Of a stretch of DNA of 64,000 nt, positions 1-64,000 are shown in pieces (within the stretch, counting starts at the first letter, position 1; each line of letters opens with the position of its first letter). A program made the position numbers and the translations under genes. The DNA is taken from positions 124,001 to 188,000 of the forward strand of contig CANJLD010000001.1 in NCBI GenBank assembly GCA_947475165.1. The letters are read 5' to 3'. Origin of the DNA: Bacteroidota bacterium (GTDB lineage Bacteria; Bacteroidota; Bacteroidia; Chitinophagales; LD1). The notes under the pieces were generated by a model. The model did no database searches. It saw nothing but the letters and a program-made list of their open reading frames with translations, and was not told where the DNA came from.

Positions 1-621
1 ATTTTGGCTCCACCACCTGGCAATTATAACTATCAGGTAATTGTAAGCAGCTCAACCTGTATTGCCGATACCGAAACGGTTCACGTAACCATTGCGCCAA
101 ATCCTACCGTGCAAGCCGGTGACGACCAAACGGTAACTCCGGGAACTACTATTCAAGTATATGCTTCTTCGCCAGATAATGTGAGTTACCACTGGCAGGA
201 TGTTGACCCTATGACCTGTGTAAACTGCCGCAGACCTTTCCTTACAGCTACACAAAGCCAAACTGTTTTTGTTACCGTGACCAACCAATACGGTTGTTAC
301 AAGACAGACTCAGTAAGAATACGCGTGGTGGGTTGCGAACCGGAACTTATCTTTATACCAAATACCTTTACCCCTAATGCCGATGGTTTGAACGACCTGT
401 TGCTGGTGCGCGGCATAGGCTTACGCCAGTTAGACTTCTTCCGCGTTTACGACCGGTGGGGTAAAATGGTATACGAAACGCATAATCTTAACGATGGCTG
501 GGATGGAAAAACTCCTGCCGGTATTGATGCCGATGTAGCTACTTACGTTTACGCAGTAAAAGGTATTTGCTCAAGCGGAAGTACTATCGAAAAATCAGGG
601 AACGTTACTTTAGTTAGGTAA
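1..621 (+). CDS. C-terminal part of a T9SS type B (gliding motility-associated CTD) surface protein, 5' truncated
   Basis: The reading frame is open from base 1, so the true start lies outside the window; about 206 codons are visible. The last ~95 residues match the gliding motility-associated C-terminal domain: a FIPNTFTPN motif followed by a DGLND motif, then a FRVYDRWGKMVYE stretch, a GWDGK motif and a terminal NVTLVR. This domain directs type IX export and surface attachment in Bacteroidota. The region before it looks like Ig/PKD-type beta-sandwich repeats. The same C-terminal architecture ends the 1959-residue protein at 25371-31250, so the two are related cargo proteins. A strong hairpin terminator follows directly. 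The size and function of the missing N-terminal part cannot be judged from here. Confidence 0.9.
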   Translation: MLAPPPGNYNYQVIVSSSTCIADTETVHVTIAPNPTVQAGDDQTVTPGTTIQVYASSPDNVSYHWQDVDPMTCVNCRRPFLTATQSQTVFVTVTNQYGCYKTDSVRIRVVGCEPELIFIPNTFTPNADGLNDLLLVRGIGLRQLDFFRVYDRWGKMVYETHNLNDGWDGKTPAGIDADVATYVYAVKGICSSGSTIEKSGNVTLVR

Positions 622-645
622 TTTTAATTACCGCCTACTTTATAC

Positions 646-678
646 AAACGAGCCACAGTTAAAAACTGTGGCTCGTTT
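646..678 (+). terminator. Intrinsic terminator with a 15-bp perfect stem
   Basis: Bases 646-660 pair perfectly with 664-678 around a three-A loop, 25 nt after the stop codon of the preceding gene. The right arm ends in TTT and is followed by GCTTTTT. A run of A on the left arm allows it to work on both strands. Confidence 0.85.
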
Positions 679-919
679 GCTTTTTACTGTTCCTGATAAC
701 GTCACAGCAGGTTCTTCGCTTTGCTATAGCGTTGCTTCGAGAGGAACTGTCGAGACAAAGCAGATGAAGTAATACATGCCGTGCTCCCGTTTGCGTTTGT
801 GTGCTTTACTTGAGAAAAAAGAAGTGAACAATTGCCCGCACACTAACCCTACTTTTCAGCGTTTGCCAATTGGCAAATGGCATTTGCACCAATTTAATGA
901 TGCCAACCGGTTAGCAATC

Positions 920-1096
920 GTCAACTGCTGACAAACGCTAACTATTGGTAATCTGTAATCGTTGTCTTCTGTCACCCGCTGACGATTACCTGCTTTATAT
1001 CGTTTACAAATGTCAACCACTAACGATTGGAGAACAGGAAACGTTAACGGGTGTCAACCGCTAACGCTTAGCATTCGGAAATAGTTAGCAGGTGAC
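920..1096. repeat. Degenerate 13-mer repeat family GTCAMCYRCTRAC
   Basis: Within the 824-base gap between genes (622-1445), direct copies of a 13-mer fitting GTCAMCYRCTRAC start at 920, 971, 1012 and 1053, and an inverted copy lies at 1084-1096. The last three direct copies are spaced 41 nt apart. Looser relatives occur around 902-915. Apart from this family, the terminator at 646-678, a possible gene remnant at 1171-1302 and a hairpin near 1400, I see nothing else in the gap. Confidence 0.55.
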
Positions 1097-1170
1097 AGCA
1101 GAAAACGTTTGCCGACCGGATAGTATTATCACGGAAGTTGCGGAGGTAATAAAGGGAAAGAAAAAAGCTG

Positions 1171-1302
1171 TTACGAACGTTTTTTGCGAAAGGCTTCTAA
1201 GTGTTCTGCCTTAGCAAACACCTCATCGCCAATCAGCCAGCCTTCCAGCCTGCCGTTAATAATGGTGTCCAGAAACGGATAGCAGCGAATCTTCTTGCCG
1301 CA
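1171..1302 (-). pseudogene. Possible gene remnant, about 43 codons
   Basis: On the minus strand an open frame reads from 1302 to a TAA at 1171-1173. Its translation looks protein-like: CGKKIRCYPFLD, then TIINGRLEGWLIGD, then a charged helix ending AFRKKRS. There is no start codon; an in-frame TGA lies immediately upstream, so it resembles the 3' end of a decayed gene. I do not recognise the family. The basic C-terminus and helical pattern could be a DNA-binding fragment, but that is a guess. Confidence 0.3.
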
Positions 1303-1396
1303 TCACTAAATAAATATTAAAAGCAGTTCACAGTGCTATACTCACGCACCTGCTCTGTTCTTTTTGAAATAGATATGCTTATGAATTTGCTTGCCT

Positions 1397-1427
1397 GCAG
1401 GGTCTTTCTGCTTTGAAAAGACCCTGC
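1397..1427 (-). terminator. Hairpin downstream of the metalloprotease gene
   Basis: Bases 1397-1407 pair with 1417-1427 in an 11-bp stem with a 9-nt loop, 19 nt past the stop of the minus-strand gene that ends at 1446. There is no long T tract, so it may act as a stabilising or weak termination hairpin. Confidence 0.5.
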
Positions 1428-1445
1428 CAGTTACAGTTTCAAACT

Positions 1446-4400
1446 TTACTCCTTCACAAACTTAATAATCTGCATACTTCCGTTTACCTGAATTTGCACC
1501 ATGTAAACTCCGGCAGCCAAACGGCTTACATCCACTGTTTCGGTGCCTTGTTTAAAGCCGCTCAAGCTCTTCGCCCAAACCTGCTGACCAATGTTGTTAT
1601 ACATTTTTATTTCCAGGCTCTGCGCCTTGTTCAGTTCTAACTGAATATTGCAAACATCGTGTGCGGGGTTAGGATAAACCTTTATTAAGGCAATATCCGT
1701 TACCTGCGCAATACTGCTCGGGCTGCTTAGAATAACAGAAGAAATACGCACACAACCGGTTTGGTCAGTAATGGTTACCGTGTAAGTTCCGGCAGGTAAA
1801 TTAGAAACCGTTGCCGAAGTAGAACCGGTACTCCAGCTATAAGTATAAGGCGAAGTTCCACCGTTAGGATTAGCCGTTATAGAGCCATCGCTGTTGCCGG
1901 TAGTAGGGTTCTGGCTGTTAAAGGTAACGTTCACCGAGCTGTTATCGGTTACCGAAGTGCTGCTGATACTCTTGCAGCCATTGGCATCGGTAATAGTAAC
2001 CGTATAAGAACCGGCAGTAATACCGGTTAAGTTTTGCGAAGTCGCACCGTTGCTCCATACAAAAGTAAACGGCTGTGTTCCGCCCAAAATTGTTAGGTTA
2101 ATTTGCGGAGTAATCTGACATGTTCCGTTAATAGCGTTTAATACAGAAGTAGGAGCCGCAGAAGAACCCACCTGTGCTGTTGCCATAGATGTGCATTGAT
2201 TATTATCGGTAACTGTAACAGTAAACGAACCGGCACCAAGGTCAATATTGCTTACCGTAGTATTACCGTTGTTCCAGAAATAAGTATACGTTCCGCTACC
2301 ACCGGTGGCTACTGCAATGGCTGTTCCATTCTGGTTTCCGCAAAGCGCGTTGGTAGTGGTAATGCTTACATTGATAGCCGCAGGGTTGGTAATAGTTACC
2401 GTTTGCACCGCCAAACATTGAGCGTTGTCATGCACGCTAACTGTATAAGTTCCCGCACCTAAACCGGTTACCGAAGTTGCTGTTCCGCCACTGCTCCAGC
2501 TGTAAGTATAAGGTTGAGTTCCACCGGTTGCACTTACTGTTGCACTTCCGTTAGTTCCGCCAAAACAAGTTGGCGAAGTTGGTGTAGCAGTAGCAGTTGG
2601 TCCACCGGTATTGCTGATACTCGCAGTGTTTACTACAGAGCATCCGCCATTATCAGTAACCGTTAAAGGGTACCCTCCTGCTGCCACATTCGAAATAGAA
2701 TTGGTAGTAACATTGGTACTCCAGTGGTAAGTGTAAGGCGAAGTTCCACCGGTTACGGTAGCTGTTGCTCCACCGGTGCTTTGTCCGCAGGCGGTTTGTG
2801 TAATGCTAAACGTAACCACCATATTAGATGCTACATTTGTAATAGTAGCCGAAGCCGAAGCAGTGCAACCGGTAGGGTTGGTTACGGTAACGGAATATGT
2901 TCCAGCCGCCAAACCGGTAATAGAACCGGCAGACGAGTTATTGCTCCAGTGGTAAGTTACACCGGTAGGGTTATTAGGCAAAGCAACAGCTGAACCATTG
3001 CTCTGTCCGCACGAAGCGTTTGTTGCATCAATACTAACTGCAAAATTGCTGGTAGCATTGCTAACCGTAGCCGAAGTTGTAACTGTGCAGGCATTAGCAT
3101 CAGTAACCGTTACAGTATAAGTAGCAGGGTTTATGTTTGAGAGTGTTTGTATAGTAGCACTGGTGTTCCAAAGGTAAGTGTAGTTACCCGCACCACCGGT
3201 AGCAGTTACCGTTGCTGAGCCATTTGCCTGACCACAAGCTGCATCATTGGCACTACCGCTGGCAGATAAAGCGGATAGAGGCTGCGTAATATTTACCGAT
3301 GCCGTTGAAGAACATTGATGAGCATCAGAAACTGTTACGGTATATGTTCCAGCAACCTTGTTGGTTATATTGAAGGCAGTTCCTCCACCACTCCAGCTAA
3401 AGGTATAATTAGGTGTGCCGCCAACAGCTGTAACCGAAGCTGAACCGGTTGAACCGCCATAGCATAATACCGGTGTAGCATTAGTAGTTAAAGTAGGTTT
3501 AGCATAAACAGTAATGAAACTGTTTTGAGTAGAAGTGTTACTTCCGTTACCGTTAGAAGCCGTTAATGCAACCGCATAAGTTCCCGCAGTATTATAAACC
3601 ACCGAAGGGTTTTGTGCCGAAGAACCGGTAGGAGTTCCACCGGTAAACGTCCAGCTATATGAAGTAGGGCTGCCTGTTGTAGTGCTGGTAAAGTTAACCG
3701 TTGAGCCTACGCATACTGCTGTATTGTTAGCTGTAAACGAAGCGGTAGGTGCACTGCCTGTCGAGGTAGTACAAAGTATAGGAAGAATAACATTGCTTGT
3801 TCCGTTGCCAAAACTTGAATCGTAAGGCCACCAGCTGTTATCGCTCCACTGCTCCCAACCTTTACCGCCAGATGGCGAGTTGAAGGTAGTAGTAACAATG
3901 GCTATACTATCGCCATTAGCGTAAGTCATTTCAAAACCTATATAGAAGTTTCCGTTTACCGTTGGTTGAGTTGGGAAACTAACATAGGTTAAATCCTGAT
4001 TAACCACATCGGTTACAATAGTATTTATCAATACCGTTTGCGAAGCCAGCACATTGCCCGGTGCTCCGTTCACTGCATTCGTTCCGGTGGCATCCCATAC
4101 CTTTGCAGTAATAGAAGCAGTTCCCGGGTTCAGCGTTTCGGCATGGCCGAAATAAAACATACCACCGGTAACTTTTGCGCCCGGTGTAGGGTTTACATAA
4201 TATTCTGCTTTAGCCTTATCGTTATAGCTGTTATGGCCCGATAAGTATCCGCTGGCAGTACCGGTGAAATTGTAAAGCGTAAGTGTATCTGCCGCAAAAA
4301 TATTTGAAAGTGTATCGCAGCTTTGTGTTCCGCCACCGCTTTGAATTACGGTGATGTAATTTGTTTTAGTAATGGGATTGCCTCCGTTGGTATTGGTTGC

Positions 4401-6389
4401 TGTTAAGGTAACTGAATAAGTTCCAACTGTGCTGTAAGTAATAGTTGGGTTTTGTGCGGTAGATGTTCCCGGTGTTCCTCCTGCAAAAGTCCATGCCCAT
4501 GAAGTTGGCGTATTGGTAGAAAGGTCTGTAAACGCAACAGTATTTCCTACTACTACGGTGGTTGGTGTTCCTACAAAATCTGCCACCGGTGCTGAGCCGG
4601 TTTGTGCCGAAGCGTTGTAGATGTTCACGTTATCTAAGAACACGTTGTTACCATACTGGCAGGCGTTCTTAAAAGCAAAACGCACATTCGTTTGTCCGCT
4701 AATTGCCGCTAACGAAACTGAATCCTTTTTCCATTGTGCTGCTGTAGGCACAAAGTTATTTCCGGTAGCCGTGGCAGTTCCTAACTGGCTTCCGCCTTTT
4801 TTCCAAAGCGAAGTCCAGGTAACGCCACAGTTAGTGGAGTAAAGCACTTCTAACGAATCTGAATATCCCGCAGTGGTATATGGCGCGTAAGCGTAATCCC
4901 ATTTAATTCTTCCGCTGCTTACTCCTGTAAAATTATACGAAGGTGTAATCAACCAATCTTTTTGCCCTGCTGCGTTGTAGCTATAGTTGTTTACATAAGC
5001 ACTGGCAGCCGAAGTTCCAAAACCGCTGGCAGATGTTGTTCTTGCCCAGGTGGTAGATGCATCTACATTGTTCAATGCCCAACCGGTTGGAGGAAAAGTA
5101 GTGGCATCAAAACCTTCGGTTAAAGGCAAGGCATTGCTTCCTGAAACAGTAATGTAACCGGTTTGTGTTTTCGTATTATTCCCGTTGGTGTTGGTAGCTA
5201 CAAGAGTGACTGTATAGGTTCCGGCTGTGTTGTAAGTAACCGTTGGGTTGGTTGCAGTAGAAGTAGAAGGTGTTCCACCAGCAAATGTCCAGCTATAGGT
5301 ATTACCGCTGCCGGTTGAGGTATTGGTAAAGGTTACTGTTTGCCCTGTGCAAATTGTAGTAGGCGAACCGGTGAAGTTGGCTATAGGTGCACCTGTAGTG
5401 CTGCAAACATTTGTAGTAGTCAGCAAGGCGCGACTTCCGCTTAATACACTGTTCATATAGTTTGCCTGCTGAGTGGTAAAGAGTACCGGGCAGTCGCTGT
5501 AGTCCATAAAGTCTTCGAGCAAATCTCCGTAAGCTGAGTTACCGGTGCACGAAACCAATGGAGTGCAGCCAAAGTTTGCCGCTTTTGAATCGGGGGTATC
5601 GCTAAAGCCATCATCGGTGTCAGGGAAAACGTTGCCGCATGCATTGCTTGATAAATCTCCCCAGGTATGGTGCAAGCCGAGGTAGTGACCTACTTCGTGG
5701 CTCCAGGTGTGGCCGCTCATCATTCCCCAGTAGTAATCAATTACCACCCCGTCAATACTTGCTGTAGGCAGAGCAGATGCTGTGGCTACATACGCATAGC
5801 CTCCAATGCCTGAAAACTGTGTGTTGCCGCAAAGGCTCACAATCCAAACATTTAAATAATAACGTCTGTCCCATGTATTCAATCCACCGGTGGTGGTCGA
5901 TTTCATTTTATCCGATTCTGTATTCGGGTCCCAACATGTTTTGGTAGTAGAGAGCCGCTCGATACCGGTTGTAGCGTTACCGCTTGGGTCTTGCTGGGCT
6001 AAACAAAATTGTATTTGCGCATTAGCTGCTAAAGGCTGAACAACTGAACGGGCTGAATTTAAATCTGTATTGGCTTTGGTGTAATCTAAATTCATTTGGG
6101 CAATCATCTGCTGAATGGCCGCGTTAGATACATTCTGCGCACCGGTGTTATAAATAACATGCACAACCACAGGAATTGTTCTAACCGCACGAGCAGCAAA
6201 ATTAGGGTCCTGCTGACCAGTAGCTACCCATTTGCGTAGCACATCTTCACTTACTTTCATTTCGTTATCGTAAGCAGCATCGGCTGTGCGAAGTTTTTCT
6301 GTAACTTCTGTAGATAAACAAGTGCGCTGTGCAAATGCAGAAAGACTGATGGCGGCAACGAAAGCAGAGAATAGAATTCTTTTAATCAT
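1446..6389 (-). CDS. Secreted M43 (pappalysin-like) metalloprotease with PKD domains, SprB repeats and a T9SS type A sorting domain
   Basis: A protein of 1647 residues when started at the ATG that gives MIKRILFSAF, a clean signal peptide cut near SAFAQ; an upstream in-frame ATG at 6446 would add 19 residues ahead of the signal and is rejected. The zinc site HExxHxxGxxH is intact (H231, H235, H241) and is followed by a DFMDYSDC Met-turn region, as in family M43. Then come PKD domains, a cleaved-adhesin/MAM-like jelly roll (about residues 430-620), more PKD, and roughly eight SprB-type repeats of ~75 residues with the pattern GG..PYTY.W(S/N). The C-terminus (VYPNPAHD to FVKE) is a T9SS type A sorting domain. 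Likely a cell-surface or released protease. A canonical TACATTTG -7 box lies 28 nt upstream of the start. Confidence 0.92.
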   Translation of the reverse strand: MIKRILFSAFVAAISLSAFAQRTCLSTEVTEKLRTADAAYDNEMKVSEDVLRKWVATGQQDPNFAARAVRTIPVVVHVIYNTGAQNVSNAAIQQMIAQMNLDYTKANTDLNSARSVVQPLAANAQIQFCLAQQDPSGNATTGIERLSTTKTCWDPNTESDKMKSTTTGGLNTWDRRYYLNVWIVSLCGNTQFSGIGGYAYVATASALPTASIDGVVIDYYWGMMSGHTWSHEVGHYLGLHHTWGDLSSNACGNVFPDTDDGFSDTPDSKAANFGCTPLVSCTGNSAYGDLLEDFMDYSDCPVLFTTQQANYMNSVLSGSRALLTTTNVCSTTGAPIANFTGSPTTICTGQTVTFTNTSTGSGNTYSWTFAGGTPSTSTATNPTVTYNTAGTYTVTLVATNTNGNNTKTQTGYITVSGSNALPLTEGFDATTFPPTGWALNNVDASTTWARTTSASGFGTSAASAYVNNYSYNAAGQKDWLITPSYNFTGVSSGRIKWDYAYAPYTTAGYSDSLEVLYSTNCGVTWTSLWKKGGSQLGTATATGNNFVPTAAQWKKDSVSLAAISGQTNVRFAFKNACQYGNNVFLDNVNIYNASAQTGSAPVADFVGTPTTVVVGNTVAFTDLSTNTPTSWAWTFAGGTPGTSTAQNPTITYSTVGTYSVTLTATNTNGGNPITKTNYITVIQSGGGTQSCDTLSNIFAADTLTLYNFTGTASGYLSGHNSYNDKAKAEYYVNPTPGAKVTGGMFYFGHAETLNPGTASITAKVWDATGTNAVNGAPGNVLASQTVLINTIVTDVVNQDLTYVSFPTQPTVNGNFYIGFEMTYANGDSIAIVTTTFNSPSGGKGWEQWSDNSWWPYDSSFGNGTSNVILPILCTTSTGSAPTASFTANNTAVCVGSTVNFTSTTTGSPTSYSWTFTGGTPTGSSAQNPSVVYNTAGTYAVALTASNGNGSNTSTQNSFITVYAKPTLTTNATPVLCYGGSTGSASVTAVGGTPNYTFSWSGGGTAFNITNKVAGTYTVTVSDAHQCSSTASVNITQPLSALSASGSANDAACGQANGSATVTATGGAGNYTYLWNTSATIQTLSNINPATYTVTVTDANACTVTTSATVSNATSNFAVSIDATNASCGQSNGSAVALPNNPTGVTYHWSNNSSAGSITGLAAGTYSVTVTNPTGCTASASATITNVASNMVVTFSITQTACGQSTGGATATVTGGTSPYTYHWSTNVTTNSISNVAAGGYPLTVTDNGGCSVVNTASISNTGGPTATATPTSPTCFGGTNGSATVSATGGTQPYTYSWSSGGTATSVTGLGAGTYTVSVHDNAQCLAVQTVTITNPAAINVSITTTNALCGNQNGTAIAVATGGSGTYTYFWNNGNTTVSNIDLGAGSFTVTVTDNNQCTSMATAQVGSSAAPTSVLNAINGTCQITPQINLTILGGTQPFTFVWSNGATSQNLTGITAGSYTVTITDANGCKSISSTSVTDNSSVNVTFNSQNPTTGNSDGSITANPNGGTSPYTYSWSTGSTSATVSNLPAGTYTVTITDQTGCVRISSVILSSPSSIAQVTDIALIKVYPNPAHDVCNIQLELNKAQSLEIKMYNNIGQQVWAKSLSGFKQGTETVDVSRLAAGVYMVQIQVNGSMQIIKFVKE

Positions 6390-6580
6390 GATGTTTGGTT
6401 GGTTGAAAAATAGGCGACAAATGTAACCGTTAGACGATAACAGCAAAGCGTAACTGCGGGGTGAATGCGGAATTGTGAATAGTCGGTTGAGAGTGCAGAA
6501 TAAGATGTGATAGCGAACCGTTTGGATGCTCTTTTCAATTCGGTCAATCCGTGTATTTTAGCCGCGCGTAAAACAAAGCA

Positions 6581-7903
6581 ATGGCACAATTTGAATTGAT
6601 TATGCCCAAAATGGGCGAGAGTATTACCGAGGCAACCATTTTAAAGTGGCTGAAGAAAGAAGGCGATGCTGTGCAGTTAGATGAGGCAGTTCTTGAAATT
6701 GCTACCGATAAAGTGGATTCGGAAGTTCCTTCACCTGTAGCAGGTGTGCTGCAAAAATTGCTTTATAAGGAAGGTGATGTAGTGGCGGTTGGTAAAGCAG
6801 TGGCGGTTTTGGAAACAGAAGCGGGAGAAGCTCAAAGTTCAAAGTCCAAAGTTCAAAGCCCAAAGGTAGAACCACAGCCGGTGAAGTCAGAAGTCAGAAG
6901 TCAGAAGTCAGAAGTAATATCTGCTGCTATCAATGTTTCTTCTGATAGATTTTATTCTCCGTTGGTTTTAAATATTGCGCGTCAGGAAGGAATTAGTATG
7001 AGCGAATTGGAATCGCTTGCCGGTACCGGTGCAGAAGGAAGGGTGACTAAGAAGGATATTTTGAACTACGTTGCTAACAGTCAGCAGACATCGGACAACG
7101 GACAACAGACACAAGATACAAGACAACAGACGGTAGAAATCAGAGAGCAGAAATCAGAAACTACGAATGTTGTCGCTACAAAATCTTACAGTGGCAATGT
7201 GGAGATTATTGAGATGGATAGAATGCGGAGGTTGATTGCTGATAATATGGTGAAGAGCAAGCAGACTTCGGCTCACGTTACCAGTTTTGTTGAGGCAGAT
7301 GTTACCAATATTGTTTTGTGGCGCAATAAGGTGAAGAAGAAGTTCAACGATTTGTATAACGAGAACCTGACCTTTACTCCTATTTTTATTGAGGCGGTGG
7401 TAAAAGCCCTGCGCGATTTTCCGATGGTGAATGCCTCGGTGGATGGCACTAATATTATAGTGAAGAAGGATATTAATGTAGGAATGGCTGCTGCGCTTCC
7501 TTCCGGCAATTTGATTGTGCCGGTAATTAAGAATGCCGATTTATTGAATATGGTTGGTCTTGCGAAAAAGGTAAACGACCTTGCCGCCCGCGCGCGCCAG
7601 GGCAAACTGAAACCCGATGAAATTGAAGGCGGCACTTACACGGTTTCAAACGTGGGGACTTTCGGCAATGTAATGGGAACTCCTGTTATTCTTCAACCAC
7701 AAGTAGCTATACTTGCAACCGGTGCTATTAAAAAGAAACCGGTTGTAATTGAAACTGAACAAGGCGATACTATCGGCATACGCCATATGATGTTCCTTTC
7801 GCACAGCTACGACCACCGCATTGTTGACGGTGCGCTTGGCGGCTCGTTTGTGCGCAGAGTAGCGGACTACTTGGAGCAGTTTGATGTGAATAGGGATATA
7901 TAG
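6581..7903 (+). CDS. 2-oxo acid dehydrogenase E2 (dihydrolipoamide acyltransferase)
   Basis: A 440-residue core subunit that carries acyl groups on lipoate. Domains in order: one lipoyl domain (about 1-78) with the lipoylated lysine K44 in DKVDSE; a linker; an E3/E1-binding domain (about 123-164); a second linker; and the acyltransferase domain (about 200-440) with the catalytic HxxxDG motif HRIVDG at H412. Both linkers are built from heptanucleotide words (6832-6866, 6883-6910, 7085-7161), which explains their unusual Q/K/S/T-rich sequence. The gene stands alone, without E1 or E3 neighbours, so pyruvate, branched-chain or 2-oxoglutarate specificity cannot be assigned. LipA and LipB, which make the cofactor, lie at 39.6-41.2 kb. 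A TATTTTAG box sits 19 nt before the ATG. Confidence 0.93.
   Translation: MAQFELIMPKMGESITEATILKWLKKEGDAVQLDEAVLEIATDKVDSEVPSPVAGVLQKLLYKEGDVVAVGKAVAVLETEAGEAQSSKSKVQSPKVEPQPVKSEVRSQKSEVISAAINVSSDRFYSPLVLNIARQEGISMSELESLAGTGAEGRVTKKDILNYVANSQQTSDNGQQTQDTRQQTVEIREQKSETTNVVATKSYSGNVEIIEMDRMRRLIADNMVKSKQTSAHVTSFVEADVTNIVLWRNKVKKKFNDLYNENLTFTPIFIEAVVKALRDFPMVNASVDGTNIIVKKDINVGMAAALPSGNLIVPVIKNADLLNMVGLAKKVNDLAARARQGKLKPDEIEGGTYTVSNVGTFGNVMGTPVILQPQVAILATGAIKKKPVVIETEQGDTIGIRHMMFLSHSYDHRIVDGALGGSFVRRVADYLEQFDVNRDI
6832..6910. repeat. Heptanucleotide word arrays inside the E2 linker (first linker)
   Basis: Five 7-mers of the form (T/C)CAAAG(T/C/G) run from 6832 to 6866, and four perfect GAAGTCA units run from 6883 to 6910. 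They are translated as part of the linker between the lipoyl and subunit-binding domains. Confidence 0.85.
7085..7161. repeat. Heptanucleotide word array inside the E2 linker (second linker)
   Basis: Eleven consecutive 7-mers: CAGACAT, CGGACAA, CGGACAA, CAGACAC, AAGATAC, AAGACAA, CAGACGG, TAGAAAT, CAGAGAG, CAGAAAT, CAGAAAC. Closely related words occur upstream of pyc (39551-39585) and, reverse-complemented, near the start of the gene at 62479. Confidence 0.85.
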
Positions 7904-7908
7904 AACCG

Positions 7909-7935
7909 GTGAACTGTTAACGGCTAACAGTTCAC
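7909..7935. terminator. Hairpin between convergent genes
   Basis: Bases 7909-7919 and 7925-7935 form an 11-bp perfect stem with a 5-nt loop, just after the E2 stop codon and before the convergent gene that ends at 7975. There is no T tract. It overlaps an ACCGGT palindrome at 7905-7910. Confidence 0.5.
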
Positions 7936-7974
7936 AGCAATTACAAGAGCTGACATTACTTCCAGATGTTTCTA

Positions 7975-8484
7975 TCATTTATTTCCTGATAGTTTGCTGT
8001 AAATAATTTTCCCGAAAAGAGTAAGCACCGTCAGAAGAATTACAGCAATCAATACAAACTTGATGTGCACGCACCAGTAGTAAATACTGAAGGTGCTTTC
8101 GCTTACCGTAGCAGCATCGGCATACAGAAATTTAATGAGCAAACAATTCTCCACCGCATCGAACAATGCCGGCAAGGCAATTAACCACGAAACAGTTTTA
8201 AGCATTTCTGCCTGCTTGAAATCTTCGGTTAAAGTGCGGAAAGCAAAAATGAGTGTGGCTGTGTAAGTAATGAGGAAGAGGAAATCTAATTGCGTGTTGC
8301 GTTCAATCCATTCTAGTTTGCAAGTGCTTATCAGCAATGCTTTGAAGGCAGTAATTGAAGATGCCAGTTCAAGTGGAATAATAATCTCGCTGCCGCAAGT
8401 GGCTTGCTTTTCTGTCCAGAGCATGCCTGCCATTACTATCAGAAAAATAACGAAGCTGAGGAAGAAGAGATTTTTGTTTTTCAT
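7975..8484 (-). CDS. Small integral membrane protein, unknown function
   Basis: 169 residues starting at ATG with MKNKNLFFLS. Four hydrophobic segments are visible: about 5-23, 68-83, 98-117 and 136-160. A polar stretch between segments 1 and 2 holds two cysteines (CGSEI and STCKLEW). I do not recognise the family, and no catalytic motif stands out. It converges on the E2 gene and is divergent from the LptF/G-like gene, so it is probably a single transcription unit. Confidence 0.75.
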   Translation of the reverse strand: MKNKNLFFLSFVIFLIVMAGMLWTEKQATCGSEIIIPLELASSITAFKALLISTCKLEWIERNTQLDFLFLITYTATLIFAFRTLTEDFKQAEMLKTVSWLIALPALFDAVENCLLIKFLYADAATVSESTFSIYYWCVHIKFVLIAVILLTVLTLFGKIIYSKLSGNK

Positions 8485-8605
8485 AGGTATGTTTTGGTGT
8501 TTAAATATTCAGCCGCTAATTGCACAAATTAAAGCAAACAATAATTTGCATATATAACAGCCTGCGCTGTTTAATTCTTCCATTTCCCTCACATACTTAC
8601 TTTCT

Positions 8606-8613
8606 TACTTTCG
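8606..8613 (+). promoter_or_regulatory. -7-like box TACTTTCG close to a start codon
   Basis: Resembles the Bacteroidota -7 consensus TAnnTTTG and ends only 6 nt before the ATG at 8620. I see no clear -33 TTG at the right distance. Confidence 0.35.
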
Positions 8614-8619
8614 CGTTTA

Positions 8620-10068
8620 ATGCGCGTGAAAAAACTCGATTGGTTAGTCGTTAAAAGTTTTATCGGTCCGTTCATTCTTACTTTCTGCATTGCACAGTTT
8701 GTTTTGGTTATGCAGTTTTTGTGGAAGTATGTAGATGATTTAGTAGGCAAAGGTCTCGACACCTGGGTGCTGATGGAGTTGCTTGTTTATGCTTCTGCCC
8801 GTTTGGTTCCTCTCGCGCTTCCCCTCGCGGTTCTTCTTGCTTCTATTATGACCTACGGGGCATTTGGCGAACACTTCGAACTTACGGCAGTTCGCTCAGC
8901 TGGTGTTTCACTTTTCCGCTTTATGCGCTCGCTTATTATTACAGTAACCTGCATCAGCATTTTCGCTTTCTTTTTTTCGAACAATTTGTTGCCGATGGCT
9001 AATTTGAAATTCGGAGCCTTGTTGTATGACATCCGGCATCAAAAGCCAACGGTGGCGCTCAAGCCGGGAATCTTTTATAGTGGCATTGACGGGTTTTCTA
9101 TAAGAGCAGGTGAAAAAGATGATGAAACAAATACGCTTTTCGATATTGTAGTTTACGACCATACCAGCGGCAAAGGAAACGACCATGTAATAACTGCCCG
9201 GAGAGGAATGTTGACACAGGATGATGATGCTCTGGCACTTTCGCTAAAATTGGATACCGGTAAACAATACCGCGAAATTGACCCGAAGGATGGAACGAAA
9301 GGAAACACTTATCAAATGGTGAACACGCAGTTCTCTTCATGGGAAAAACGGTTTGACCTTTCGCAGTTTAAGTTAGCGCGTACTGATGAAAATTTTTTTA
9401 AAGACCTGAAACAAATGCTGGATTTAAAACAACTTTATGGTGAGATTGATACAATAAATATTGAAGCGGAGAATCTGAAAAAAGGATTTGCCGCTTATAC
9501 CGTTCCTTATTTTAATTTAAAGAAATTTGGACTGGATACGGTTACCGCGGCATCGAAAGTGACACCGGTTAAGTTTTATAAACCCGAAGATTTGCTCGCA
9601 GAGTTTGATAACACCAAGCGCATTCAGGTAATGGAAATTGCCATGACGCGTTCGCGCAACATCAAGAACTTTTCGGATGTAACCAGTAAGCAATTAGAAT
9701 ACAAAGAGCGCGATTTTACTACGCACATGGTAGAAGTTTACCGCAAGTTTACGCTCTCCATTGCCTGTCTCGTTTTATTTTTTATTGGTGCTCCGCTTGG
9801 CTCCATCATCCGTAAGGGCGGTTTGGGCTGGCCGCTTTTTTATTGTGTTATTTTCTTTATTGTGTATCACGTTACGTCTATTATTGGAGAAAAGCTTTGC
9901 GAGAATAATGTGCTTACGGTGTTTGGCGGTATGTGGCTTTCTACTTTTATCCTTACGCCTATCGGTTTATTCCTTACGCTTAAAGCCACCAACGATTCTA
10001 AAATTTACAGCACCGATTATTACCGCAATCTGTTTCGAAAACTTGCTCCGAAAAAATCTATTGCTTGA
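8620..10068 (+). CDS. LptF/LptG family (YjgP/YjgQ) permease
   Basis: 482 residues. Three N-terminal membrane segments (about 14-100), a long soluble beta-rich region (about 125-370) and three C-terminal segments (about 375-460) match the LptF/LptG layout. These proteins are the membrane subunits of the ABC machine that pulls lipopolysaccharide out of the inner membrane. The early GPFILTF and the VRSAGVSLFR motif are typical; Bacteroidota copies are somewhat longer than the enterobacterial ones. It is the first gene of an operon: its TGA overlaps the TTG start of the PAP2 gene, and an ArnT-like gene follows. The assignment to LptF or LptG is left open. Confidence 0.88.
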   Translation: MRVKKLDWLVVKSFIGPFILTFCIAQFVLVMQFLWKYVDDLVGKGLDTWVLMELLVYASARLVPLALPLAVLLASIMTYGAFGEHFELTAVRSAGVSLFRFMRSLIITVTCISIFAFFFSNNLLPMANLKFGALLYDIRHQKPTVALKPGIFYSGIDGFSIRAGEKDDETNTLFDIVVYDHTSGKGNDHVITARRGMLTQDDDALALSLKLDTGKQYREIDPKDGTKGNTYQMVNTQFSSWEKRFDLSQFKLARTDENFFKDLKQMLDLKQLYGEIDTINIEAENLKKGFAAYTVPYFNLKKFGLDTVTAASKVTPVKFYKPEDLLAEFDNTKRIQVMEIAMTRSRNIKNFSDVTSKQLEYKERDFTTHMVEVYRKFTLSIACLVLFFIGAPLGSIIRKGGLGWPLFYCVIFFIVYHVTSIIGEKLCENNVLTVFGGMWLSTFILTPIGLFLTLKATNDSKIYSTDYYRNLFRKLAPKKSIA

Positions 10069-10715
10069 AGCCGTTTATACATCAGAATAAAATCTTCTTA
10101 GCTCTCTATGTTTTATTTCTGATACTTGGGGGAATACTGATAGCCACGATGGAGAGAGGAACTGAAATTCTATATTTCAATTCGTTGCACACGCCATTTT
10201 TCAATTCGTTTTTCAAATACGTTACGCAACTTGCCGAGGCTCCTCTTTTATTGATGTCGCTGGTTATTGCACTTCGCTTTGGTTATGGAAAAGGAATTAT
10301 TCTTTCGCTGAATGCGCTGCTTGTTTTTGCAGTAGTGGCAGCATTAAAGCATCTTGTTTTCCAAACGCAGGTTCGACCTTCTGTTTTTTTTGAAGGAAAG
10401 ACCACGCTCAATTTTGTGCAAGGGCTTGAAGTGTTGCGCTATAACAGTTTTCCTTCCGGTCATACGGCCGGTGCGTTTGGTTTTTTTTGTATGCTTTCGC
10501 TTTTGCTGAATAACAAAAAATGGAGTGCGATGTTTTTTGCTCTTGCTTTGTTGGTAGCTATATCGCGCGTTTATTTATTACAGCATTTTTTTCGTGATGT
10601 TTATTTTGGTTCAATGATTGGTGTGGGCATCAGTTCTGTTTTTTATCTAACTTTCGTCCGCTCCGTTTTCTATAATAGTTTGCACTGGAAAGATAAAGCC
10701 TTGTTTAAATGGTAA
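10065..10715 (+). CDS. PAP2-family lipid phosphatase
   Basis: 216 residues. The three phosphatase motifs are intact: K95 with R104-P, PSGH (H133), and SRxxxxxH (H174) with D178. Five or six membrane segments surround them. The family removes phosphate from lipids such as undecaprenyl diphosphate or lipid A. The start is a TTG overlapping the stop of the preceding permease; the only other in-frame ATG (residue 29) would delete the first membrane segment. It overlaps the next gene by 7 nt, so the three genes are translationally coupled. With LPS transport before and an ArnT-like transferase after, a lipid A or polyprenyl-phosphate role is likely, but this is inference. Confidence 0.88.
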   Translation: MKPFIHQNKIFLALYVLFLILGGILIATMERGTEILYFNSLHTPFFNSFFKYVTQLAEAPLLLMSLVIALRFGYGKGIILSLNALLVFAVVAALKHLVFQTQVRPSVFFEGKTTLNFVQGLEVLRYNSFPSGHTAGAFGFFCMLSLLLNNKKWSAMFFALALLVAISRVYLLQHFFRDVYFGSMIGVGISSVFYLTFVRSVFYNSLHWKDKALFKW

Positions 10716-12358
10716 ACGAAATCCGCAAACACATCACACAGTTTCCAACGCAACTATTGCTGGTGGCAATTGGCGCGATGTTGTTTATTCCGTTTATAGG
10801 CACAGTTCATTTGTTCGACTGGGATGAAATAAATTTTGCCGAGAGTGCGCGCGAAATGCTGTTGACGCACAACTACCGGATGATGCAAATCAACTTTCAG
10901 CCGTTTTATGAAAAGCCTCCGTTGTTTATTTGGCTACAAGCATTAAGCATGAGTTGTTTTGGTGTAAACGAATTTGCTGCGCGTTTACCCAACGCTATTT
11001 GCGGAATAGTTACCATGCTTGTAGTTTTTAATGTAGGCAGACATGTTTTCAAATCTCAATTAGGTGTGTTGTGGGCGTTGTTATTTGCCTGCTCTATTCT
11101 TCCGCAAATTTATTTCAAGAGCGGAATTATTGACCCGGTGTTCAACCTCTTTATTTTCCTCGGTATCTTTTTCATTTATAAACTAAGCATACAAAACGAT
11201 TTTGAAGATTTTAAAACAAGTAAAAGAAACCGCAGATGGAATCTACTTCTCTCTGCTCTCTTCATTGGCTTAGCCACGCTTACCAAAGGACCGGTTGCCA
11301 TTCTGCTATTAATACTTACTGCTTCTACTTATTTTTTTGTGCATCGCGGCAAACTAAAAATTGAATTAAGTGAAATGCTTATTTGGTGGCTGATAGTTGC
11401 CGCGGTAGTAATTACCTGGCTAAGTTTCGAAATACGCGCCAATGACATTACGTTTATAGATGAGTTTATTAAATATCAGATTCGCTTGCTAAGCACAAAA
11501 GATGCAGGACATGGTGGCCCATTCTTTTATCATTTTGTCGCGCTGCTCATTGGTGTTTTTCCGGCTTCGGTATTAATTTTCGATTCGTTCAGAAAGAATG
11601 ACCATGATGATTCTACCCAGCATTACTTTAAACGCTGGATGATTTATTTAATGGCAGTAGTGCTGATTGTGTTCAGCATTGTGCAAACAAAAATCCTGCA
11701 TTACTCATCGCTTTGCAATTTCCCAATTACGTTTCTTGCCGCCTATTACTTAAGCCATTTGTTTGATGGAAAAATGAAATGGACATGGAAGCAAACAGTG
11801 CCGCTGGTTACCATCGGTATTTTAATTGTGGCAGCCATAACCGGAGGCATTTTTGTAATGCAGCGACCGGATGTGTTTATCAGTTATATTAAAGATGACT
11901 TTGCTAAAGACTGTTTAAAGGCAACTGTTTACTGGACGCGCAACGATATTATTTACGGCATTGTATACTTAGCTTGCATTATCACTTCCATTTTTATGAT
12001 GCAAACCAAACATGTAAAATGGGGCGCCTATCTTTTAATTATAAGCAGTGGTTTATTTGTAAGCACGGTAATGACTTTTGTAGTGCCTCGCATTGAAAAA
12101 TATTCTCAGGCAGGCTTGATTGAATTTTTAGAATCGAAGAAAAACGAACGTTGCACTATTGAAACCGCAGGCTTTAAAAGCTACGCGCATTATTTTTATG
12201 CCGCTAAACCTATTCCCGCGCCTGATGATTCTTTAAACAAGACTTACATAATTACCAAAAGCAACAAGGTAGAAAAAGTACGCACCTGGTATAGCGAAGG
12301 TGCATTGCAAGAACTTTACCGCAAAAACGGTTGGGTATTTTTTGAGAAGGTGAAGTAA
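10709..12358 (+). CDS. ArnT-like / GT39-family polyprenyl-phosphate-sugar transferase
   Basis: 549 residues with about 11-12 membrane segments. Near the N-terminus it has the conserved first-loop acidic motif (DWDEINFAESAREML) and EKPPLFIWL, both characteristic of the ArnT/PMT group, which moves a sugar from a polyprenyl phosphate donor onto lipid A or protein at the outer face of the inner membrane. The C-terminal ~80 residues form a small soluble domain. It overlaps the PAP2 gene by 7 nt and closes the operon. The acceptor and sugar are not evident from sequence. Confidence 0.87.
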   Translation: MVNEIRKHITQFPTQLLLVAIGAMLFIPFIGTVHLFDWDEINFAESAREMLLTHNYRMMQINFQPFYEKPPLFIWLQALSMSCFGVNEFAARLPNAICGIVTMLVVFNVGRHVFKSQLGVLWALLFACSILPQIYFKSGIIDPVFNLFIFLGIFFIYKLSIQNDFEDFKTSKRNRRWNLLLSALFIGLATLTKGPVAILLLILTASTYFFVHRGKLKIELSEMLIWWLIVAAVVITWLSFEIRANDITFIDEFIKYQIRLLSTKDAGHGGPFFYHFVALLIGVFPASVLIFDSFRKNDHDDSTQHYFKRWMIYLMAVVLIVFSIVQTKILHYSSLCNFPITFLAAYYLSHLFDGKMKWTWKQTVPLVTIGILIVAAITGGIFVMQRPDVFISYIKDDFAKDCLKATVYWTRNDIIYGIVYLACIITSIFMMQTKHVKWGAYLLIISSGLFVSTVMTFVVPRIEKYSQAGLIEFLESKKNERCTIETAGFKSYAHYFYAAKPIPAPDDSLNKTYIITKSNKVEKVRTWYSEGALQELYRKNGWVFFEKVK

Positions 12359-12443
12359 TTCACAACAGCACGACATCCTAATTCTACAGCTAAAATACTC
12401 CTCAAAACCTTTTTTCTATATTGCGCGCCTCAAAAAAAATGGA

Positions 12444-14717
12444 ATGAAAAAGCTCTTCACTATACTTCTCTTTTTTATCACGGCTACCGCTTTTGCGCAA
12501 AACCAAAAAGGTTCGGTAAAAGGATTTGTTTACGATAAAACAAATGGCGAAGGCGTTCCGTTTGCCACTGTAAAAGTTGAAGGAACAGAGTTTGGTGCAG
12601 CTACTGATGACCAGGGGTTTTTCTTTATTCCTAACTTAACTACCGGTGCATATAAACTCATCATCAATTATGTTGGCTACGAAACACAAACTGTAGAAAT
12701 TGAAATCAAGAAAAACCAAACGATTAACCTCAAATTATACCTTGTTACAAAAAGTGTAGAATTAAAAGATGTAGAAATTAATGCAGAAAGGCAGCAACGC
12801 AAAACAGAAAGCCGCGTTTCGGTTATTTCTATTTCGCCAATGGAAATGCGCAGAATACCAACCGTTGGTGGCGAAGCTGATATAGCTCAATACTTACAGG
12901 TATTACCCGGTATAATTTCCACCGGTGACCAGGGCGGGCAAGTAGTTATTCGCGGAGGAACACCGATACAAACAAAATTTTTATTAGATGGAATTACCAT
13001 CTACAATCCGTTTCACTCTATCGGTTTATTTTCTGTTTACGAAACCGACATTATTAAGAACGTAGATGTTTACACCGGTGGTTTCCCTTCGCAATATGGA
13101 GGAAGAATTTCTGCCGTAGTAGATGTGACCACACGCGATGGTAACCGGAAAAAATTTAGCGGTAAGGTAAGTGCAAGTCCGTTTATGGCACATGCACTTT
13201 TAGAAATTCCGATTGTAAAACTTAAAGAAGGAAGAAATACTAGTGCTTCGCTTATATTAAATACAAAAGTGTCATACCTTGACCGCACTTCAAAAGCTTT
13301 GTATCCGTATGCCGATAAGAATGGTTTGCCTTATTCTTTTTACGATTTCTACGGCAAGTTTTCGGTAAGTGCGGGCTTGGGAAACAAATTCAGCATAACC
13401 GGTTTCAACTTCCGCGATAATACCAATTACGATGTAGCCAAATATCAATGGAATACCTTCGGTATCGGGGCTAACTTCTTAGCTGTTCCTAAAAATTCAA
13501 ATCTCTATTTCAACACACACGTCAGCTATTCGCAATACACTATTCAGTTAACCGAAAAAGATGGAGCACCGCGTAAAAGCACCATTGGCGGTTTTGATAT
13601 TGGAATGGATTTTTCCTACTACATAAAAAACGGAGAATTGAAATACGGTTTGGATGTGGAAGGCAGTAAAACCGATTTTTCGTTTACCAATCAATACGGA
13701 CAAAAGGTTGACCAAAACCAAAACACTACCGACTTAAGTGCTTATGTCATGTTCCATAAATACATTAAGAAGTTCGTGATTGAAGCCGGTGCGCGTTTTC
13801 AATACTATGGCAACATTCAGGGCATTTCGCCCGAGCCGCGTTTAAGCATGAAGTATAATATTACCGATATGGTGCGCCTTAAATTTGCCACCGGTATGTA
13901 TTCGCAAAACTTTATCAGCACCAAAAGCGACCGCGATGTAGTAAATCTTTTCACCGGCTTCTTAACCGGACCTGAAGAAGCAGCACAAGATGCTTCAGGT
14001 AAAAGTTATGATAAGATTCGCAACTACCAGCGTTCTGTTCACGCCATATTTGGTTTAGAGTTAGACTTGCCGAAAAACGTAACGGTAAATATTGAGCCTT
14101 ACTACAAATACTTCTGGCATTTATTCAACATCAACCGGTTCAAACAATTCACCAGCGACCCTGATTTCTTAATAGAAAAAGGTGATGCTTACGGTTTAGA
14201 TATTTTAGCCAAGTGGCAATTCAAAGGAGTTTTTCTTTATGCAACTTACTCGCTCTCTTACACGCACCGCAACGATGGCGAGCAGGTTTATGCTCCGCAC
14301 TTCGACCGCAGACATAATGTGAACTTAATTGCCACCTACACCTTCGGCAAAAAACGCGATTGGGAAATAAGCGCACGCTGGAATTTGGGCAGCGGATTTC
14401 CATTCACCAAAACACAAGGCTTTTACGAAACCAATCCGTTTGATAATGGCATAAACACCAACGTTACCGGCACCAACGGAAATTTGGGCGTGCTTTACGA
14501 TTCAAAAATAAATGGCGGACGTTTACCTTACTACCACCGTTTAGATATGGGTATCAAGAAAATATTCGATATAAAAGATAAAGTGAAGATTGAAATCAAC
14601 TTGAGCGTATCGAACGTTTACAACCGCAAAAATATTTTCTACTTCGACCGCGTTAGCTTTAACCGAATAAACCAGTTACCGGTATTGCCGAGTTTGGCTG
14701 TGTCGTTTGCTTTTTAA
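12444..14717 (+). CDS. TonB-dependent outer-membrane receptor with carboxypeptidase-like regulatory domain
   Basis: 757 residues. The signal peptide MKKLFTILLF is cut near TAFAQ, followed by a CarboxypepD_reg-like domain (about 22-105) and a plug domain (about 120-225, with LQVLPGI and GGTPIQTKFLLDGI motifs). The rest is beta-barrel. Short for the family (many are 800-1000) but complete, ending in a strand with a terminal aromatic residue (LAVSFAF). No SusD partner is adjacent, so a polysaccharide substrate is not indicated; siderophores, peptides or metals are possible. The start is the second of two close ATGs (the first is followed by TGA). A TATATTGC box lies 19 nt upstream. Confidence 0.92.
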   Translation: MKKLFTILLFFITATAFAQNQKGSVKGFVYDKTNGEGVPFATVKVEGTEFGAATDDQGFFFIPNLTTGAYKLIINYVGYETQTVEIEIKKNQTINLKLYLVTKSVELKDVEINAERQQRKTESRVSVISISPMEMRRIPTVGGEADIAQYLQVLPGIISTGDQGGQVVIRGGTPIQTKFLLDGITIYNPFHSIGLFSVYETDIIKNVDVYTGGFPSQYGGRISAVVDVTTRDGNRKKFSGKVSASPFMAHALLEIPIVKLKEGRNTSASLILNTKVSYLDRTSKALYPYADKNGLPYSFYDFYGKFSVSAGLGNKFSITGFNFRDNTNYDVAKYQWNTFGIGANFLAVPKNSNLYFNTHVSYSQYTIQLTEKDGAPRKSTIGGFDIGMDFSYYIKNGELKYGLDVEGSKTDFSFTNQYGQKVDQNQNTTDLSAYVMFHKYIKKFVIEAGARFQYYGNIQGISPEPRLSMKYNITDMVRLKFATGMYSQNFISTKSDRDVVNLFTGFLTGPEEAAQDASGKSYDKIRNYQRSVHAIFGLELDLPKNVTVNIEPYYKYFWHLFNINRFKQFTSDPDFLIEKGDAYGLDILAKWQFKGVFLYATYSLSYTHRNDGEQVYAPHFDRRHNVNLIATYTFGKKRDWEISARWNLGSGFPFTKTQGFYETNPFDNGINTNVTGTNGNLGVLYDSKINGGRLPYYHRLDMGIKKIFDIKDKVKIEINLSVSNVYNRKNIFYFDRVSFNRINQLPVLPSLAVSFAF

Positions 14718-14731
14718 AATCACCTCATCCT

Positions 14732-14758
14732 AAATCCTTCTCCGAAGGAGAAGGATTT
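14732..14758. terminator. Bidirectional terminator hairpin
   Basis: 12-bp perfect stem (14732-14743 with 14747-14758) with a GAA loop, between the convergent genes ending at 14717 and 14770. Confidence 0.8.
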
Positions 14759-14769
14759 TAACGGCCGCA

Positions 14770-15357
14770 CTAGAGTTTTGCTTTGCGTTGCTTCCACATG
14801 TATTTGTAAAGCACCGGAAAATAATAGAGGTAAGAAATTATCAATACTGCTAATAAGCCGGTATAAGCATTCAATACGATTCCAGCTATTACCAATGGTG
14901 TAATCAGAATCAACCACTCACCAGTAACTCCTAATGGATAAAGCACAATAAAAAAAGAATAGCGCATCCACAAAAGTGCTTCGGGTTGCTTATCGAAAAG
15001 CGAAAGAAAGTAAAGTGAATAACGAACCAGCTCTGTAATTCCCCATGCAAACGAAACAATAACAACACCGGTGCGAAACAGGGCTGTGTTAAAATGGTTA
15101 ATAATAAACAAATCAATACACACCAATACCAATATGCGTGAAAAAACCTGCGCTACCGTAGAGCCCACAGGAGATTTTACCCATTTTAGTAAGGCATGAA
15201 CTATTTCTAACACTGCCATACCCTGCGCAATATTCAGCAGCAACAGATATGTGCTGATTTCAAAACCCGAATCTATGTAGCATACCAAATAAAGCAGCCA
15301 AAAAACAAAGGCTATCAGGTTATAAACTGCCAAATAATATTTAACGGACTTGCTCAT
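14770..15357 (-). CDS. PTPLA/HACD-family 3-hydroxyacyl-CoA dehydratase-like membrane protein
   Basis: 195 residues with about six membrane segments. The sequence follows the PTPLA family closely: LEIVHALLKWVKS, then TVAQVFSR, then WGITELVRYSLY, then MRYSFFIVLYPLGVTGE. In eukaryotic members (yeast Phs1, human HACD) the catalytic pair is a Tyr and a Glu seven residues apart; here Y140 and E147 keep this spacing. The eukaryotic enzymes dehydrate 3-hydroxyacyl-CoA in very-long-chain fatty acid elongation. The family is best known from eukaryotes, so a clear member here is notable. Its ATG lies 3 nt after the stop of the EGF-lipoprotein gene, so the two are probably co-transcribed. The substrate here is unknown. 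Confidence 0.82.
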   Translation of the reverse strand: MSKSVKYYLAVYNLIAFVFWLLYLVCYIDSGFEISTYLLLLNIAQGMAVLEIVHALLKWVKSPVGSTVAQVFSRILVLVCIDLFIINHFNTALFRTGVVIVSFAWGITELVRYSLYFLSLFDKQPEALLWMRYSFFIVLYPLGVTGEWLILITPLVIAGIVLNAYTGLLAVLIISYLYYFPVLYKYMWKQRKAKL

Positions 15358-15360
15358 TAC

Positions 15361-16047
15361 TTACCACGAATACTGAAAGTAAACATGCAATTCAAACTTG
15401 TTGTGGTAAGCCGTGGTATCATTCATAGTAATAGAACCAGGAAAACCACCGGTGCTGGAATACGGAGTAAAATTAAATCCATCCATATAAGTATCGTTGC
15501 CGCCACCGCCATCATAATCCCAAAGTTCCATTCGGTATGTCGAATTAGTAATATCGTTAATCGTAATTGAATCACCACCTAACACATACGTGTACCAAGT
15601 GTTGTAGTTTGCTTCATCTTTCCGGTATGGAGAACCATCGTATAATACTTGAGTGCCGAGTTTTATAATAGGGTAAATATCCGGAGGGCTACCGTTATCC
15701 CACAACACACCATTTGGGTCGGCAGGGTTAAATTCTCCAATAGCTAATTTGTTTATGACCATGTGCAAAGGAGTTTCCTGAATGCTACAATCGGCACCAG
15801 ATGTATGTACCGGGCAACCGCAAACACCATTGTTGCAAGTGCCGCCATTGTAGCACGGGGTAGTGTCACAGGGGTTTGTGCGAACATCACAGGCAACACC
15901 AGTCCATGCAGGAGGGCATTGGCAGTTTCCTTCTTCGCAGGTTCCGGCATTGTTACACACCACACCTTCACATAAATTTCGTTTACACGATGTTGCCGCA
16001 ACAACTATAGCAAGAATAAAAAGGGGTATTATTTTTTTCATACTCAA
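15361..16047 (-). CDS. Lipoprotein with EGF-like repeats
   Basis: 228 residues. The N-terminus is a lipoprotein signal ending in AATSC, so Cys21 is probably lipidated. It is followed by two EGF-like modules (about residues 21-90) with regularly spaced cysteines, including GTCEEGNCQCPP and GGTCNNGVCGCP. The remaining ~135 residues are an unrecognised beta-rich domain with a WDYDGGGGND stretch that could bind calcium. The start is MSMKK (16047) or MKK (16041). Likely exposed at the outer membrane. A TACATTTG box lies upstream on the minus strand. Function unknown; adhesion or protein binding is a reasonable inference from the EGF modules. Confidence 0.82.
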   Translation of the reverse strand: MSMKKIIPLFILAIVVAATSCKRNLCEGVVCNNAGTCEEGNCQCPPAWTGVACDVRTNPCDTTPCYNGGTCNNGVCGCPVHTSGADCSIQETPLHMVINKLAIGEFNPADPNGVLWDNGSPPDIYPIIKLGTQVLYDGSPYRKDEANYNTWYTYVLGGDSITINDITNSTYRMELWDYDGGGGNDTYMDGFNFTPYSSTGGFPGSITMNDTTAYHNKFELHVYFQYSW

Positions 16048-16113
16048 ATAGGTTTGTTCTTTCCAAATGTAATTTCCTTTTGCATATATTTTAAATTTTC
16101 AGATGCAGAGTAA

Positions 16114-16144
16114 TTGAGCTAAGTATTTTGTTTTTTTAGTTTTG
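16114..16144 (+). promoter_or_regulatory. Bacteroidota-type promoter for the PhoD-like gene
   Basis: A TTG at 16114-16116 and a TAGTTTTG box at 16137-16144, with 20 nt between, fit the TTG / TAnnTTTG layout. The box ends 33 nt before the ATG. Confidence 0.45.
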
Positions 16145-16177
16145 GTACAATAACATTTACACTTCTGAACACCTACA

Positions 16178-17490
16178 ATGAAAAAAATATCCATTACTTT
16201 CTTAAGTATCTGTTTCGCTTCTTTTCTTGTTGCACAAAACCCAGAAAAGCCAAAATTGATTACCGGTCCAATAGTAGGCTCAGTCACTAAAAATTCTGCG
16301 CGTGTTTGGATTGCTTACAAAGGTGATGGGCAAAACATGATGTGGCTGATAGATACTGTAGATAAAACTATTTTTTACCCAACCGGCTATAACAAGATAA
16401 ATAATAACAAAGGAGTAACCGCACTCAATATGGATTTTACCGGCCTTCAACCCGAGCATGTTTACAGAACAGTTTTTATCAAAGAAGTAGGCTTACGCCC
16501 AAAATGCGTTTTTACTGCGCAAGCCGATTCGGCTGTAAAAGATTTTGATTTTTTAGTGGGCTCCTGCGCGTTGATGAATACCGATTTTTCCCGTTTTGTT
16601 TTCCCCGGCTTTTCAGCTTCCATATTCGAAGTAATGCGGAGAAAAAATCGGACTTTATGTTGTGGCTGGGGGATAATATGTACTACTTAGGAAAACAATA
16701 TCGTAGCTACGATAATATGTTTGAGCGCAATCTTAAAGTCCGCAATTACTTTCCGGTATTGCAGCTTTTTTTAGCACAGCAACCCAACTACGCTATTTGG
16801 GATGACCACGATTACGGATGGAACGATGCTGACCGTAACTTTCCGTTAAAAGATACTGCCTTGAAAATTTTCAAAGGCTTTTGGCCGAATACTTATAACA
16901 CGGAAGATACTTTCAGAAACACCTGTTTTACTTACCGGTACTACGATGCCGAATTCTTTATGACAGATGACCGTTGGTACCGCGACCCAGAAGGCGACAC
17001 AGCCGGTTCGTATTTTGGTCCAAAACAAGTTGCCTGGTTAAAAGATAAGTTGAGTTCGAGCAACGCCACCTTCAAATTTATTTGCAGCGGCTCGCAGGTT
17101 CTTAATGATAGCTACTATGGAGAGTCTTATGCCAAGTATTCGAAAGAGCGGAATGAACTACTTGACTACATTGCCAATAACAATATTAAAGGAGTTATTT
17201 TTCTTTCGGGCGATAAGCACTTTGCAGAAATGAGCAAGCGCGATTGGAAAGGATATCCGATGTATGATTTTACTTCATCACCACTTACCAGCCCGGTAAT
17301 TAAATTGCGCACCAGCGGTTTTGTAAATACTTATTCTGTACCAGGCACCTTGCTTTACCGTAAAAACTTTGGCAAGATTTCTATTAGCGGTGAACCCGAT
17401 AATCGTGTTTGTAAAATGGAAATATTCGGCAAAGGCGGTGATAAGAAATGGGAGTACGTGTTGAATGCAAATGATTTGCACCGGAAGTAA
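16178..17490 (+). pseudogene. PhoD-like alkaline phosphatase family protein, interrupted by a frameshift
   Basis: Two overlapping frames encode one protein. The first (from ATG 16178) has a signal peptide cut near FLVAQ and the N-terminal beta domain, ending at VGSCALMN and FEVMRR. The second holds the catalytic part: LWLGDNMYYL, IWDDHDYGWND and LSGDKHFAEM, the metal-binding motifs of the PhoD-like phosphoesterases. The frames meet at an A run (16642-16647): with seven A instead of six, the sequence would read through as MRRKKSDFMLWLGDN. All motifs are otherwise intact and codon use does not decay after the shift. It is therefore either a recent mutation, a slippage-corrected gene, or a sequencing error in a homopolymer. 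About 437 residues if restored. Confidence 0.85.
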
Positions 17491-17497
17491 CAAACAA

Positions 17498-17528
17498 AAA
17501 GCCCATTCGTTTTAACCGAATGGGCTTT
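17498..17528. terminator. Bidirectional intrinsic terminator
   Basis: Bases 17498-17509 pair with 17517-17528 (12 bp) around a 7-nt loop, with A-rich and T-rich flanks. It serves both the plus-strand PhoD-like gene and the convergent minus-strand gene ending at 17548. Confidence 0.85.
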
Positions 17529-17547
17529 CAATATTTCATTTTAAATT

Positions 17548-19266
17548 TTACTGCTGAACAGTAATCTTAGTTCTTGAAATCAGTCCATCTGCTTTTACTT
17601 CTACCACATACATTCCCGCATTTATTTGATTCATATTAACGTGAATCAAGTTCGAATTTTCTTTAGCCGAGTAAACCAATCTTCCTGTAAGGTCAAATAA
17701 TTTCACATCAGCATTGTCTGAAGTATTCTTCAATTCAATTACAAAAGTTCCGTTATTCGGGTTCGGATAAATGCGGGCAATATTATCCCCTACAACATTT
17801 TGTGTGCCAGTAATTGGCGTAAGCGGACAAGCATTTACATTGATTGGTCCGGTATGTGCCCCTAAGAAGAAAGTATCTATTGCGTAAGAATCCCATTGGC
17901 TAACGGCAACTGTCCAGTTTGTATTTCCTTTCTTAACAGCCGCGTTGCGAACCAAGGTGTGATTCGAAGTTGAACCGGTACCTACTGTCCATCCCGAACT
18001 AGTAGGGTCGAAACCAATTACACCAATTAAATCTAAAGTATCTGTGCCATATAATAAAGCAACGGCATCGTTACCGTTAAAGTTAATGCTGCCACTAGTT
18101 GTATCTGCCAAAAGTTTAATCAAACTATCAGCCTGAGAAGCCGCTATTACATATACATCACCTGCCGCTATTGTGCCACTTAAATTAAAGTTAGTGCTTG
18201 GGGTAGTACCACCGTTGCTATATAACTGCACTTTGTAGCCTGTCAAATCTACAGCAGTAGCCAAAGGATTATAAATTTCTAAAGCCTTGTTACTGGCAGA
18301 GCCTTCTACATATTCCGAAAAGAAAAGTGTTCCACAGGTATCTGCTGCTACCACCGCGGGAGCATCAAGCGTAAGAGTGAATACAGAATCTACACCAATT
18401 ACTAAACCACCGGTTGCATTAAACAAGGTAAAAGTAAGCGTGTGTGACGCGCCACCTGTTGTATCATTAGTAATAGTAAGGGGTAAAGTGCCCTGTATAG
18501 AACCTGAGGGGAAACTAAGCGTTTGAGTAGTATAGTTATTTACCCATGCTGCATTGCCACCGGTAAGTTTTACATCTACTGTCATTGAATCGGTATGTAG
18601 AAGACTTAGAGCAGTATGCAAATTAAAGTTTCCGTTTACACCGGTAAAGTTTCCGCTTGTTGGAGAAAACACTAGTACAGTGTCCTGAGGAGTAACAGAG
18701 CATGGAGCTAAATTAGTTGGTCCGGTGTGAAAGCCCAAACGAGTGGTATCTTGCGCAAGAGTATACCATTGTGCGGTATCCCAATGCAATACACCTTGCT
18801 GAACCGTGCTTTTACGAATAAGCGTGTTGTTAGTAGTATTAGCCGTATCAACTACCCAACCATTTGCTCCGGGGTCGTTACCGATAATTCCTATTACATC
18901 AATTGTATCGGTACCGTAAAGGAGAGCAACCGCATCGTTACCATTAAAATTAAGTCCGCCACTTACAGTATCGGCTAAAAGTTTAAAGGTTGAATCTGCC
19001 TGACTGCTGGCTACTACATACACATCGCCTGCGGCAATAACTGCGTTTAAATTAAAGTTAGAACCGGCTGCTGTGCTACCGTTACTGAATGTAGAAATTT
19101 TATAGCCGAACAAACTTACAGGAACCGAAGTCGGATTATAAATTTCAACTGCTTTACGGCTACCTCCACCCTCTACATACTCCGAAAAGAAGAGCTTGTT
19201 ACAAGGTTGCGCAAATACCGATGCTGTTGCTACAACAGCCATTATCATTAAGTAGAACTTCTTCAT
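17548..19266 (-). CDS. Secreted protein with two lamin-tail domains and a T9SS type A sorting domain
   Basis: 572 residues: signal peptide cut near SVFAQ; lamin-tail (LTD) domain 1 (about 22-165); a Calx-beta-like or Ig-like module (about 195-305); LTD domain 2 (about 310-455); T9SS type A sorting domain (about 495-572, IARIYPNPNNGTF). The two LTD domains are near copies: LFFSEYVEG followed by KA(V/L)EIYNP and NFNGNDAVALLYGTD occur in both, which points to an internal duplication. LTD domains are often found on secreted or surface nucleases and phosphatases, but no catalytic domain is present here. It lies beside secreted nuclease-type genes (19339, 20827), so a shared extracellular role in DNA or phosphate use is possible. 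Confidence 0.9.
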   Translation of the reverse strand: MKKFYLMIMAVVATASVFAQPCNKLFFSEYVEGGGSRKAVEIYNPTSVPVSLFGYKISTFSNGSTAAGSNFNLNAVIAAGDVYVVASSQADSTFKLLADTVSGGLNFNGNDAVALLYGTDTIDVIGIIGNDPGANGWVVDTANTTNNTLIRKSTVQQGVLHWDTAQWYTLAQDTTRLGFHTGPTNLAPCSVTPQDTVLVFSPTSGNFTGVNGNFNLHTALSLLHTDSMTVDVKLTGGNAAWVNNYTTQTLSFPSGSIQGTLPLTITNDTTGGASHTLTFTLFNATGGLVIGVDSVFTLTLDAPAVVAADTCGTLFFSEYVEGSASNKALEIYNPLATAVDLTGYKVQLYSNGGTTPSTNFNLSGTIAAGDVYVIAASQADSLIKLLADTTSGSINFNGNDAVALLYGTDTLDLIGVIGFDPTSSGWTVGTGSTSNHTLVRNAAVKKGNTNWTVAVSQWDSYAIDTFFLGAHTGPINVNACPLTPITGTQNVVGDNIARIYPNPNNGTFVIELKNTSDNADVKLFDLTGRLVYSAKENSNLIHVNMNQINAGMYVVEVKADGLISRTKITVQQ

Positions 19267-19338
19267 AGTTTAATTTTTTTGAGAGCGTAAATGTATCAGA
19301 ATAATTAATTGAGATATGAGGGAAATGTTAGCTAATTG

Positions 19339-20775
19339 CTAACGAACAATAAGAAACTTACGGTAGGCAGATTTACCAGTCATCGAAATTTTGAGAAGGT
19401 AGTTTCCGGTTTCGAAAGACGAAGTGTTGATTGCAGAATGCTGAATGAGGAATGATGAATGATGAATTTCTCTTCCATAAATATCAAACACAGAAATCTC
19501 TGCTTGTTGAAATTCAGCAGCCAGTAACTCAACATTCAGCATTTCGCTAGCTGGGTTTGGATAAACATTCACACCTACATTCAATACCTCATCTTCTATT
19601 CCCGAAACTGCGCCACACAGATTTGTTTTTACAATACTATCGAAGTTGATGCAGGTTGCCCAACCCGGATGGTCGATAAACGGATTGCGGTTGTGCTGAA
19701 GCGAATTGATGTATTCATTTTTAGTGCGCTCAAATTTATCTGGCGGGTCTTGTTGATTCCAAAGCTTTAAAACATTCTGGTCTTGGTCACCGGCTTCGGA
19801 AAGTAATTCATTCAATCCCCAGCCTCCTTCTAAACCATCGTAACAAATCATTTCGTAAAACATGGCCCGTGCGGCATCGCCTTTACGGTTATTCTTCGGT
19901 TCAAAAACAGAATTGCCGTTATTATCGGTTCCGTATTTGGTTTCTCCATAAGTAGAAGCCACGTTAATTACAATACCCAGAGGATTGTTGGAGCGCACTT
20001 GATTAGGTGTGCTTCGGGTTAACAACAGATTATAATAATCTGCGCCTTCAGGGTAGTTAATCAGGTTGTTGGCACCGAGCTGCGCGGCTGTTTGCATCCA
20101 GCTTTTGCAGAGTGTGTGTTCGCGGTTGTATGCCTGTGCAGTAAAGTCGAAAGGAGCTGTATAGACTGTTGTTTCGTTGCTGTATTCGCAATTGATGACA
20201 ACCTTACCACCGGTGGTGTCGCGCTCGAAAATTGCGGGAACGATGTTTGATTTATAAGCGGTGTATGCCACCATAGTGTGGCTGTTTATGAGCGAGTGAA
20301 GGTCAGCTAAGAAAGTGCCGCTGCCTGAATCAACTGAAGCGTAATACGAACCGGCATTGCTAAAAGGAGTTGTTGTTGAACCGGTAAGGGGATTAACCTG
20401 CAAATAGTTGATTTGATTACCTGTGCCGTTGTAAGCAAATACTCTAAAATTATAAGTAGTATTTTCTAAAACCTCGCGCACACTATGAATGTTATTTCCG
20501 CCCACATACATTACCTTACAGGTAGAAAGCCCTTGACCCTTTTGGTAAGTGGTTCCATCTACAGGAACATCAGTAATGTTTTTATCGCTTTTTAAAATCA
20601 AATAGCCATCGGCAACGGTAGGGGTAAAACTCATTACCATACTGTATGTTTTTACCGAAGCAAAACTGATTGCCGTTGGCTGCGTTGCCGGTTCGGTTGC
20701 AAGAGCAAAAGTGAGAATATGAGAACATGAGAATATGAGAATTAAAAAAAACTTCCCGGTTAACCTGCCTGTCAT
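19339..20775 (-). CDS. Secreted endonuclease I (EndA/NucM family) with T9SS type A sorting domain
   Basis: 478 residues. Order: signal peptide, an Fn3-like domain (about 30-130), the endonuclease I domain (about 140-385), and a T9SS type A sorting domain (about 400-478, VNVYPNPASEML). Nuclease features include the catalytic-region motif YNREHTLCKSW, then KGDAARAMFYE and a late NRNPFIDHP motif, all typical of this non-specific DNase family. The signal-peptide region is partly encoded by an octamer array (20711-20742), and part of the sorting domain by a heptamer array (19436-19470). It follows an endonuclease/exonuclease/phosphatase gene on the same strand, suggesting joint use in extracellular nucleic acid degradation. 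Confidence 0.9.
   Translation of the reverse strand: MTGRLTGKFFLILIFSCSHILTFALATEPATQPTAISFASVKTYSMVMSFTPTVADGYLILKSDKNITDVPVDGTTYQKGQGLSTCKVMYVGGNNIHSVREVLENTTYNFRVFAYNGTGNQINYLQVNPLTGSTTTPFSNAGSYYASVDSGSGTFLADLHSLINSHTMVAYTAYKSNIVPAIFERDTTGGKVVINCEYSNETTVYTAPFDFTAQAYNREHTLCKSWMQTAAQLGANNLINYPEGADYYNLLLTRSTPNQVRSNNPLGIVINVASTYGETKYGTDNNGNSVFEPKNNRKGDAARAMFYEMICYDGLEGGWGLNELLSEAGDQDQNVLKLWNQQDPPDKFERTKNEYINSLQHNRNPFIDHPGWATCINFDSIVKTNLCGAVSGIEDEVLNVGVNVYPNPASEMLNVELLAAEFQQAEISVFDIYGREIHHSSFLIQHSAINTSSFETGNYLLKISMTGKSAYRKFLIVR
19436..19470. repeat. Heptanucleotide array inside the endonuclease I gene
   Basis: Five 7-mers starting GAAT (GAATGCT, GAATGAG, GAATGAT, GAATGAT, GAATTTC) lie in frame within the sorting-domain coding region. 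Confidence 0.75.
20711..20742. repeat. Octanucleotide array inside a signal-peptide region
   Basis: Four 8-mers TGAGAA(T/C)(A/T) in tandem. On the minus strand they encode part of the hydrophobic leader of the endonuclease I protein. Confidence 0.75.
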
Positions 20776-20790
20776 TTCAAATTGTATTTC

Positions 20791-20825
20791 ATTATCAAAT
20801 CATCAAATCCATTCATCATCCAATT
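20791..20825. repeat. ATCA-word array between two nuclease genes
   Basis: Five 7-mers rich in ATC (ATTATCA, AATCATC, AAATCCA, TTCATCA, TCCAATT) occupy the short gap before the stop of the next minus-strand gene. The period is less exact than in other arrays. Confidence 0.45.
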
Positions 20826-20826
20826 A

Positions 20827-21864
20827 TCACTTTACTTCTTTAAGCATTACACAGTATGTAGGAAAGTGGTCGCTATAGCCTCCGTTATAAATTACACCGT
20901 CATACGTGCGCATGGGGTAGCCCTTATACTTTCCAGTTTTTGTGACCATAAAGTTGCGGTTAAAGATATGCGCTTTACTGAAGAAGAAACCATTCTGCTC
21001 TTTCTTCAAAAATCCGCTCGATAACATTATCTGGTCAAACAGATTCCACGAATCCTGATAGGCAAGTGTGCCTATTCCTTTCTTTAAAAAATCTGCCCAG
21101 GGGTTATACAACCCTCCATCTTTTACATCAGCAACTTTTCCTTTTGCTCCTAAAACCTTCGCTACGCTTGGGCTTGTAGGGTCATCGTTCAAATCGCCCA
21201 TTACAATTACTTTGGTGTTAGGGTCAATCAGCATAAGAGAATCAATTACCCGCTTGCTTACTGCTGCTGCAGATGCACGAGCCGGTGCACTTGCCTCCTC
21301 TCCTCCTCTGCGCGATGGCCAGTGATTGACAAACACGTGAATCATTTCGCCATCATACAAACCGCTTACCCAAAGTACATCGCGGGTATAGTGGAGCGAG
21401 CCATCAGCATTTGCCATACGCACAAACAATGGCTCGCTGTGTTTTACTTTGAAGTATTTCGGATTGTAAATAAGTGCGGGGTCTATACTCCGTTCGTCCG
21501 GTCCATCGAAGTGAACGATTTTTAAATGGCGGTTGGCGAACTCAGGTTGTGCGACTAAATCCTGCAATACTTTATCGTTCTCTATTTCTGCTACTCCCAC
21601 CATAGAGAAACCATCGGGGGTTACGTCTGTTCCTATTTGTGAGAGAACTTCTGTGAGCTTTCTTACTTTATCTTCATACACTTTAGCAGTATATTGGTTG
21701 GCCCCTGCTGGGGTGAAGTCTTCATCGTTCTTATCAGGGTCATTAATTGTATCAAAAAGGTTTTCGAGGTTGTAAAATGCAATTACGCCTACCTTAAATT
21801 TCTTTTCCTGCGAAAATGAAAGCAGGAAAGTGAAACAGAAAACAGCAACAAACAATTTCTTCAT
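20827..21864 (-). CDS. Secreted endonuclease/exonuclease/phosphatase family protein
   Basis: 345 residues with signal peptide MKKLFVAVFCFTFLLSFS. The EEP-fold motifs are all visible: FYNLENLFD near the start, the metal-binding glutamate in GVAEIEN, the catalytic histidine in VNHWPSRRGG, GDLNDDPTS, and the terminal SDHFP. Family members cleave phosphodiester bonds in DNA, RNA or lipids. With no sorting domain it is probably periplasmic. It lies upstream of the secreted endonuclease I gene on the same strand with a 51-nt gap, so co-transcription is likely. A TACATTCG box lies 19 nt before the ATG. Confidence 0.9.
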   Translation of the reverse strand: MKKLFVAVFCFTFLLSFSQEKKFKVGVIAFYNLENLFDTINDPDKNDEDFTPAGANQYTAKVYEDKVRKLTEVLSQIGTDVTPDGFSMVGVAEIENDKVLQDLVAQPEFANRHLKIVHFDGPDERSIDPALIYNPKYFKVKHSEPLFVRMANADGSLHYTRDVLWVSGLYDGEMIHVFVNHWPSRRGGEEASAPARASAAAVSKRVIDSLMLIDPNTKVIVMGDLNDDPTSPSVAKVLGAKGKVADVKDGGLYNPWADFLKKGIGTLAYQDSWNLFDQIMLSSGFLKKEQNGFFFSKAHIFNRNFMVTKTGKYKGYPMRTYDGVIYNGGYSDHFPTYCVMLKEVK

Positions 21865-21943
21865 AGTAATAATTTGGGAAGGCGAATGTATCAGAAATCT
21901 CTTTTGACTAAGTTAAGAGATGTTTACGGTAACGGGAATAAAA

Positions 21944-22600
21944 TCAGTTAGAGAAAACGTAGCGGATAATGTTTGCTCCCATCTTCAATGCTTTTTCGCG
22001 GGCTTCGTTGGTGTCTTTGTGCACGCTTTGGTCTTCCCAGCCGTCACCTAAATCACATTCGTAGGTGTAAAGAACAACTAATCTGCCTTCGTGAAACAAA
22101 CCGAATGCTTGCGGTGCGGTGCCGTCATGTTCGTGAATCTTTGGAAGACCATTAGTGAAATCGAACTTTTGGTGAAACACCGGATGCGAGAAAGGAAGTT
22201 CTACCAGTTTGGTTCCGGGAAAAAGTTTTTCGAGCTGCGGACGTATAAACTTATCCATGCCATAGTTATCATCGGCATGTAAAAAGCCTCCGCCTGTTAA
22301 GTAGGCGCGAAGGTTCTCCAGTTCCTGCTCGTTGAAAACAACATTGCCGTGACCGGTCATGTGAACAAACGGATAGTTGAACAGTTCTGTACTTCCTACT
22401 TCTACGGTTGGTATATCTATTTCTATGTTCATCCGCAAATTCTGATTGCAGTATTTGGCAAGGTTGGGCAACGAGGTAGGGTTGGCATACCAATCGCCTC
22501 CGCCATTGTATTTGAGCAAGGCAATTTTGAGGGGCTTATCGACCGGTGCAAACGAAGTGGCAATGAGGAAGAGCGAAAAGAGAAAAACAAATTTCTTCAT
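21944..22600 (-). CDS. DUF4159 domain protein, exported
   Basis: 218 residues with a signal peptide (MKKFVFLFSLFLIATSFA). The body matches DUF4159, a class I glutamine amidotransferase-like fold: LKYNGGGDWYANPTSLPNL, FVHMTGHGNV, and GGFLHADDNYG. The canonical nucleophile Cys of amidotransferases is not evident; biochemical function is not established. The stop lies 79 nt from the next minus-strand gene. It follows rsmE by 18 nt and may be part of the same transcript. Confidence 0.85.
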   Translation of the reverse strand: MKKFVFLFSLFLIATSFAPVDKPLKIALLKYNGGGDWYANPTSLPNLAKYCNQNLRMNIEIDIPTVEVGSTELFNYPFVHMTGHGNVVFNEQELENLRAYLTGGGFLHADDNYGMDKFIRPQLEKLFPGTKLVELPFSHPVFHQKFDFTNGLPKIHEHDGTAPQAFGLFHEGRLVVLYTYECDLGDGWEDQSVHKDTNEAREKALKMGANIIRYVFSN

Positions 22601-22618
22601 AAAAAATAAAGCTACTAT

Positions 22619-23323
22619 TTATTGGTTGGCAAGATTAAAAATACTTGCGGCAAATACTCCGGCAGTTTCTAAACGCAACCGGCTTTTGCCCAGCGACACT
22701 GTTTCAAAGTCGTTTTTCTCTGCCAGCAGCACTTCCTCTTTTGTAAAATCGCCTTCCGGTCCAATCATTATTATGGCATCTGAGCCACCGGTGTAAGCAG
22801 TTTTTAAATGAATGGCTTTTTCATCGCAGTAGGCTATATACTTCCTTGCATTACTATCCGGTGAGGCCACAAATTCTTCCAGCTTTATCATCGGATTTAA
22901 CTTAGGCACCGTAAGTTTTAAGCTTTGCTTGCAGGCACCCAGCAGTATCTTTTCTATTCTGTCTAACCGCAGTTCTTTACGCTCTGAATGTTTGCAGCGG
23001 ATGGGTGTTATCTCCGTTACGCCAATCTCGGTTGCTTTTTCTACAAACCATTCAAACCGCTCTATGTTTTTTGACGGTGCCACCGCCATGTGCAGCTTAG
23101 GCAGATTGGTATCATCCACCTGCATCAGGCGCACTACGTGAACAGTAATTTCCTTTTTGCCCAGAGTTTGAATGCGGGTATCAAAAAGATTCCCCTTGCC
23201 ATCAAACACAAACAGTTCTTCCCCTTCGCGCTTGCGCAACACGGTGGCAATGTGGCGCGATTCGGTTTCGTCTAACAGGCAATATTCGTTCAGCACAGCA
23301 TCGGGGCAATAGAAAATGTTCAT
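22619..23323 (-). CDS. rsmE: 16S rRNA (uracil(1498)-N(3))-methyltransferase RsmE
   Basis: 234 residues, typical length. SPOUT-class knot motifs are visible near the C-terminus: IIMIGPEGDFTKEE, then LGKSRLRLETAGVFA. The N-terminal part is a PUA-like RNA-binding domain. The enzyme methylates U1498 of 16S rRNA with S-adenosylmethionine. The start ATG follows a TTTTG box by only CGGC, the same arrangement as guaA and coaD. Confidence 0.95.
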   Translation of the reverse strand: MNIFYCPDAVLNEYCLLDETESRHIATVLRKREGEELFVFDGKGNLFDTRIQTLGKKEITVHVVRLMQVDDTNLPKLHMAVAPSKNIERFEWFVEKATEIGVTEITPIRCKHSERKELRLDRIEKILLGACKQSLKLTVPKLNPMIKLEEFVASPDSNARKYIAYCDEKAIHLKTAYTGGSDAIIMIGPEGDFTKEEVLLAEKNDFETVSLGKSRLRLETAGVFAASIFNLANQ

Positions 23324-23327
23324 GCCG

Positions 23328-23335
23328 CAAAATGA
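23328..23335 (-). promoter_or_regulatory. -7-like box TCATTTTG four bases before the rsmE start
   Basis: On the minus strand the box is followed by CGGC and then the ATG of rsmE. The same CGGC-ATG junction follows -7-like boxes at guaA and coaD. Confidence 0.35.
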
Positions 23336-23408
23336 AAAGAAATTTTTATAGTAAAGTGTTTTATATGCCTAATAGCTTAAACCGGTGGCATTTTTTTGCA
23401 GCTACCGG

Positions 23409-23825
23409 TTAACGCTTCTTCTTTTTAGCCCCCACCGAAGCACTGCCAATTACTACATCAAAGCCATATGTGCTCAAGGTTTCTTCCACACCCCTATGAG
23501 CATTCAGCAGTTGCATTTTGATGCTTTCGAGCATGTAATACAGGGTGCCCTCGGTGTTAATGGTTTGCCCGAAATCGGTTCCCAGAATATGTTTTGCCTG
23601 GTTCATTTTTGTTTCTGCGGCAGCCCTGTGCGCTATACTTTCTTTGCGCAAAGCATCAGCCTGCTCCAGCTTTTGCTTAAACACAGGCATATTTATTACC
23701 GAGGGGTCGTTTAAAGGACTGGAGGCACCCAATTCTTCGTGCTTTTCAACAATATCCTTCATTAAGTCAATGAATTTATCGGGATAACCCTTGGGTAATG
23801 GAACACGGACAGTCTTACGAGCCAT
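23409..23825 (-). CDS. Small orphan protein, intact member of a two-copy family
   Basis: 138 residues, MARKTVRVPLPKGYPDKF at the start and a KKKKR tail. It is charged and mostly helical, with an alanine-rich segment (about 58-85, HRAAAETKMNQAKHILG), then INTEGTLYY and TYGFDVVIG. There is no signal peptide or membrane segment. I do not recognise the family. A clear paralog lies at 35544-35949, where NTEGTL(Y/F), (T/L)x(Y/W)GFDVV(I/V)G and a basic tail are shared, but that copy is frameshifted. The basic ends suggest nucleic acid binding, which is only an inference. The upstream region is unusually AT-rich. Confidence 0.75.
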   Translation of the reverse strand: MARKTVRVPLPKGYPDKFIDLMKDIVEKHEELGASSPLNDPSVINMPVFKQKLEQADALRKESIAHRAAAETKMNQAKHILGTDFGQTINTEGTLYYMLESIKMQLLNAHRGVEETLSTYGFDVVIGSASVGAKKKKR

Positions 23826-24299
23826 AAAGTTGTTGTTTATAATACAAAACTAATATACTTCTGTATATAATTAATATATTTTGTTATAAAATTGATTAAA
23901 TTTTTTATATAAATTTTAGAGTTATTTGAAAGTTTATAATTATTTTATTTAAAACTACTTAAATTATATAATAAACTATTTAAGTTTTATACTAAACTTT
24001 AATATTTTTGTATAAAAATAATGCAATTTATTTTAAATAAGTGTTACTCGGAAAGAACTTATGGCTGCCTTGCCTGAACTTTAGCTTCCCTCCTTTTAAT
24101 AAACTGAGCGCTTGTTTAAACACAGCGTCAAATCCTATTAACCTCCGGTGGAATTGTAGTCAGTTATACCGCCCACGTGCTGATATATGGCTTACAGCTT
24201 GGAACTGATTAAACACATAGGTGCATAGACCACATAGTTAGGAAAACTGAAAGCTAGAAAGAGATAATTGAAGGTTGGCAGCAAATAAAACCCGAACGC
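23826..24299. other. Gene-free stretch with an AT-rich block
   Basis: Bases ~23835-24040 are extremely AT-rich, with nested short inverted repeats (23929-23936 with 23993-24000; 23957-23964 with 23978-23985). It lies upstream of the minus-strand orphan gene and probably carries its promoter. The rest, up to the SprF-like gene end at 24300, shows only loose CATAG words near 24214-24240 and no recognisable gene. Confidence 0.5.
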
Positions 24300-25358
24300 T
24301 TAGAACATCACCGGACAGTGACCCGGACGAGGTTTCTTACGTGCACAGCCTTGATACATTAGCGATACTTCAGGCGCACCGATAGTTTTTGAAGCTACCA
24401 GGAGTTTAGATACGTTGATATCGTAACTCAAACCGGCACTGAAACCTTTAATGTCGAACTTAGCGTGAACGATTACCGCATCTAACAAACCGCGATATTG
24501 AACACCGAGATGTAGGGCAGTTGTGCTTCTTGACGCATCGTTACCCAAAGCTGTTTTAAAATTACAGCCTACATTAAACTCGTAAGCGGTCTTCTGAACT
24601 AAAACCAAAAAGTTAGGCATAATGGTTAACCGCTTTCCTGTTGGTATAGCCGCCCCGCCATGTATGGTTACTTTCATATTCAAACGCTGGTTACCGGTAG
24701 TGCTGGCATCTTGCCCGCTTGGGTAAAAAGAAATTTTAGGCTGGTTGAGGTGACTAAGTGCAGCGCCCATGTAGAAGTTGCTGTTCTGGCGCGTCATGGC
24801 ACTAAACAACAAACCGAAGCCCGCATCGCCAAACATTACTCTGGTTCTGCCAAAAGTTTCGCGCGCTCCGTTAGGGTCAACCGTTCCGTTGTTAGGATCG
24901 TATTGCGAATCGAAAGTAGCTTTTGAAGGATTGATAGAGCGGTGATTAAACCCAGCCTGAAGACCGGCTGAAATCTGCATGGTTCCTTTGCGATTAAGCA
25001 TAAAGTGGTAAGCAAACGAAAGGTCTACACGGTTAGAGTTAAAGTTGATATCGCCCGCCTGGTCCGAAAAGAAAGAAATTCCTAAACCGGCAAAGCTGTT
25101 GTATTTGGTAATTTTCCCTATCGCCATATCGGCACCACCGGCAAAGGTGCGGTAAGTGTTACCCGAAGAAACGGTCATCCATTGCGTGCGAAAGTTGGCG
25201 TAAACACGATAATCGCAAGTGTTCATTCCGGCTAAGGCAGGGTTAAGCGCCAGCGGAGACTGGTTGTATTGTGAGAAGTGAATATCCTGCGCCTTGGCAT
25301 TGGTTAAACACAATGCAATACTTGTTACAAAAATTGCTTTTAGTAGATGTTTTTTCAT
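24300..25358 (-). CDS. PorP/SprF family type IX secretion-associated outer-membrane protein
   Basis: 352 residues with signal peptide cut near TNAKAQ, then the family signature DIHFSQYNQSPLALNPALAG followed by an outer-membrane barrel. PorP/SprF proteins help type B sorting-domain cargo reach or attach to the cell surface. The gene begins 12 nt after the stop of a giant type B cargo gene, reproducing the SprB-SprF arrangement known from gliding Flavobacterium. It most likely serves that neighbour and perhaps the adhesin at 1-621. The C-terminus is cysteine- and proline-rich (CARKKPRPGHCPVMF), which is slightly unusual. Confidence 0.93.
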   Translation of the reverse strand: MKKHLLKAIFVTSIALCLTNAKAQDIHFSQYNQSPLALNPALAGMNTCDYRVYANFRTQWMTVSSGNTYRTFAGGADMAIGKITKYNSFAGLGISFFSDQAGDINFNSNRVDLSFAYHFMLNRKGTMQISAGLQAGFNHRSINPSKATFDSQYDPNNGTVDPNGARETFGRTRVMFGDAGFGLLFSAMTRQNSNFYMGAALSHLNQPKISFYPSGQDASTTGNQRLNMKVTIHGGAAIPTGKRLTIMPNFLVLVQKTAYEFNVGCNFKTALGNDASRSTTALHLGVQYRGLLDAVIVHAKFDIKGFSAGLSYDINVSKLLVASKTIGAPEVSLMYQGCARKKPRPGHCPVMF

Positions 25359-25370
25359 GGTTCCTTCCTT

Positions 25371-28300
25371 TTATCTGACTAAAGTTACATTGCCGTTTCC
25401 AGTGACAATATCCCCGTTAATACATTCAATTTCGTATGTATAAACGAATACTGCCGGATTTAGTTTCTCACCGGTGCGGTCTGTACCGTCCCATCCCCAC
25501 AATGTTTGGTTCGCTTCACCGTTCAACGATTCATAAACCAATTTACCCCACCGGTCGAAAACACGGAAGTAATTGACGCGCGTGGCGGCAATACCTCTTA
25601 TCATAAATATATCATTTATTCCATCGCCATTAGGAGTGAAGGTGTTTGGAAGATACACGATACTTTCGTTACAAGAATTTAAAACAGTAATGGTAACACA
25701 GGCAGAGTTGAAACAGGTAACTCCGTTTTTACCGTAATAGATAGTGGCGCAATAGGTAGTGGTTTGGATAGGCGTTGCCACCGGATTTAAACAGTTGCGA
25801 CAATCTAATGTGGAGTCAGGAGTCCAAACTATGCTATCGATTGGTGCAGGAATTTGTGAAGTAATATTTGAACTCAAGCCTAAAACTATTCTATCCGGAA
25901 CAGCCATTACATCAATAGGAATTGGCTGAATAACCTGAATGGCAAATGTATCGTTATCGGAATTACAAACTCCGTTTACTGCACTTATTATGTAACCCAC
26001 ATTGCCAAGCGGTGTAACGGTAACTACTGCCGAGTAAGGGTCGCTGAGCCACACACTTGGTGTCCAAACTATGTTATCAAACACTCCGCTTACACTATAA
26101 TCTACTGATGTTCCAAGGCAGATGGTAGTATCACCCGGGTAGATAACTAATTGTGAAAGAGAATCGGTAAAGACAGTTTTTACAATTGTATCGAGACAAC
26201 CATTTAAATCGTGGACTATCAATTGCACATCGTGGTAGCCCGGAGGGAACAGGAAGCTTGTGTTGCAATTGTAATCGTTTACCGGAGATGGCGCGCCTAC
26301 CCATAATAACCAAGTGCATGAGTCAATAGCTCCATCGCCATTTGCCGAGGTGTTGGCAAGCGGCATGTAAGTGTCCTCGCACGAAGTTGACCAACTGAAA
26401 TTAGCCTGAGGTGTTTCGTTTACCGTAACAATAATTGATGCTGTATCAAGACAACCATTTTGGTCGGCTATTGCCAATACAATGGTGTAATTAGGCAAAT
26501 ATGGCGGGGTGTATAAATGGCAAGGAGGATTTTGACCTGAATAGCCTACCTGATTAGCACCAAAGTCCCAAGTCCAGTTTTGGATAGCTGTTATGCTGGT
26601 AGAAAAGTCGGTATAGCAAACAGGCGCATTGCTACACACTACTGTATCGTTTAAAGAAAAAGCCGCCATAGGCTGAGGGAAAATAATAACGGGACGAGAG
26701 GTTGTATCTACACAGCCGTGATTATCGGTTACTGTTTCGAAAATGCTATAAATAGCCGGTATTGAATAGAGATAGCAACTGTTAGCACCGGTGGTAGTTC
26801 CTCCATCGCCAAAGGCATAAAGCCAGTTAGTAATTACTCCGTTAATACTTGCCGAAGCATCGGTTACACAAACACTGTCTTCTAAACAGGCGTTAGCCGG
26901 TACCGTGAAATTGGCAAACACTCTTCCTACTAAAACATTCAGCGTGTCTACTCCTATACAACCATAAACATCGGTAACAGTTAAAATAAAACTGGTATCC
27001 TGAAACAGAATAGTTGTTGGATTACAAATAGCCGGATTGGAAACTAAATTAGGTGGCGACCACTGGCAGGCAACTGCTCCACTTCCATTAAGTTGCGCCT
27101 GCACACCGTAACAAAAAACAGTATCAGGTCCGGCATCAGCAATTGGTTTTGAAATAACTTGTATTACAAAACCGCTATCGCAATCGCCACAACCTATGCT
27201 ATCATAAAGGCAAAGATGTACGGTATAAAACCCACCGGCCATATAAGTATGGCACGGATTTGCACCGGATACACTGTCGGTGTTTCCATCGCCAAAATCC
27301 CAATACCAAAATTGCGGACCCGTAACAGAATCTACATAGGAAGTATCGTGAAAGCAGATAGGCGTTTCGGCACATACCAGCGAAGCATCGGCATAAAAAC
27401 CTGCAATAGGGAATTTAGGTATGACGACTACACTGGTGCTGACAATAGAATCGTAACAACCAAAATTACTTGTTACTCTAAATGTAACAGGGAAAGCACC
27501 GGGTTGTGAATAATAATGCGTTGGAGTAGAATCTGTGCTCGGTGTAGGGTCGAAAGGGTCACCAAAATCCCAAGACCATTGTGTGTTATACGAAATATTT
27601 GGCGGTAAAGCAAAAGTTGTCGCATCAAAGAAGTTAACTGTACCTGACAGACAAATGCCGAAATTATTGAAAGCAATTGCCACCACAGGTGAATCAACAT
27701 AAAGGATAGAATCGTTATACAAAACGTGGCAACCGGTAGCATCGCCAAAAGTTACTTGTGGCAAACAAGAATCGGTTAAGCAATAAGGGATTCGGTAATT
27801 AAATGTATGCGGATTAAGGTCTGTTCCAATAGGGAAAATTGGATTCTCTATTTTAAACCCTTGATTACAACCGTATACGAAAGTGAGTTCTGTAGCCTTA
27901 ACAGACGACACAATAAAATCAACAGAATCTTTACACGAACAAATTCCCATAGGCGAATGACCTATACTTCCGTATGGACCATCAACACAAACACTATCTA
28001 TAAATACAGTATCTCTACAACCATTATTGGTTACTACAGAAAGTGTTACCGGATAACATCCAGGAAAGCCATAAAAATCGCAAGGATTTACTTCCAGGTA
28101 TTCTCCATTTCCAAAATCCCAAGTATATATATCGGTTAGTTGATCCACCCATTGCGAAGTATTGGTAGCACAAACCGGTAAGGGAGGACAAGAAGCATAC
28201 GTAGTATCCAGATACCCTGATAGAATAGGGTTATGAACGTGCATAGTAACTGTGTCAGAACGGTAACAAGTCCCACCCGATACGGTATAAACAAGCAGAT

Positions 28301-31250
28301 AATCTCCTGGTGTGTTGTATGTTAAACTTGGTGGAGTATGCCCATTATAAAACGGAAAATTACTGCCTGGAAATTCCCACGTTTCGATTAATGAAACCCC
28401 GCTGGAAGTGCTATTTGTTACGGCAACCGTACTGCCAGGGCAAATATTGGTATCTACATTCCAAAGGGCATATACAGGAGTTCCGGAAGTAACAATTTTT
28501 ACAATTGTGGCAGTACAACCAAACGAATTGGTAATAGTTAACCTTACGCTATGCGCACCTAAAGGAAAGGTGCGAACCGGAAATTGGGTACTATCTAAAT
28601 CGCCACCGCCAAAATCCCAAGCCCAAGCTACAATTGTATCGCAACCCGAAACACCATGGTTATCGTACCCAATAGGCGCAAAATGAAACGAGTCGGGTAA
28701 GCAAATTCCGGTAGGCGTAAAGTCGGCTGTCAGTCCACAAACTCTTCTATGTATCCAAACAGTATCTCTGCAACCACCGGGTGCTATGTACAGCATGGCA
28801 ATATCTCCTTCACCAAAAAACCAGGTCATAGGTGTTGAAATAGCAGATGAAAAAGCGCATGGTGGAACAAAACTGCAACCGGGACTGTAAGGGTTAGTAA
28901 ACCAATATGTTTGCCCCGAACTTGCCCCGGGAGTTGTATTTGTGTATGTAGCTGTTGATTGATTACAATCCTGAATATACGCAGGCGTAGCAGTAGCATT
29001 AACGTTACCACAGGCTGTTTGAATAAGTTGGGTTTTGTGGTGAACGCAATGCGTGGTATCGTTATAGGCGGTAAGTGTTACGGTACAGGTATCGCAATGC
29101 GGAAGAATTAAACAGGGGGAAAAAGTATTAAAAGTATCGGGTGCACAGCCAAAGTTCCAATGATACCGGTTGGCACCATTGGCACCATTGGCAAAACAAA
29201 CGGTATCGCCCGACAAACAACTGGTAGAACTGCTAAAACTTGCAGCAGGCGGATACACAACAATATGTGCCGTCATACTATCGCCTTCACAACTATCCTG
29301 AACAGGAACAACCCATGCATCAAACTCTCCAAAACTTTGGTAGGTATGAACAAAAGGGGATGAGGTAATAAAGCTGGTAGCACTAGGGTCGGTTTCATCG
29401 CCAAAGTGAACAATAAACCTATCGGCATTACAACCCGGTCCACCAACATTAAATACTACAGAATCTGCCTCATAACACATGGTATCAGGATTTACCGTCA
29501 TGGAACATACTGGCGGGGTTCCAACACAAAGTGCACTATCTAACCAAGTAGTAGTTACGCATCCATTATCGGTAGTAATTTTCAATTTCAGTTTATAGCA
29601 ACCAGGAGTATTAAAGGTGTGTGCAAAAGCCGAACCGAACTGATGCCATTCTAAAGCACCGGTACTGTTATTATAAATCCACCACTCGTAATTACTAATA
29701 AAATGAGGTGCAAAACCAGCCGGCACGTTTGTAACACTTTGCGGAATTGCCAGCAAAGGAGCGCAGCCAAAACCATTACTAACCAAAATGAATGGAGTTA
29801 TAGTATCTACTACTATGTAATTGGTCTTTTTCAACAACTTAAAGCAACCGTTTGAAGAAGTGATTGCGAGTGAAACATCTCGCTTACCCAAGCCGCCATA
29901 AAAAACGTTTGGAGGGGTAGGGTTTATTGCAGTTGAAGTTAAAGGAACCGCACCAGCTCCAAAGTTCCATAAGTAAGTACTACCGGGTGGAGCAGATGAA
30001 CAGTTAATAAAGGCGGTGCTCAAAAATGGCTGACAGCTAAATGAATCGCTGGCGAAGAAACATGGGTTAGGGTTTTGTTTTAAATTGAATGCATTGGGTA
30101 CAACAAGTGAATCTGTGCAACCCGGGCCGTAACTACCAATTAAGGTTACCTGATAAATTCCTGCATTATTTATAGGAATACAGATACTATCACCAGTAAA
30201 CGGGCCTAAGTTAACAAGCGGATTACCACCTCTAACGCGCCAAATAGGGTTAGGTAAAAAAGGTAGGCTGGTATTTTGCAGGCAGAGCAAACCGGTTTGT
30301 CCGGAATCTACACAAAGCGATGTAGTATCTTGGGTAAAAGATAAATGTGGTGCTGCAAAAACACATATAAAATTATCGCGCACCAAAGTATCGGCACAAC
30401 CCGCAGTATTAGCTGCAATTAGTTTTATCTGATAACAGTTAAAGGCTGCAGGAAAAGTGTGCTGAAAAGTTAAGGATGAACTGCTTTGTTGTTGTGCCCC
30501 ATTAACATACCAAGTATAAGTAAAGCCCGGACCGTTGTAGGAAGCAGTAAAATTAGATGTTAAACTGTTAACACAAACACCAGAGGAAACATCAACTGTA
30601 AAGTTAGCGACAGGCTTAGCTAAAACACAGACCGCATTCGTCAGCTTCTTTGTTCCTACGCAACCGCAGCTATTTCTTAATACAATATTTACATTATAGC
30701 ATTGCGGATTGCAAAAGGTAGTATAGGGATGGGTGGTGCTGGTAACAGGCCCGTTAACGGTAGTAATATTTCCGCAGCCCCATTGAATTTGGGTTTGCGT
30801 TATAACACCACATCCTGGGCTGTTATTCATATTCAAGGTAACCGTTTGAGGCGCGCAAAATGAAGTAGGAAAAACAACGGGACCAATAGGCTGTGGTGTA
30901 TCTGATACCAAAATATTATTAACACAATAATTGCAAGTCTGCCCTAATGAATTGGTTGAAGTCATACACAGGTTATAGCAACCCGGAGTAGAAGGGATAT
31001 AAGAGAAAGTAGGGTTTAAACCCGGTGTAGCATTAAAAACGGTAGGACCTGCACAGGTAGTTAAACTCCATGCACGGCTCACTATGGCCGGAACTGCTGC
31101 AGTATCGTTAGCTAAGCCAAGAACGGGAAAAGGAATACAGCCGGTATCTTGCTGCAAGTTAAATGAGCATTGCGCAAACGTTTGCTGACCACCAATTAAA
31201 ATAGTAAGTAAAAGAAATCCGTTTCGTAGCTTTTTTCGCAGGTGCATCAT
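25371..31250 (-). CDS. Giant PKD-repeat surface protein with gliding motility-associated (type B) C-terminal domain
   Basis: 1959 residues with signal peptide MMHLRKKLRNGFLLLTILIGG cut near TFAQ. Most of the length consists of PKD-like beta-sandwich repeats (recognisable by WDFG(D/G)G, NPCHxY and YxVxLxVxDxxGCxDT patterns; at least ten). Many cysteines occur in pairs, which suggests disulphide-stabilised modules. The last ~95 residues are the type B sorting domain (VYLPNTFTPNGDGIND to NGNVTLVR), nearly parallel to the protein ending at 621. It is probably a long surface filament or adhesin exported by T9SS and paired with the SprF-like protein encoded just downstream. Confidence 0.93.
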   Translation of the reverse strand: MMHLRKKLRNGFLLLTILIGGQQTFAQCSFNLQQDTGCIPFPVLGLANDTAAVPAIVSRAWSLTTCAGPTVFNATPGLNPTFSYIPSTPGCYNLCMTSTNSLGQTCNYCVNNILVSDTPQPIGPVVFPTSFCAPQTVTLNMNNSPGCGVITQTQIQWGCGNITTVNGPVTSTTHPYTTFCNPQCYNVNIVLRNSCGCVGTKKLTNAVCVLAKPVANFTVDVSSGVCVNSLTSNFTASYNGPGFTYTWYVNGAQQQSSSSLTFQHTFPAAFNCYQIKLIAANTAGCADTLVRDNFICVFAAPHLSFTQDTTSLCVDSGQTGLLCLQNTSLPFLPNPIWRVRGGNPLVNLGPFTGDSICIPINNAGIYQVTLIGSYGPGCTDSLVVPNAFNLKQNPNPCFFASDSFSCQPFLSTAFINCSSAPPGSTYLWNFGAGAVPLTSTAINPTPPNVFYGGLGKRDVSLAITSSNGCFKLLKKTNYIVVDTITPFILVSNGFGCAPLLAIPQSVTNVPAGFAPHFISNYEWWIYNNSTGALEWHQFGSAFAHTFNTPGCYKLKLKITTDNGCVTTTWLDSALCVGTPPVCSMTVNPDTMCYEADSVVFNVGGPGCNADRFIVHFGDETDPSATSFITSSPFVHTYQSFGEFDAWVVPVQDSCEGDSMTAHIVVYPPAASFSSSTSCLSGDTVCFANGANGANRYHWNFGCAPDTFNTFSPCLILPHCDTCTVTLTAYNDTTHCVHHKTQLIQTACGNVNATATPAYIQDCNQSTATYTNTTPGASSGQTYWFTNPYSPGCSFVPPCAFSSAISTPMTWFFGEGDIAMLYIAPGGCRDTVWIHRRVCGLTADFTPTGICLPDSFHFAPIGYDNHGVSGCDTIVAWAWDFGGGDLDSTQFPVRTFPLGAHSVRLTITNSFGCTATIVKIVTSGTPVYALWNVDTNICPGSTVAVTNSTSSGVSLIETWEFPGSNFPFYNGHTPPSLTYNTPGDYLLVYTVSGGTCYRSDTVTMHVHNPILSGYLDTTYASCPPLPVCATNTSQWVDQLTDIYTWDFGNGEYLEVNPCDFYGFPGCYPVTLSVVTNNGCRDTVFIDSVCVDGPYGSIGHSPMGICSCKDSVDFIVSSVKATELTFVYGCNQGFKIENPIFPIGTDLNPHTFNYRIPYCLTDSCLPQVTFGDATGCHVLYNDSILYVDSPVVAIAFNNFGICLSGTVNFFDATTFALPPNISYNTQWSWDFGDPFDPTPSTDSTPTHYYSQPGAFPVTFRVTSNFGCYDSIVSTSVVVIPKFPIAGFYADASLVCAETPICFHDTSYVDSVTGPQFWYWDFGDGNTDSVSGANPCHTYMAGGFYTVHLCLYDSIGCGDCDSGFVIQVISKPIADAGPDTVFCYGVQAQLNGSGAVACQWSPPNLVSNPAICNPTTILFQDTSFILTVTDVYGCIGVDTLNVLVGRVFANFTVPANACLEDSVCVTDASASINGVITNWLYAFGDGGTTTGANSCYLYSIPAIYSIFETVTDNHGCVDTTSRPVIIFPQPMAAFSLNDTVVCSNAPVCYTDFSTSITAIQNWTWDFGANQVGYSGQNPPCHLYTPPYLPNYTIVLAIADQNGCLDTASIIVTVNETPQANFSWSTSCEDTYMPLANTSANGDGAIDSCTWLLWVGAPSPVNDYNCNTSFLFPPGYHDVQLIVHDLNGCLDTIVKTVFTDSLSQLVIYPGDTTICLGTSVDYSVSGVFDNIVWTPSVWLSDPYSAVVTVTPLGNVGYIISAVNGVCNSDNDTFAIQVIQPIPIDVMAVPDRIVLGLSSNITSQIPAPIDSIVWTPDSTLDCRNCLNPVATPIQTTTYCATIYYGKNGVTCFNSACVTITVLNSCNESIVYLPNTFTPNGDGINDIFMIRGIAATRVNYFRVFDRWGKLVYESLNGEANQTLWGWDGTDRTGEKLNPAVFVYTYEIECINGDIVTGNGNVTLVR

Positions 31251-31447
31251 GTTTTCCGTCAGGTTAAAAAATTCAGTACATCACATCTCTAATAAATTAG
31301 AGTTAAAAGATAGAACTTACGTTGCAACATACAACAGTAATTTTTCAACTTTCAGTAAACATAAGTAATTGCCGCATAAAATGGAATCAACAAATAAGGT
31401 GTAGATAGTTAAAGATAATAAGATGACACCATTTATAGAACCGGTAT

Positions 31448-31455
31448 TACTTTCG
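31448..31455 (+). promoter_or_regulatory. -7-like box TACTTTCG close to a start codon
   Basis: Matches TAnnTTTSG-type boxes and ends 5 nt before the ATG at 31461. An ACCGGT palindrome lies a few bases upstream (31440-31445). Confidence 0.4.
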
Positions 31456-31460
31456 GTTTT

Positions 31461-32231
31461 ATGAAATACGGAATTGCCGGATTAAGTATTATTCCTCTGC
31501 GTAAAGAGGCTTCGCACAGTAGCGAAATGGTTTCGCAAATATTATTTGGCGAAACATATGAAGTGGTACAGGAACAAAACAACTGGCGGCTGATTAAATG
31601 CATTTACGATGATTATGAAGGCTGGATAGATGTCAACCAACATCAGGAACTAAACGAAAAAGATTTCATGAACATAACCGGTAGCGATGCCGGAGTAGCT
31701 TTGGAGTTAGTGAGCAGTGCCGCTTCCGGTTATCATTCTATACCAGTGGTTTGCGGAAGCAGCCTTCCATTTTTTGACGGCATGAATTTTAAGATTGGCA
31801 AGGAGAAATTTATTTACAATGGTCAGGCCATTCAAAGCGAAGCTAAAAATATAGTCTTGCTTGAACGTGTGGCTATGCGTTACTTAAATGCTCCATATTT
31901 ATGGGGCGGACGTTCACCTTTCGGAATTGATTGCTCGGGATTTACACAGGTGGTTTACAAATTTGCAGGTGTTCAGCTTTTACGCGATGCTTACCAACAG
32001 GCAGAACAGGGAGCAGTAGTAAATTTTATTGAAGAAGCGCAAGCGGGCGACCTAGCCTTTTTCGGTAACGAAGCCGGAAAGATTATTCACGTAGGAATGA
32101 TTTTAAAGGACAACCGGATTATTCATTCATCAGGCAAGGTGAGGATTGATAAGATTGACCACTTCGGCATTCATAATGCGGAAACAAAAAAGTATTCGCA
32201 CCAGTTGAAGGTGATTAAACGCGTGATTTAA
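31461..32231 (+). CDS. NlpC/P60 family cysteine peptidase with SH3-like domains
   Basis: 256 residues. The N-terminal ~125 residues form one or two bacterial SH3-like domains (GETYEVVQEQNNWRLIK). The C-terminal NlpC/P60 domain has YLWGGRSPFGIDCSGF with the catalytic Cys, and HVGMIL with the catalytic His. Such enzymes cut peptide stems of peptidoglycan. There is no signal peptide, as in the Bacteroidota recycling-type (YkfC-like) dipeptidyl-peptidases, so it probably acts on imported muropeptides in the cytoplasm. Its stop codon overlaps the start of the Sir2 gene by one base. Confidence 0.9.
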   Translation: MKYGIAGLSIIPLRKEASHSSEMVSQILFGETYEVVQEQNNWRLIKCIYDDYEGWIDVNQHQELNEKDFMNITGSDAGVALELVSSAASGYHSIPVVCGSSLPFFDGMNFKIGKEKFIYNGQAIQSEAKNIVLLERVAMRYLNAPYLWGGRSPFGIDCSGFTQVVYKFAGVQLLRDAYQQAEQGAVVNFIEEAQAGDLAFFGNEAGKIIHVGMILKDNRIIHSSGKVRIDKIDHFGIHNAETKKYSHQLKVIKRVI

Positions 32232-32920
32232 TGAAGCAGAAAATTGTAGTGCTTACCGGTGCAGGAATTAGTGCCGAGAGTGGCATTAAAACTTTTCGCG
32301 ATTCGAACGGTTTGTGGGAAGAGCACCGCGTGGAAGATGTGGCTTCACCGGAAGGCTGGGCGCGCGATAAAAACTTAGTGCTTGACTTTTACAATCAACG
32401 AAGAAGGCAACTGCTGCAATGCCAACCCAACCGCGCGCATCTTGCTTTGGCTGAGCTTGAAGAAAAATATGAGGTGACTATAGTTACACAGAATGTAGAT
32501 GACTTGCATGAGCGCGGTGGTTCAACAAATATTATTCATCTGCATGGCGAGTTACTGAAGATGCGAAGTTCGCTGGATGAAGATTTAGTGTATGATTGCA
32601 CCGGTGATATTTTGTTGGGCGATAAATGCGAAAGAGGCTCACAGCTTCGCCCTTACATTGTATGGTTTGGCGAAGCAGTGCCGAAGATTGAAGATGCTGC
32701 ACAACTGGTTCGCCATGCCGATATCCTTATTGTTATTGGCACTTCGCTCGTTGTTTATCCCGCAGCAGGGCTCATCAATTATTCAAAATACGAAATTCCT
32801 AAATGGTTGATTGACCCGCATGATATGCAGTTGCCGCGTATTCCTAATTTGAAATTTATAAATAAGAAGGCAACTGTTGGGGTTGATTACTTAGTTAAAC
32901 TTCTGCTTGCCGATGCTTAA
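32231..32920 (+). CDS. Sir2-family NAD-dependent protein deacylase
   Basis: 229 residues. NAD-binding motifs are clear: TGAGISAESGIKTFRDSNGLWE, TQNVDDLHERGG, and HLHGE with the catalytic histidine; later RPYIVWFGE and GTSLVVYPAAG. Only two cysteines lie in the small domain (YDCTG and DKCERG), not the four of the classical zinc site; from memory this reduced form is common in Bacteroidota sirtuins. It removes acyl groups from lysines. It is translationally coupled to the upstream NlpC/P60 gene and overlaps menC by 8 nt. Confidence 0.92.
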   Translation: MKQKIVVLTGAGISAESGIKTFRDSNGLWEEHRVEDVASPEGWARDKNLVLDFYNQRRRQLLQCQPNRAHLALAELEEKYEVTIVTQNVDDLHERGGSTNIIHLHGELLKMRSSLDEDLVYDCTGDILLGDKCERGSQLRPYIVWFGEAVPKIEDAAQLVRHADILIVIGTSLVVYPAAGLINYSKYEIPKWLIDPHDMQLPRIPNLKFINKKATVGVDYLVKLLLADA

Positions 32921-33935
32921 AGCTTCTTATCAAAAATACAAACTGCATTTTACACAACCGGTGCTTACATCGCGCGGGGCTATGCCGGTTAAGAACGGTT
33001 ATTTCATTTCGGTAAACAACGGCACCACCACCGGTGTAGGCGAGTGTAGTTTTATTGAGGGCTTGAGTGTTGATGATATACAGAATTACGAAAGTACCTT
33101 GCGCACGCTCTGCAATTTTATAACCAACGAACATCCCGACCTGAAGTTGTTTCCGTCTATGCGCTTTGGTTTAGAGATGGCCATGCTCGATTTAGAGACC
33201 GGTGGCAAAAAAATTCTTTTTGAAAGTTATTTCACCAAAGGTAAAAAGCAGATACCGGTGAACGGACTGGTGTGGATGGGCAAACATGATTTTATGTTGC
33301 AGCAGATTAAGCAGAAGTTAAACGATGGTTTTAACTGCATTAAAATAAAAGTAGGTGCCATTAATTTTGATGAAGAGGTTTCGCTCTTAAATTTTATCCG
33401 CAAAAAGTTTCCAGCAGATTTGGTAGAGATTCGCCTCGATGCTAACGGTGCTTTTGCTTTCAGCGAAGTGTTTAAGAAGTTGGATACGCTTGCGCAGTTT
33501 CAGATTCACTCTATTGAGCAACCCATTAAACACGGACAAATTGAGTTTATGAAAAACGTGTGCGCCCATTCGCCCATACCGGTTGCGCTGGATGAAGAAT
33601 TGATTGGCGTTTACGGCACTGTGCAGGACGATATTCTGGATATGATTAAACCCGCATACATTATTCTTAAACCAAGTTTGCTGGGTGGCTTTAAGGTGTG
33701 CGATGAATGGATTGCCAAAGCCGAAGCGCGCAACATGAAGTGGTGGGCAACATCGGCACTGGAAACAAACATTGGTTTGAATGCTATTGCGCAATGGGTG
33801 TTTACTAAAAAGAACCCGATGGTGCAGGGGCTGGGCACCGGTTCGCTTTATTCCGATAATATCTCCTCTCCTCTTTATATCAGTAAGGGAACACTGGGGT
33901 ATAATCCGGCATTAGTTTGGGAGGAGAATTTCTGA
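32913..33935 (+). CDS. menC: o-Succinylbenzoate synthase (enolase superfamily)
   Basis: 340 residues from the ATG at 32913; a TTG at 32907 would add two. The barrel has the enolase-superfamily catalytic pattern: KIKVGA (KxK), RLDANGAF (Asp ligand), SIEQP (Glu), LDEELIG (Asp) and the late lysine in ILKPSLLGGF. MenC dehydrates SHCHC to o-succinylbenzoate in menaquinone synthesis. The identification as MenC rather than a dipeptide epimerase or muconate cycloisomerase rests on the next gene, menE. It overlaps the sir2 gene by 8 nt. A 21-bp palindrome follows. Confidence 0.88.
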   Translation: MLKASYQKYKLHFTQPVLTSRGAMPVKNGYFISVNNGTTTGVGECSFIEGLSVDDIQNYESTLRTLCNFITNEHPDLKLFPSMRFGLEMAMLDLETGGKKILFESYFTKGKKQIPVNGLVWMGKHDFMLQQIKQKLNDGFNCIKIKVGAINFDEEVSLLNFIRKKFPADLVEIRLDANGAFAFSEVFKKLDTLAQFQIHSIEQPIKHGQIEFMKNVCAHSPIPVALDEELIGVYGTVQDDILDMIKPAYIILKPSLLGGFKVCDEWIAKAEARNMKWWATSALETNIGLNAIAQWVFTKKNPMVQGLGTGSLYSDNISSPLYISKGTLGYNPALVWEENF

Positions 33936-33947
33936 CTTTAAATCAAC

Positions 33948-33999
33948 AGCCACGAATTTCACGAATTAATACTGAAAATAATTCGTGAAATTCGTGGCT
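33948..33999. repeat. 21-bp perfect palindrome (hairpin) between menC and menE
   Basis: Bases 33948-33968 pair perfectly with 33979-33999 around a 10-nt loop. The arms contain CACGAATTT-type words. It may terminate the upstream transcript, or be a dispersed palindromic repeat. It abuts the -33 TTG of the proposed menE promoter. Confidence 0.8.
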
Positions 34000-34030
34000 T
34001 GTATTACTCTGCTTTCTATTTCTAAATTGC
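33999..34030 (+). promoter_or_regulatory. Promoter for menE, near-leaderless
   Basis: TTG at 33999-34001, 21 nt, then TAAATTGC at 34023-34030. The box ends 3 nt before the ATG at 34034, so the transcript would begin at or near the start codon. Confidence 0.45.
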
Positions 34031-34033
34031 CTT

Positions 34034-35254
34034 ATGTTTTGGATTCAGTTTTCTTCTCTTACCGAAAAAGAACTTGTAGAAATTGCGGCACAAACACTAC
34101 AAACAGAACTGCCCGATTGGGAGAAAAACATTTGGCAGTTTGTGAGCGATTGGTTTAATCCTTCTATACCTTCAATTAAAGTATTTACCTCAGGCTCTAC
34201 CGGTGCGCCTAAGCAGATTGAACATACGAAACAAGCCATGCTAAACAGTGCTCAAATGACTTGTGAGACATTACAACTGCAAAAAGGCGATAATGCTTTG
34301 CTCTGCTTACCGGTTACCAAAATTGCCGGTATGATGATGGTAGTGCGAAGCCTTCACGCAGGGCTTAATCTTTATTGCATAGAACCTTCTGCCACTCCGC
34401 TAAAACAATTAACCGGTGACATACAATTTGCTCTTGCTGCCTTCACACCAATGCAATTGCACAGTGCCACTAAAGACTATCCGCAATTTCTGCAAGCCGA
34501 AGCCATTCAAAAAATTATTCTGGGTGGCGAGCGTGTTAGTGCCGAAGTGCTGGATATTGTGCGCAGGTGGAATAATGATGTTTACGCCACCTTCGGCATG
34601 ACAGAAACCATTAGTCACATTGCCCTAAAAAAACTGAACGGTGCAAACGTAGATGCTCACTTTAAAGTATTGCAGGGCATTAAAATATCTACCGGTGAAG
34701 AAAACCGCCTGATTATTGAAGCACCGGAACTGGGGCAGCCGCATTTACTAACTAACGATATTGTTCGCATTGTCATGCCGAGGAACGAGGCATCTTGTAT
34801 TTCTCCTGCCAATGAAATACAAGATTTCTCACTTCGCAAAGCCTTCGTTCGAAATGACAAAACCCATCTTCCTAACACCTTTGGAGATAATACCAACAAC
34901 AGCAATCAGGAATTTGACTGGTTAGGCAGAACCGACAATGTGATTAACACCGGGGGCGTAAAAATTCATCCCGAAGAATTAGAACAACTGCTGCAACCGC
35001 ATATTCAGCCTGCGTATTTTATAGGTGCAGTGCCCGATGAGCGCACCGGTGATAAACTTGTACTGGCAATAGAAATGACGGCACTATCCGAAAGCGATAA
35101 GCAGGCACTAAAGCAAGCCTTTGAAACCTTCCCTAAGCTGCAACGCCCTAAAGCGGTCCTGCTTTTTAATCAGTTTGTGCGCACCTCTAACGGTAAGATT
35201 AACCGGAAAGAAACCATGCAAAGCACCCATGAAGTAGTTATGCTGGCAGAATAG
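34034..35254 (+). CDS. menE: o-Succinylbenzoate-CoA ligase (AMP-binding enzyme) carrying an in-frame repeat insertion
   Basis: 406 residues. ANL-superfamily motifs are present in order: FTSGSTGAPK P-loop (51-60), ATFGMTE (185-191), DWLGRTDNVINTGGVKIHPEELE (from 295) and the C-terminal lysine in SNGKINRKE. The enzyme activates o-succinylbenzoate for menaquinone synthesis, the step after MenC. Residues ~246-276 (MPRNEASCIS..., ending FVRNDK) do not resemble the family; they are the translation of an ~89-bp palindromic repeat (34771-34859) that recurs at 35971-36058. The insertion lies between a beta strand of the core domain and the DxxGRxD hinge and keeps the frame, so the protein may still work. 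A short terminator hairpin overlaps the stop. Confidence 0.9.
   Translation: MFWIQFSSLTEKELVEIAAQTLQTELPDWEKNIWQFVSDWFNPSIPSIKVFTSGSTGAPKQIEHTKQAMLNSAQMTCETLQLQKGDNALLCLPVTKIAGMMMVVRSLHAGLNLYCIEPSATPLKQLTGDIQFALAAFTPMQLHSATKDYPQFLQAEAIQKIILGGERVSAEVLDIVRRWNNDVYATFGMTETISHIALKKLNGANVDAHFKVLQGIKISTGEENRLIIEAPELGQPHLLTNDIVRIVMPRNEASCISPANEIQDFSLRKAFVRNDKTHLPNTFGDNTNNSNQEFDWLGRTDNVINTGGVKIHPEELEQLLQPHIQPAYFIGAVPDERTGDKLVLAIEMTALSESDKQALKQAFETFPKLQRPKAVLLFNQFVRTSNGKINRKETMQSTHEVVMLAE
34771..34859. mobile_element. Palindromic repeat element (copy 1) inserted in menE
   Basis: About 89 bp, beginning TGTCATGCCGAGGAACGAGG and ending with TTCGTTCGAAATGACA. The two ends and internal GTATTT / AAATAC arms are inverted repeats, so the whole can fold. 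Copy 2 lies at 35971-36058 with the same ends and a diverged centre. It looks like a non-autonomous, REP- or MITE-like element; no transposase is in the window. Confidence 0.75.
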
Positions 35255-35272
35255 GGTTTCATCTGCCTTTTT
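35245..35272 (+). terminator. menE terminator hairpin
   Basis: GGCAGA (35245-35250) pairs with TCTGCC (35262-35267) over an 11-nt loop, followed by five T. It overlaps the menE stop codon. Confidence 0.5.
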
Positions 35273-35289
35273 AGCCAAAAACACCTCCT

Positions 35290-35490
35290 TTTTAGTTCAA
35301 ATTGCAATAATGAACTAAAACCCATATAAGGATTATAAAATCCTCTAACAGAATTACTAAATTCTATGTCAGGAATACAAAATCCTATTATAGCATTTTG
35401 TATTCCTGACATAGAATTTTAATATCTTTTAATAATATTTTATAATCCTTAAACAGTAGATTAAAATCTTTATTAAAAATTTTAATCTAC
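35290..35490. repeat. Cluster of perfect hairpins with 11-nt loops
   Basis: Three perfect hairpins: stem 10 bp (35290-35299/35311-35320), stem 25 bp (35359-35383/35395-35419) and stem 12 bp (35456-35467/35479-35490). Every loop is 11 nt. Their centres (35305, 35389, 35473) are exactly 84 nt apart. In addition, 35328-35341 and 35437-35450 are 14-nt perfect complements centred on the same point as the middle hairpin, so the whole block can fold as one structure. The block is AT-rich and lies between menE and a small orphan gene. Confidence 0.75.
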
Positions 35491-35543
35491 TACTTTAAAA
35501 TTTCGTTCTTCTTATATAATTTCGTATTCCTTACACAAGTATT

Positions 35544-35949
35544 ATGGGAAAACGAACCGTAAAAGCGAAGCTGAATACCAATAAACCCGACACCTTTCTG
35601 AAGCTCTGCGAAGTATAACAATACCCTTGGAGCCACCAGTCCGTTTGCCGATGGGGAGTTTGTAAACATGAAGGACTATGCCGATAAAGTAAGCCGCGCC
35701 GGGCAAAAACGCGAAGAGGCACTGGAGCATTACGCCATTGCCGAAGCAGCGATGTTCGAAAGCCGCAAAATTATAGGCAGGGCACCGGGGCAATCAAGCA
35801 ATACAGAGGGCACTTTATTTAACCTTACTGCCAGTCTTAAAAAAATTCTGCTGGTGCTTAACCGCACAAACCCTGAAGCACTTAGTTTGTGGGGCTTTGA
35901 TGTAGTAGTGGGCATAGCTAAGAATCCCGGTCGCAGAAAGAAGAAATAA
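35544..35949 (+). pseudogene. Frameshifted paralog of the small orphan protein
   Basis: From the ATG at 35544 the frame reads MGKRTVKAKLNTNKPDTF and stops at 35616-35618 after 24 codons. In the next frame (from about 35611) it continues YNNTLGATSPFADGEF and on to the stop at 35947-35949. Joined, this gives ~134 residues that align along their length with the intact protein at 23409-23825 (KTVRVPLP..., LGASSPLND, INTEGTLYY, GFDVVIG, basic tail). One inserted base or two deleted bases near 35605-35615 explain the break. Because the part downstream is undecayed, a recent mutation, sequencing error or programmed shift are all possible. An internal ATG at 35668 could express the C-terminal 93 residues. 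Confidence 0.75.
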
Positions 35950-35970
35950 ATAGGTTTTACTACAAAGAAT

Positions 35971-36058
35971 TGTCATGCCGAGGAACGAGGCATCTTGTAT
36001 TTGATTACAAAGAAAATACAAGATACCTCACTACGCAAAGCCTTCGTTCGGTATGACA
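35971..36058. mobile_element. Palindromic repeat element (copy 2), intergenic
   Basis: 88 bp with the same start (TGTCATGCCGAGGAACGAGG) and near-identical inverted end as the copy inside menE. It sits between the frameshifted orphan gene and the end of the convergent pyc gene, where it could also act as a bidirectional terminator. Confidence 0.75.
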
Positions 36059-36091
36059 TAAATCCATCTGTCGAAAAATATCACCGGTTGA

Positions 36092-39000
36092 TTAAAAACT
36101 CACCACACAATCATCATGCTCTACCATTACTCCGGCAGTCAGGTGAACTTTCTTAACCGTACCGGCAACCGGTGCGGTGATAGTTGATTCCATCTTCATG
36201 GCTTCTATAACAAAGAGGGGCTGGTTTTTAGAAACATTGTCGCCCTCGTTTACATATACATTGATTAGTTTACCCTGTAACGGTGCGCCAATCTCACCGG
36301 TACCGGATGCCTTGTAGTGTTCCAGTTTCTGCACTTTAATTGTCCGGTCGCGAACCTGCACTGAGCGTGTTTGTCCGTTAATTTTGAAGAATACATCGCG
36401 CATACCATCTTCATTCGGCTCGCTCATATACATAAAGCGGATGAGCAGGTTCTTACCGGGCTCAAGCGTAACAATGATTTCTTCGTTGGGTTTCATAGGA
36501 TAATAAAACGAAGGCGTTGGAAGCATCGAAATATCACCAAAGGCTTTCTTGAACTGGTAGTATTCATCAAACACTTTCGGATACATTTTCATCGAGAGAA
36601 AATCTTCCAGCGTTTGCTTGTCGTCATATTTATTTCTGAAAGCCGAAAGCTCGCGGTCGAAATCCGTAGCACCCAAATGCTTGTTCGGCTTATCGGTATA
36701 AGGCAATTCATCTTTCAGAATTATCTTCTGTAAATCTGCCGGAAACCCACCGTAAGGCTGTCCTAAATCTCCGCGAAACAATTGCTTCACCGAATCTGGA
36801 AACGAAAGCGTATCACCTTTCTTAAAAATATCTTCTGGTGTAAGCCCGTTCGAAGTCATAAACAAAGCCATATCACCAACAACTTTCGATGAAGGCGTAA
36901 CTTTTACCACATCACCGAAGAGTTGGTTCACCACTTCGTAGTTATGCTTAATGGTTTCAAATTTATCTTCCAGCCCCAATGAGCGAGCCTGTGGCAATAA
37001 ATTAGAATACTGCCCACCGGGTATTTCGTGCGCATACACTTCGGCAGTACCGGCTTTCAGTTCGCTTTCGAAAGGATAATAATACTCGCGCACCACTTCA
37101 AAATAATTCGAATAAGCATTCAGCGATTTTAAATCAACCGGATTCTCACGCTCATGCCCCTGCATCATCGCTACAATAGAATTAAAGTTCGGTTGCGAAG
37201 TCAATCCACTCATAGAAGCCAACGCCACATCAACAGCATCCACACCGGCTTCAATAGCTTTAAGGTAAGTAGCCGTTTGAATAGAAGAAGTATCGTGAGT
37301 ATGCAGGTGAATAGGAATGGTGATGTGACGCTTCAATGCGCCAATCAGTTGTTGCGCAGCATAAGGTTTCAGCAGGCCCGCCATATCTTTTATGCAAAGA
37401 ATATGCGCCCCCTCTCCTTCCAGTTGTTTCGCCAGCTCCACATAATATTTCAGGCTGAACTTCTGTCTGTCCGGATTGGTAATGTCACCGGTGTAACAAA
37501 TACAGGCTTCGGCAATCGAGTTGGTTTTTTCGCGCACCGTTTTAATACTCATCTTCATGCCCTCCACCCAGTTAAGCGAATCGAAAATGCGGAAGATGTC
37601 GATGCCGTTCTCAGCACTCTTCTCAATAAATTTGGCAACCAGATTATCGGGATAAGCCGCATAGCCCACTGCATTGCTTCCGCGGAAAAGCATTTGCAAA
37701 AGAATATTCGGCACCGCTTTGCGCAGCAACTGCAAACGCTCCCACGGGTCTTCGTGTAGAAAACGCATACACACATCAAACGTAGCACCGCCCCATACTT
37801 CCATAGAAAATACCTCGGGGTGGTTCTTCGCAAAACCCGATGCTACAGCCAGCATATCGTTATTGCGAAGACGCGTGGCAAACAATGATTGATGCGCATC
37901 GCGGAAAGTAGTATCGGTGTAATGAATCTTTTTGTCTGACGCCAAACGTTTAATAAATTCTTCTCTGCCTAACTCATTCAGTAAATCTTTTGAGCCTTTA
38001 GGAAACTCATTGCCTATTGCATATTGCTTATTCACAACCGGCACCACCGGTGTGCGGAATTTCCGGTCAGCATCAAAAGCCTTTATATCCGGGTGACCAT
38101 TCACTTTCAATTCAGCCAGATACTTTACCAGCTTAGTTCCTCTGTCCTTATCATGTCCCCATTTAGGAATCAACAACTGCGGATTCTTAGGAATAAAACC
38201 AACGGTAGCCTTACCGGTTTGAAATTCCTCATTCTCCATCACATTCACCAGAAAGGGAATGTTTGTTTTAACCCCGCGAATACGGAACTCCTGCAAGGTT
38301 CTATCCATTCGCTTGGTAGCACCTTTCAAAGTCCGGCTCCAGGCCGAAACCTTTACGAGCATCGAATCGAAGAAGGGAGAAATCTTTACACCGCTGTAAG
38401 AGCTGCCTTCATCTAAGCGTATACCAAAGCCACCTGCATTGCGGTAAGCTACTATAGTCCCATAGTCCGGTTTAAAATCATTCTCAGGGTCCTCGGTAGT
38501 AACCCGGCATTGTATGGCAAAGCCGTTGCACTTCACATCATCCTGCGAGTGCAGAAATATTTGCGAGTGCGTCAACTCACAACCCGATGCAATTAAAATT
38601 TGAGAGCGCACAATATCAATACCGGTAATCTCCTCGGTAATAGTATGCTCCACCTGTATGCGCGGATTTACTTCTATAAAGAAAATATTCTCGTCTTTAT
38701 CTACCAGAAACTCCACCGTTCCGGCATTATTGTATTGAACATGTTTAGCAATAGCTAGGGCATAGCCAAAAAGCTTTTCGCGCGTTTCCTGTTTCAGAAT
38801 ACTCGGAGCAACTTCAATCACCTTCTGAAATCTGCGTTGCACACTGCAATCGCGCTCGTAGAGGTGAACAATGTTGCCGTAGTTATCGCCCAGCAGCTGC
38901 ACTTCAATATGCTTGGGGTCTTCTACAAACTTTTCAATAAACACCGTATCATCACCGAAAGATTTCTTCGCTTCGTTCTTTGCTTCGGTAAACGAATTAC

Positions 39001-39547
39001 TCATCTCCTCTTCGCTCCGCACCACACGCATTCCTCTTCCACCGCCACCGGCAGCAGCCTTAAGCATCACCGGGTAACCAATGCGTGCGCCTTCGCTCAT
39101 CGCATCACTCAGTTTCTGTAAATTGATATTACTATCGGGTATCAGCGGAACGTTTACTTCGCGCGCTACTTTCTTCGCAGCTACTTTATCTCCCAGCCGC
39201 TCCATCACATCAGGTCGCGGACCAACAAAAGTTATTCCCTCTTCCGCACAACGTTTAGCCAGCAATACATTTTCAGAAAGAAAACCATAACCGGGATGAA
39301 TGGCATCTACACCATTAAGCTTTGCCACCTTAATTATTTCTTCAATATCCAGATAAGGCTTCAATGGTTCAGAGTTAACGCCAATCTGATACGATTCATC
39401 AGCCTTGTAACGGTGAAGCGAATACCGGTCTTCGAAAGTATAAACCGCTAGGGTAGATATTTTGAGTTCTGCTGCTGCACGGAGAATACGGATAGCAATT
39501 TCACCCCGGTTGGCAACAAGCAGCTTTTTAAATTTTTGTGCGGGCAT
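36092..39547 (-). CDS. pyc: Pyruvate carboxylase
   Basis: 1151 residues, full single-chain length. Order: biotin carboxylase (about 1-460, with AAAGGGGRGMR ATP-grasp loop and FIEVNPRIQVEH), carboxyltransferase of the HMGL/TIM-barrel type (about 540-810, TFRDAHQSLFATR, HTHDTS), PYC/OADA tetramerisation-allosteric region, and a C-terminal biotinyl domain with the biotinylated lysine K1118 in EAMKMES. It carboxylates pyruvate to oxaloacetate (anaplerosis, gluconeogenesis). It is a single gene, divergent from lipA. A heptanucleotide array (39551-39585) sits 3 nt before its ATG, so the leader contains that array. Confidence 0.97.
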   Translation of the reverse strand: MPAQKFKKLLVANRGEIAIRILRAAAELKISTLAVYTFEDRYSLHRYKADESYQIGVNSEPLKPYLDIEEIIKVAKLNGVDAIHPGYGFLSENVLLAKRCAEEGITFVGPRPDVMERLGDKVAAKKVAREVNVPLIPDSNINLQKLSDAMSEGARIGYPVMLKAAAGGGGRGMRVVRSEEEMSNSFTEAKNEAKKSFGDDTVFIEKFVEDPKHIEVQLLGDNYGNIVHLYERDCSVQRRFQKVIEVAPSILKQETREKLFGYALAIAKHVQYNNAGTVEFLVDKDENIFFIEVNPRIQVEHTITEEITGIDIVRSQILIASGCELTHSQIFLHSQDDVKCNGFAIQCRVTTEDPENDFKPDYGTIVAYRNAGGFGIRLDEGSSYSGVKISPFFDSMLVKVSAWSRTLKGATKRMDRTLQEFRIRGVKTNIPFLVNVMENEEFQTGKATVGFIPKNPQLLIPKWGHDKDRGTKLVKYLAELKVNGHPDIKAFDADRKFRTPVVPVVNKQYAIGNEFPKGSKDLLNELGREEFIKRLASDKKIHYTDTTFRDAHQSLFATRLRNNDMLAVASGFAKNHPEVFSMEVWGGATFDVCMRFLHEDPWERLQLLRKAVPNILLQMLFRGSNAVGYAAYPDNLVAKFIEKSAENGIDIFRIFDSLNWVEGMKMSIKTVREKTNSIAEACICYTGDITNPDRQKFSLKYYVELAKQLEGEGAHILCIKDMAGLLKPYAAQQLIGALKRHITIPIHLHTHDTSSIQTATYLKAIEAGVDAVDVALASMSGLTSQPNFNSIVAMMQGHERENPVDLKSLNAYSNYFEVVREYYYPFESELKAGTAEVYAHEIPGGQYSNLLPQARSLGLEDKFETIKHNYEVVNQLFGDVVKVTPSSKVVGDMALFMTSNGLTPEDIFKKGDTLSFPDSVKQLFRGDLGQPYGGFPADLQKIILKDELPYTDKPNKHLGATDFDRELSAFRNKYDDKQTLEDFLSMKMYPKVFDEYYQFKKAFGDISMLPTPSFYYPMKPNEEIIVTLEPGKNLLIRFMYMSEPNEDGMRDVFFKINGQTRSVQVRDRTIKVQKLEHYKASGTGEIGAPLQGKLINVYVNEGDNVSKNQPLFVIEAMKMESTITAPVAGTVKKVHLTAGVMVEHDDCVVSF

Positions 39548-39550
39548 AAA

Positions 39551-39585
39551 CAGACGTTAGATATTAGACAATGGACACAAGACAA
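39551..39585. repeat. Heptanucleotide array upstream of pyc
   Basis: Five 7-mers: CAGACGT, TAGATAT, TAGACAA, TGGACAC, AAGACAA. The same word family makes the second linker of the E2 protein at 7085-7161. Confidence 0.85.
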
Positions 39586-39636
39586 ATAACTGCGCTAAAG
39601 TAGAAGTTGAAACGAAAAAGGAAAGCGTTTCTTTTT

Positions 39637-39644
39637 TAAGTTTG
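39637..39644 (+). promoter_or_regulatory. -7 box TAAGTTTG, near-leaderless lipA
   Basis: Exact TAnnTTTG match that ends 4 nt before the GTG start of lipA. Confidence 0.5.
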
Positions 39645-39648
39645 CCCT

Positions 39649-40518
39649 GTGGCAGAAACAATCGAAAAGAAATCAAAGATTACCAAACCCGACTGGCTGA
39701 AGATTAAACTGCCCAGCGGCAGAGAATTCAGTGAAGTAAAGCAGAATGTAGAGCAGCATAAACTGCACACCATTTGCGAAAGCGGCAAATGCCCTAACCA
39801 AACCGAATGCTGGGGAGTGGGCACTGCCACGCTGATGATTCTCGGAAACACCTGCACCCGCTCCTGTATGTTTTGCAGTGTAGAAACCGGTAACCCCGAA
39901 GTAGTAGATATTACAGAACCGGTGCGCGTAGCAGAGTCGGTTAAGCTGATGGGCTTAAAGCATGTAGTAATCACTTCAGTGGATAGAGATGATTTAACCG
40001 ATGGCGGCTCAAAAATTTGGGCAGCAACAATCCGCGCCATCCGCAGACATAATCCGGGAGTTACGATGGAAACACTGATTCCGGATTTTAAAGGAATAGC
40101 AGAAAACATTCAGCGCGTGATTGATGTAAAGCCGGAAGTGGTGTCACATAATCTGGAAACTGTAAAGCGACTTACAAGAGAGGTGCGCATACAAGCTAAG
40201 TATGAAAGAAGTTTAGAAGTTCTTCTACAATTAAAAGAAGGCGGAATAGAAAGAACCAAAAGCGGCATCATGCTCGGATTAGGCGAAACACAAGAAGAAC
40301 TGTTTGAAGCAATGGATGATTTGCGGAATTCGAAAGTAGATATACTTACACTTGGTCAATATCTGCAACCAACCAAAAAACACTTACCGGTAGTGCGTTA
40401 CATTACTCCCGAAGAATTCAACCGATATAAAGAAGTAGCTCTCTCAAAAGGTTTCCGCTATGTAGAAAGCGGACCGATGGTGCGCAGTAGTTATCATGCA
40501 GAGAAACATTTGATATAA
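39649..40518 (+). CDS. lipA: Lipoyl synthase
   Basis: 289 residues from a GTG start; no ATG lies nearby and the N-terminus fits the family. Both iron-sulphur clusters are supported: the radical-SAM CxxxCxxC (C69, C73, C76) and the auxiliary cluster cysteines C43, C48, C54. The C-terminal (R/K)SSYH-type motif appears as VRSSYHAEK. It inserts two sulphur atoms into octanoyl groups on lipoyl domains such as that of the E2 at 6581. It converges on lipB, its pathway partner. Confidence 0.97.
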
Positions 40519-40519
40519 C

Positions 40520-40554
40520 TTGGTGAATTAGTTAATAGGTGATTGGTTGATTGG
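40520..40554. repeat. Heptanucleotide array at the lipA/lipB junction
   Basis: 7-mers TTGGTGA, ATTAGTT, AATAGGT, GATTGGT, TGATTGG fill the gap between the two convergent stop codons and run into the lipB coding end, so the last residues of LipB (NQPITY) are written by the array. Confidence 0.7.
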
Positions 40555-41191
40555 TTCCGAATACTTTCTCAAATGCTTTCAGAAATTCTCTTTTGTAATC
40601 TTCCATTGAAATTTCTTTTCCTGATTCCTTTTTAAGAGAAGTAGTTCCTTTCCCTTCTAAACCACAGGCGCGTATTTTATTAAAGTAAGAAAGGTCGGTA
40701 TTAATATTCACTGCAATTCCGTGCATGGTTATGTTTCGGCTTGCCTTCACTCCTATTGCGCCTATCTTGTTTTCTCCCAGCCAGATACCGGCAGCATTTT
40801 CCACCCGCTCTCCTTTCAACCCATACGTGTTCAGCGATTCAATAATGGTTTCTTCTAATTTAAAAATGTATTGCGCCAAGCCAATCTGCAAAGAATCTAA
40901 ATCAAGAATAGGATAAACCACCAACTGGCCGGGACCGTGAAAGGTAACATCGCCCCCGCGATTAACTTTGTAGAACTCTGCATTCATTTCTTCATCACTA
41001 ACCAGAATATTTTCGCGCTTGCCGCTTTTGCCCAAGGTAAACACCGGTTCATGCTCGCAGAGTATTAAATAGTTTTCGGTGGGTTGTTCGTTAAGTTTTG
41101 CTTCTATGTTTTTGTTGAACAGTTCTTCCTGCAATTGAAGAACTTCGGGATATGGCTTTAAGCCGACATCAATAACTTTCAACTGAATCAT
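40532..41191 (-). CDS. lipB: Octanoyltransferase
   Basis: 219 residues. LipB motifs: RGGDVTFHGPGQLVVYP, GVKASRNITMHGIAVN with the conserved lysine, and the nucleophile cysteine in RACGLEGKGTTSL. It moves octanoate from ACP to lipoyl domains ahead of LipA. It is the last gene of a minus-strand string with overlaps: its ATG overlaps the preceding gene end by 4 nt. The C-terminal six residues come from a heptanucleotide array, which may have replaced the original end. Confidence 0.96.
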   Translation of the reverse strand: MIQLKVIDVGLKPYPEVLQLQEELFNKNIEAKLNEQPTENYLILCEHEPVFTLGKSGKRENILVSDEEMNAEFYKVNRGGDVTFHGPGQLVVYPILDLDSLQIGLAQYIFKLEETIIESLNTYGLKGERVENAAGIWLGENKIGAIGVKASRNITMHGIAVNINTDLSYFNKIRACGLEGKGTTSLKKESGKEISMEDYKREFLKAFEKVFGTNQPITY

Positions 41192-41874
41192 TTTAACTGT
41201 TTCAGTTGCTGTTTCAGTTTTCTGCGCTCTTCCTGGACCGAATTATCTAACCGCAAAAACGCCTTATGAAGATTGCGGTTCAGATTATCTACCGCTTTAT
41301 TGTAATTACCTAAATAAGTCTGCTGATAAAACGGAAATGGTTCACGCAATTGAGCCAGTGAAGTATCAGAAATAAAAATCACGTTGGTAGAAGCCGATGT
41401 ACCACTTGGCTCGGTGTGATTAACACTTTTGTAATGATACTCGTCTGTAAGAAGGTTAGCGGTAATGCTACCATATTCTGCCAGGAAGAAATACTTCTCG
41501 GTGAGTTTAATACTCGTATCTACTTCCATTTTATCGTTCAGAAAAATACCGGTCTCGTTCTTTAGAAGCGCATTGGTGCTTTTAGCGTAGATAAAATATA
41601 CTTTACTGAAATCGTAGAACCCGATAAAAGCATCCATCAGCTTTTGGTTTTGAATTCTGTTTTCTTCCATCAGTTTATCAGCCAGTTCATTTCGTCCTGA
41701 CCTTCTGTATGCTTCAATAGATTTATCGTTCGTTTTCAATCGAACCACAAGCGCACCATTCTTCAAATCACGAATTTGCTGTGTGGCAATTGTCCGGTTG
41801 GTAGAAGTAGTTTGAGCAGAAGCAAAAACACACAGCACAGTAAGGCAGATAACAATCAGGAATCTATTCATCAT
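41188..41874 (-). CDS. Exported protein of unknown function
   Basis: 228 residues with signal peptide MMNRFLIVICLTVLCVFASAQ. The rest is mixed, with a helical middle (KSIEAYRRSGRNELADKLMEENR) and a coiled-coil-like basic tail (EERRKLKQQLKQLK). No catalytic motif is visible and I do not recognise the family. It overlaps coaD by 4 nt upstream and lipB by 4 nt downstream, so it is firmly in that operon. Confidence 0.8.
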   Translation of the reverse strand: MMNRFLIVICLTVLCVFASAQTTSTNRTIATQQIRDLKNGALVVRLKTNDKSIEAYRRSGRNELADKLMEENRIQNQKLMDAFIGFYDFSKVYFIYAKSTNALLKNETGIFLNDKMEVDTSIKLTEKYFFLAEYGSITANLLTDEYHYKSVNHTEPSGTSASTNVIFISDTSLAQLREPFPFYQQTYLGNYNKAVDNLNRNLHKAFLRLDNSVQEERRKLKQQLKQLK

Positions 41875-42338
41875 TTAAAATCCTTTACAATTTCTTTAGG
41901 AACAAATTTTCTAATTTTACCCTTTCCTCTGATAATCTCACGAACTATGGTAGAAGATATAGAAGATAGCTCAGGGCGCGACACAATGAGAATGGTTTCT
42001 AATTGCGGAAGCATATCGTGGTTAAGGTGAGCGATTGTTTTTTCGTATTCAAAATCTCCCGCATTGCGGATACCTCTTAACAGGTAGTTCGCTTTTTTCT
42101 TTTCACAAAAATTTACGGTAAGTCCTTCATAGCTTTCCACCTTTACTTTCTTCTCTCCTTTAAAAACCACCTCAATCCATTCAATTCTTTTCTCCAGCGA
42201 AAACAAACTTTGCTTTTGCGAATTGCTTCCAATGGCAATAATTATTTCATCGAACAACGGCAAAGCTCTTCTTACAATATCGGCATGACCAATAGTGATA
42301 GGGTCGAAAGAACCTGGGAATACAGCTATCTTCTTCAT
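41871..42338 (-). CDS. coaD: Pantetheine-phosphate adenylyltransferase
   Basis: 155 residues, usual length. The nucleotidyltransferase signature GSFDPITIGHADIV is at residues 9-22, with ISSTIVRE near the end. It makes dephospho-CoA in coenzyme A synthesis. The ATG follows a TAATTTCA box by the four bases CGGC, as in guaA and rsmE. Downstream genes overlap. Confidence 0.97.
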   Translation of the reverse strand: MKKIAVFPGSFDPITIGHADIVRRALPLFDEIIIAIGSNSQKQSLFSLEKRIEWIEVVFKGEKKVKVESYEGLTVNFCEKKKANYLLRGIRNAGDFEYEKTIAHLNHDMLPQLETILIVSRPELSSISSTIVREIIRGKGKIRKFVPKEIVKDFK

Positions 42339-42342
42339 GCCG

Positions 42343-42350
42343 TGAAATTA
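42343..42350 (-). promoter_or_regulatory. -7-like box TAATTTCA four bases before the coaD start
   Basis: On the minus strand the order is TAATTTCA, CGGC, ATG. It would give coaD its own near-leaderless transcript inside the operon string. Confidence 0.4.
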
Positions 42351-42397
42351 AATGTAATTCTGTTCCCGATTGTCACAGAATTGTAAAAAGAATGAGG

Positions 42398-42949
42398 TTA
42401 TGCAATTTTCTTTGGCTCATTAGTAAAAATGGAAAAGATAGTTGTGCCGTAGTTTCTGCTCTTTAAAAAATGCGGGTGTTGCTCGAAATTATGATTGGGA
42501 TTGTGCTCTAAGACAAACCAACCTTCGCCATTTACTAAGCCGTGCTGAAAAATCAAATCAGGAATGGTGTTCAGATTAGGCAGCGGATAAGGCGGACCCG
42601 CAAAAATGATATTGAACTTTTGATGCGCGCTTGCAATAAATTTGAACACGTCCATTTTCAAAACTTTTATTGCTGTCAGCTTGTGCTTTAGCGCAGTAGC
42701 TTTTATAAAATCGGCACACCGGGGAAAAATTTCAACCGTGGTAATATCTTCACAACCGCGTGAAGCAAATTCGTAACTAATGCTGCCGGTGCCACCAAAC
42801 AGGTCAAGCATCTTAACGTTTTCAAAATCGAAACTATTATTGAGAATATTGAACAAGCCTTCCTTCGCAAAATCGGTAGTGGGTCGCGTAGGAATATTTT
42901 TAGGCGGTTCAAAGCGGATGCTTTTCAGGTTGCCTCCTATAATTCTCAT
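42398..42949 (-). CDS. rsmD: 16S rRNA (guanine(966)-N(2))-methyltransferase RsmD family
   Basis: 183 residues. The SAM-binding motif MLDLFGGTGSISYEFASRG and the N-terminal RIIGGNLK are as in RsmD. Motif IV, normally (D/N)PPY, reads AGPPYP here: the Asp/Asn that contacts the target amino group is a glycine (a GAT-to-GGT change would do it). All else is intact, so activity may be altered or the base call wrong. It overlaps the DUF3822 gene end by 4 nt, a conserved pairing in Bacteroidota. Confidence 0.9.
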   Translation of the reverse strand: MRIIGGNLKSIRFEPPKNIPTRPTTDFAKEGLFNILNNSFDFENVKMLDLFGGTGSISYEFASRGCEDITTVEIFPRCADFIKATALKHKLTAIKVLKMDVFKFIASAHQKFNIIFAGPPYPLPNLNTIPDLIFQHGLVNGEGWFVLEHNPNHNFEQHPHFLKSRNYGTTIFSIFTNEPKKIA

Positions 42950-43761
42950 GCAGTTAGATTGTAAAGATTAAAATGAAGATGCTTCGAAAAAACATCAAAC
43001 GACTTAGTAAAATTGATGGTTTCCGGCTTTTGTATAAAACTGATATTGCGAAAATACTTGTAGCACAAATCGTGAATCTTGCTTTGTATATCCACTTCTC
43101 CTAACAACACTAATTCAATGTTTTCGCGGTCTATTTTTAATTCATCTGCACAGAGCAAAAGGAAATAAATAAAATCTGTAGCCGCCTGATAATCGTAACG
43201 ATTCATCAACTTCAACTTCTTTTCACTATCGAAATAAATAATGTCAAGGTGCGATTGACCTACGTTTACAAACAGCTTTTCGCTTTCGCTGTTTAAATAT
43301 GCGGGAAGCAAATTGAAGTAAGTGGAATTAAGGTGCAGGAATTCCGAGTTACCGAATAATTTTTTCAGCGATTGTATGATTGCTTCTGCACTTTCAAAAA
43401 CAATTTCTATACCGGCACATTGCTGACTAAGTTGTTCGTTTCGGTTTATCATAAACGAAAACTCCGTTGGCACTAAAGAATATTTCTCATCCAGCGCAAT
43501 CAGAATTTCTGAATACGGCAGTTGAAGAATTTCATCCTTCTCAAAAATCTTCTCGATGCGCTGCGCTAACTCACTGGCATTGGCTACGTGATGCAAAGTA
43601 TAGTCGCCATAAAAAATAATCTGCTGGTGCGTTTGCGATAAAACAAAATACCGCAGCGAACTGTTAGTAACAGAAAGTTTAATTACCAACGCAGAAGGAG
43701 AAACGCTTGCTTCTACTTCGCCAATACTGCTGAAAGAATTTTTAACCTGAGCCGGTGTCAC
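42946..43761 (-). CDS. DUF3822 family protein
   Basis: 271 residues if started at the GTG at 43761. The frame extends upstream to a TTG at 43860, but that extension is low-complexity and contains a heptanucleotide array, while a TATTTTCG box sits exactly 4 nt before the GTG, so the GTG is preferred. The sequence (SALVIKLSVTNSSLRYFVLS; LDEKYSLVPTEF; LFVNVGQSHLDIIYF) matches the actin-like-fold DUF3822 proteins found beside rsmD in Bacteroidota. Function not established. It leads the rsmD operon. Confidence 0.82.
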   Translation of the reverse strand: MTPAQVKNSFSSIGEVEASVSPSALVIKLSVTNSSLRYFVLSQTHQQIIFYGDYTLHHVANASELAQRIEKIFEKDEILQLPYSEILIALDEKYSLVPTEFSFMINRNEQLSQQCAGIEIVFESAEAIIQSLKKLFGNSEFLHLNSTYFNLLPAYLNSESEKLFVNVGQSHLDIIYFDSEKKLKLMNRYDYQAATDFIYFLLLCADELKIDRENIELVLLGEVDIQSKIHDLCYKYFRNISFIQKPETINFTKSFDVFSKHLHFNLYNLTA

Positions 43762-43765
43762 GGGG

Positions 43766-43773
43766 CGAAAATA
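43766..43773 (-). promoter_or_regulatory. -7-like box TATTTTCG before the DUF3822 start
   Basis: Minus-strand TATTTTCG, then CCCC, then GTG at 43761. It supports the shorter start. Confidence 0.4.
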
Positions 43774-43781
43774 CAAGAGTA

Positions 43782-43883
43782 AATGGTTATTGGTTAATCG
43801 GTGATTAGTAAATTGGCTTTGTGTGTTTTTAAAATTTAACTCGGAGTTTGTATTTACCAATCAACTAATAACCAATTAACCAT
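43782..43883. repeat. Two facing heptanucleotide arrays in the divergent intergenic region
   Basis: AATGGTT, ATTGGTT, AATCGGT, GATTAGT, AAATTGG at 43782-43816, then roughly complementary ACCAATC, AACTAAT, AACCAAT, TAACCAT at 43856-43883. Together they form an imperfect inverted pair between the divergent DUF3822 and thioesterase genes. Confidence 0.75.
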
Positions 43884-43892
43884 TCACTTTAT

Positions 43893-43900
43893 TATGTTTG
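43893..43900 (+). promoter_or_regulatory. -7 box TATGTTTG close to the thioesterase start
   Basis: Exact TAnnTTTG, ending 6 nt before the ATG at 43907. Confidence 0.5.
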
Positions 43901-43906
43901 AAAAGT

Positions 43907-44338
43907 ATGAAGAAGTTAGAAGCAAGAAACCCGAAATTCAAAGAATATACCGAGTTGATGATTTCGCGGAATAAGTTTATCCAATTTCTGGGATTCACTA
44001 TTACCAAAATTGAACCCGGTTATACAGAAGGAGAAATGGAGTTTAAAGAAATTCACCATCAGCAAAACGGATGGCTGCATGGCGGAGTAACGTCTACTAT
44101 CCTTGATATGGTTCAGGGATTTGCAGCTTACTCGATGGTGGAAGAAGGACAAAAAGTATTTACGGTAGAAGCAAAGATTTCATATTTCAATCCCGGCACG
44201 GCTGATAAATTTTATTCACGAGGCGGAGTAGTTAAACCGGGCAAGCGTTTTCATTTCTGCGAAGCAGAAGTTTATTATTTAAAAGATGGACAGGAAATAA
44301 TCGTAGCAAAAGGAAGCTCCACAATGGCAGTAATTTAA
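43907..44338 (+). CDS. PaaI-type hotdog thioesterase
   Basis: 143 residues from the ATG at 43907 (a TTG at 43898 would add three). The hotdog motif NGWLHGGVTSTILDMVQGFAA carries the catalytic HGG and Asp of the PaaI/4HBT group; VFTVEAKISYFNPG is the second strand motif. Such enzymes hydrolyse acyl-CoA thioesters; the substrate is not evident. Its stop overlaps the MATE start by one base. Confidence 0.9.
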   Translation: MKKLEARNPKFKEYTELMISRNKFIQFLGFTITKIEPGYTEGEMEFKEIHHQQNGWLHGGVTSTILDMVQGFAAYSMVEEGQKVFTVEAKISYFNPGTADKFYSRGGVVKPGKRFHFCEAEVYYLKDGQEIIVAKGSSTMAVI

Positions 44339-45678
44339 TGGCTCAACTAAAAGCAACATACAAAGAGATTCTCACCATATCGCTTCCGCTGATACTGGGC
44401 AATGTGGCGTGGACGAGCAATAGCGTGTTCGATACAATTTTCGTGGGCAAACTTGGTAAAGTAGAATTAGATGCCATTGGTTTTGCGAGTGTTTTCTACT
44501 CGGTGCTTTTTATGGCGGGCTTTAGTTTTACGCGCGGTACACAAATGCTTATTGCCCGCAGAATGGGTGAGTTGAATAAGCATGAAGTCGGCAACATTCT
44601 CGACACCACCATTATTGCCATGCTCGGTGTTGCACTTGTCTTTTTTACGCTGATTAAACTTTTTACGCATGAAATTCTCGGCTTCATGCTCACCAACGAA
44701 GATATTATTCAGAAGTGTGAAGCATTTTTAAGTTACCGTATATGGGGGCTGATTCCAAGTTTTATTAGTTTCGTTTTCATCGCGTTTTATTCAGGTATCG
44801 GGCGCACACCTATTCTTGCGGCATCTATTGGCGTGATGACTTTCTTCAATATTATTTTGAATTATGGATTGGTGTATGGCAAATTCGGCTTGCCTGAAAT
44901 TGGCATTGGCGGCTCGGGAATGGCAACAGCCATTTCAGAAACACTTGCCGTGCTTGTGTTGTTTCTTGGAACATTTTACAAAAACCGCATTCACGATTTC
45001 TACTTGTTCCGCTTCAAGAAATTTGACACGGTAATGATTAAACAAGTGAGCAATATGGCGGTGCCATTAATGCTTCAGTCGCTGGCAGCCGTTGGAGGTT
45101 GGCTGTATTTTTTTGCGCGTATTGAAACTGTTTTAGGGAAAGATGCGCTTGCTGTTTCTTCTATTTTTCGTCAGCTGATTTTATTTTTTACCATACCTGC
45201 GTGGAGCCTGGGCTCAACTACCAATACGCTTATCAGCAATTTGGTTGGTCAAAGAGATTTTAATGGAGTAAAAGATGCCATACGGAAAATAAGCTTAATC
45301 AGTTTGGCGTTTGCGGTTCTGTCGTGCGCTATTATTTTTTTTTTCCCTTCGTTCTGCATAGGCATTTTTACCAGTGAAAAAGATGCGGCTCTAATTATTC
45401 CGATGGCGACTGAAATTGTGCCGGTGATATTTGTTGTATTTATCCTCATGTCGTTCACTAACATTCTTTTTAACGGTGTTATCAGTTTAGGCGACATTTA
45501 TATTGCGCTGGGAATTCAGCTAATAGTGGTAGTTATTTACATAACCTACTTTCAGTTTATGTTCACCCTTCCTTTTGTGAGCACCTTCTGGATTTGGACG
45601 GCCGAATGGGTTTATTGGATTTCGATTCTTGCGGCTTGTTTGATTTTCTTTAAATACAAAAAATTAGATATTGTATGA
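44338..45678 (+). CDS. MATE family multidrug/toxin efflux transporter
   Basis: 446 residues with 12 hydrophobic segments in two homologous halves, starting SLPLILGNVAWTSNSVFDTIFVGKLG. MATE proteins export cationic drugs or metabolites using a Na+ or H+ gradient across the inner membrane. It is coupled to the thioesterase gene (TAATG overlap). A palindromic pair of heptanucleotide arrays follows the stop and may terminate transcription. Confidence 0.93.
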   Translation: MAQLKATYKEILTISLPLILGNVAWTSNSVFDTIFVGKLGKVELDAIGFASVFYSVLFMAGFSFTRGTQMLIARRMGELNKHEVGNILDTTIIAMLGVALVFFTLIKLFTHEILGFMLTNEDIIQKCEAFLSYRIWGLIPSFISFVFIAFYSGIGRTPILAASIGVMTFFNIILNYGLVYGKFGLPEIGIGGSGMATAISETLAVLVLFLGTFYKNRIHDFYLFRFKKFDTVMIKQVSNMAVPLMLQSLAAVGGWLYFFARIETVLGKDALAVSSIFRQLILFFTIPAWSLGSTTNTLISNLVGQRDFNGVKDAIRKISLISLAFAVLSCAIIFFFPSFCIGIFTSEKDAALIIPMATEIVPVIFVVFILMSFTNILFNGVISLGDIYIALGIQLIVVVIYITYFQFMFTLPFVSTFWIWTAEWVYWISILAACLIFFKYKKLDIV

Positions 45679-45680
45679 AA

Positions 45681-45765
45681 GGAAATACGAAACATGAAAT
45701 ACTAATTACGAAATGTTAGTAAAGGACTTTCGTTTTTCATTTCGTATTTCCAACTTCGTATTTAG
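45681..45765. repeat. Palindromic pair of heptanucleotide arrays
   Basis: GGAAATA, CGAAACA, TGAAATA, CTAATTA, CGAAATG (45681-45715) and, in inverse orientation, CGTTTTT, CATTTCG, TATTTCC, AACTTCG, TATTTAG (45731-45765). The inner words pair, so this can form a hairpin between the MATE and ftsE genes. Confidence 0.8.
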
Positions 45766-45779
45766 TAAATAATAACAAG

Positions 45780-46472
45780 ATGGAAGAAAACGTAATCAGT
45801 TACAGCCACGTAAATGTTTATCAGGGTGGTTCGCTTATTTTAAGCGATGTAAATTTTGAATTGAAACAAGGCGAGTTTGTTTATCTGATTGGCAAGACCG
45901 GTGCCGGTAAAAGCAGTTTTATAAAAACACTTTATGGTGAAGTGCGGGTGAACGAAGGCGAAGCAAATGTGGTTGGCTATAACCTGAAAACGATTAAAAA
46001 GAAAGACGTTCCATATTTGCGCAGAAAACTCGGCATTGTGTTTCAAGATTTTCAATTGCTGAATGATACAACGGTGCAAGCAAACTTAGATTTTGTTTTG
46101 CGCGCCACCGGTTGGGAGAGCAAACCTAAACGAGAAGAAAGAATTGCCGAAGTATTGAATGAAGTTGGTCTGTCGCACTTATCGGGTAAAATGCCTTTTC
46201 AGATTTCTGGAGGAGAACAACAACGTTTGGTTATTGCAAGAGCGTTACTCAACAATCCACCGGTGTTTATTGCTGATGAACCCACCGGCAACCTTGACCC
46301 TGAGACTTCGGATGATATTGTAAAGTTGCTGATTAAAATAAACCGCGAACACAATACTGCTGTGTTAATGGCTACCCACAATTATCAATTGATTGATAAA
46401 TATCCTGCAACTATTTACAGTTGCACCGATAACACCATTAACATGGAGAAAGGAATTACTGTAAAGATGTAA
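45780..46472 (+). CDS. ftsE: FtsE-like cell division ABC transporter ATP-binding protein
   Basis: 230 residues. Walker A GKTGAGKSS, Q-loop IVFQDFQLL, signature ISGGEQQRLVIARAL, Walker B VFIADEPTGNLD and the switch histidine ATHNYQ are all present; the sequence around DFQLL and the short length fit FtsE rather than LolD. FtsE with FtsX regulates septal peptidoglycan hydrolases. FtsX is not adjacent, which I recall as usual in Bacteroidota. Confidence 0.88.
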   Translation: MEENVISYSHVNVYQGGSLILSDVNFELKQGEFVYLIGKTGAGKSSFIKTLYGEVRVNEGEANVVGYNLKTIKKKDVPYLRRKLGIVFQDFQLLNDTTVQANLDFVLRATGWESKPKREERIAEVLNEVGLSHLSGKMPFQISGGEQQRLVIARALLNNPPVFIADEPTGNLDPETSDDIVKLLIKINREHNTAVLMATHNYQLIDKYPATIYSCTDNTINMEKGITVKM

Positions 46473-47600
46473 TTACCCAAAAATCTCTTTTATAATCTTC
46501 AAAGCATTTGCTCTGTTGCTGAAACCGGCACCGAGAATACGTTCGCGCTTTTCAATTTCGTGTTGAGTGAAATCTTCTTTCATCAAATCGGTGAGGATGC
46601 GTTTTGTAGCTGCAGGATTATCTTCAATATTGCAAAGTGTTTCGAGACCGGTATTGTTTACCATTTTGCCGTTTACTACAATGTAACGTCCGCGATAAAG
46701 CGAGTTGAGGAGTTTCAGTTTTATACCGGTGTTTTGAAAAGTAACAAGTAGATTGATATGCGCTTCGCGCATCAACTCTTCCATTTTTTCGAATGGCGGA
46801 TTTTCAATCAACTTGATGTTTGGAATGTTTTTGATTTCTTTCTTTAAAGCAGCAGTTGGATTTTTACCGGCTATCACAAATTTGAAAGGCATTCCTTCTG
46901 CAATCTTTTTAGCAATAAACATGGCAGCCTGATTGTTTTCTGCTACACTCAAATTTCCCTGATACAGAATGAAATTTCCTTTACCGGTTTTGCTCGTAAT
47001 TTCTTCATTGTTATGAAAGGCTGGAACGTAGCTGATAGTTTCGTAGCTCTGGCGTAGATATTCATAATCGCTGCGGCTGATAGCAAAAATTCTGTCGGCA
47101 TTCTTTAGTTCATCTTCAAACTTCTTTAGCTTTTTCGATTCGAGATTGAAGTAGAATTTGATGAGGTAATTGCTCTCTGCTTCTTTTAAACTGCGGTAGT
47201 AATCCCATTCTACATTGTGCATGCGAACGGCTTTCAGTTTTCCTTCAAGCGCAGGGTGTTTAAGGTAAAAGCACGTATGCAACCCTTCAAACAAAACAGG
47301 ATAATTGTCGTTGGTGAGGTTGGTGAGCAACTCTCCGCTTTGCCTTGAGCCAACAATGTAAGGCACATTGCTGTAAATTGCCTGATAGAATTTTTTGCGC
47401 GGATAGTAATTTACCGTTTCGCAAATCTTCGCCAGTTCTTCGCTCTCATCTCTGCCATAATTAAAACAGTGCAGATGAATTTTTATTCCCAACTGACTGA
47501 GTGCTTTTATTTTGTAAAACACATCAATTACTCCACCGTAATCGGGCGGGTAAGGAACATTGAAAGAAACTATATGGAGATGCTTATTAGAGTAATTCAT
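46473..47600 (-). CDS. Glycosyltransferase, GT4-like
   Basis: 375 residues from the ATG at 47600; a TTG at 47612 would add four. N-terminal PYPPDYGGVIDV and C-terminal VTFQNTGIKLKLLNSLYRGR fit a GT-B glycosyltransferase of the GT4 type, with a nucleotide-binding FILYQGNLSVAENNQAA strand. It overlaps the upstream glycosyltransferase by 14 nt. Together they could build a surface polysaccharide or glycolipid. Sugar and acceptor are unknown. Confidence 0.88.
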   Translation of the reverse strand: MNYSNKHLHIVSFNVPYPPDYGGVIDVFYKIKALSQLGIKIHLHCFNYGRDESEELAKICETVNYYPRKKFYQAIYSNVPYIVGSRQSGELLTNLTNDNYPVLFEGLHTCFYLKHPALEGKLKAVRMHNVEWDYYRSLKEAESNYLIKFYFNLESKKLKKFEDELKNADRIFAISRSDYEYLRQSYETISYVPAFHNNEEITSKTGKGNFILYQGNLSVAENNQAAMFIAKKIAEGMPFKFVIAGKNPTAALKKEIKNIPNIKLIENPPFEKMEELMREAHINLLVTFQNTGIKLKLLNSLYRGRYIVVNGKMVNNTGLETLCNIEDNPAATKRILTDLMKEDFTQHEIEKRERILGAGFSNRANALKIIKEIFG

Positions 47601-48681
47601 TATAGAGGGCAAGTAATTTCTTCTCTTCGTTTTGCCAGTTCAAATTTTCGCTGCAAACCTCACAATTTTTCTGTAACCGCATATAGAGTTGCTTGTCGGT
47701 AAGTAGACGCTCCACGGCAGTTTTTATTTCTCGAACAGAGCAATCTTTTACCAAAAGAGCTACTTCGTATTCATCGTTAATCTTTTTGTATTCGGGAAAG
47801 CCAATGCAAACCTGCGGAACGCGTGCGTGGATATAATCGAAGAATTTGTTGGAGAGCGAGTAGTAATAACTCAAGCCTTTATTTTCCAACAGATTTATTC
47901 CAATAGTCGCTTCAGAAGTCAGCTTTTTTAAATCCTCAGGCTTTATGAATCCGAGAAATTGAACTTTACCTTCAAGATTCAATTTCTTAACTAAGTCACG
48001 TAACTCGTTCGATAAATCTCCTTCACCTGCTAAAAGAAGTTTTGCGTTAATGCTTTGCATGGCTTCTATCAAATGCTCTAAGCCTCTCGCTTCGTTTAAT
48101 GCGCCTTGATATAAAAGAGTGGCGAGTGGTGAGTGGTGAGTGGCGAGTGGTAAATACAAAGGAGCATTCATTATTACTTGAAATTGCTTCCAATATTTCT
48201 TTGAAGACAATTCTGCTAGTGCAGGTGATACGGTATAAGCCAAATCAAACTTTGGAACAAAAGTTTTTTCTATCCATTCCCAAGCTCGTTTTACAGATTT
48301 TCTTCTAACTACTTCAGGGACTTCGGTGAAGTATTCGTGTGCATCGTAAATGAGTTTTGCATTTTTGGATTTCCCTGCCACGTAAACTGCACTAATTGTA
48401 TCTAAATCTATAGCACAAACCGCATCAAATTCGTGTGAGCGTAAATAGAAGAGTAAACGCAGATTGTATTCGAGATAAAACAGTTTTCCTTTATTGAACC
48501 AACATTTTAAACGAGTTTGATTAAACGGTTCAGTTGCAAAGGCAACAGAACTTTCTCTTTCTCTTCCTACCAATTCAACTTCATAACCTGCTCCCGTCAG
48601 GCTTCTGCAAATTTTCTGCATCCGCTGATCGTAGGTTAAATCATTGGTGACGGTAAAGATTATCTTCTTGCTCAATGCCAT
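47587..48681 (-). CDS. Glycosyltransferase, GT4-like, with a heptamer-array insertion
   Basis: 364 residues, GT-B fold: N-terminal FTVTNDLTYDQRMQKICRSL and a C-terminal UDP/GDP-sugar region (LLYQGALNEARGLEHLIEAM, LAGEGDL, SNKFFDYIHARVPQV). Between the domains, PLATHHSPLAT is encoded by five GAGTGGY heptamers (48117-48151), probably an insertion in a tolerant loop. It overlaps the recQ end by 10 nt and the next glycosyltransferase by 14 nt. Confidence 0.88.
   Translation of the reverse strand: MALSKKIIFTVTNDLTYDQRMQKICRSLTGAGYEVELVGRERESSVAFATEPFNQTRLKCWFNKGKLFYLEYNLRLLFYLRSHEFDAVCAIDLDTISAVYVAGKSKNAKLIYDAHEYFTEVPEVVRRKSVKRAWEWIEKTFVPKFDLAYTVSPALAELSSKKYWKQFQVIMNAPLYLPLATHHSPLATLLYQGALNEARGLEHLIEAMQSINAKLLLAGEGDLSNELRDLVKKLNLEGKVQFLGFIKPEDLKKLTSEATIGINLLENKGLSYYYSLSNKFFDYIHARVPQVCIGFPEYKKINDEYEVALLVKDCSVREIKTAVERLLTDKQLYMRLQKNCEVCSENLNWQNEEKKLLALYNELL
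48117..48151. repeat. Heptanucleotide array inside a glycosyltransferase gene
   Basis: Five consecutive 7-mers: GAGTGGC, GAGTGGT, GAGTGGT, GAGTGGC, GAGTGGT. In frame on the minus strand. Confidence 0.9.
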
Positions 48682-50594
48682 TTTACTTTTCCGTCAGGTG
48701 TTGTGTTTATTTTCCCTTTATCCAATAAATAATCTACTGCTGTATTCGCGTATTCCGTTTTTAAATTCAGTTTTTGAACAAGTTCTGCTGTGCTTAACGC
48801 AGATTGCTTTAATTCATTTTCTACTGCTGCTACAATTTTAGAGAATTCTTCTGCGCTTAAGCCGCTTTTCTTTTGCGCTACGCATACATCGCAAATGCCG
48901 CAGTTTTCAGCTATAGTTTCTCCAAAATATTTTACTAATAAGCGGGTGCGGCAAACATTGTTATCCATAACATAATTACGAACAGCAGTTAATCGCTTTT
49001 CAAAATCTTCTTTGCGTTTATTAATAAAATCACGGTCTAAACGCAAATCGGTTTTCTTAACTCTGTTTTGAAGAAAGAATATTTGCGGCTTATTCTTTCG
49101 TGGCTGGTAGTTGAAGATTTTGAATTTATGAAGCGTAGTGAGCTGATTGATTACTTCTTCCGTTGTGATTTTTAATCGAGGAGCATACGCCTGTTCATCA
49201 ACCGGAACAAAATCTTCAAACACCCCTTCGGATGTTCGTAAAACAAATTTGACAACCGGTTCCAGTTTTTTGTTCTGCTCTTGAAAACGGGTAAGCGTTT
49301 CTTTAGAACAAACACATTTAACCTGCGAAAGCTGAAACACACTTTCACTGATGTAAAGCAGTTCCTGTTGTTCGAGAATTTTTAACGCACTCATTACCTT
49401 TATCGGATTCTGTTTTGTTGCATCCGAAAAACTTCCTAAATCAAAATCGTAACCACGATTTATTCCATCGTTTAAAGCAATGCGCAAATGATTGCAAAGG
49501 GATTCGTAAACTTCCTTTATGAAATCAACGGCAGGAAAGCCTTCTTTTATTTTTCTATCCAGTTCAACCAAATCATTCTTCTCGTGAACCTGAACTGCAT
49601 ACGCTTTCTTTTCATCGCGCCCTGCTCTACCTGCTTCCTGAAAATAGGCTTCAATGCTCTCTGCTAAATCCATGTGAATTACCAAGCGTACATCCGGCTT
49701 ATCAATTCCCATTCCAAAGGCGTTGGTGCAACAGATAACGCGTGTTTTATTCTTTATCCAATCTTCCTGCCTGCGCGAACGTTCATTTGGTTCTAAACCG
49801 GCATGATAAAAATCTGCTTTTACTTTATGCTTGTTCAAATAATCGGCATACTCTTTTGCTTTCTTTCTGTTGCGCACATAAACTACTGCGGTGCCTTTTA
49901 CCTTACTAAGAATTTCAAGCATGGTTTGCTCCCGGTGGGCAGTTTGCCTTATTACATAACTCAGATTCTTCCGCACAAAACTTTTCTGCAAAACATTCTT
50001 CTGTTTAAACAGAAGTTTTTCCTGAATGTCGGTTACTACTTCGGACGTTGCAGTGGCGGTAAGTGCTATAACCGGTATCTTTTTCAGTTGCTCTCTAACT
50101 TCTGCAATCTTTAAATAAGGCGGACGAAAATCGTAACCCCATTGCGAAATACAATGCGCTTCATCTACAGCCAGTACACTGATTTTCATTTTAAGCATCC
50201 GCACACGAAAATCTTCGCTAGCTAAACGCTCCGGTGAAATGTAGAGGAATTTAATCTTGCCATACACTGCATTATCCAACAAAGTATCAATCACTCTATT
50301 CGGCAAACCCGAATAAATAGCTGTAGCTTTTATTCCTTTCTGGTTAAGGTTATAAACCTGATCCTTCATCAACGCAATCAGCGGAGAAATAACCAGACAC
50401 ATTCCCTCCATTGCCAACGCAGGAACCTGAAAACAAATTGATTTTCCGCCACCGGTTGGCAGTAAAGCAAGTGTATCTTTTCCATCTAAAACCGATTGAA
50501 TAATTTCTTCCTGCAATGGTCGAAATTGCTCAAAACCCCAATACTGCTTTAAAATTTGATGAATGTTCGGCACAGGGCAAAAATAGAAATTCAA
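48672..50594 (-). CDS. recQ: ATP-dependent DNA helicase RecQ family
   Basis: 640 residues. Walker A LPTGGGKS (K51), DEAHCISQWGYDFRP, and AGRAGRD motif VI are intact. The RecQ zinc-binding region shows CRTRLLVKYFGE with CGICDVC. No HRDC domain is apparent at the C-terminus, which is shorter than E. coli RecQ at that end but has a winged-helix-like tail. It unwinds DNA 3' to 5' in repair and replication restart. The start is a TTG (50594) or a GTG seven codons later; no ATG is available. Confidence 0.94.
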   Translation of the reverse strand: MNFYFCPVPNIHQILKQYWGFEQFRPLQEEIIQSVLDGKDTLALLPTGGGKSICFQVPALAMEGMCLVISPLIALMKDQVYNLNQKGIKATAIYSGLPNRVIDTLLDNAVYGKIKFLYISPERLASEDFRVRMLKMKISVLAVDEAHCISQWGYDFRPPYLKIAEVREQLKKIPVIALTATATSEVVTDIQEKLLFKQKNVLQKSFVRKNLSYVIRQTAHREQTMLEILSKVKGTAVVYVRNRKKAKEYADYLNKHKVKADFYHAGLEPNERSRRQEDWIKNKTRVICCTNAFGMGIDKPDVRLVIHMDLAESIEAYFQEAGRAGRDEKKAYAVQVHEKNDLVELDRKIKEGFPAVDFIKEVYESLCNHLRIALNDGINRGYDFDLGSFSDATKQNPIKVMSALKILEQQELLYISESVFQLSQVKCVCSKETLTRFQEQNKKLEPVVKFVLRTSEGVFEDFVPVDEQAYAPRLKITTEEVINQLTTLHKFKIFNYQPRKNKPQIFFLQNRVKKTDLRLDRDFINKRKEDFEKRLTAVRNYVMDNNVCRTRLLVKYFGETIAENCGICDVCVAQKKSGLSAEEFSKIVAAVENELKQSALSTAELVQKLNLKTEYANTAVDYLLDKGKINTTPDGKVKWH

Positions 50595-50617
50595 CGTTGC
50601 CGAAAATGCGTACTGCG

Positions 50618-52135
50618 TTATTTCAAACGCGCTGGCACTTCAAAATATTTGAATAGCTCCTGCATTGCCTTTAGCGAGCCGCCAGCATCTTTGGCACGTT
50701 TGTAATTTGCTTCTAATTTAATTACGTATTGATTGCTGTGCGATTCAAGCCAACGAGAGAGATAATAGTAAGTATGAATACTTATATCGTTGCCATCATA
50801 CACCGGTTTATCTTTAATTACTTTTTGGTATCGCTTAAAGGTATCTGAACACTTATCGTATTTCTTTACAGAGAAATAACCAATCATCAAAGCAAGAAAA
50901 ACACTATCAGTGCTTCCTGATAAATTGAGTTGCTGGTAAGAAGTAAGCAACGACTCCAACACTTCAATTCCATTCTTGATTTTATCTCCTCCTTTCAAAA
51001 TAAGTAAGGCTCCGTAAAGCATTTGCACACTTACTAAATCATTTTTATAATGCTTATCCCAAATATTCAACGCCAACAGTTCAGCGCATTTATCAGATAA
51101 CTCATTCAATATTTTTTGATCAGCAGCCGATACCAGAGTGTGATAATCGCTCCGGTGAACCAGGTAGTGATAAGAGGAGACAAACCGCGTAGACTGAACC
51201 GCAATAGAAAATATCTGCGGCATGTTCAGGTAATTTTTCCAAAACTTAACCGAGTTGTAATGCTTCGTTAACTCTTTAAAATGGCGTTTGCCTTCAGGCG
51301 TATTAATATTTGCAAGCGGTGAATTCAGCAGCAGAAATCCGAATATTCCTTTTATATCGAACAGGAAAGGAAATACTACATGACTGTTGTTGACCAATTC
51401 TTTTTCGAACTGTTTAATTAGAGCTAAATCTTCTTTATTGTCAAACATTCCCGGATTGAAATAATAAACAGTATACAGGTAAGCGTATTGGCTCAATATG
51501 CGGATAGACGCTGCGGAATGGGTGTGAAATGGTTTATAAAACTCTTTCAGTTTGCCCAGCATTGCAGGGCTCTTTGTTTCTGAGGGAACATAAAGTGTGT
51601 TACGCAACGACTGCACAATGCGGTTAAATATCTGTTCGCTTGCCAGTGTTTCTTCCAATTCTGAGTTGAGTTTAAAACCGGTAGTGGAATCGCGCGTTAG
51701 AAAAGATTGCTGCGCCAAAAACTTTAAAACAAAAACCAGCGATTGATAATCTTCTACCTGTCCGGCTATGTCGAGCAGGCAGTAAGCTCGAAAGTCAGCT
51801 TCTTCGGTTTTTGCTGTATTTACCCATTGTTCAATCAGCGAAACATTATGATGCAAATAGTTAGGATAATTCTGCCCTAAAAGATGAGAGAGTTTAAAAG
51901 TGTAAGAGGTTAATTGATTGAAATTTTGCTTTTGCATAAAGCTTCTGTAAATTTTCACGCAAAGCTCCTGATGACTATCAAACTTAGGTAGTTTATTACG
52001 TATAGTTTCTATTAGCTTTAAAGGAAGAGCAGCATTAGCAGAATCAAGATTAGAGCGAAATTCATTGTAATGAAAATCGTCAAGCAGGTAAACAAATTTT
52101 TGAATGGTAAGCAGTGTACTTTTATCCGTAGCCAT
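50618..52135 (-). CDS. Large helical protein, unknown function
   Basis: 505 residues, ATG start, no signal peptide or membrane segment. It is almost entirely predicted alpha-helical with many Leu/Tyr/Phe heptads, suggesting TPR- or HEAT-like helical repeats, but no canonical repeat motif can be read. I do not recognise the family. It lies 23 nt upstream of recQ on the same strand, so the two are likely co-transcribed. Confidence 0.8.
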   Translation of the reverse strand: MATDKSTLLTIQKFVYLLDDFHYNEFRSNLDSANAALPLKLIETIRNKLPKFDSHQELCVKIYRSFMQKQNFNQLTSYTFKLSHLLGQNYPNYLHHNVSLIEQWVNTAKTEEADFRAYCLLDIAGQVEDYQSLVFVLKFLAQQSFLTRDSTTGFKLNSELEETLASEQIFNRIVQSLRNTLYVPSETKSPAMLGKLKEFYKPFHTHSAASIRILSQYAYLYTVYYFNPGMFDNKEDLALIKQFEKELVNNSHVVFPFLFDIKGIFGFLLLNSPLANINTPEGKRHFKELTKHYNSVKFWKNYLNMPQIFSIAVQSTRFVSSYHYLVHRSDYHTLVSAADQKILNELSDKCAELLALNIWDKHYKNDLVSVQMLYGALLILKGGDKIKNGIEVLESLLTSYQQLNLSGSTDSVFLALMIGYFSVKKYDKCSDTFKRYQKVIKDKPVYDGNDISIHTYYYLSRWLESHSNQYVIKLEANYKRAKDAGGSLKAMQELFKYFEVPARLK

Positions 52136-52560
52136 ATTGTTTTACGATATTACTAAATCCCCTGAGCGAATCAACAGAATTTTTGCCGGATGTTGAAGAT
52201 TCTTTAAAGTCAATTGAAATTTTGATTGACTTCTATTTCAAAAAAAACCGGATTCATTATGTAGTCTGCCACTTTGGGGGGGGTATAAACTTCAATAGCA
52301 AATGACACTATTGCCATATAAGTTCCTAATGCTAATTTCCCTAAACCAAACTCTATACTTATACAGGGAGGGATATTATCCATCACCTTATGTGCTGCTG
52401 CATTGCATTTTTTGCCTAAAACCAATTATACTTTTTAGACAAGCCACAAAACAATGATTTCAAAATTCGAAAACACACAATCTTAACTAAACATATTGCT
52501 CATGATTTGACTTAATATTTTGTTTTTCGACTAACTCCTCTATTTTCCCATCTGTTATAA
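52136..52560. other. Gene-poor gap with a possible 71-codon ORF and a G8 run
   Basis: A minus-strand frame at 52210-52425 encodes 71 residues (MVLGKKCNAAAHKV... EVNQNFN) that resemble nothing I know; it could be a remnant or chance. A run of eight G lies at 52276-52283, unusual in this AT-rich gap. The right end must hold the promoter of the ketoacyl synthase operon; a TATTTTCC box occurs 13 nt before the ATG at 52561. Confidence 0.3.
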
Positions 52561-53178
52561 ATGACTCCATCAGTTTCCATTTCTTCTTACGTTATTCTTC
52601 GCAATAGCCAAATTATATTAAATGGGGAAGTGATTTTTGAAAATAAGGAAGCTACTACTCTTAATTTCCTTCAAACTGCTTACGACCACTTTCAAATCAA
52701 CTATCCAAAATTTTTCAAAATGGATAACCTGTGTAAAACAGGTTTCCTTGCAGCAGAGCTTTTGTTGAGAGATAAAAAACTGAACGAAAAATTTCCATCT
52801 GAAGAAATCGGAATCATTTTCTCTAATGCCAATTCGAGTTTAGATACCGACATAAAATACGAATCAAGTATTTCAACGGCACCAAGCCCATCACTTTTTG
52901 CCTATACGCTTCCCAATGTTCTCATTGGCGAAATCTGCATCCGTCACCGTATTAAGGGCGAGGCAGCATGTTTCGTTTTTGATATATTTGACGCAACGTT
53001 TCAAACAGATTATGTGAACACGCTTTTTGAAACGGGAAAAGTAAAAACGTGTATTTCGGGCTGGGCAGATTATTACAATAGCAAAGCAGAGACATTTTTT
53101 TATTTAGCAGAAACAGGGAAAGAAAATTTAGAAATACATAACTCTTCAAACGTCAATAAAATTTTTCAAGGACTATGA
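52561..53178 (+). CDS. Ketoacyl synthase-like protein (short, N-terminal-domain type)
   Basis: 205 residues. It resembles the beta-ketoacyl synthase N-terminal region (EEIGIIFSNANSSLDTD; SPSLFAYTLPNVLIGEICIRH), but the nucleophile cysteine position is not conserved and the C-terminal half of a synthase is missing. Such short synthase-like proteins occur at the head of flexirubin-type clusters in Bacteroidota. It probably acts as a partner of the active synthase encoded downstream. Its stop overlaps the ACP start by 4 nt (ATGA). Confidence 0.75.
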   Translation: MTPSVSISSYVILRNSQIILNGEVIFENKEATTLNFLQTAYDHFQINYPKFFKMDNLCKTGFLAAELLLRDKKLNEKFPSEEIGIIFSNANSSLDTDIKYESSISTAPSPSLFAYTLPNVLIGEICIRHRIKGEAACFVFDIFDATFQTDYVNTLFETGKVKTCISGWADYYNSKAETFFYLAETGKENLEIHNSSNVNKIFQGL

Positions 53179-53429
53179 GTGAACTCATCGCAATGCTTAA
53201 AGTGCAAATTATAGAGCAACTGAACTTACAACATCTAAAGCCCGAAGATATTGGCGATGACCAACCTTTGTTTGTAGAAGGGCTTGGGCTTGATTCGATT
53301 GATGCGCTGGAATTGATTGTGTTGTTACAACAGAAATACGGAATCAAACTCGCTAACCCGCAAGATGGTCCACTGGTTTTTAAAACCGTGCGTTCCATTG
53401 CCGATTACATTACCGAGCACAAAAAGTAA
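53175..53429 (+). CDS. Acyl carrier protein
   Basis: 84 residues. The phosphopantetheine site is S41 in GLGLDSIDALEL. It carries growing acyl chains as thioesters for the synthases and dehydratase in this operon. A dedicated ACP inside the cluster, rather than the housekeeping one, supports a specialised lipid or polyene pathway. Confidence 0.93.
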   Translation: MSELIAMLKVQIIEQLNLQHLKPEDIGDDQPLFVEGLGLDSIDALELIVLLQQKYGIKLANPQDGPLVFKTVRSIADYITEHKK

Positions 53430-53473
53430 TTCTCCAATTGCCTTTCATCTGTGTAATCATAACGTAGTTATCT

Positions 53474-54679
53474 GTGAAATTGAACGAAGTAATATTTATT
53501 GCAGGTAAAGGAGTTATTTCTGCTATCGGCAACAACGTAGCAGAAAATTTTGCATCGCTTGTAAATCTGCAAACAGGAGTTTCTAAGATTACTATTCTGC
53601 CTACCCGTTATGCAGAAACTCTTCCGGCTGCCGAAGTAAAACTGACGAATGAAGAACTGGCGCAACTTTATAATTTCAGCAGTAATGAGCCTCGCACAGC
53701 TTTGTTGAGTTTAATTGCTGCCAAAGAAGCAGTTGCCGATGCCAACATTCCTGATTTCAAAAAATGGAGAACCGGTTTTATTTCTGCCAACACCGTTGGT
53801 GCAATGGATAAAACCGAAACCATTTTTAAGTGTTATATTGAGGATAGTAATACTGATAAATTAGTTGAAGAAGATCCCTATGATGCTGGTTATATAACTG
53901 AGCTTGTCGCGAATCAACTCGGCATTAAAGACCACATCACCACTATCAGCACAGCTTGCTCTTCATCGGCAAATGCAATGGCTTATGGTGCGCGCTTGAT
54001 CAAATCTAACCAACTTGATATTGTAGTTGCCGGTGGTTGTGATGCTATGAGCCGATTCACCTTAAACGGATTTAACTCATTGATGATTCTCGACAATATG
54101 CCATGCACTCCTTATGACGAGAATAGAAAAGGGTTGAACTTAGGTGAAGGCGCAGGATATGTGGTGTTAGTTTCAGAAAGAGTTGCAGCAACATTGGTGA
54201 AAAAGCCGACAACTGTTTTAAGCGGTTACGCAAATGCGAACGATGCATTTCATCAAACAGCATCATCGCCCGAAGGCAAAGGAAATTTTATGGCCATGCA
54301 AAGCGCACTCGAAATGAGCGGACTTACTACAAAAGATATTGATTACATTAACCTGCACGGCACCGGGACACCAAATAATGATTTGTCGGAAGGCATTGCT
54401 GTGCAACGCATTTTTGGTGAAGTGCCAAAGGTAAGTTCAACTAAACCTTACACCGGTCATACTCTTGGTGCTTGCGCGGGAATTGAAGCAGTGTATTCCA
54501 TTCTTTCTATCGAAAACGGAATCATCTTTCCGAACCTTCGTTTCCAAACTAAAATGAAAGAGCTTGATTTTACTCCAGTGACAGAGTTGTTGGAAAACGT
54601 AGAAGTAAATCATGCAATGAGTAATTCGTTTGGTTTTGGTGGTAATTGTTCATCGGTAATTTTTTCAAAAGCAAACTGA
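53474..54679 (+). CDS. Beta-ketoacyl-ACP synthase, FabF-like, catalytically complete
   Basis: 401 residues from a GTG start. The Cys-His-His triad is present: C162 in STACSSSANAM, H295 in NLHGTGTPNND, and H329 in KPYTGHTLGA. It condenses malonyl-ACP with an acyl chain. It is the only synthase of the three in the operon with the full triad, so it is probably the elongating enzyme. The stop overlaps the start of the next synthase-like gene by one base. Confidence 0.93.
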   Translation: MKLNEVIFIAGKGVISAIGNNVAENFASLVNLQTGVSKITILPTRYAETLPAAEVKLTNEELAQLYNFSSNEPRTALLSLIAAKEAVADANIPDFKKWRTGFISANTVGAMDKTETIFKCYIEDSNTDKLVEEDPYDAGYITELVANQLGIKDHITTISTACSSSANAMAYGARLIKSNQLDIVVAGGCDAMSRFTLNGFNSLMILDNMPCTPYDENRKGLNLGEGAGYVVLVSERVAATLVKKPTTVLSGYANANDAFHQTASSPEGKGNFMAMQSALEMSGLTTKDIDYINLHGTGTPNNDLSEGIAVQRIFGEVPKVSSTKPYTGHTLGACAGIEAVYSILSIENGIIFPNLRFQTKMKELDFTPVTELLENVEVNHAMSNSFGFGGNCSSVIFSKAN

Positions 54680-55734
54680 TGGCACTTTATATAAATGGCA
54701 TTGGTTGTATTTCGCCTCAACATACTTTCGATAACTCGGTGTTTCTGCCGGAGGTTAAAGAATATACCACAAATCGCTTGGCTTGTGTAGATGCCGATTA
54801 TTCTAAGTTCTTCGATGCCGGTTCTTTGCGCAGAATGGGAAGGCTAATGAAATACGGAACTGCTGCGGGAATGATTGCCTTGCGTGATGCAGGAATTGAT
54901 GTTCCCGGTGCTATCTCTACCGGAACGGCTCTTGGCTTACCGGAAGTATCGCAGAAATTTTTGAGAAGTTTGATTGAAGTAGATGAAACGATAGTAAGTC
55001 CCACCACTTTTATTCAGTCAACACACAATACGGTCAGTTCGAATATTGCTTTGCTGTGTAAATGTTTTTCGCACAACAATACTTTTTCGCACAAAGGCTT
55101 TTCGTTTGAAAGTGCTTTGACCGATGCGCAACTATTGGCTCTTGAAAACACGGATAACATTCTTGTGGGTGCTTATGATGAGGTCAGTGATTACAAGTAT
55201 GCGGCAATGAAGAAGACCAATGAACTTCGCCACGAGCCTTGCAGCAACTTAGATATTTACGGGGCGCAGAACCATGGCATTATAGCAGGAGAAGGGGCAG
55301 CGTTTTTTGTTTTATCTAAGCAGAAGAACGAAAATACTTATGGAAGTTTTATCGGCAATAAAGCTTTCTACAAACCGGAGAATAAAGAAGAAATTAGAAA
55401 TCACATTCTCTCCTTTCTAAAGGAGAATAATTCATCTCTTGAAGAAATTGATGTAGTACCAGCCGGCATTAGCGGAGCTAAAGAAGTTGATGAAATGAGA
55501 ATTGAATTAAATAAAAACCTCTTCTCGGCTCAAACCATTCTTGCCTACAAGCATCTTTGTGGTGAGTATATGACTTCCTCTGCTTTTGCGTTTTGGTTAG
55601 CTAGTAAAATCCTGAAGAGCCAACAAATACCGGATGCAGTTATTCTAGAAAACCGAAACCGCTTACCCAAAAATATTTTACTTTACAACTCGCATAAGCA
55701 CAACCATTCGCTAATGCTTTTTAAAGCATGTTAA
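54679..55734 (+). CDS. Ketoacyl synthase-like protein lacking the active-site cysteine
   Basis: 351 residues from the ATG at 54679; an upstream ATG at 54646 overlaps the preceding gene by 33 nt and is not used. It is of the Ketoacyl-synt_2 type: VSPTTFIQSTHNTVSSNIAL at about 107-125 takes the place of the ACSSG nucleophile motif, so there is no Cys. A chain-length-factor-like role beside the FabF-type enzyme is likely, by analogy with type II systems. It overlaps the deacetylase gene by 7 nt. Confidence 0.85.
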   Translation: MALYINGIGCISPQHTFDNSVFLPEVKEYTTNRLACVDADYSKFFDAGSLRRMGRLMKYGTAAGMIALRDAGIDVPGAISTGTALGLPEVSQKFLRSLIEVDETIVSPTTFIQSTHNTVSSNIALLCKCFSHNNTFSHKGFSFESALTDAQLLALENTDNILVGAYDEVSDYKYAAMKKTNELRHEPCSNLDIYGAQNHGIIAGEGAAFFVLSKQKNENTYGSFIGNKAFYKPENKEEIRNHILSFLKENNSSLEEIDVVPAGISGAKEVDEMRIELNKNLFSAQTILAYKHLCGEYMTSSAFAFWLASKILKSQQIPDAVILENRNRLPKNILLYNSHKHNHSLMLFKAC

Positions 55735-56501
55735 ACGCGCGCAATACAAGAATTGTCTTTTTAGTTCTCCTGCTTCTCACTCTGTTGCTTGATTGGAAAT
55801 ACGGAGTGCCGCTTTGTATTTACCTGCTACTGCTGCTTGGTTATTTACTGCTACTGTTCTACGGTTCCTATTTCATTCAATCCGATTTTTTTCTTCGTTC
55901 GCTTTGGAAAGGAAGTAAAAACCGCAAAGCCATCGCCATTACTTTTGATGACGGACCGGTGAAAGATTTTACACCCCGTTTACTTGATTTATTGAAGTGT
56001 GAAAATATTCCAGCCGCATTTTTTTTAATTGGAAAAAGCATTGAAGGAAACGAAGCATTGGTTAAGCGAATGGTGGATGAAGGGCACGTTATAGGCAACC
56101 ACAGTTATTCGCATACCTATTGGTTTTCATTGAACAAAAGCGAAACGATGTTTAGTGATATGAAGAAGTGTGATGATGAAATTTTCCGTGTAACCGGTAA
56201 GAGACCTAAGTTCTTTCGTCCGCCTTACGGAGTAATTAATCCAATGGTGAAGAATGCTATTGAAAAAGGAAGCTACGCCTGCATTGGCTGGAGCATACGC
56301 ACTTACGATACCAATGCGAAGAGTGCAGAACAACTTCTCCAAAAATCTCTTAAAAATTTAAGCAATGGCGATATAGTTTTGTTTCACGACTGGGGGCAAT
56401 TCACTATTGGCATCCTTTCTGCCTTTATTAAAGAAGCTCAAGCGCATGGATTTGAGATTATTAGAGTGGATGAGTTGTTGAATACTAAAGCCTATTACTG
56501 A
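55728..56501 (+). CDS. NodB-type polysaccharide deacetylase family protein, membrane anchored
   Basis: 257 residues. Two N-terminal membrane segments (about 8-50) precede a NodB domain with the catalytic TFDDGP (D74, D75), the metal histidines in NHSYSH (H125, H129), and RPPYG. These enzymes remove N-acetyl or other acyl groups. In flexirubin-type clusters a similar gene occurs in the same neighbourhood. The true substrate is unknown. Confidence 0.9.
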   Translation: MLNARNTRIVFLVLLLLTLLLDWKYGVPLCIYLLLLLGYLLLLFYGSYFIQSDFFLRSLWKGSKNRKAIAITFDDGPVKDFTPRLLDLLKCENIPAAFFLIGKSIEGNEALVKRMVDEGHVIGNHSYSHTYWFSLNKSETMFSDMKKCDDEIFRVTGKRPKFFRPPYGVINPMVKNAIEKGSYACIGWSIRTYDTNAKSAEQLLQKSLKNLSNGDIVLFHDWGQFTIGILSAFIKEAQAHGFEIIRVDELLNTKAYY

Positions 56502-56506
56502 TTGAA

Positions 56507-57142
56507 ATGAAAATATACAGACTACTGCTATTCTTAATTTCACTTTCTGCAATTCAAAGATTGGAGGCACAAACTTTTACTTATGTAAAGGATGCTGCTG
56601 CACTTCAAAAGAAAATTATTGAAGCGTCTAACAAGATTACGAGTATTCAATCCGATTTTACGCAAGAGAAGAAGATGAGTATGCTGACTGATAAAGCAAT
56701 TTCAAAAGGCAAATTTTATTTTAAGAAAGAGAGTAAAGTGCGTTTGGAATATTTGGTGCCGGTTAAAAATTTGATTGTAATGAACAGCGGAAAAATGCTG
56801 ATGAAAGATGATAAGAAGACTTCGCAAATGGACATGCACCGCAGCAAAGTATTCCAACAACTCAACAATATTATTGTCGGCTCTATCAACGGAAGTTTGT
56901 TTAACGGTAAAGATTTTTCGGTGAGTTTTTCTGAAAGCAATAATCAGGTGAGAGTAGAATTAAAGCCGCTTTCGAAAATGCTGAAGAACTTTTTAAGCAC
57001 AATAGTGCTAGTGTTGGATAAGAAAGATTTTACAGCAGTAAGAATTGAAATGAATGAAGCCTCGGGAGATAATACTATTCTCTCCTTTTCATCTAAACAA
57101 ATAAACGAAGCAGTAGATGATGCTTTGTTTGCCGTGAAATAG
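56507..57142 (+). CDS. LolA-like outer-membrane lipoprotein carrier protein
   Basis: 211 residues with a signal peptide cut near LEAQ. The LolA-like pattern is visible: TSIQSDFTQEKKMSML, then GKFYFKKESKVRLEY and the late ILSFSSKQINEAVDDALFAVK. It is a periplasmic carrier. Sitting inside a lipid or polyene operon, it is more likely to move the product (or a precursor) to the outer membrane than to serve general lipoproteins. The position mirrors LolA-like genes in aryl-polyene and flexirubin clusters. Confidence 0.85.
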   Translation: MKIYRLLLFLISLSAIQRLEAQTFTYVKDAAALQKKIIEASNKITSIQSDFTQEKKMSMLTDKAISKGKFYFKKESKVRLEYLVPVKNLIVMNSGKMLMKDDKKTSQMDMHRSKVFQQLNNIIVGSINGSLFNGKDFSVSFSESNNQVRVELKPLSKMLKNFLSTIVLVLDKKDFTAVRIEMNEASGDNTILSFSSKQINEAVDDALFAVK

Positions 57143-57171
57143 TTCCTTTATTTATCGCACAAATACTCTCA

Positions 57172-57540
57172 ATGCTTCTAGGAAGTTTCTACAACATTAT
57201 CGAATCAAGTAAAGAAGGGCAAACCTACCGTGCTAAGGTGAGTTTTAATGCCGCACACGAAATATTTAAAGGACACTTTCCTGATTTGCCAGTGGTGCCC
57301 GGTGTTTGTCAAACACAAATGTTGCAGGAAACACTTAATTATGTTACCGGTAAGAATTTCGAAATGAAACTGGCGCATCATATTAAGTTTCTTGCTTTGC
57401 TCAATCCCACCAATGTAAAGGAGTTGATGTGCGAGATTAAAATTGATAAAGAAGAGAGCGATAAACTTTTTGTAAGTGCCAGTTATTCTACACCAGAAGA
57501 AATGTTTTTCAGATTCAAAGGCGAGTTTGTAAATGGATAA
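57172..57540 (+). CDS. FabZ-like 3-hydroxyacyl-ACP dehydratase (hotdog)
   Basis: 122 residues. FabZ motif GHFPDLPVVPGV with catalytic H35, and the Glu at about 53 (MLQETL). Short form of the hotdog dehydratases. It would introduce the double bonds in a polyene or dehydrate an elongation intermediate bound to the operon's ACP. It overlaps the next gene by 8 nt. Confidence 0.88.
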   Translation: MLLGSFYNIIESSKEGQTYRAKVSFNAAHEIFKGHFPDLPVVPGVCQTQMLQETLNYVTGKNFEMKLAHHIKFLALLNPTNVKELMCEIKIDKEESDKLFVSASYSTPEEMFFRFKGEFVNG

Positions 57541-58714
57541 AGGAGCTTACAAACAAAAGTTTAAAGAACTTAGCTGTTGTGTTCTTATTCCAACCTATAA
57601 CAACAGCACTACTATTGAACAGGTAATTAAGGATGTGCTGGAATACAGCGATGATGTTTGCGTAGTCAATGATGGCTCTACTGATAACACACTTGCTCTT
57701 CTCTCTAAGTTTTCTCAAATAAAATTGCATTCGTATCAAAAGAATGTAGGTAAAGGCTGGGCGTTGCGCAAGGGGTTTGCCTTTGCGCGAAAACACAATT
57801 ACGATTATGCAATTACCCTTGATTCAGATGGACAACATTTTGCAGATGATTTGCCGACTATGCTGGATGCCTTAGAGAAAAATAAAAATGCTATTGTGAT
57901 TGGCTCGCGGAACATGAATCAAAGTTCAGTGCCGGGCAAAAGCAGTTTTGGCAACAAGTTTTCTACGTTTTGGTTTACGATGGAAACCGGTATCACTGTT
58001 CCTGATACACAATCAGGTTACCGCTTATATCCGGTTAAGGCATTGGAAGGTATCGGGTTTTTTACTTATAAATACGAATTTGAAATTGAAGTAATTGTTC
58101 GCGGCTCGTGGAGTGGTTTAGATGTAATTGCCGTGCCGGCTAAGGTTTACTATCCACCAGCGGAAGAGCGCATTTCGCACTTCCGTCCGTTTAAAGATTT
58201 TTCCCGAATAAGTGTATTGAATACCGTTTTAGTGTTCTGGACTTTTGCGTGGATAAAACCCCGCGATTTCTTTCGCCACATCTTTAAGAACGATTGGCGC
58301 GCTTTATTAGAAATGCACCTCATTCGTTCGCATGAAACACCGAGCGTAAAAGCATGGAGTATGGCAGTAGGTGTTTTCTTCGGCATTACTCCTTTCTGGG
58401 GTTTTCAAATTTGGTTTGTCATTTTTTTTGCGTGGTTGTTTAAACTCAACAAAGCACTTTCCATACTTGCTTCAAACATCAGTATTCCGCCTATGATTCC
58501 GCTTATTGTTTTTGCTAGTTATCAGGCTGGAAGAATATGGCTGGGCGGCAATGCCATGAGTTTAAGTTTCAGCGAGAACATGAAAGCAGAAATGATTGGC
58601 AAAAACTTTCTGCAATATGTAGTGGGTAGTTTTACGCTGGCAACTGTAGTTGCTTTTGCAGTTTGGGTGCTTACTTATTTGCTGGTGCTTGGCTACAAGA
58701 AATCGAAAGCATAG
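57533..58714 (+). CDS. Glycosyltransferase family 2 fused to a DUF2062 membrane domain
   Basis: 393 residues. GT-A domain (about 12-240) with CVLIPTYNNS, VVNDGSTDNT and the DxD-type LDSDGQH; then a DUF2062 domain (about 265-385) with FFGITPFWGFQIW and three membrane segments. This same fusion occurs in flexirubin clusters of Bacteroidota. It may glycosylate or anchor the lipid product at the membrane. It ends the operon started at 52561. Confidence 0.9.
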   Translation: MDKGAYKQKFKELSCCVLIPTYNNSTTIEQVIKDVLEYSDDVCVVNDGSTDNTLALLSKFSQIKLHSYQKNVGKGWALRKGFAFARKHNYDYAITLDSDGQHFADDLPTMLDALEKNKNAIVIGSRNMNQSSVPGKSSFGNKFSTFWFTMETGITVPDTQSGYRLYPVKALEGIGFFTYKYEFEIEVIVRGSWSGLDVIAVPAKVYYPPAEERISHFRPFKDFSRISVLNTVLVFWTFAWIKPRDFFRHIFKNDWRALLEMHLIRSHETPSVKAWSMAVGVFFGITPFWGFQIWFVIFFAWLFKLNKALSILASNISIPPMIPLIVFASYQAGRIWLGGNAMSLSFSENMKAEMIGKNFLQYVVGSFTLATVVAFAVWVLTYLLVLGYKKSKA

Positions 58715-58767
58715 TTCCTCTCACGCCCTTCTATTCTTTTTTATTTTCGCGCTCTCAATACTTAAAC

Positions 58768-59712
58768 ATGGTTAAACACTTGCTCTTTCCTTTCGTTGCT
58801 TTTAGTTTTCTTCTTTCCGCCTGTTCATGTGCTAAACTTCCCATAGACCCTGCTTTTCGCGGCATAGAAGTTCACCACCCCGCTGATACCGCCATGTTTG
58901 CCATTATTGGCGATTACGGACAGGACAGCCCCAAGGAAGCTGAGGTAGCACAAATGGTGAAAAGCTGGAATCCCGAATTTGTGATTACCGTGGGTGATAA
59001 CAATTATTCAACCGGTAATGCCGGTACTATTGTAAACAATATTGGCAAACACTATGGCGATTTTATTTACAATCCCGATGCACCGGCCGACCGCGTCTGC
59101 AACGGTAAGGCTGCTGCCGATAAAGTAAACCGATTTTTCCCTGCACCGGGGAATCACGATAATTATTCATTACCTGCGCTGAAACCTTACTTAGATTATT
59201 TTACACTGCCCGGTGATGAGCGCAACTATGATTTTACATGGGGACCAGTTCACTTTTTTTCGCTGAATACGGGTGCCAGTGGCAACATAGCATCAGAAAC
59301 AAAAGACTGGCTGAAAGATAAACTGGCTCAAAGCGGCAAACCTTTCAAGTTGGTTTACTTTCATCATCCGCCTTTTTCACCTGGCCCTCACGGAAATGCC
59401 AGTGGAACTCAACTGCCTTATGCCGATTGGGGAGCCGATGCAGTGCTTGCCGGACACGAGCATTTTTATGTGCGTGTAACAAATAATAATTCAGCAAAGC
59501 CTGCTTACATGATAATAGGCAATAGCGGAAACGAAAACCTTTACGCTTGCAATGCTAATCCGCTTGACCCAAACAGATTTACTGTAAACATCTGCGATAA
59601 CAGCCACTTCGGTGCGCTTAAAGTGACGGTTACAAATAACAAAATGCTGTTCGAATATTTTACAGTAGATGACCTTGTGCATCCTAAAGATGTTTATGCG
59701 ATAACTAAATAG
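58768..59712 (+). CDS. Calcineurin-like metallophosphatase, lipoprotein
   Basis: 314 residues from the ATG at 58768, which starts a lipoprotein signal ending in LLSAC; an upstream in-frame ATG at 58663 overlaps the GT2 gene and lacks a signal. Metallophosphatase motifs: IIGDYGQ, VGDNNYS, GNHDN, then FHHPPFSP and AGHEHFYVR. Resembles acid phosphatases of the purple type. Probably releases phosphate outside the inner membrane. A TATTTTCG box ends 18 nt before the start. Confidence 0.9.
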   Translation: MVKHLLFPFVAFSFLLSACSCAKLPIDPAFRGIEVHHPADTAMFAIIGDYGQDSPKEAEVAQMVKSWNPEFVITVGDNNYSTGNAGTIVNNIGKHYGDFIYNPDAPADRVCNGKAAADKVNRFFPAPGNHDNYSLPALKPYLDYFTLPGDERNYDFTWGPVHFFSLNTGASGNIASETKDWLKDKLAQSGKPFKLVYFHHPPFSPGPHGNASGTQLPYADWGADAVLAGHEHFYVRVTNNNSAKPAYMIIGNSGNENLYACNANPLDPNRFTVNICDNSHFGALKVTVTNNKMLFEYFTVDDLVHPKDVYAITK

Positions 59713-59719
59713 CACTGGT

Positions 59720-60010
59720 ATGATTATTAACGTCAGCATTCAGGTTATTCCGCTTACTAATGTTGAAATTGCTTTCCCTATAGTTGACAAAGCCATTGCT
59801 ATAATTCGGCAATCGGGTTTAAAGTATACTGTGGCTGCTTTTGAAACTACTATTGAAGGCGAATACGAACCGGTGCAGCAGTTAATACGGCAAATAGAAG
59901 ACTTCTGTTACGCTCAAAGAGAATTACAATTTCTGGTTTATAAAAAACTGCATGTATTTGGAGCAGAAGATATTCTTGCTGAAAGCAAGACAGGAAAATT
60001 CAAGCAGTAA
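59720..60010 (+). CDS. MTH1187/YkoF family thiamine-binding protein
   Basis: 96 residues, small ferredoxin-like fold. VSIQVIPLTN..., then AFETTIEGEYEPV with the conserved Glu, fits the MTH1187 (DUF77) family, members of which bind thiamine or related pyrimidines. It starts 7 nt after the phosphatase gene, so they are probably co-transcribed. A strong terminator follows. Confidence 0.88.
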   Translation: MIINVSIQVIPLTNVEIAFPIVDKAIAIIRQSGLKYTVAAFETTIEGEYEPVQQLIRQIEDFCYAQRELQFLVYKKLHVFGAEDILAESKTGKFKQ

Positions 60011-60023
60011 TTACTGTAAAAAG

Positions 60024-60053
60024 AAAAAGGCGACTTAAACAGTCGCCTTTTTT
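60024..60053. terminator. Bidirectional terminator between a plus-strand operon and the tRNA
   Basis: 12-bp stem (60024-60035 with 60041-60052), 5-nt loop, with A5 and T6 flanks. It ends both the thiamine-binding gene (plus) and the tRNA (minus). Confidence 0.9.
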
Positions 60054-60057
60054 ATTG

Positions 60058-60131
<74 letters not shown>

Positions 60132-60316
60132 ATCATTCTTCTAATGAGGGGGCGCAAAAATAAAAATCCTGTTCATATTTCCATTTAGCAGGCAAAGAAT
60201 GAATAAAAATATATCAAGCAGCCGCAACAAAATTCTATTCCCCCAAATGGGGGATAACAACAGGTTTCATTAAGCCGTTTACAATACTAATTTCGTAACA
60301 ACAAAAAAAAACAGAC

Positions 60317-60784
60317 ATGAAAAAATTATTCAGCATTATTTTAGTTTCTCTTTCCTTCTCACTTTTTGCGCAAGAGGTAACCGAGCAATACGACAAAATC
60401 GAAAAATTTAACCAAGGCGTGGCCATTTGCTGGAAGAACGGCAAATGCGGATTGGTAACACAAGATGGCAAAGAAATTATTAAACCGCAATTTGAAAGAA
60501 TATCTGGATTTGGAAGAGACGGTATGGCTTATACTACTAAGAAAGGATTGATTGGTTTAATTACTATGACCGGTAAAGTTATCTGCGATAATATTTATGG
60601 CGACATTGGTCACTTCAACGGCTTCTATGCAATTACCCGTAAGAACGGATTGGCCGGAATGATTAACAAGCAAGGCAAAGTGCTTATCGAAAACAAATAC
60701 GAAACAATTCGGGTTGAAAAGGGTGGTGTCATTCGTGCAGTTATCAGCGGGAAAGAAGTGATACTGACTTTGAAAGACGAATAA
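60317..60784 (+). CDS. WG-repeat protein, exported
   Basis: 155 residues with signal peptide MKKLFSIILVSLSFSLFAQ. The rest consists of WG-type repeats of ~22-25 residues: NGKCGLVTQDGKEIIKPQFERI, KKGLIGLITMTGKVI and KNGLAGMINKQGKVL. Short for the family. Likely periplasmic; no enzymatic role known. A TAATTTCG box lies about 21 nt before the ATG and a terminator follows. Confidence 0.88.
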   Translation: MKKLFSIILVSLSFSLFAQEVTEQYDKIEKFNQGVAICWKNGKCGLVTQDGKEIIKPQFERISGFGRDGMAYTTKKGLIGLITMTGKVICDNIYGDIGHFNGFYAITRKNGLAGMINKQGKVLIENKYETIRVEKGGVIRAVISGKEVILTLKDE

Positions 60785-60803
60785 ATAAAGTCTTAAAATT
60801 TTT

Positions 60804-60835
60804 AAAAGCCGTTTAGAATAGTCTGAACGGCTTTT
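60804..60835 (+). terminator. Intrinsic terminator
   Basis: 10-bp stem (60804-60813 with 60826-60835), extendable inside by AGA/TCT, with a T-rich tail; ends the WG-repeat gene. Confidence 0.85.
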
Positions 60836-60886
60836 TTGTTTCTGAACAGGAGTGAATAATCTGCACTTCACCATTCCGCCAATTTC

Positions 60887-60894
60887 TATATTCG
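60887..60894 (+). promoter_or_regulatory. -7-like box TATATTCG four bases before guaA
   Basis: The order is TATATTCG, CGGC, ATG. Same CGGC spacer as coaD and rsmE. Confidence 0.4.
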
Positions 60895-60898
60895 CGGC

Positions 60899-62440
60899 AT
60901 GACTGAAAAAATTCTGATTATAGATTTTGGTTCGCAATACACTCAGTTAATTGCGCGTAGAGTAAGAGAGTGTGAAGTTTACTGTGAAATTGTTCCCTAC
61001 AACAAACTACCCGAACTTACTAAAGACATTAAAGGAATTATCCTCTCCGGTTCTCCTGCCAGCGTGCGCGACCCTGAAGCACCTAAAGTGGATATTGAAA
61101 AATTGTTGGCATTCCGTCCGGTGCTTGGCGTTTGTTATGGCGCGCAATTAATGGCGCAAACCTTTGGAGGCTCTGTAGAAAAAAGCAATACGCGCGAGTA
61201 TGGACGAGCACATTTGCAGATAAAAGATACGGCTGATGTATTGTTGCAAAACGTGACCGACAATTGCCAAGTATGGATGAGTCATGGTGATTCGATTAAA
61301 AGCATTGGCGATAAATTTGAATTGATTGCCGGGAGCGATTCGATTGATGTGGCTGCTTTCCGTGCTAAAAAAAATACGTTTGCCAATCCGGTGTATGCGT
61401 TACAGTTTCATCCCGAAGTTTATCATTCTACCGAAGGGCATAAGATTCTTTCCAACTTCTTGTTTGATGTTTGTGGCTGCTCGCACAAATGGACTGCTGC
61501 AAGTTTTGTAGAAGAAACCATTAAGAGTTTGAAGAAACAGATTGGTAATGAAAAAGTAATTCTCGGTTTAAGTGGTGGTGTTGATTCATCGGTTGCTGCC
61601 TTGCTTTTGGAAGAAGCTATTGGCGATAACCTGCTCTGCATTTTTGTTGACAACGGTTTGTTGCGCAAAGATGAGTATGAAACTGTAATGAGTAAGTATG
61701 TAGAGATGGGATTGAATGTGCAGGGGGTGCGTGCCGGTAACCGGTTTTTAAATCAACTTGCCGGAGTAAGCGACCCTGAACAGAAGCGAAAAATTATCGG
61801 ACGCGTGTTTATTGAAGTGTTTGAGCATGAAGCCCATAAGCATCCCGAAGTAAAATGGCTGGCACAGGGAACTATCTATCCGGATGTTATTGAGAGTGTT
61901 TCTGTTGGTGGTCCATCAATGACTATCAAATCTCACCACAACGTTGGTGGTTTGCCTGATATTTTAAAACTGAAAATTGTTGAGCCTCTTCGTAATTTAT
62001 TTAAAGATGAAGTGCGTAAAGCAGGAAAGGAACTTGGATTAGTGCCGGAGATTCTTTTTCGTCATCCGTTCCCTGGTCCCGGTTTAGCGGTGCGTATTCT
62101 TGGAGATATTACACCAGAGAAAGTGCGTATACTTCAAGAGGCTGACCATATTTATATTGAGAATTTAAAGAAGTATAATTTATATAACGAAGTGTGGCAG
62201 GCCGGTGCCATTCTTACACCACTTAAAACTGTTGGTGTAATGGGCGATGAAAGAACTTATGAGCATGTAGTAGCTTTGCGCGCAGTAAATTCTACCGATG
62301 GTATGACAGCGGATTGGAGTCATTTACCTTATGAGTTTCTCGCTAAAACTTCTAATGAAATTATTAACCAAGTTAAAGGAGTGAATAGAGTGGTGTATGA
62401 TATTTCGAGTAAACCACCGGCAACTATTGAGTGGGAATAG
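60899..62440 (+). CDS. guaA: GMP synthase (glutamine-hydrolysing)
   Basis: 513 residues, full length. Glutaminase domain with C79 in GVCYGAQ, H171 and E173 in FHPEVYH; ATP-pyrophosphatase P-loop SGGVDS (225-230); C-terminal dimerisation domain with [13 protein letters not shown] end. Converts XMP to GMP. A short TCCCCT/AGGGGA hairpin repeat (62453-62466) follows, then the next gene 38 nt downstream. Confidence 0.98.
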
Positions 62441-62452
62441 AACACCACTAAA

Positions 62453-62466
62453 TCCCCTAAAGGGGA
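62453..62466. repeat. Short TCCCCT-AGGGGA palindrome
   Basis: 6-bp arms with two-base loop between guaA and the next gene. Similar short palindromes are often seen between genes in Bacteroidota genomes. Confidence 0.45.
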
Positions 62467-62478
62467 CTTGAATACAAA

Positions 62479-63723
62479 ATGAAACTTCTTCAATCTTCAA
62501 TTTTCAATTTTCAATCTTCAATCAGGATTTTTGCTTCTGTTGTCTGTTGTCTATCGTGTGTTGTCTCTTCAGCACAAACTGATTCCATTTTCCGCATTGG
62601 TTTAATTCTTCCTTTTCAGGCAAGCAGTACCGTAGATAGATTAGAAGCCTACTCGAACGCGCACGATTTATTTACAGCGCACAAAATTCATTTGAATGAA
62701 GATGCTGTTACTTCGCTCGATTTTTATCAGGGCGTTTTAGAAGCACTAAGCGAATCGAAGGACAGTGTTAAAATTGAATTAAGCATTTATGATAACTGGA
62801 ACAGCGATTCTGTTACTGCAGAGATTCTCAAGAATCCGGAACTAAAAAAACTACACGTCATTATAGGTAGTGTTTCTACTTCATCAGCCAAGTTGGTGGC
62901 CGATTACTGCAAGCAGAATAAAATCGTAAACATTCAACCTTTTACGCCTTCCAAAAGTTTAACTGTAGAAAATCCTTACCACTTGAAGCTTGCACCTACT
63001 ATCGATGCCCATGCCGATGCCATGTTCAATTCCATAGTTGATTCATTTCCTGCTGCCAACATTATTATTTACACACCTGATGCAGAAAAAAGTTTAAGTG
63101 TAGCTAAACGTTTCGATTCGCTTTTCTGCACTTACAATAAAACTGCTGTTCAAAAATTTACCGTTGCTTTTCTAAATACTAAAGACATGCTGCTGAACGG
63201 AAAGAAAACCACTGCGGTTGAGCAATTGAAAACAGATAAGCAAAACATCCTAATCATCACTTCTTTCGATGAATCGTTTGTAAATGGAAATCTGCGTTTA
63301 CTGCACGAACAATTAGCGAAAGATTCTACCATTGTTGTTTACGGAATGCCTACCTGGCTAAACGGAGATATTCTTCGACTGGATTATGTAAACGATTTTA
63401 ATACGAGAATCTCCGATGCGTTTAATCCTGATTCACCACATTCCGAAACAATTGTGTTTAATCATTTCTACACCGATAATTTTGGTACAGAGCCAAGCCG
63501 TTATTCTTATTTAGGATTTGATGTAATGAATTTTGTGTTCTACAATTTAAAGAATTACGGAAACGATTTCCTCAATTCTATTGCCACACAACATTACACC
63601 GGTGCGGTTTACAAATTCGATATTGCAAAAAACACTAAAGACAAAGCTACGCTGAACTACTATGAGAACCGCGCAGTAAATGTTTTTATGGTAGAAAATT
63701 ATTTGCTGAAGCGCGTTTATTGA
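62479..63723 (+). CDS. Periplasmic binding-protein-like (type 1 fold) protein, exported
   Basis: 414 residues. After a leader come elements of a type 1 periplasmic-binding fold (FRIGLILPFQ; LHVIIGSVSTSSAKLVADYC; NIQPFTPS; IIIYTPD; SRYSYLGFDVMNFV). In Bacteroidota a LysM plus binding-fold protein often follows guaA; here the LysM part is missing. The leader is encoded by two heptanucleotide arrays (62487-62521 and 62536-62570) yet still looks like a working signal peptide (ending SSAQ). Ligand unknown. Confidence 0.8.
   Translation: MKLLQSSIFNFQSSIRIFASVVCCLSCVVSSAQTDSIFRIGLILPFQASSTVDRLEAYSNAHDLFTAHKIHLNEDAVTSLDFYQGVLEALSESKDSVKIELSIYDNWNSDSVTAEILKNPELKKLHVIIGSVSTSSAKLVADYCKQNKIVNIQPFTPSKSLTVENPYHLKLAPTIDAHADAMFNSIVDSFPAANIIIYTPDAEKSLSVAKRFDSLFCTYNKTAVQKFTVAFLNTKDMLLNGKKTTAVEQLKTDKQNILIITSFDESFVNGNLRLLHEQLAKDSTIVVYGMPTWLNGDILRLDYVNDFNTRISDAFNPDSPHSETIVFNHFYTDNFGTEPSRYSYLGFDVMNFVFYNLKNYGNDFLNSIATQHYTGAVYKFDIAKNTKDKATLNYYENRAVNVFMVENYLLKRVY
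62487..62570. repeat. Two heptanucleotide arrays encoding a signal peptide
   Basis: TCTTCAA, TCTTCAA, TTTTCAA, TTTTCAA, TCTTCAA at 62487-62521; then TCTGTTG, TCTGTTG, TCTATCG, TGTGTTG, TCTCTTC at 62536-62570. Both lie within the first 31 codons of the gene at 62479. Confidence 0.85.
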
Positions 63724-63726
63724 AAA

Positions 63727-64000
63727 ATGAATACTTATCCGCATATCGTTATTTCGCAGGAGATGATTGACGAAGCGAAACGTTTGATTCCGCAAACAAA
63801 AGTAGAGCGCACCGTTGCTTCTAAAATTGATACACTCACCGGACATTTAGGAGAATTTGTTTTCGCCCAGTTTATGTTTAACGACTGGCGAAAAAATTTT
63901 GTAGGCAAAAACAAAGGCGAAAGCGATTTTGGCGATTTTGAAATTAAAACTTCGGCTTTCCCTTTCAACGAAAAATTAAACCTGCTGGTGCGTGAAGATT
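63727..64000 (+). CDS. Possible PD-(D/E)xK-type nuclease, 3' truncated by the window edge
   Basis: An open frame starts at ATG 63727, 3 nt after the preceding stop, and runs off the window: MNTYPHIVISQEMIDEAKRL, then HLGEFVFAQFMF and ESDFGDFEIKTSAF. The acidic residue followed by EIK after a beta-like stretch resembles the catalytic core of restriction-endonuclease-like folds (D...ExK). 91 codons are visible. Too little is seen to name a family. Confidence 0.55.
   Translation, partial: MNTYPHIVISQEMIDEAKRLIPQTKVERTVASKIDTLTGHLGEFVFAQFMFNDWRKNFVGKNKGESDFGDFEIKTSAFPFNEKLNLLVRED

Follow-up and report, generated by a model that had tools for sequence, protein, structure and literature searches.

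That dispersed palindromic repeats can become protein segments is well established for Rickettsia, with fewer documented cases elsewhere. Rickettsia palindromic elements (RPEs) sit in frame at exposed positions, and those of the RPE-4, RPE-6 and RPE-7 families have ATGAC ends (PMC3767692). The family present at the same site differs among orthologs (PMC3767692; reviewed in PMC10969869), and in the first R. conorii report nearly half of the copies were genic (as reviewed in PMC10969869). A further class, the REPs carrying a CGTC or TGTC tag, was defined by Di Nocera et al. in 2013 and reported in five phyla including Bacteroidetes (PMC3733652). Dimers of these REPs are mostly intergenic, some are intragenic and code for 20-30 residues, and no dedicated transposase was found for them (PMC3733652).

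Here we describe an element within the menE gene of a bacterium that presumably belongs to the Bacteroidota. Like the RPEs (especially RPE-4, RPE-6 and RPE-7) and the palindromic elements of Wolbachia, it is a short dispersed palindrome found in frame inside unrelated conserved genes, its insertion sites are exposed, and different families occupy the same site in orthologs. It is a multi-copy repeat, with about 20 full-length copies and inverted arms, and both in menE and in a GH3 glycosidase gene the in-frame insertion is absent from the orthologs and falls at an exposed, structurally tolerant site, a disordered loop in the models. An ATGAC end is the sole sequence feature in common with RPE-4, RPE-6 and RPE-7, a likeness drawn from the published description; the sequence is different as far as seen, and about 2 of some 20 copies are genic here, unlike the proportion given for R. 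conorii. In terms of mechanism, the element appears to work as an RPE does. The kind is already known from RPEs and intragenic REP dimers; what is new is its extent in one genus, with several families at the same loops. Taken together, the evidence suggests that the MenE segment is very probably one member of a family of mobile, non-coding palindromes, inserted in frame and read through, with the protein fold left intact.

Results

A 90-nt element within the menE reading frame

The analysed stretch of DNA, called the window, is 64 kb long. The relevant features are as follows.

32907-33935, plus strand: menC (o-succinylbenzoate synthase), same pathway as menE and just upstream of it (Pfam MenC_N and MR_MLE_C; NCBIfam TIGR01927)
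34034-35254, plus strand: menE (o-succinylbenzoate-CoA ligase), 406 aa, with the in-frame insert (ORF; Pfam AMP-binding; NCBIfam TIGR01923)
34770-34859, plus strand: palindromic element of 90 nt within menE, read as I-VMPRNEASCISPANEIQDFSLRKAFVRND-K, residues 246-276 (from sequence and orthologs)
34775-34793, plus strand: left hairpin, ATGCC (34775-34779) / GGCAT (34789-34793), with a TGTC tag on its 5' side (from sequence and compensatory changes)
34794-34823, plus strand: central inverted repeat, CTTGTATT (34794-34801) / AATACAAG (34816-34823), with a variable spacer
34824-34855, plus strand: right hairpin, ATTTC (34824-34828) / GAAAT (34851-34855), followed by GACA (supported by T-A/C-G and T-A/A-T compensatory exchanges among the copies)
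34892-34905, plus strand: ACCAACAACAGCAA, probable leftover arm of an older, different palindromic repeat in the menE loop (by presumed homology)
35970-36058, plus strand: second copy in the window, 89 nt, non-coding, between an ORF ending at 35949 and a minus-strand pyruvate-carboxylase-like gene ending at 36092

The best NCBIfam match of the menE ORF is TIGR01923 menE, with an E value of 1.3e-39, a match that falls short of the model's cut-off, and it is the only MenE-like match in its own genome. The closest solved relative of the product is 4gs5, and protein relatives were found in Chryseolinea and Balneicella, on which the placing of the organism in the Bacteroidota is based. The neighbouring menC matches TIGR01927 menC best, just below the cut-off of that model. 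Other repeats lie beside the gene: a perfect 21-bp inverted repeat with a 10-nt loop between menC and menE (33948-33999; AGCCACGAATTTCACGAATTA / TAATTCGTGAAATTCGTGGCT), perhaps a further palindromic repeat or an element of terminator type, and, just downstream of menE (35327-35502), two adjacent AT-rich imperfect palindromes whose arms of 62 nt and 29 nt are 81% and 79% complementary, respectively. Sub-threshold Rfam matches of other hairpins of the region to miRNA families were judged to be due to chance.

The first base of the insert is the second base of codon 246 and its last base is the first base of codon 276, and the menE frame remains open through it to the C-terminal domain, with no stop codon in the frame entered. 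The loop reads TNDIVRI-VMPRNEASCISPANEIQDFSLRKAFVRND-KTHLPNTFGDNTNNSNQEFDWLGR, and when the 90 nt are removed in silico the inferred empty site, GTT CGC A|AA ACC CAT, restores a clean frame. In the window the two copies share a strand, are separated by 1.2 kb and are 86% identical; their first 34 nt are identical and their far ends agree at 88% over 48 nt. A 20-nt core probe, allowing up to 3 mismatches, found 2 sites in the 64-kb window, both of them in the elements, against a chance expectation of 0.01. The two copies have unrelated flanks: comparison of 60 nt per side gave identities of 15% and 28%.

These data refine the sequence-only reading of this DNA. It had recognised both copies, placing the one in menE at 34771-34859 (about 89 bp) and the one in non-coding DNA at 35971-36058; each of them begins one base earlier, so that the exact extents are 34770-34859 (90 nt) and 35970-36058 (89 nt). 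The common start that it described as 20 bp long is real and runs for 34 nt without mismatch, and its assignment of the element to residues ~246-276, with the frame kept to the C-terminal domain, agrees with the codon boundaries and the open frame. Its term "palindromic" is justified for the inverted arms and not for a single palindrome, the element being rather two inverted hairpin repeats, a REP-like dimer.

Two hairpins rather than one

Aligned copies have the form TTGTC-ATGCC-GAGGAACGA-GGCAT-CTTGTATT, a variable spacer, and AATACAAG-ATnYC-TCACTtCGCAAAGCCTTCGTTC-GRnAT-GACA, that is, two unlike hairpin halves in inverted order; some half copies also occur. In general form the inverted hairpins read TGTC-ATnCC...GGnAT-CTTGTATT, and TGTC-AT is present in nearly all copies. 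Energy folding favours one long hairpin, and a strong hairpin is possible for the menE element as single-stranded DNA (z -4.6). However, in the aligned copies the single long hairpin has 86.4% of cells paired and no compensatory change, whereas the two local 5-bp hairpins have 96.6% of cells paired and 4 pairs changed on both sides. The covariation score of the local hairpins was reached by 0 of 500 shuffles, a count that serves as a guide and not as a probability because the copies are related. One long hairpin was consequently rejected as the conserved structure; the presence of compensatory changes in the local hairpins, and their absence from the long one, is the reason why the single hairpin seems to be what is conserved, as it is in REP dimers.

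The TGTC tag, the A-T at the first two stem positions (nearly all copies) and the predominance of inverted dimers of unlike halves are features in common with CGTC/TGTC REPs. Unlike the CGTC REPs, whose stems are 8-9 bp and loops 4-5 nt long, the element has 5-bp stems and loops of ~9 and 22 nt, and it has no CCA tail. On these sequence features it is not filed in CGTC families 1-4, since stem and loop lengths differ.

A dispersed family seen in one genus among 299 genomes of the order

A genome-wide search for the element, which had been suggested as a check on the original observation, found about 20 full-length copies in its own genome (G000; 3.88 Mb in 45 contigs; covariance model), together with half copies and weaker or diverged ones. 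With a 93-nt query, ~16 nearly complete copies and numerous halves were located in the same genome, spread over many contigs, and family copies occur there in both orientations. Copies on contigs 12 and 15 (L002 and L006) match the menE copy at 92%, more closely than does its neighbour at 35970, a separate and more divergent family member. Copies elsewhere in the genome are 76 to 109 nt long, and about one third of copies have a length divisible by 3 and are open in the frame of the menE insert. Nearly all copies other than those in menE and the GH3 gene are intergenic or at ORF edges. Among 299 genomes of the order, a strict left-half pattern occurred 15 times in the own genome, twice in G016 and once in G001, and was absent from all others, so that among the genomes searched it was found in this genus alone. 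This distribution suggests that the family expanded in the lineage of the window genome.

Three further in-frame candidates were not retained. In an ORF of G015 (C28, L136; a TonB-dependent receptor by eye) and at G000 C1:239048 (L018) the element lies upstream of the likely true start, and the copy at C19:4926 (L010) was set aside as ambiguous at the N-terminus. The copy at L018 (G000 C1:239048-239172) overlaps the 5' end of an ORF for an OstA/LptA-like protein (by eye), and that at L010 (G000 C19:4925-5018) overlaps the 5' end of an ORF for an unnamed protein; both may contribute the start codon, by way of an ATGACA or GTCATG end. The half copies L022 and L023 have ~70 nt around the half copy in common, and no transposase was noticed alongside the half copies L021-L023.

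MenE orthologs lack the segment

Of 29 MenE orthologs aligned, 28 cover the site, and all 28 lack the element segment, including the two closest (G001 and G017); no ortholog from a genome without the repeat has it, a comparison that the sequence-only reading had also called for. The protein runs directly from ...TNDVV to ...FxWLGR in 27 of them, the exception being G001, which has another palindrome there. No target duplication, a mark of classical MITEs, is visible at the inferred menE site, for which the empty site was taken from ~67%-identical proteins, so that a duplication of 1-2 bp is possible. The MenE parts before and after the insert show 67-72% identity and a dN/dS of ~0.1 against G001 and G017, values that are rough because dS is near saturation. 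In the AlphaFold model (mean pLDDT 88), residues 254-287 have a pLDDT below 50 and lie between strands 235-247 and 293-299; the insert is thus modelled as a disordered loop of the β-hairpin preceding the A8-like motif. A predicted tryptic peptide of the insert is NEASCISPANEIQDFSLR.

A second genic copy in a GH3 glycosidase

A second in-frame copy is found at G000 C9:43876-43965, inside a 761-codon GH3 enzyme with Pfam GH3 N, GH3 C and Fn3-like domains. It is exactly 90 nt long and is read in the same phase as in menE, giving FSG-FVMPRNEASGIGTSNQIQDSSLRKASVRND-NNIEILT where relatives have FSG-TAVEILT. The insert forms a disordered loop (412-439) in the structure model, and no target duplication was seen at the inferred site, the empty site being taken from 83%-identical proteins. 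Since about one third of copies are open in frame at a length divisible by 3, the menE and GH3 copies look like the survivors expected after selection.

Other palindromic families at the same loops

The GH3 loop of G016 holds a different repeat, GTCACCCTGAGCTTGTCGAAGGGT...CTTCGACAAGCTCAACATGAC, with the peptide VTLSLSKG...LRQAQHD; the literature searched gave no match for LRQAQHD. Members of this family also lie at a C-terminal site of the GH3 enzymes of G015 and G016, as well as in MnmG of G004 (L163, G004 C8, 322-2283), where an in-frame palindrome of this family, NVTLSLSKGKEEMLRQAQHD, lies in a loop of variable length and is absent from 15 MnmG relatives. The GH3 enzymes of G001, G015 and G016 have a further palindromic insert in common (GTCCCGCT/AGCGGGAC, CCTCCGC/GCGGAGG). 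The insert common to these three orthologs (L074, L081 and L073 for G001, G015 and G016) ends in HLR[PS]AQSSGTPPPAED, is encoded by two small hairpins and lies at a GH3 site where other relatives have no insert.

The MenE loop of G001 carries a third palindrome, GTTGTTGttagtaaggtgACCAACAACAGCAA, which has ~10 dispersed matches in the window's genome. Its right arm is identical to ACCAACAACAGCAA at 34892-34905, 32 nt past the new element, which suggests that the MenE loop had already received an older palindrome when G000 and G001 diverged, and gained the present element afterwards. Two families in two species are found at the MenE loop and likewise at the GH3 loop, besides the further GH3 sites and MnmG. 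That in this genus the same few protein loops are entered in frame again and again, by several unrelated palindromic families, is in our judgement about as likely as not.

Discussion

The sequence-only reading, in which a dispersed repeat had become an in-frame MenE segment, is borne out by the ~20 copies, the 28 orthologs without the segment and the unlike flanks. It had itself raised the alternative that only two copies existed, through a simple segmental duplication. Their distance of 1.2 kb, common strand and 34 identical starting nucleotides would suit one local event without any mobile element. However, the family numbers about 20 copies scattered over many contigs in either orientation, the menE copy resembles copies elsewhere more than it does its neighbour, and the two sets of flanks are unrelated; local duplication is refuted by the genome-wide copies and unlike flanks, and we regard it as extremely improbable. 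The hairpin strength of the element might also suggest that the insert is removed from the mRNA or bypassed by ribosomes and so never reaches the protein, yet no intron was matched when the region was scanned against Rfam, and bypass is not needed because the insert keeps the frame without a stop codon; we attach almost no probability to it.

The addition of ~30 residues to an enzyme could mean that menE was inactivated and is a young pseudogene, still open by chance. Conservation of MenE to an equal degree on both sides of the insert argues against this, as do the full-length open frame, the position next to menC of the only MenE-like match in the genome, and the modelling of the insert as a loop outside the fold, and such inactivation is very unlikely. 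Alternatively, the segment might not simply be neutral and tolerated but have a role in MenE (regulation, binding or stability) for which it is retained, and the same peptide frame in the GH3 enzyme and the recurrence of different palindromes at the same loops are in favour of this. Nevertheless, the segment is disordered in both models, the element insert occurs in one genome only, the host proteins are unrelated and no conserved site is touched, and we consider a dedicated function very unlikely.

The preferred reading, insertion of a mobile repeat followed by read-through, would proceed as follows. Entering as one piece of 90 nt, apparently with no duplication of the target, a non-coding dimer of two inverted REP-like hairpins would have settled in the loop of the menE β-hairpin that lies after the TND motif (A7-like) and before the WLGRxDNVINxGG motif (A8-like). 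As its length is divisible by 3 and there is no stop codon in the frame entered, it would be read through, adding about 30 disordered residues and leaving the fold and the downstream domain intact. Selection would remove the copies that break genes, and for this reason surviving copies would be intergenic or in frame in loops. The effect of the menE insert is presumably near-neutral, and menE with its insert is presumably expressed.

Movement would occur in trans, probably as single-stranded hairpins, and insertions would be tolerated in exposed loops if length and phase permit. We infer that such hairpins are mobilised by a Y1/REP-associated tyrosine transposase (RAYT). The element resembles the REPINs mobilised by RAYT transposases in being a ~90-nt pair of inverted hairpin repeats in a genome with one RAYT gene (L071, G000 C1; NCBIfam, 110 bits vs a cut-off of 80). 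Unlike REPINs, it has no GTAG tag, and unlike in REPIN/RAYT systems, this gene is flanked not by the menE element but by an inverted pair of another REP, GTTCGAGATG...CATCTCGAAC (1198-1241 and 1861-1906). Moreover, 17 Y1 transposase genes were found across seven genomes of the genus, none of them with a copy of the element nearby. With other repeats at its flanks and no element copy near these genes, the RAYT of this genome is not supported as a proven mobiliser, and its being the mobiliser at all is possible but rather doubtful. In L022 the GTTCGAGATG...CATCTCGAAC REP also adjoins a half copy of the element.

In menE the case is clean: many orthologs have the empty site, an independent second instance is known in the same frame, and other families have inserted in parallel at the same loops. 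The case makes the seeding of new protein segments by repeats, and the sites where these land, directly testable by simple assays on core enzymes, and it explains recurrent odd peptides (VMPRNEAS...VRND, VTLSLSKG...LRQAQHD) as translated repeats and not domains. If several families do enter the same loops repeatedly, repeat insertion would be a process that keeps generating new protein loops beyond the Rickettsiales, and permissive loops would be its hotspots, menE holding one repeat beside the relic of another.

Follow-up and report, generated by a model that had tools for sequence, protein, structure and literature searches.

A compact ketosynthase, LolA and glycosyltransferase operon of a Bacteroidota genome is very probably the distal block of a dispersed flexirubin pathway

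Does an operon that carries only some of the parts of a flexirubin cluster belong to a pathway whose other genes lie elsewhere in the genome, or is it a stripped set that makes a different polyene or glycolipid? Flexirubins are orange outer-membrane pigments of Bacteroidota, aryl-polyene esters of a dialkylresorcinol. The preliminary description of the operon studied here, located at 52561-58714 of the window (the whole 64,000-nucleotide stretch of DNA analyzed), had left both answers open. Judging from the sequences, the operon is very probably the distal block of a flexirubin pathway whose genes occupy six or more separate loci here.

The operon consists of eight ORFs, all on the + strand, with neighbors overlapping or at most about 30 bp apart, except for 44 bp between the second and third. 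The first gene (52561-53178) encodes S205, a 205-aa Cys-less protein that structure prediction assigns to a half-size ketosynthase fold of ApeC-like architecture. It is followed by genes for an acyl carrier protein (ACP) of the PRK09184 type (53175-53429; PF00550; NF006617 with 73.8 bits, cut-off 70), a FabF-like ketosynthase (KS) with a Cys-His-His triad taken from the alignment (53474-54679; PF00109/PF02801), a Cys-less full-length KS-like or chain-length-factor-like protein (CLF; 54679-55734; PF13723; preferred start codon ATG 54679), a polysaccharide deacetylase-like membrane protein (55728-56501; PF01522, E 7.2e-36), the flexirubin periplasmic carrier LolA2 (56507-57142; PF03548; NF053544 LolA2_flexi with 197.9 bits, cut-off 125), a FabA/FabZ-like hotdog dehydratase (57172-57540; PF07977 with 23 bits, exactly the cut-off), and a GT2 glycosyltransferase fused to DUF2062 (57533-58714; PF00535 and PF09835). 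No promoter could be assigned by reading the 425 bp upstream. ORFs, strand, overlaps and Pfam/NCBIfam domains all agree that the compact eight-gene operon is real, and the complete and the Cys-less synthase of the preliminary description were both confirmed: the residues C162/H295/H329 are kept in 16/16 aligned KSs, while the Cys position is Gly, Ala or Asn in 18/18 aligned CLF-like proteins. Against NF006618 the window KS reached 303 bits (E 2.4e-90), under the cut-off of 407, and the CLF alignment matched PDB chains 9s5h_C (E 1.7e-15) and 6qsp_B, which is ApeC (E 6.6e-7). Among the named loci where 7 kb or more of sequence is available, all 64 have KS and CLF after S205, and the recurrence of the operon gene order is far above chance.

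Using as queries the 30 proteins of the contiguous flexirubin cluster of G101, another genome of the order, tblastn matched 27 of them in the stretches of this genome that were searched. No fewer than six loci hold these homologues: the window block, block a, C20, C25 (two) and C29. Block a, which is also on contig C1 and 91 kb upstream of the window block, has the order KS1-ACP-LpxL-DH-TE-KS2-FAD, where LpxL denotes an LpxL-like acyltransferase. At C25 we found DarB (607 bits, cut-off 550), DarG (193, cut-off 170) and DarH (451, cut-off 300), together with a DarA homologue that has 59% identity to its G101 counterpart, DarA and DarB being placed at C25:37.8-40.0k. A putative tyrosine ammonia-lyase gene (C29:11.3k) and a putative 4-coumarate ligase gene (C20:22.3k) are each 57% identical to their counterparts in the G101 cluster; C29 also holds a ketoreductase (KR). 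An MMPL fusion (C20:13.2-16.9k) is 44% identical to the G101 exporter, C20 keeps the FADpd-C45-AcpS-4CL gene order of that cluster, and the window GT2-DUF2062 shares 54.6% identity with its MMPL-adjacent glycosyltransferase. The type II elongation set comprises KS1, KS2, the window KS and the C25 KS, three ACPs, the C29 KR, and dehydratases. Thus, the genome search for darA/darB, ammonia-lyase, MMPL and ketoreductase partners proposed in the preliminary description returned homologues of all of them, and its suggestion that the missing genes lie elsewhere is supported: besides the DarA and DarB homologues, the lyase with its ligase, the elongation set, and LolA2 with the MMPL exporter are present by sequence. 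Since nearly all the remaining pieces are in the same genome, the system is a known one in scattered form and not a new one. They were not found in one linked locus, the outcome named beforehand as contradicting the preliminary description, but are dispersed. Physical linkage is usual for flexirubin genes and not chemically defining, as dar is already unlinked from flx in the described Chitinophaga pinensis genes (PMC3992019).

Some parts were not found or are damaged. X164 was not found in the stretches of this genome that were fetched, which were the sole area searched. MT356, a ring methyltransferase candidate, had only a best whole-genome match of E 2e-5, and the lipoprotein-like Q215 had no whole-genome match in a search that lacked a positive control. 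A DUF1571 protein beside KS1 (L010:7399-8268) was considered as a Q215 substitute and rejected, because it is present in 18/18 genomes of the genus, including G027, G103, G127 and G132, in which neither LolA2 nor anything closely matching the block-a FAD gene was found. One flexirubin FAD-oxidase homologue (C1:93.75-95.45k) is frame-broken at C1:94.1k. Together with the dispersal, these gaps could mean that the pathway is decaying and no pigment is made. We consider this unlikely, as the remaining listed pathway ORFs have intact, full-length frames and the whole set of eight window-block proteins is retained, with 75-94% identity, in the congeners G121 and G109.

Comparison with relatives bears on whether the window block could instead be a free-standing pathway, independent of the flexirubin genes elsewhere. 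Its distance from block a and its own ACP, KS, CLF, dehydratase, glycosyltransferase and LolA would fit such a pathway, as would the well-completed genomes G115 and G094, in which the polyene module and LolA2 occur without DarB. The latter indicates that the polyene block does not strictly need the resorcinol half. However, in the congeners G097 and G115 block a runs straight into the window block as a single cluster, with the join exactly at S205, and the starter, ketoreductase and exporter genes absent from the window block are present in the other blocks. S205 is single-copy in 11/11 genomes tested and this genome has one LolA2 match, so there is no second complete flexirubin set for the other blocks. 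DarB was found in 22 of 26 LolA2 genomes versus 5 of 123 others, with thresholds (LolA2 at least 122 bits, DarB at least 518 bits) picked after seeing the score gap; as the genomes are related, a Fisher p is not a true probability. With curated cut-offs, LolA2 occurs in 25 genomes and DarB in 23, of which 18 are shared. One genome, G141, has DarB without LolA2, probably a contig-end effect. Locus L109 (contig CANJVG010000179.1) stops inside the deacetylase gene and has the same S205 start base as G141:C179, and from the coordinates we infer that the two are one contig. Taken together, the LolA2 equivalog, the distal position in the relatives' flexirubin clusters and the LolA2-DarB co-occurrence speak against a stripped set with a different product, and a free-standing pathway is very improbable.

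In contrast to the joined clusters, G109, G137 and G064 have the block-a FAD gene and the window block on separate contigs. At L108 the two blocks are just 2.9 kb apart, and in a FastTree phylogeny of five concatenated proteins it falls among the split genomes, with one node supported at 0.479. In the same tree the split G064 is sister to the joined G097 (support 0.999); therefore, the cluster has likely been broken more than once. The ORF labels GH28, gliding-CTD and AAT-like are by-eye readings. The genome is a 45-contig draft, but an assembly or binning artefact of the metagenome-assembled genome is a very poor explanation of the dispersal, because block a and the window block share one 317-kb contig, the other blocks are each flanked on both sides by other genes within their contigs, and separate genomes show the split as well.

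The same parts list is described for C. pinensis (Cpin_1853-1877, Cpin_6850/6851) and Flavobacterium johnsoniae: flx and dar genes for a TAL, a CoA ligase, several KSs, reductases, dehydratases, a deacetylase, LolA, a glycosyltransferase, an exporter, and DarA/DarB (PMC3992019). Likened by that described list, the present genome differs in its number of loci, at least six against one or two; unlike G101, it yielded no MT356 or Q215 homologues. The aryl polyene (APE) clusters (ApeO-ApeC, ApeR) described from E. coli, Xenorhabdus and Acinetobacter likewise use a KS with a chain-length-factor partner and have LolA-like and RND-family export proteins in common with flexirubin clusters (PMC8253772, PMC8358021), whereas flexirubin adds the dialkylresorcinol half, and the clusters compared here have an extra KS:full-length-CLF pair. 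The genes for arcuflavin of Azoarcus sp. BH72, a polyene-DAR ester, are also reported in physically unlinked clusters, in another phylum and with a hydroxybenzoate starter instead of coumarate (PMC3949708). Among the titles and abstract beginnings returned by a literature search, none concerned dispersed flexirubin clusters.

S205 had no Pfam or NCBIfam match in profile scans, yet flexirubin clusters of Bacteroidota contain it repeatedly. Upstream of the window block, the genus shows at least five different neighborhoods, and the block begins with S205 every time. The AF2 model (pLDDT 88.6, pTM 0.86) folds as half a ketosynthase; its best Foldseek match was 6kxd_B (ishigamide KS/CLF, E 9e-8), 6qsp_B (ApeC) was matched with E 4.6e-6, and it aligned to FabF 1j3n_A with a VIA Z of 15.0 over 196 residues (rmsd 4.1). 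ApeC is described as a CLF of half size that has just one thiolase domain (PMC8253772, PMC8358021), and S205 resembles it in having one such domain, a length within about 200-240 aa and no catalytic Cys. There is no detectable sequence match between the two. The S205 profile reached E=0.018 at best against the PDB, ApeC chains were absent from its matches at E<=10, and profile-profile comparison gave probabilities of 5% versus CLF and 1.9% versus KS. Nor does the S205 alignment (A1) have the conserved Arg-Arg pair of the ACP site, which is found in the full-length CLF instead (alignment A2), where R51 R52 are invariant. The earlier label "short synthase-like" is thus upheld by the predicted structure, while sequence comparison lends it little. 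Most likely, S205 would be a half-ketosynthase that has no catalytic role itself but gives a condensing complex its shape, in the way that ApeC serves ApeO.

Which ketosynthase it would partner is less clear. Of 80 named loci, 75 remain when those on short contigs are set aside, and in 70 of them KS2 precedes S205 by at most 4 kb; the best PDB match of KS2 is ApeO (6qsp_A). On the other hand, ApeO scores are 165.5 bits for the window KS versus 127.2 for KS2, and broken clusters (our own, L107, G121, G109, G064, L138) keep S205 with the window KS/CLF, so we do not name KS2 as the certain partner. We tentatively suggest, at somewhat less than even chances, that flexirubin synthases employ two kinds of non-catalytic KS-fold partners together, a full-length CLF and the widespread half-size S205 of ApeC-like architecture and unrecognizable sequence, and that S205-ACP-KS-CLF-export is a portable block repeatedly detached from the other pathway genes at the same boundary.

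From the observed gene content, the order conserved in relatives, the separation of the blocks here and the predicted fold of S205, a route to the product can be proposed. Tyrosine would be deaminated by the C29 lyase and then activated by the C20 ligase, and the aryl starter would be elongated on ACPs by KS1, KS2 and the window KS:CLF with the C29 ketoreductase and several dehydratases. DarA/DarB at C25 would provide the resorcinol half, and the ester may be exported by the C20 MMPL-acyltransferase-methyltransferase fusion. The window LolA2, deacetylase-like protein and GT2-DUF2062 may take part in attaching it to the envelope and moving it to the outer membrane.

A single locus is therefore insufficient to judge the flexirubin capacity of a genome: a mining method that looks for gene clusters would probably rate this one as partial, though nearly the whole gene set is there. 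The analysis also picks out S205 as a widespread half-ketosynthase protein of flexirubin clusters that belongs to no Pfam family.

The eight closely packed ORFs at 52561-58714 on the plus strand were confirmed, and domain scans agreed with the protein labels in the preliminary description for seven of them, while the first, a 205-aa ORF (S205), gave no match in Pfam or NCBIfam. The LolA of this window block scored 197.9 bits against the curated flexirubin LolA2 model (NF053544, cut-off 125), a first link between these genes and a pathway already described. No support was found for the suspected new lipid system; the block is instead part of a scattered member of the flexirubin pathway. The genes noted as absent here but possibly elsewhere, namely lyase, 4CL-like ligase, ketoreductase, MMPL, LpxL-like acyltransferase and DarA/B, were indeed present at other loci of the genome (3.88 Mb, 45 contigs), located by KS (ketosynthase), aromatic-lyase, MMPL and AMP-binding searches and in fetched stretches.

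On the window's own contig (C1, where the window spans 124001-188000), block a at 80.3-86.0 kb encodes KS1, ACP, the LpxL-like acyltransferase, dehydratase, thioesterase, KS2 and a halogenase-like FAD enzyme. A DUF1571 gene (L010:7399-8268) immediately upstream of KS1 was found in 18/18 genomes of the genus and is therefore a core gene rather than a pathway member. At C1:93.75-95.45 kb (L031:1751-3467), an FAD-oxidase homologue, 56-60% identical to a flexirubin-cluster FAD oxidase, changes reading frame around C1:94.1 kb, reflecting either a true pseudogene or a draft error. Contig C25 carries ACP, KS, a CLF-like protein and dehydratase at 10.3-13.3 kb, and an ABC pair, DarH, DarG, DarB, DarA, an FAD enzyme and DUF1702 at 34.3-42.6 kb. 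The C20 block (13.2-24.3 kb) comprises an MMPL fusion, FAD enzyme, AAT-like protein, AcpS, 4CL-like ligase and a G217 homologue; an ORF that by eye is GH28/pectinase-like (L028:17040-18683) is inserted between its MMPL and FAD genes. Lyase and ketoreductase are at C29:11.3-13.6 kb. According to the cited descriptions, the dar genes of C. pinensis lie away from flx (PMC3992019) and arcuflavin genes occupy more than one cluster (PMC3949708); the present genome, with flexirubin-type genes at no fewer than six loci, extends this multi-site arrangement.

In another genome of the order (G101), the pathway parts lie together within one 40-kb stretch, and 27 of its 30 cluster proteins had tblastn homologues in 15 stretches of our genome, window included. 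The other three, X164, MT356 and Q215, had none in these stretches. Across the whole genome, MT356 gave only a weak generic match (E 2e-5) and Q215 no match, in a search run without a positive control. If MT356 is truly absent, the aryl ring would be expected to lack methylation.

Sequence comparison on its own connects S205 only weakly to KS and chain-length factor (CLF): in a profile search the best E was 0.018 and the others were worse, with KS or CLF chains making up 9/10 matches. A structure modeled from an alignment of 17 homologues (pLDDT 88.6, pTM 0.86) matched KS and CLF chains best in Foldseek (TM-scores of about 0.5-0.6), among them the half-size ApeC chains 6qsp_B and 7f28_C with E-values of 4.6e-6 and 6.8e-6. 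In VIA-align, one KS chain covered nearly the whole model (Z 15.0, 196 residues, rmsd 4.1). The catalytic Cys position is non-Cys in 17/17 sequences. ApeC is described as having a single thiolase domain, its second one being nearly lost (PMC8358021), a description that the predicted fold of S205 fits. S205 may be FlxL, judging from the letter order of flx naming; FlxL is listed as a putative KS (PMC3992019).

The full-length window CLF has an invariant Arg-Arg in the alignment and a profile match to ApeC (E 6.6e-7), and by eye its Arg pair would be the counterpart of the ApeC pair named for ACP contact (PMC8358021). These two features make it likelier that the window KS:CLF corresponds to ApeO:ApeC, with S205 as an extra half-size partner of either KS2 or the window KS/CLF.

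A scan with the S205 alignment confirmed at least 587 loci. In the best 80 of these, KS2 lay ≤4 kb upstream of S205 in 70; five were set aside for short contigs (L109, L113, L124, L126, L130) and five were exceptions (L107, L108, L111, L138, L185), although the gene order of L185 places KS2 beside S205, so that its status, counted here as an exception, may be a coordinate effect. KS and CLF followed S205 in 64/64 of these best loci with ≥7 kb downstream, where LolA was found in 47, dehydratase in 55 and GT in 26. TAL, 4CL, DarA, DarB or DarH occurred within ≤10 kb flanks in 55 of the best 80. Among 149 genomes of the order, 26 had LolA2 (≥122 bits), 27 DarB (≥518 bits) and 22 both. Seven loci, mainly of Mucilaginibacter (L144, L146, L154, L158, L166, L181, L185), showed a compact 4CL-TAL-KR-DH-KS2-S205-KS-CLF-DH order facing dar genes, and neither deacetylase nor LolA was detected in their flanks. 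Flexirubin-type polyene/LolA2 clusters were also seen in G094 (L081; 100% complete) and G115 (L078; 99%), where DarB searches gave nothing beyond weak matches of KAS III type (lowest E 7e-4 and 7e-9, respectively); the products of these clusters may be aryl polyenes that lack a resorcinol half.

In the congeners G097 and G115, block a continues directly into the window block through an FAD|S205 junction, while in our genome the two are on the same strand, 91 kb apart. At L108 (CAIYOV010000244.1) they are separated by 2.9 kb holding a single 918-aa ORF (L108:4642-7398), by eye adhesin-like with a gliding-motility-type C-terminal domain. Its insertion point is precisely the FAD|S205 junction at which the cluster is split in other congeners. 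Five distinct gene sets lie upstream of S205 (L109; L107; G121 with G109; G064; our genome), and pairwise comparison gave matches only between G121 and G109. These five sets, together with the tree, suggest that breakage at this boundary probably occurred more than once. The main interest lies in S205 and in this apparently repeated detachment of the block.
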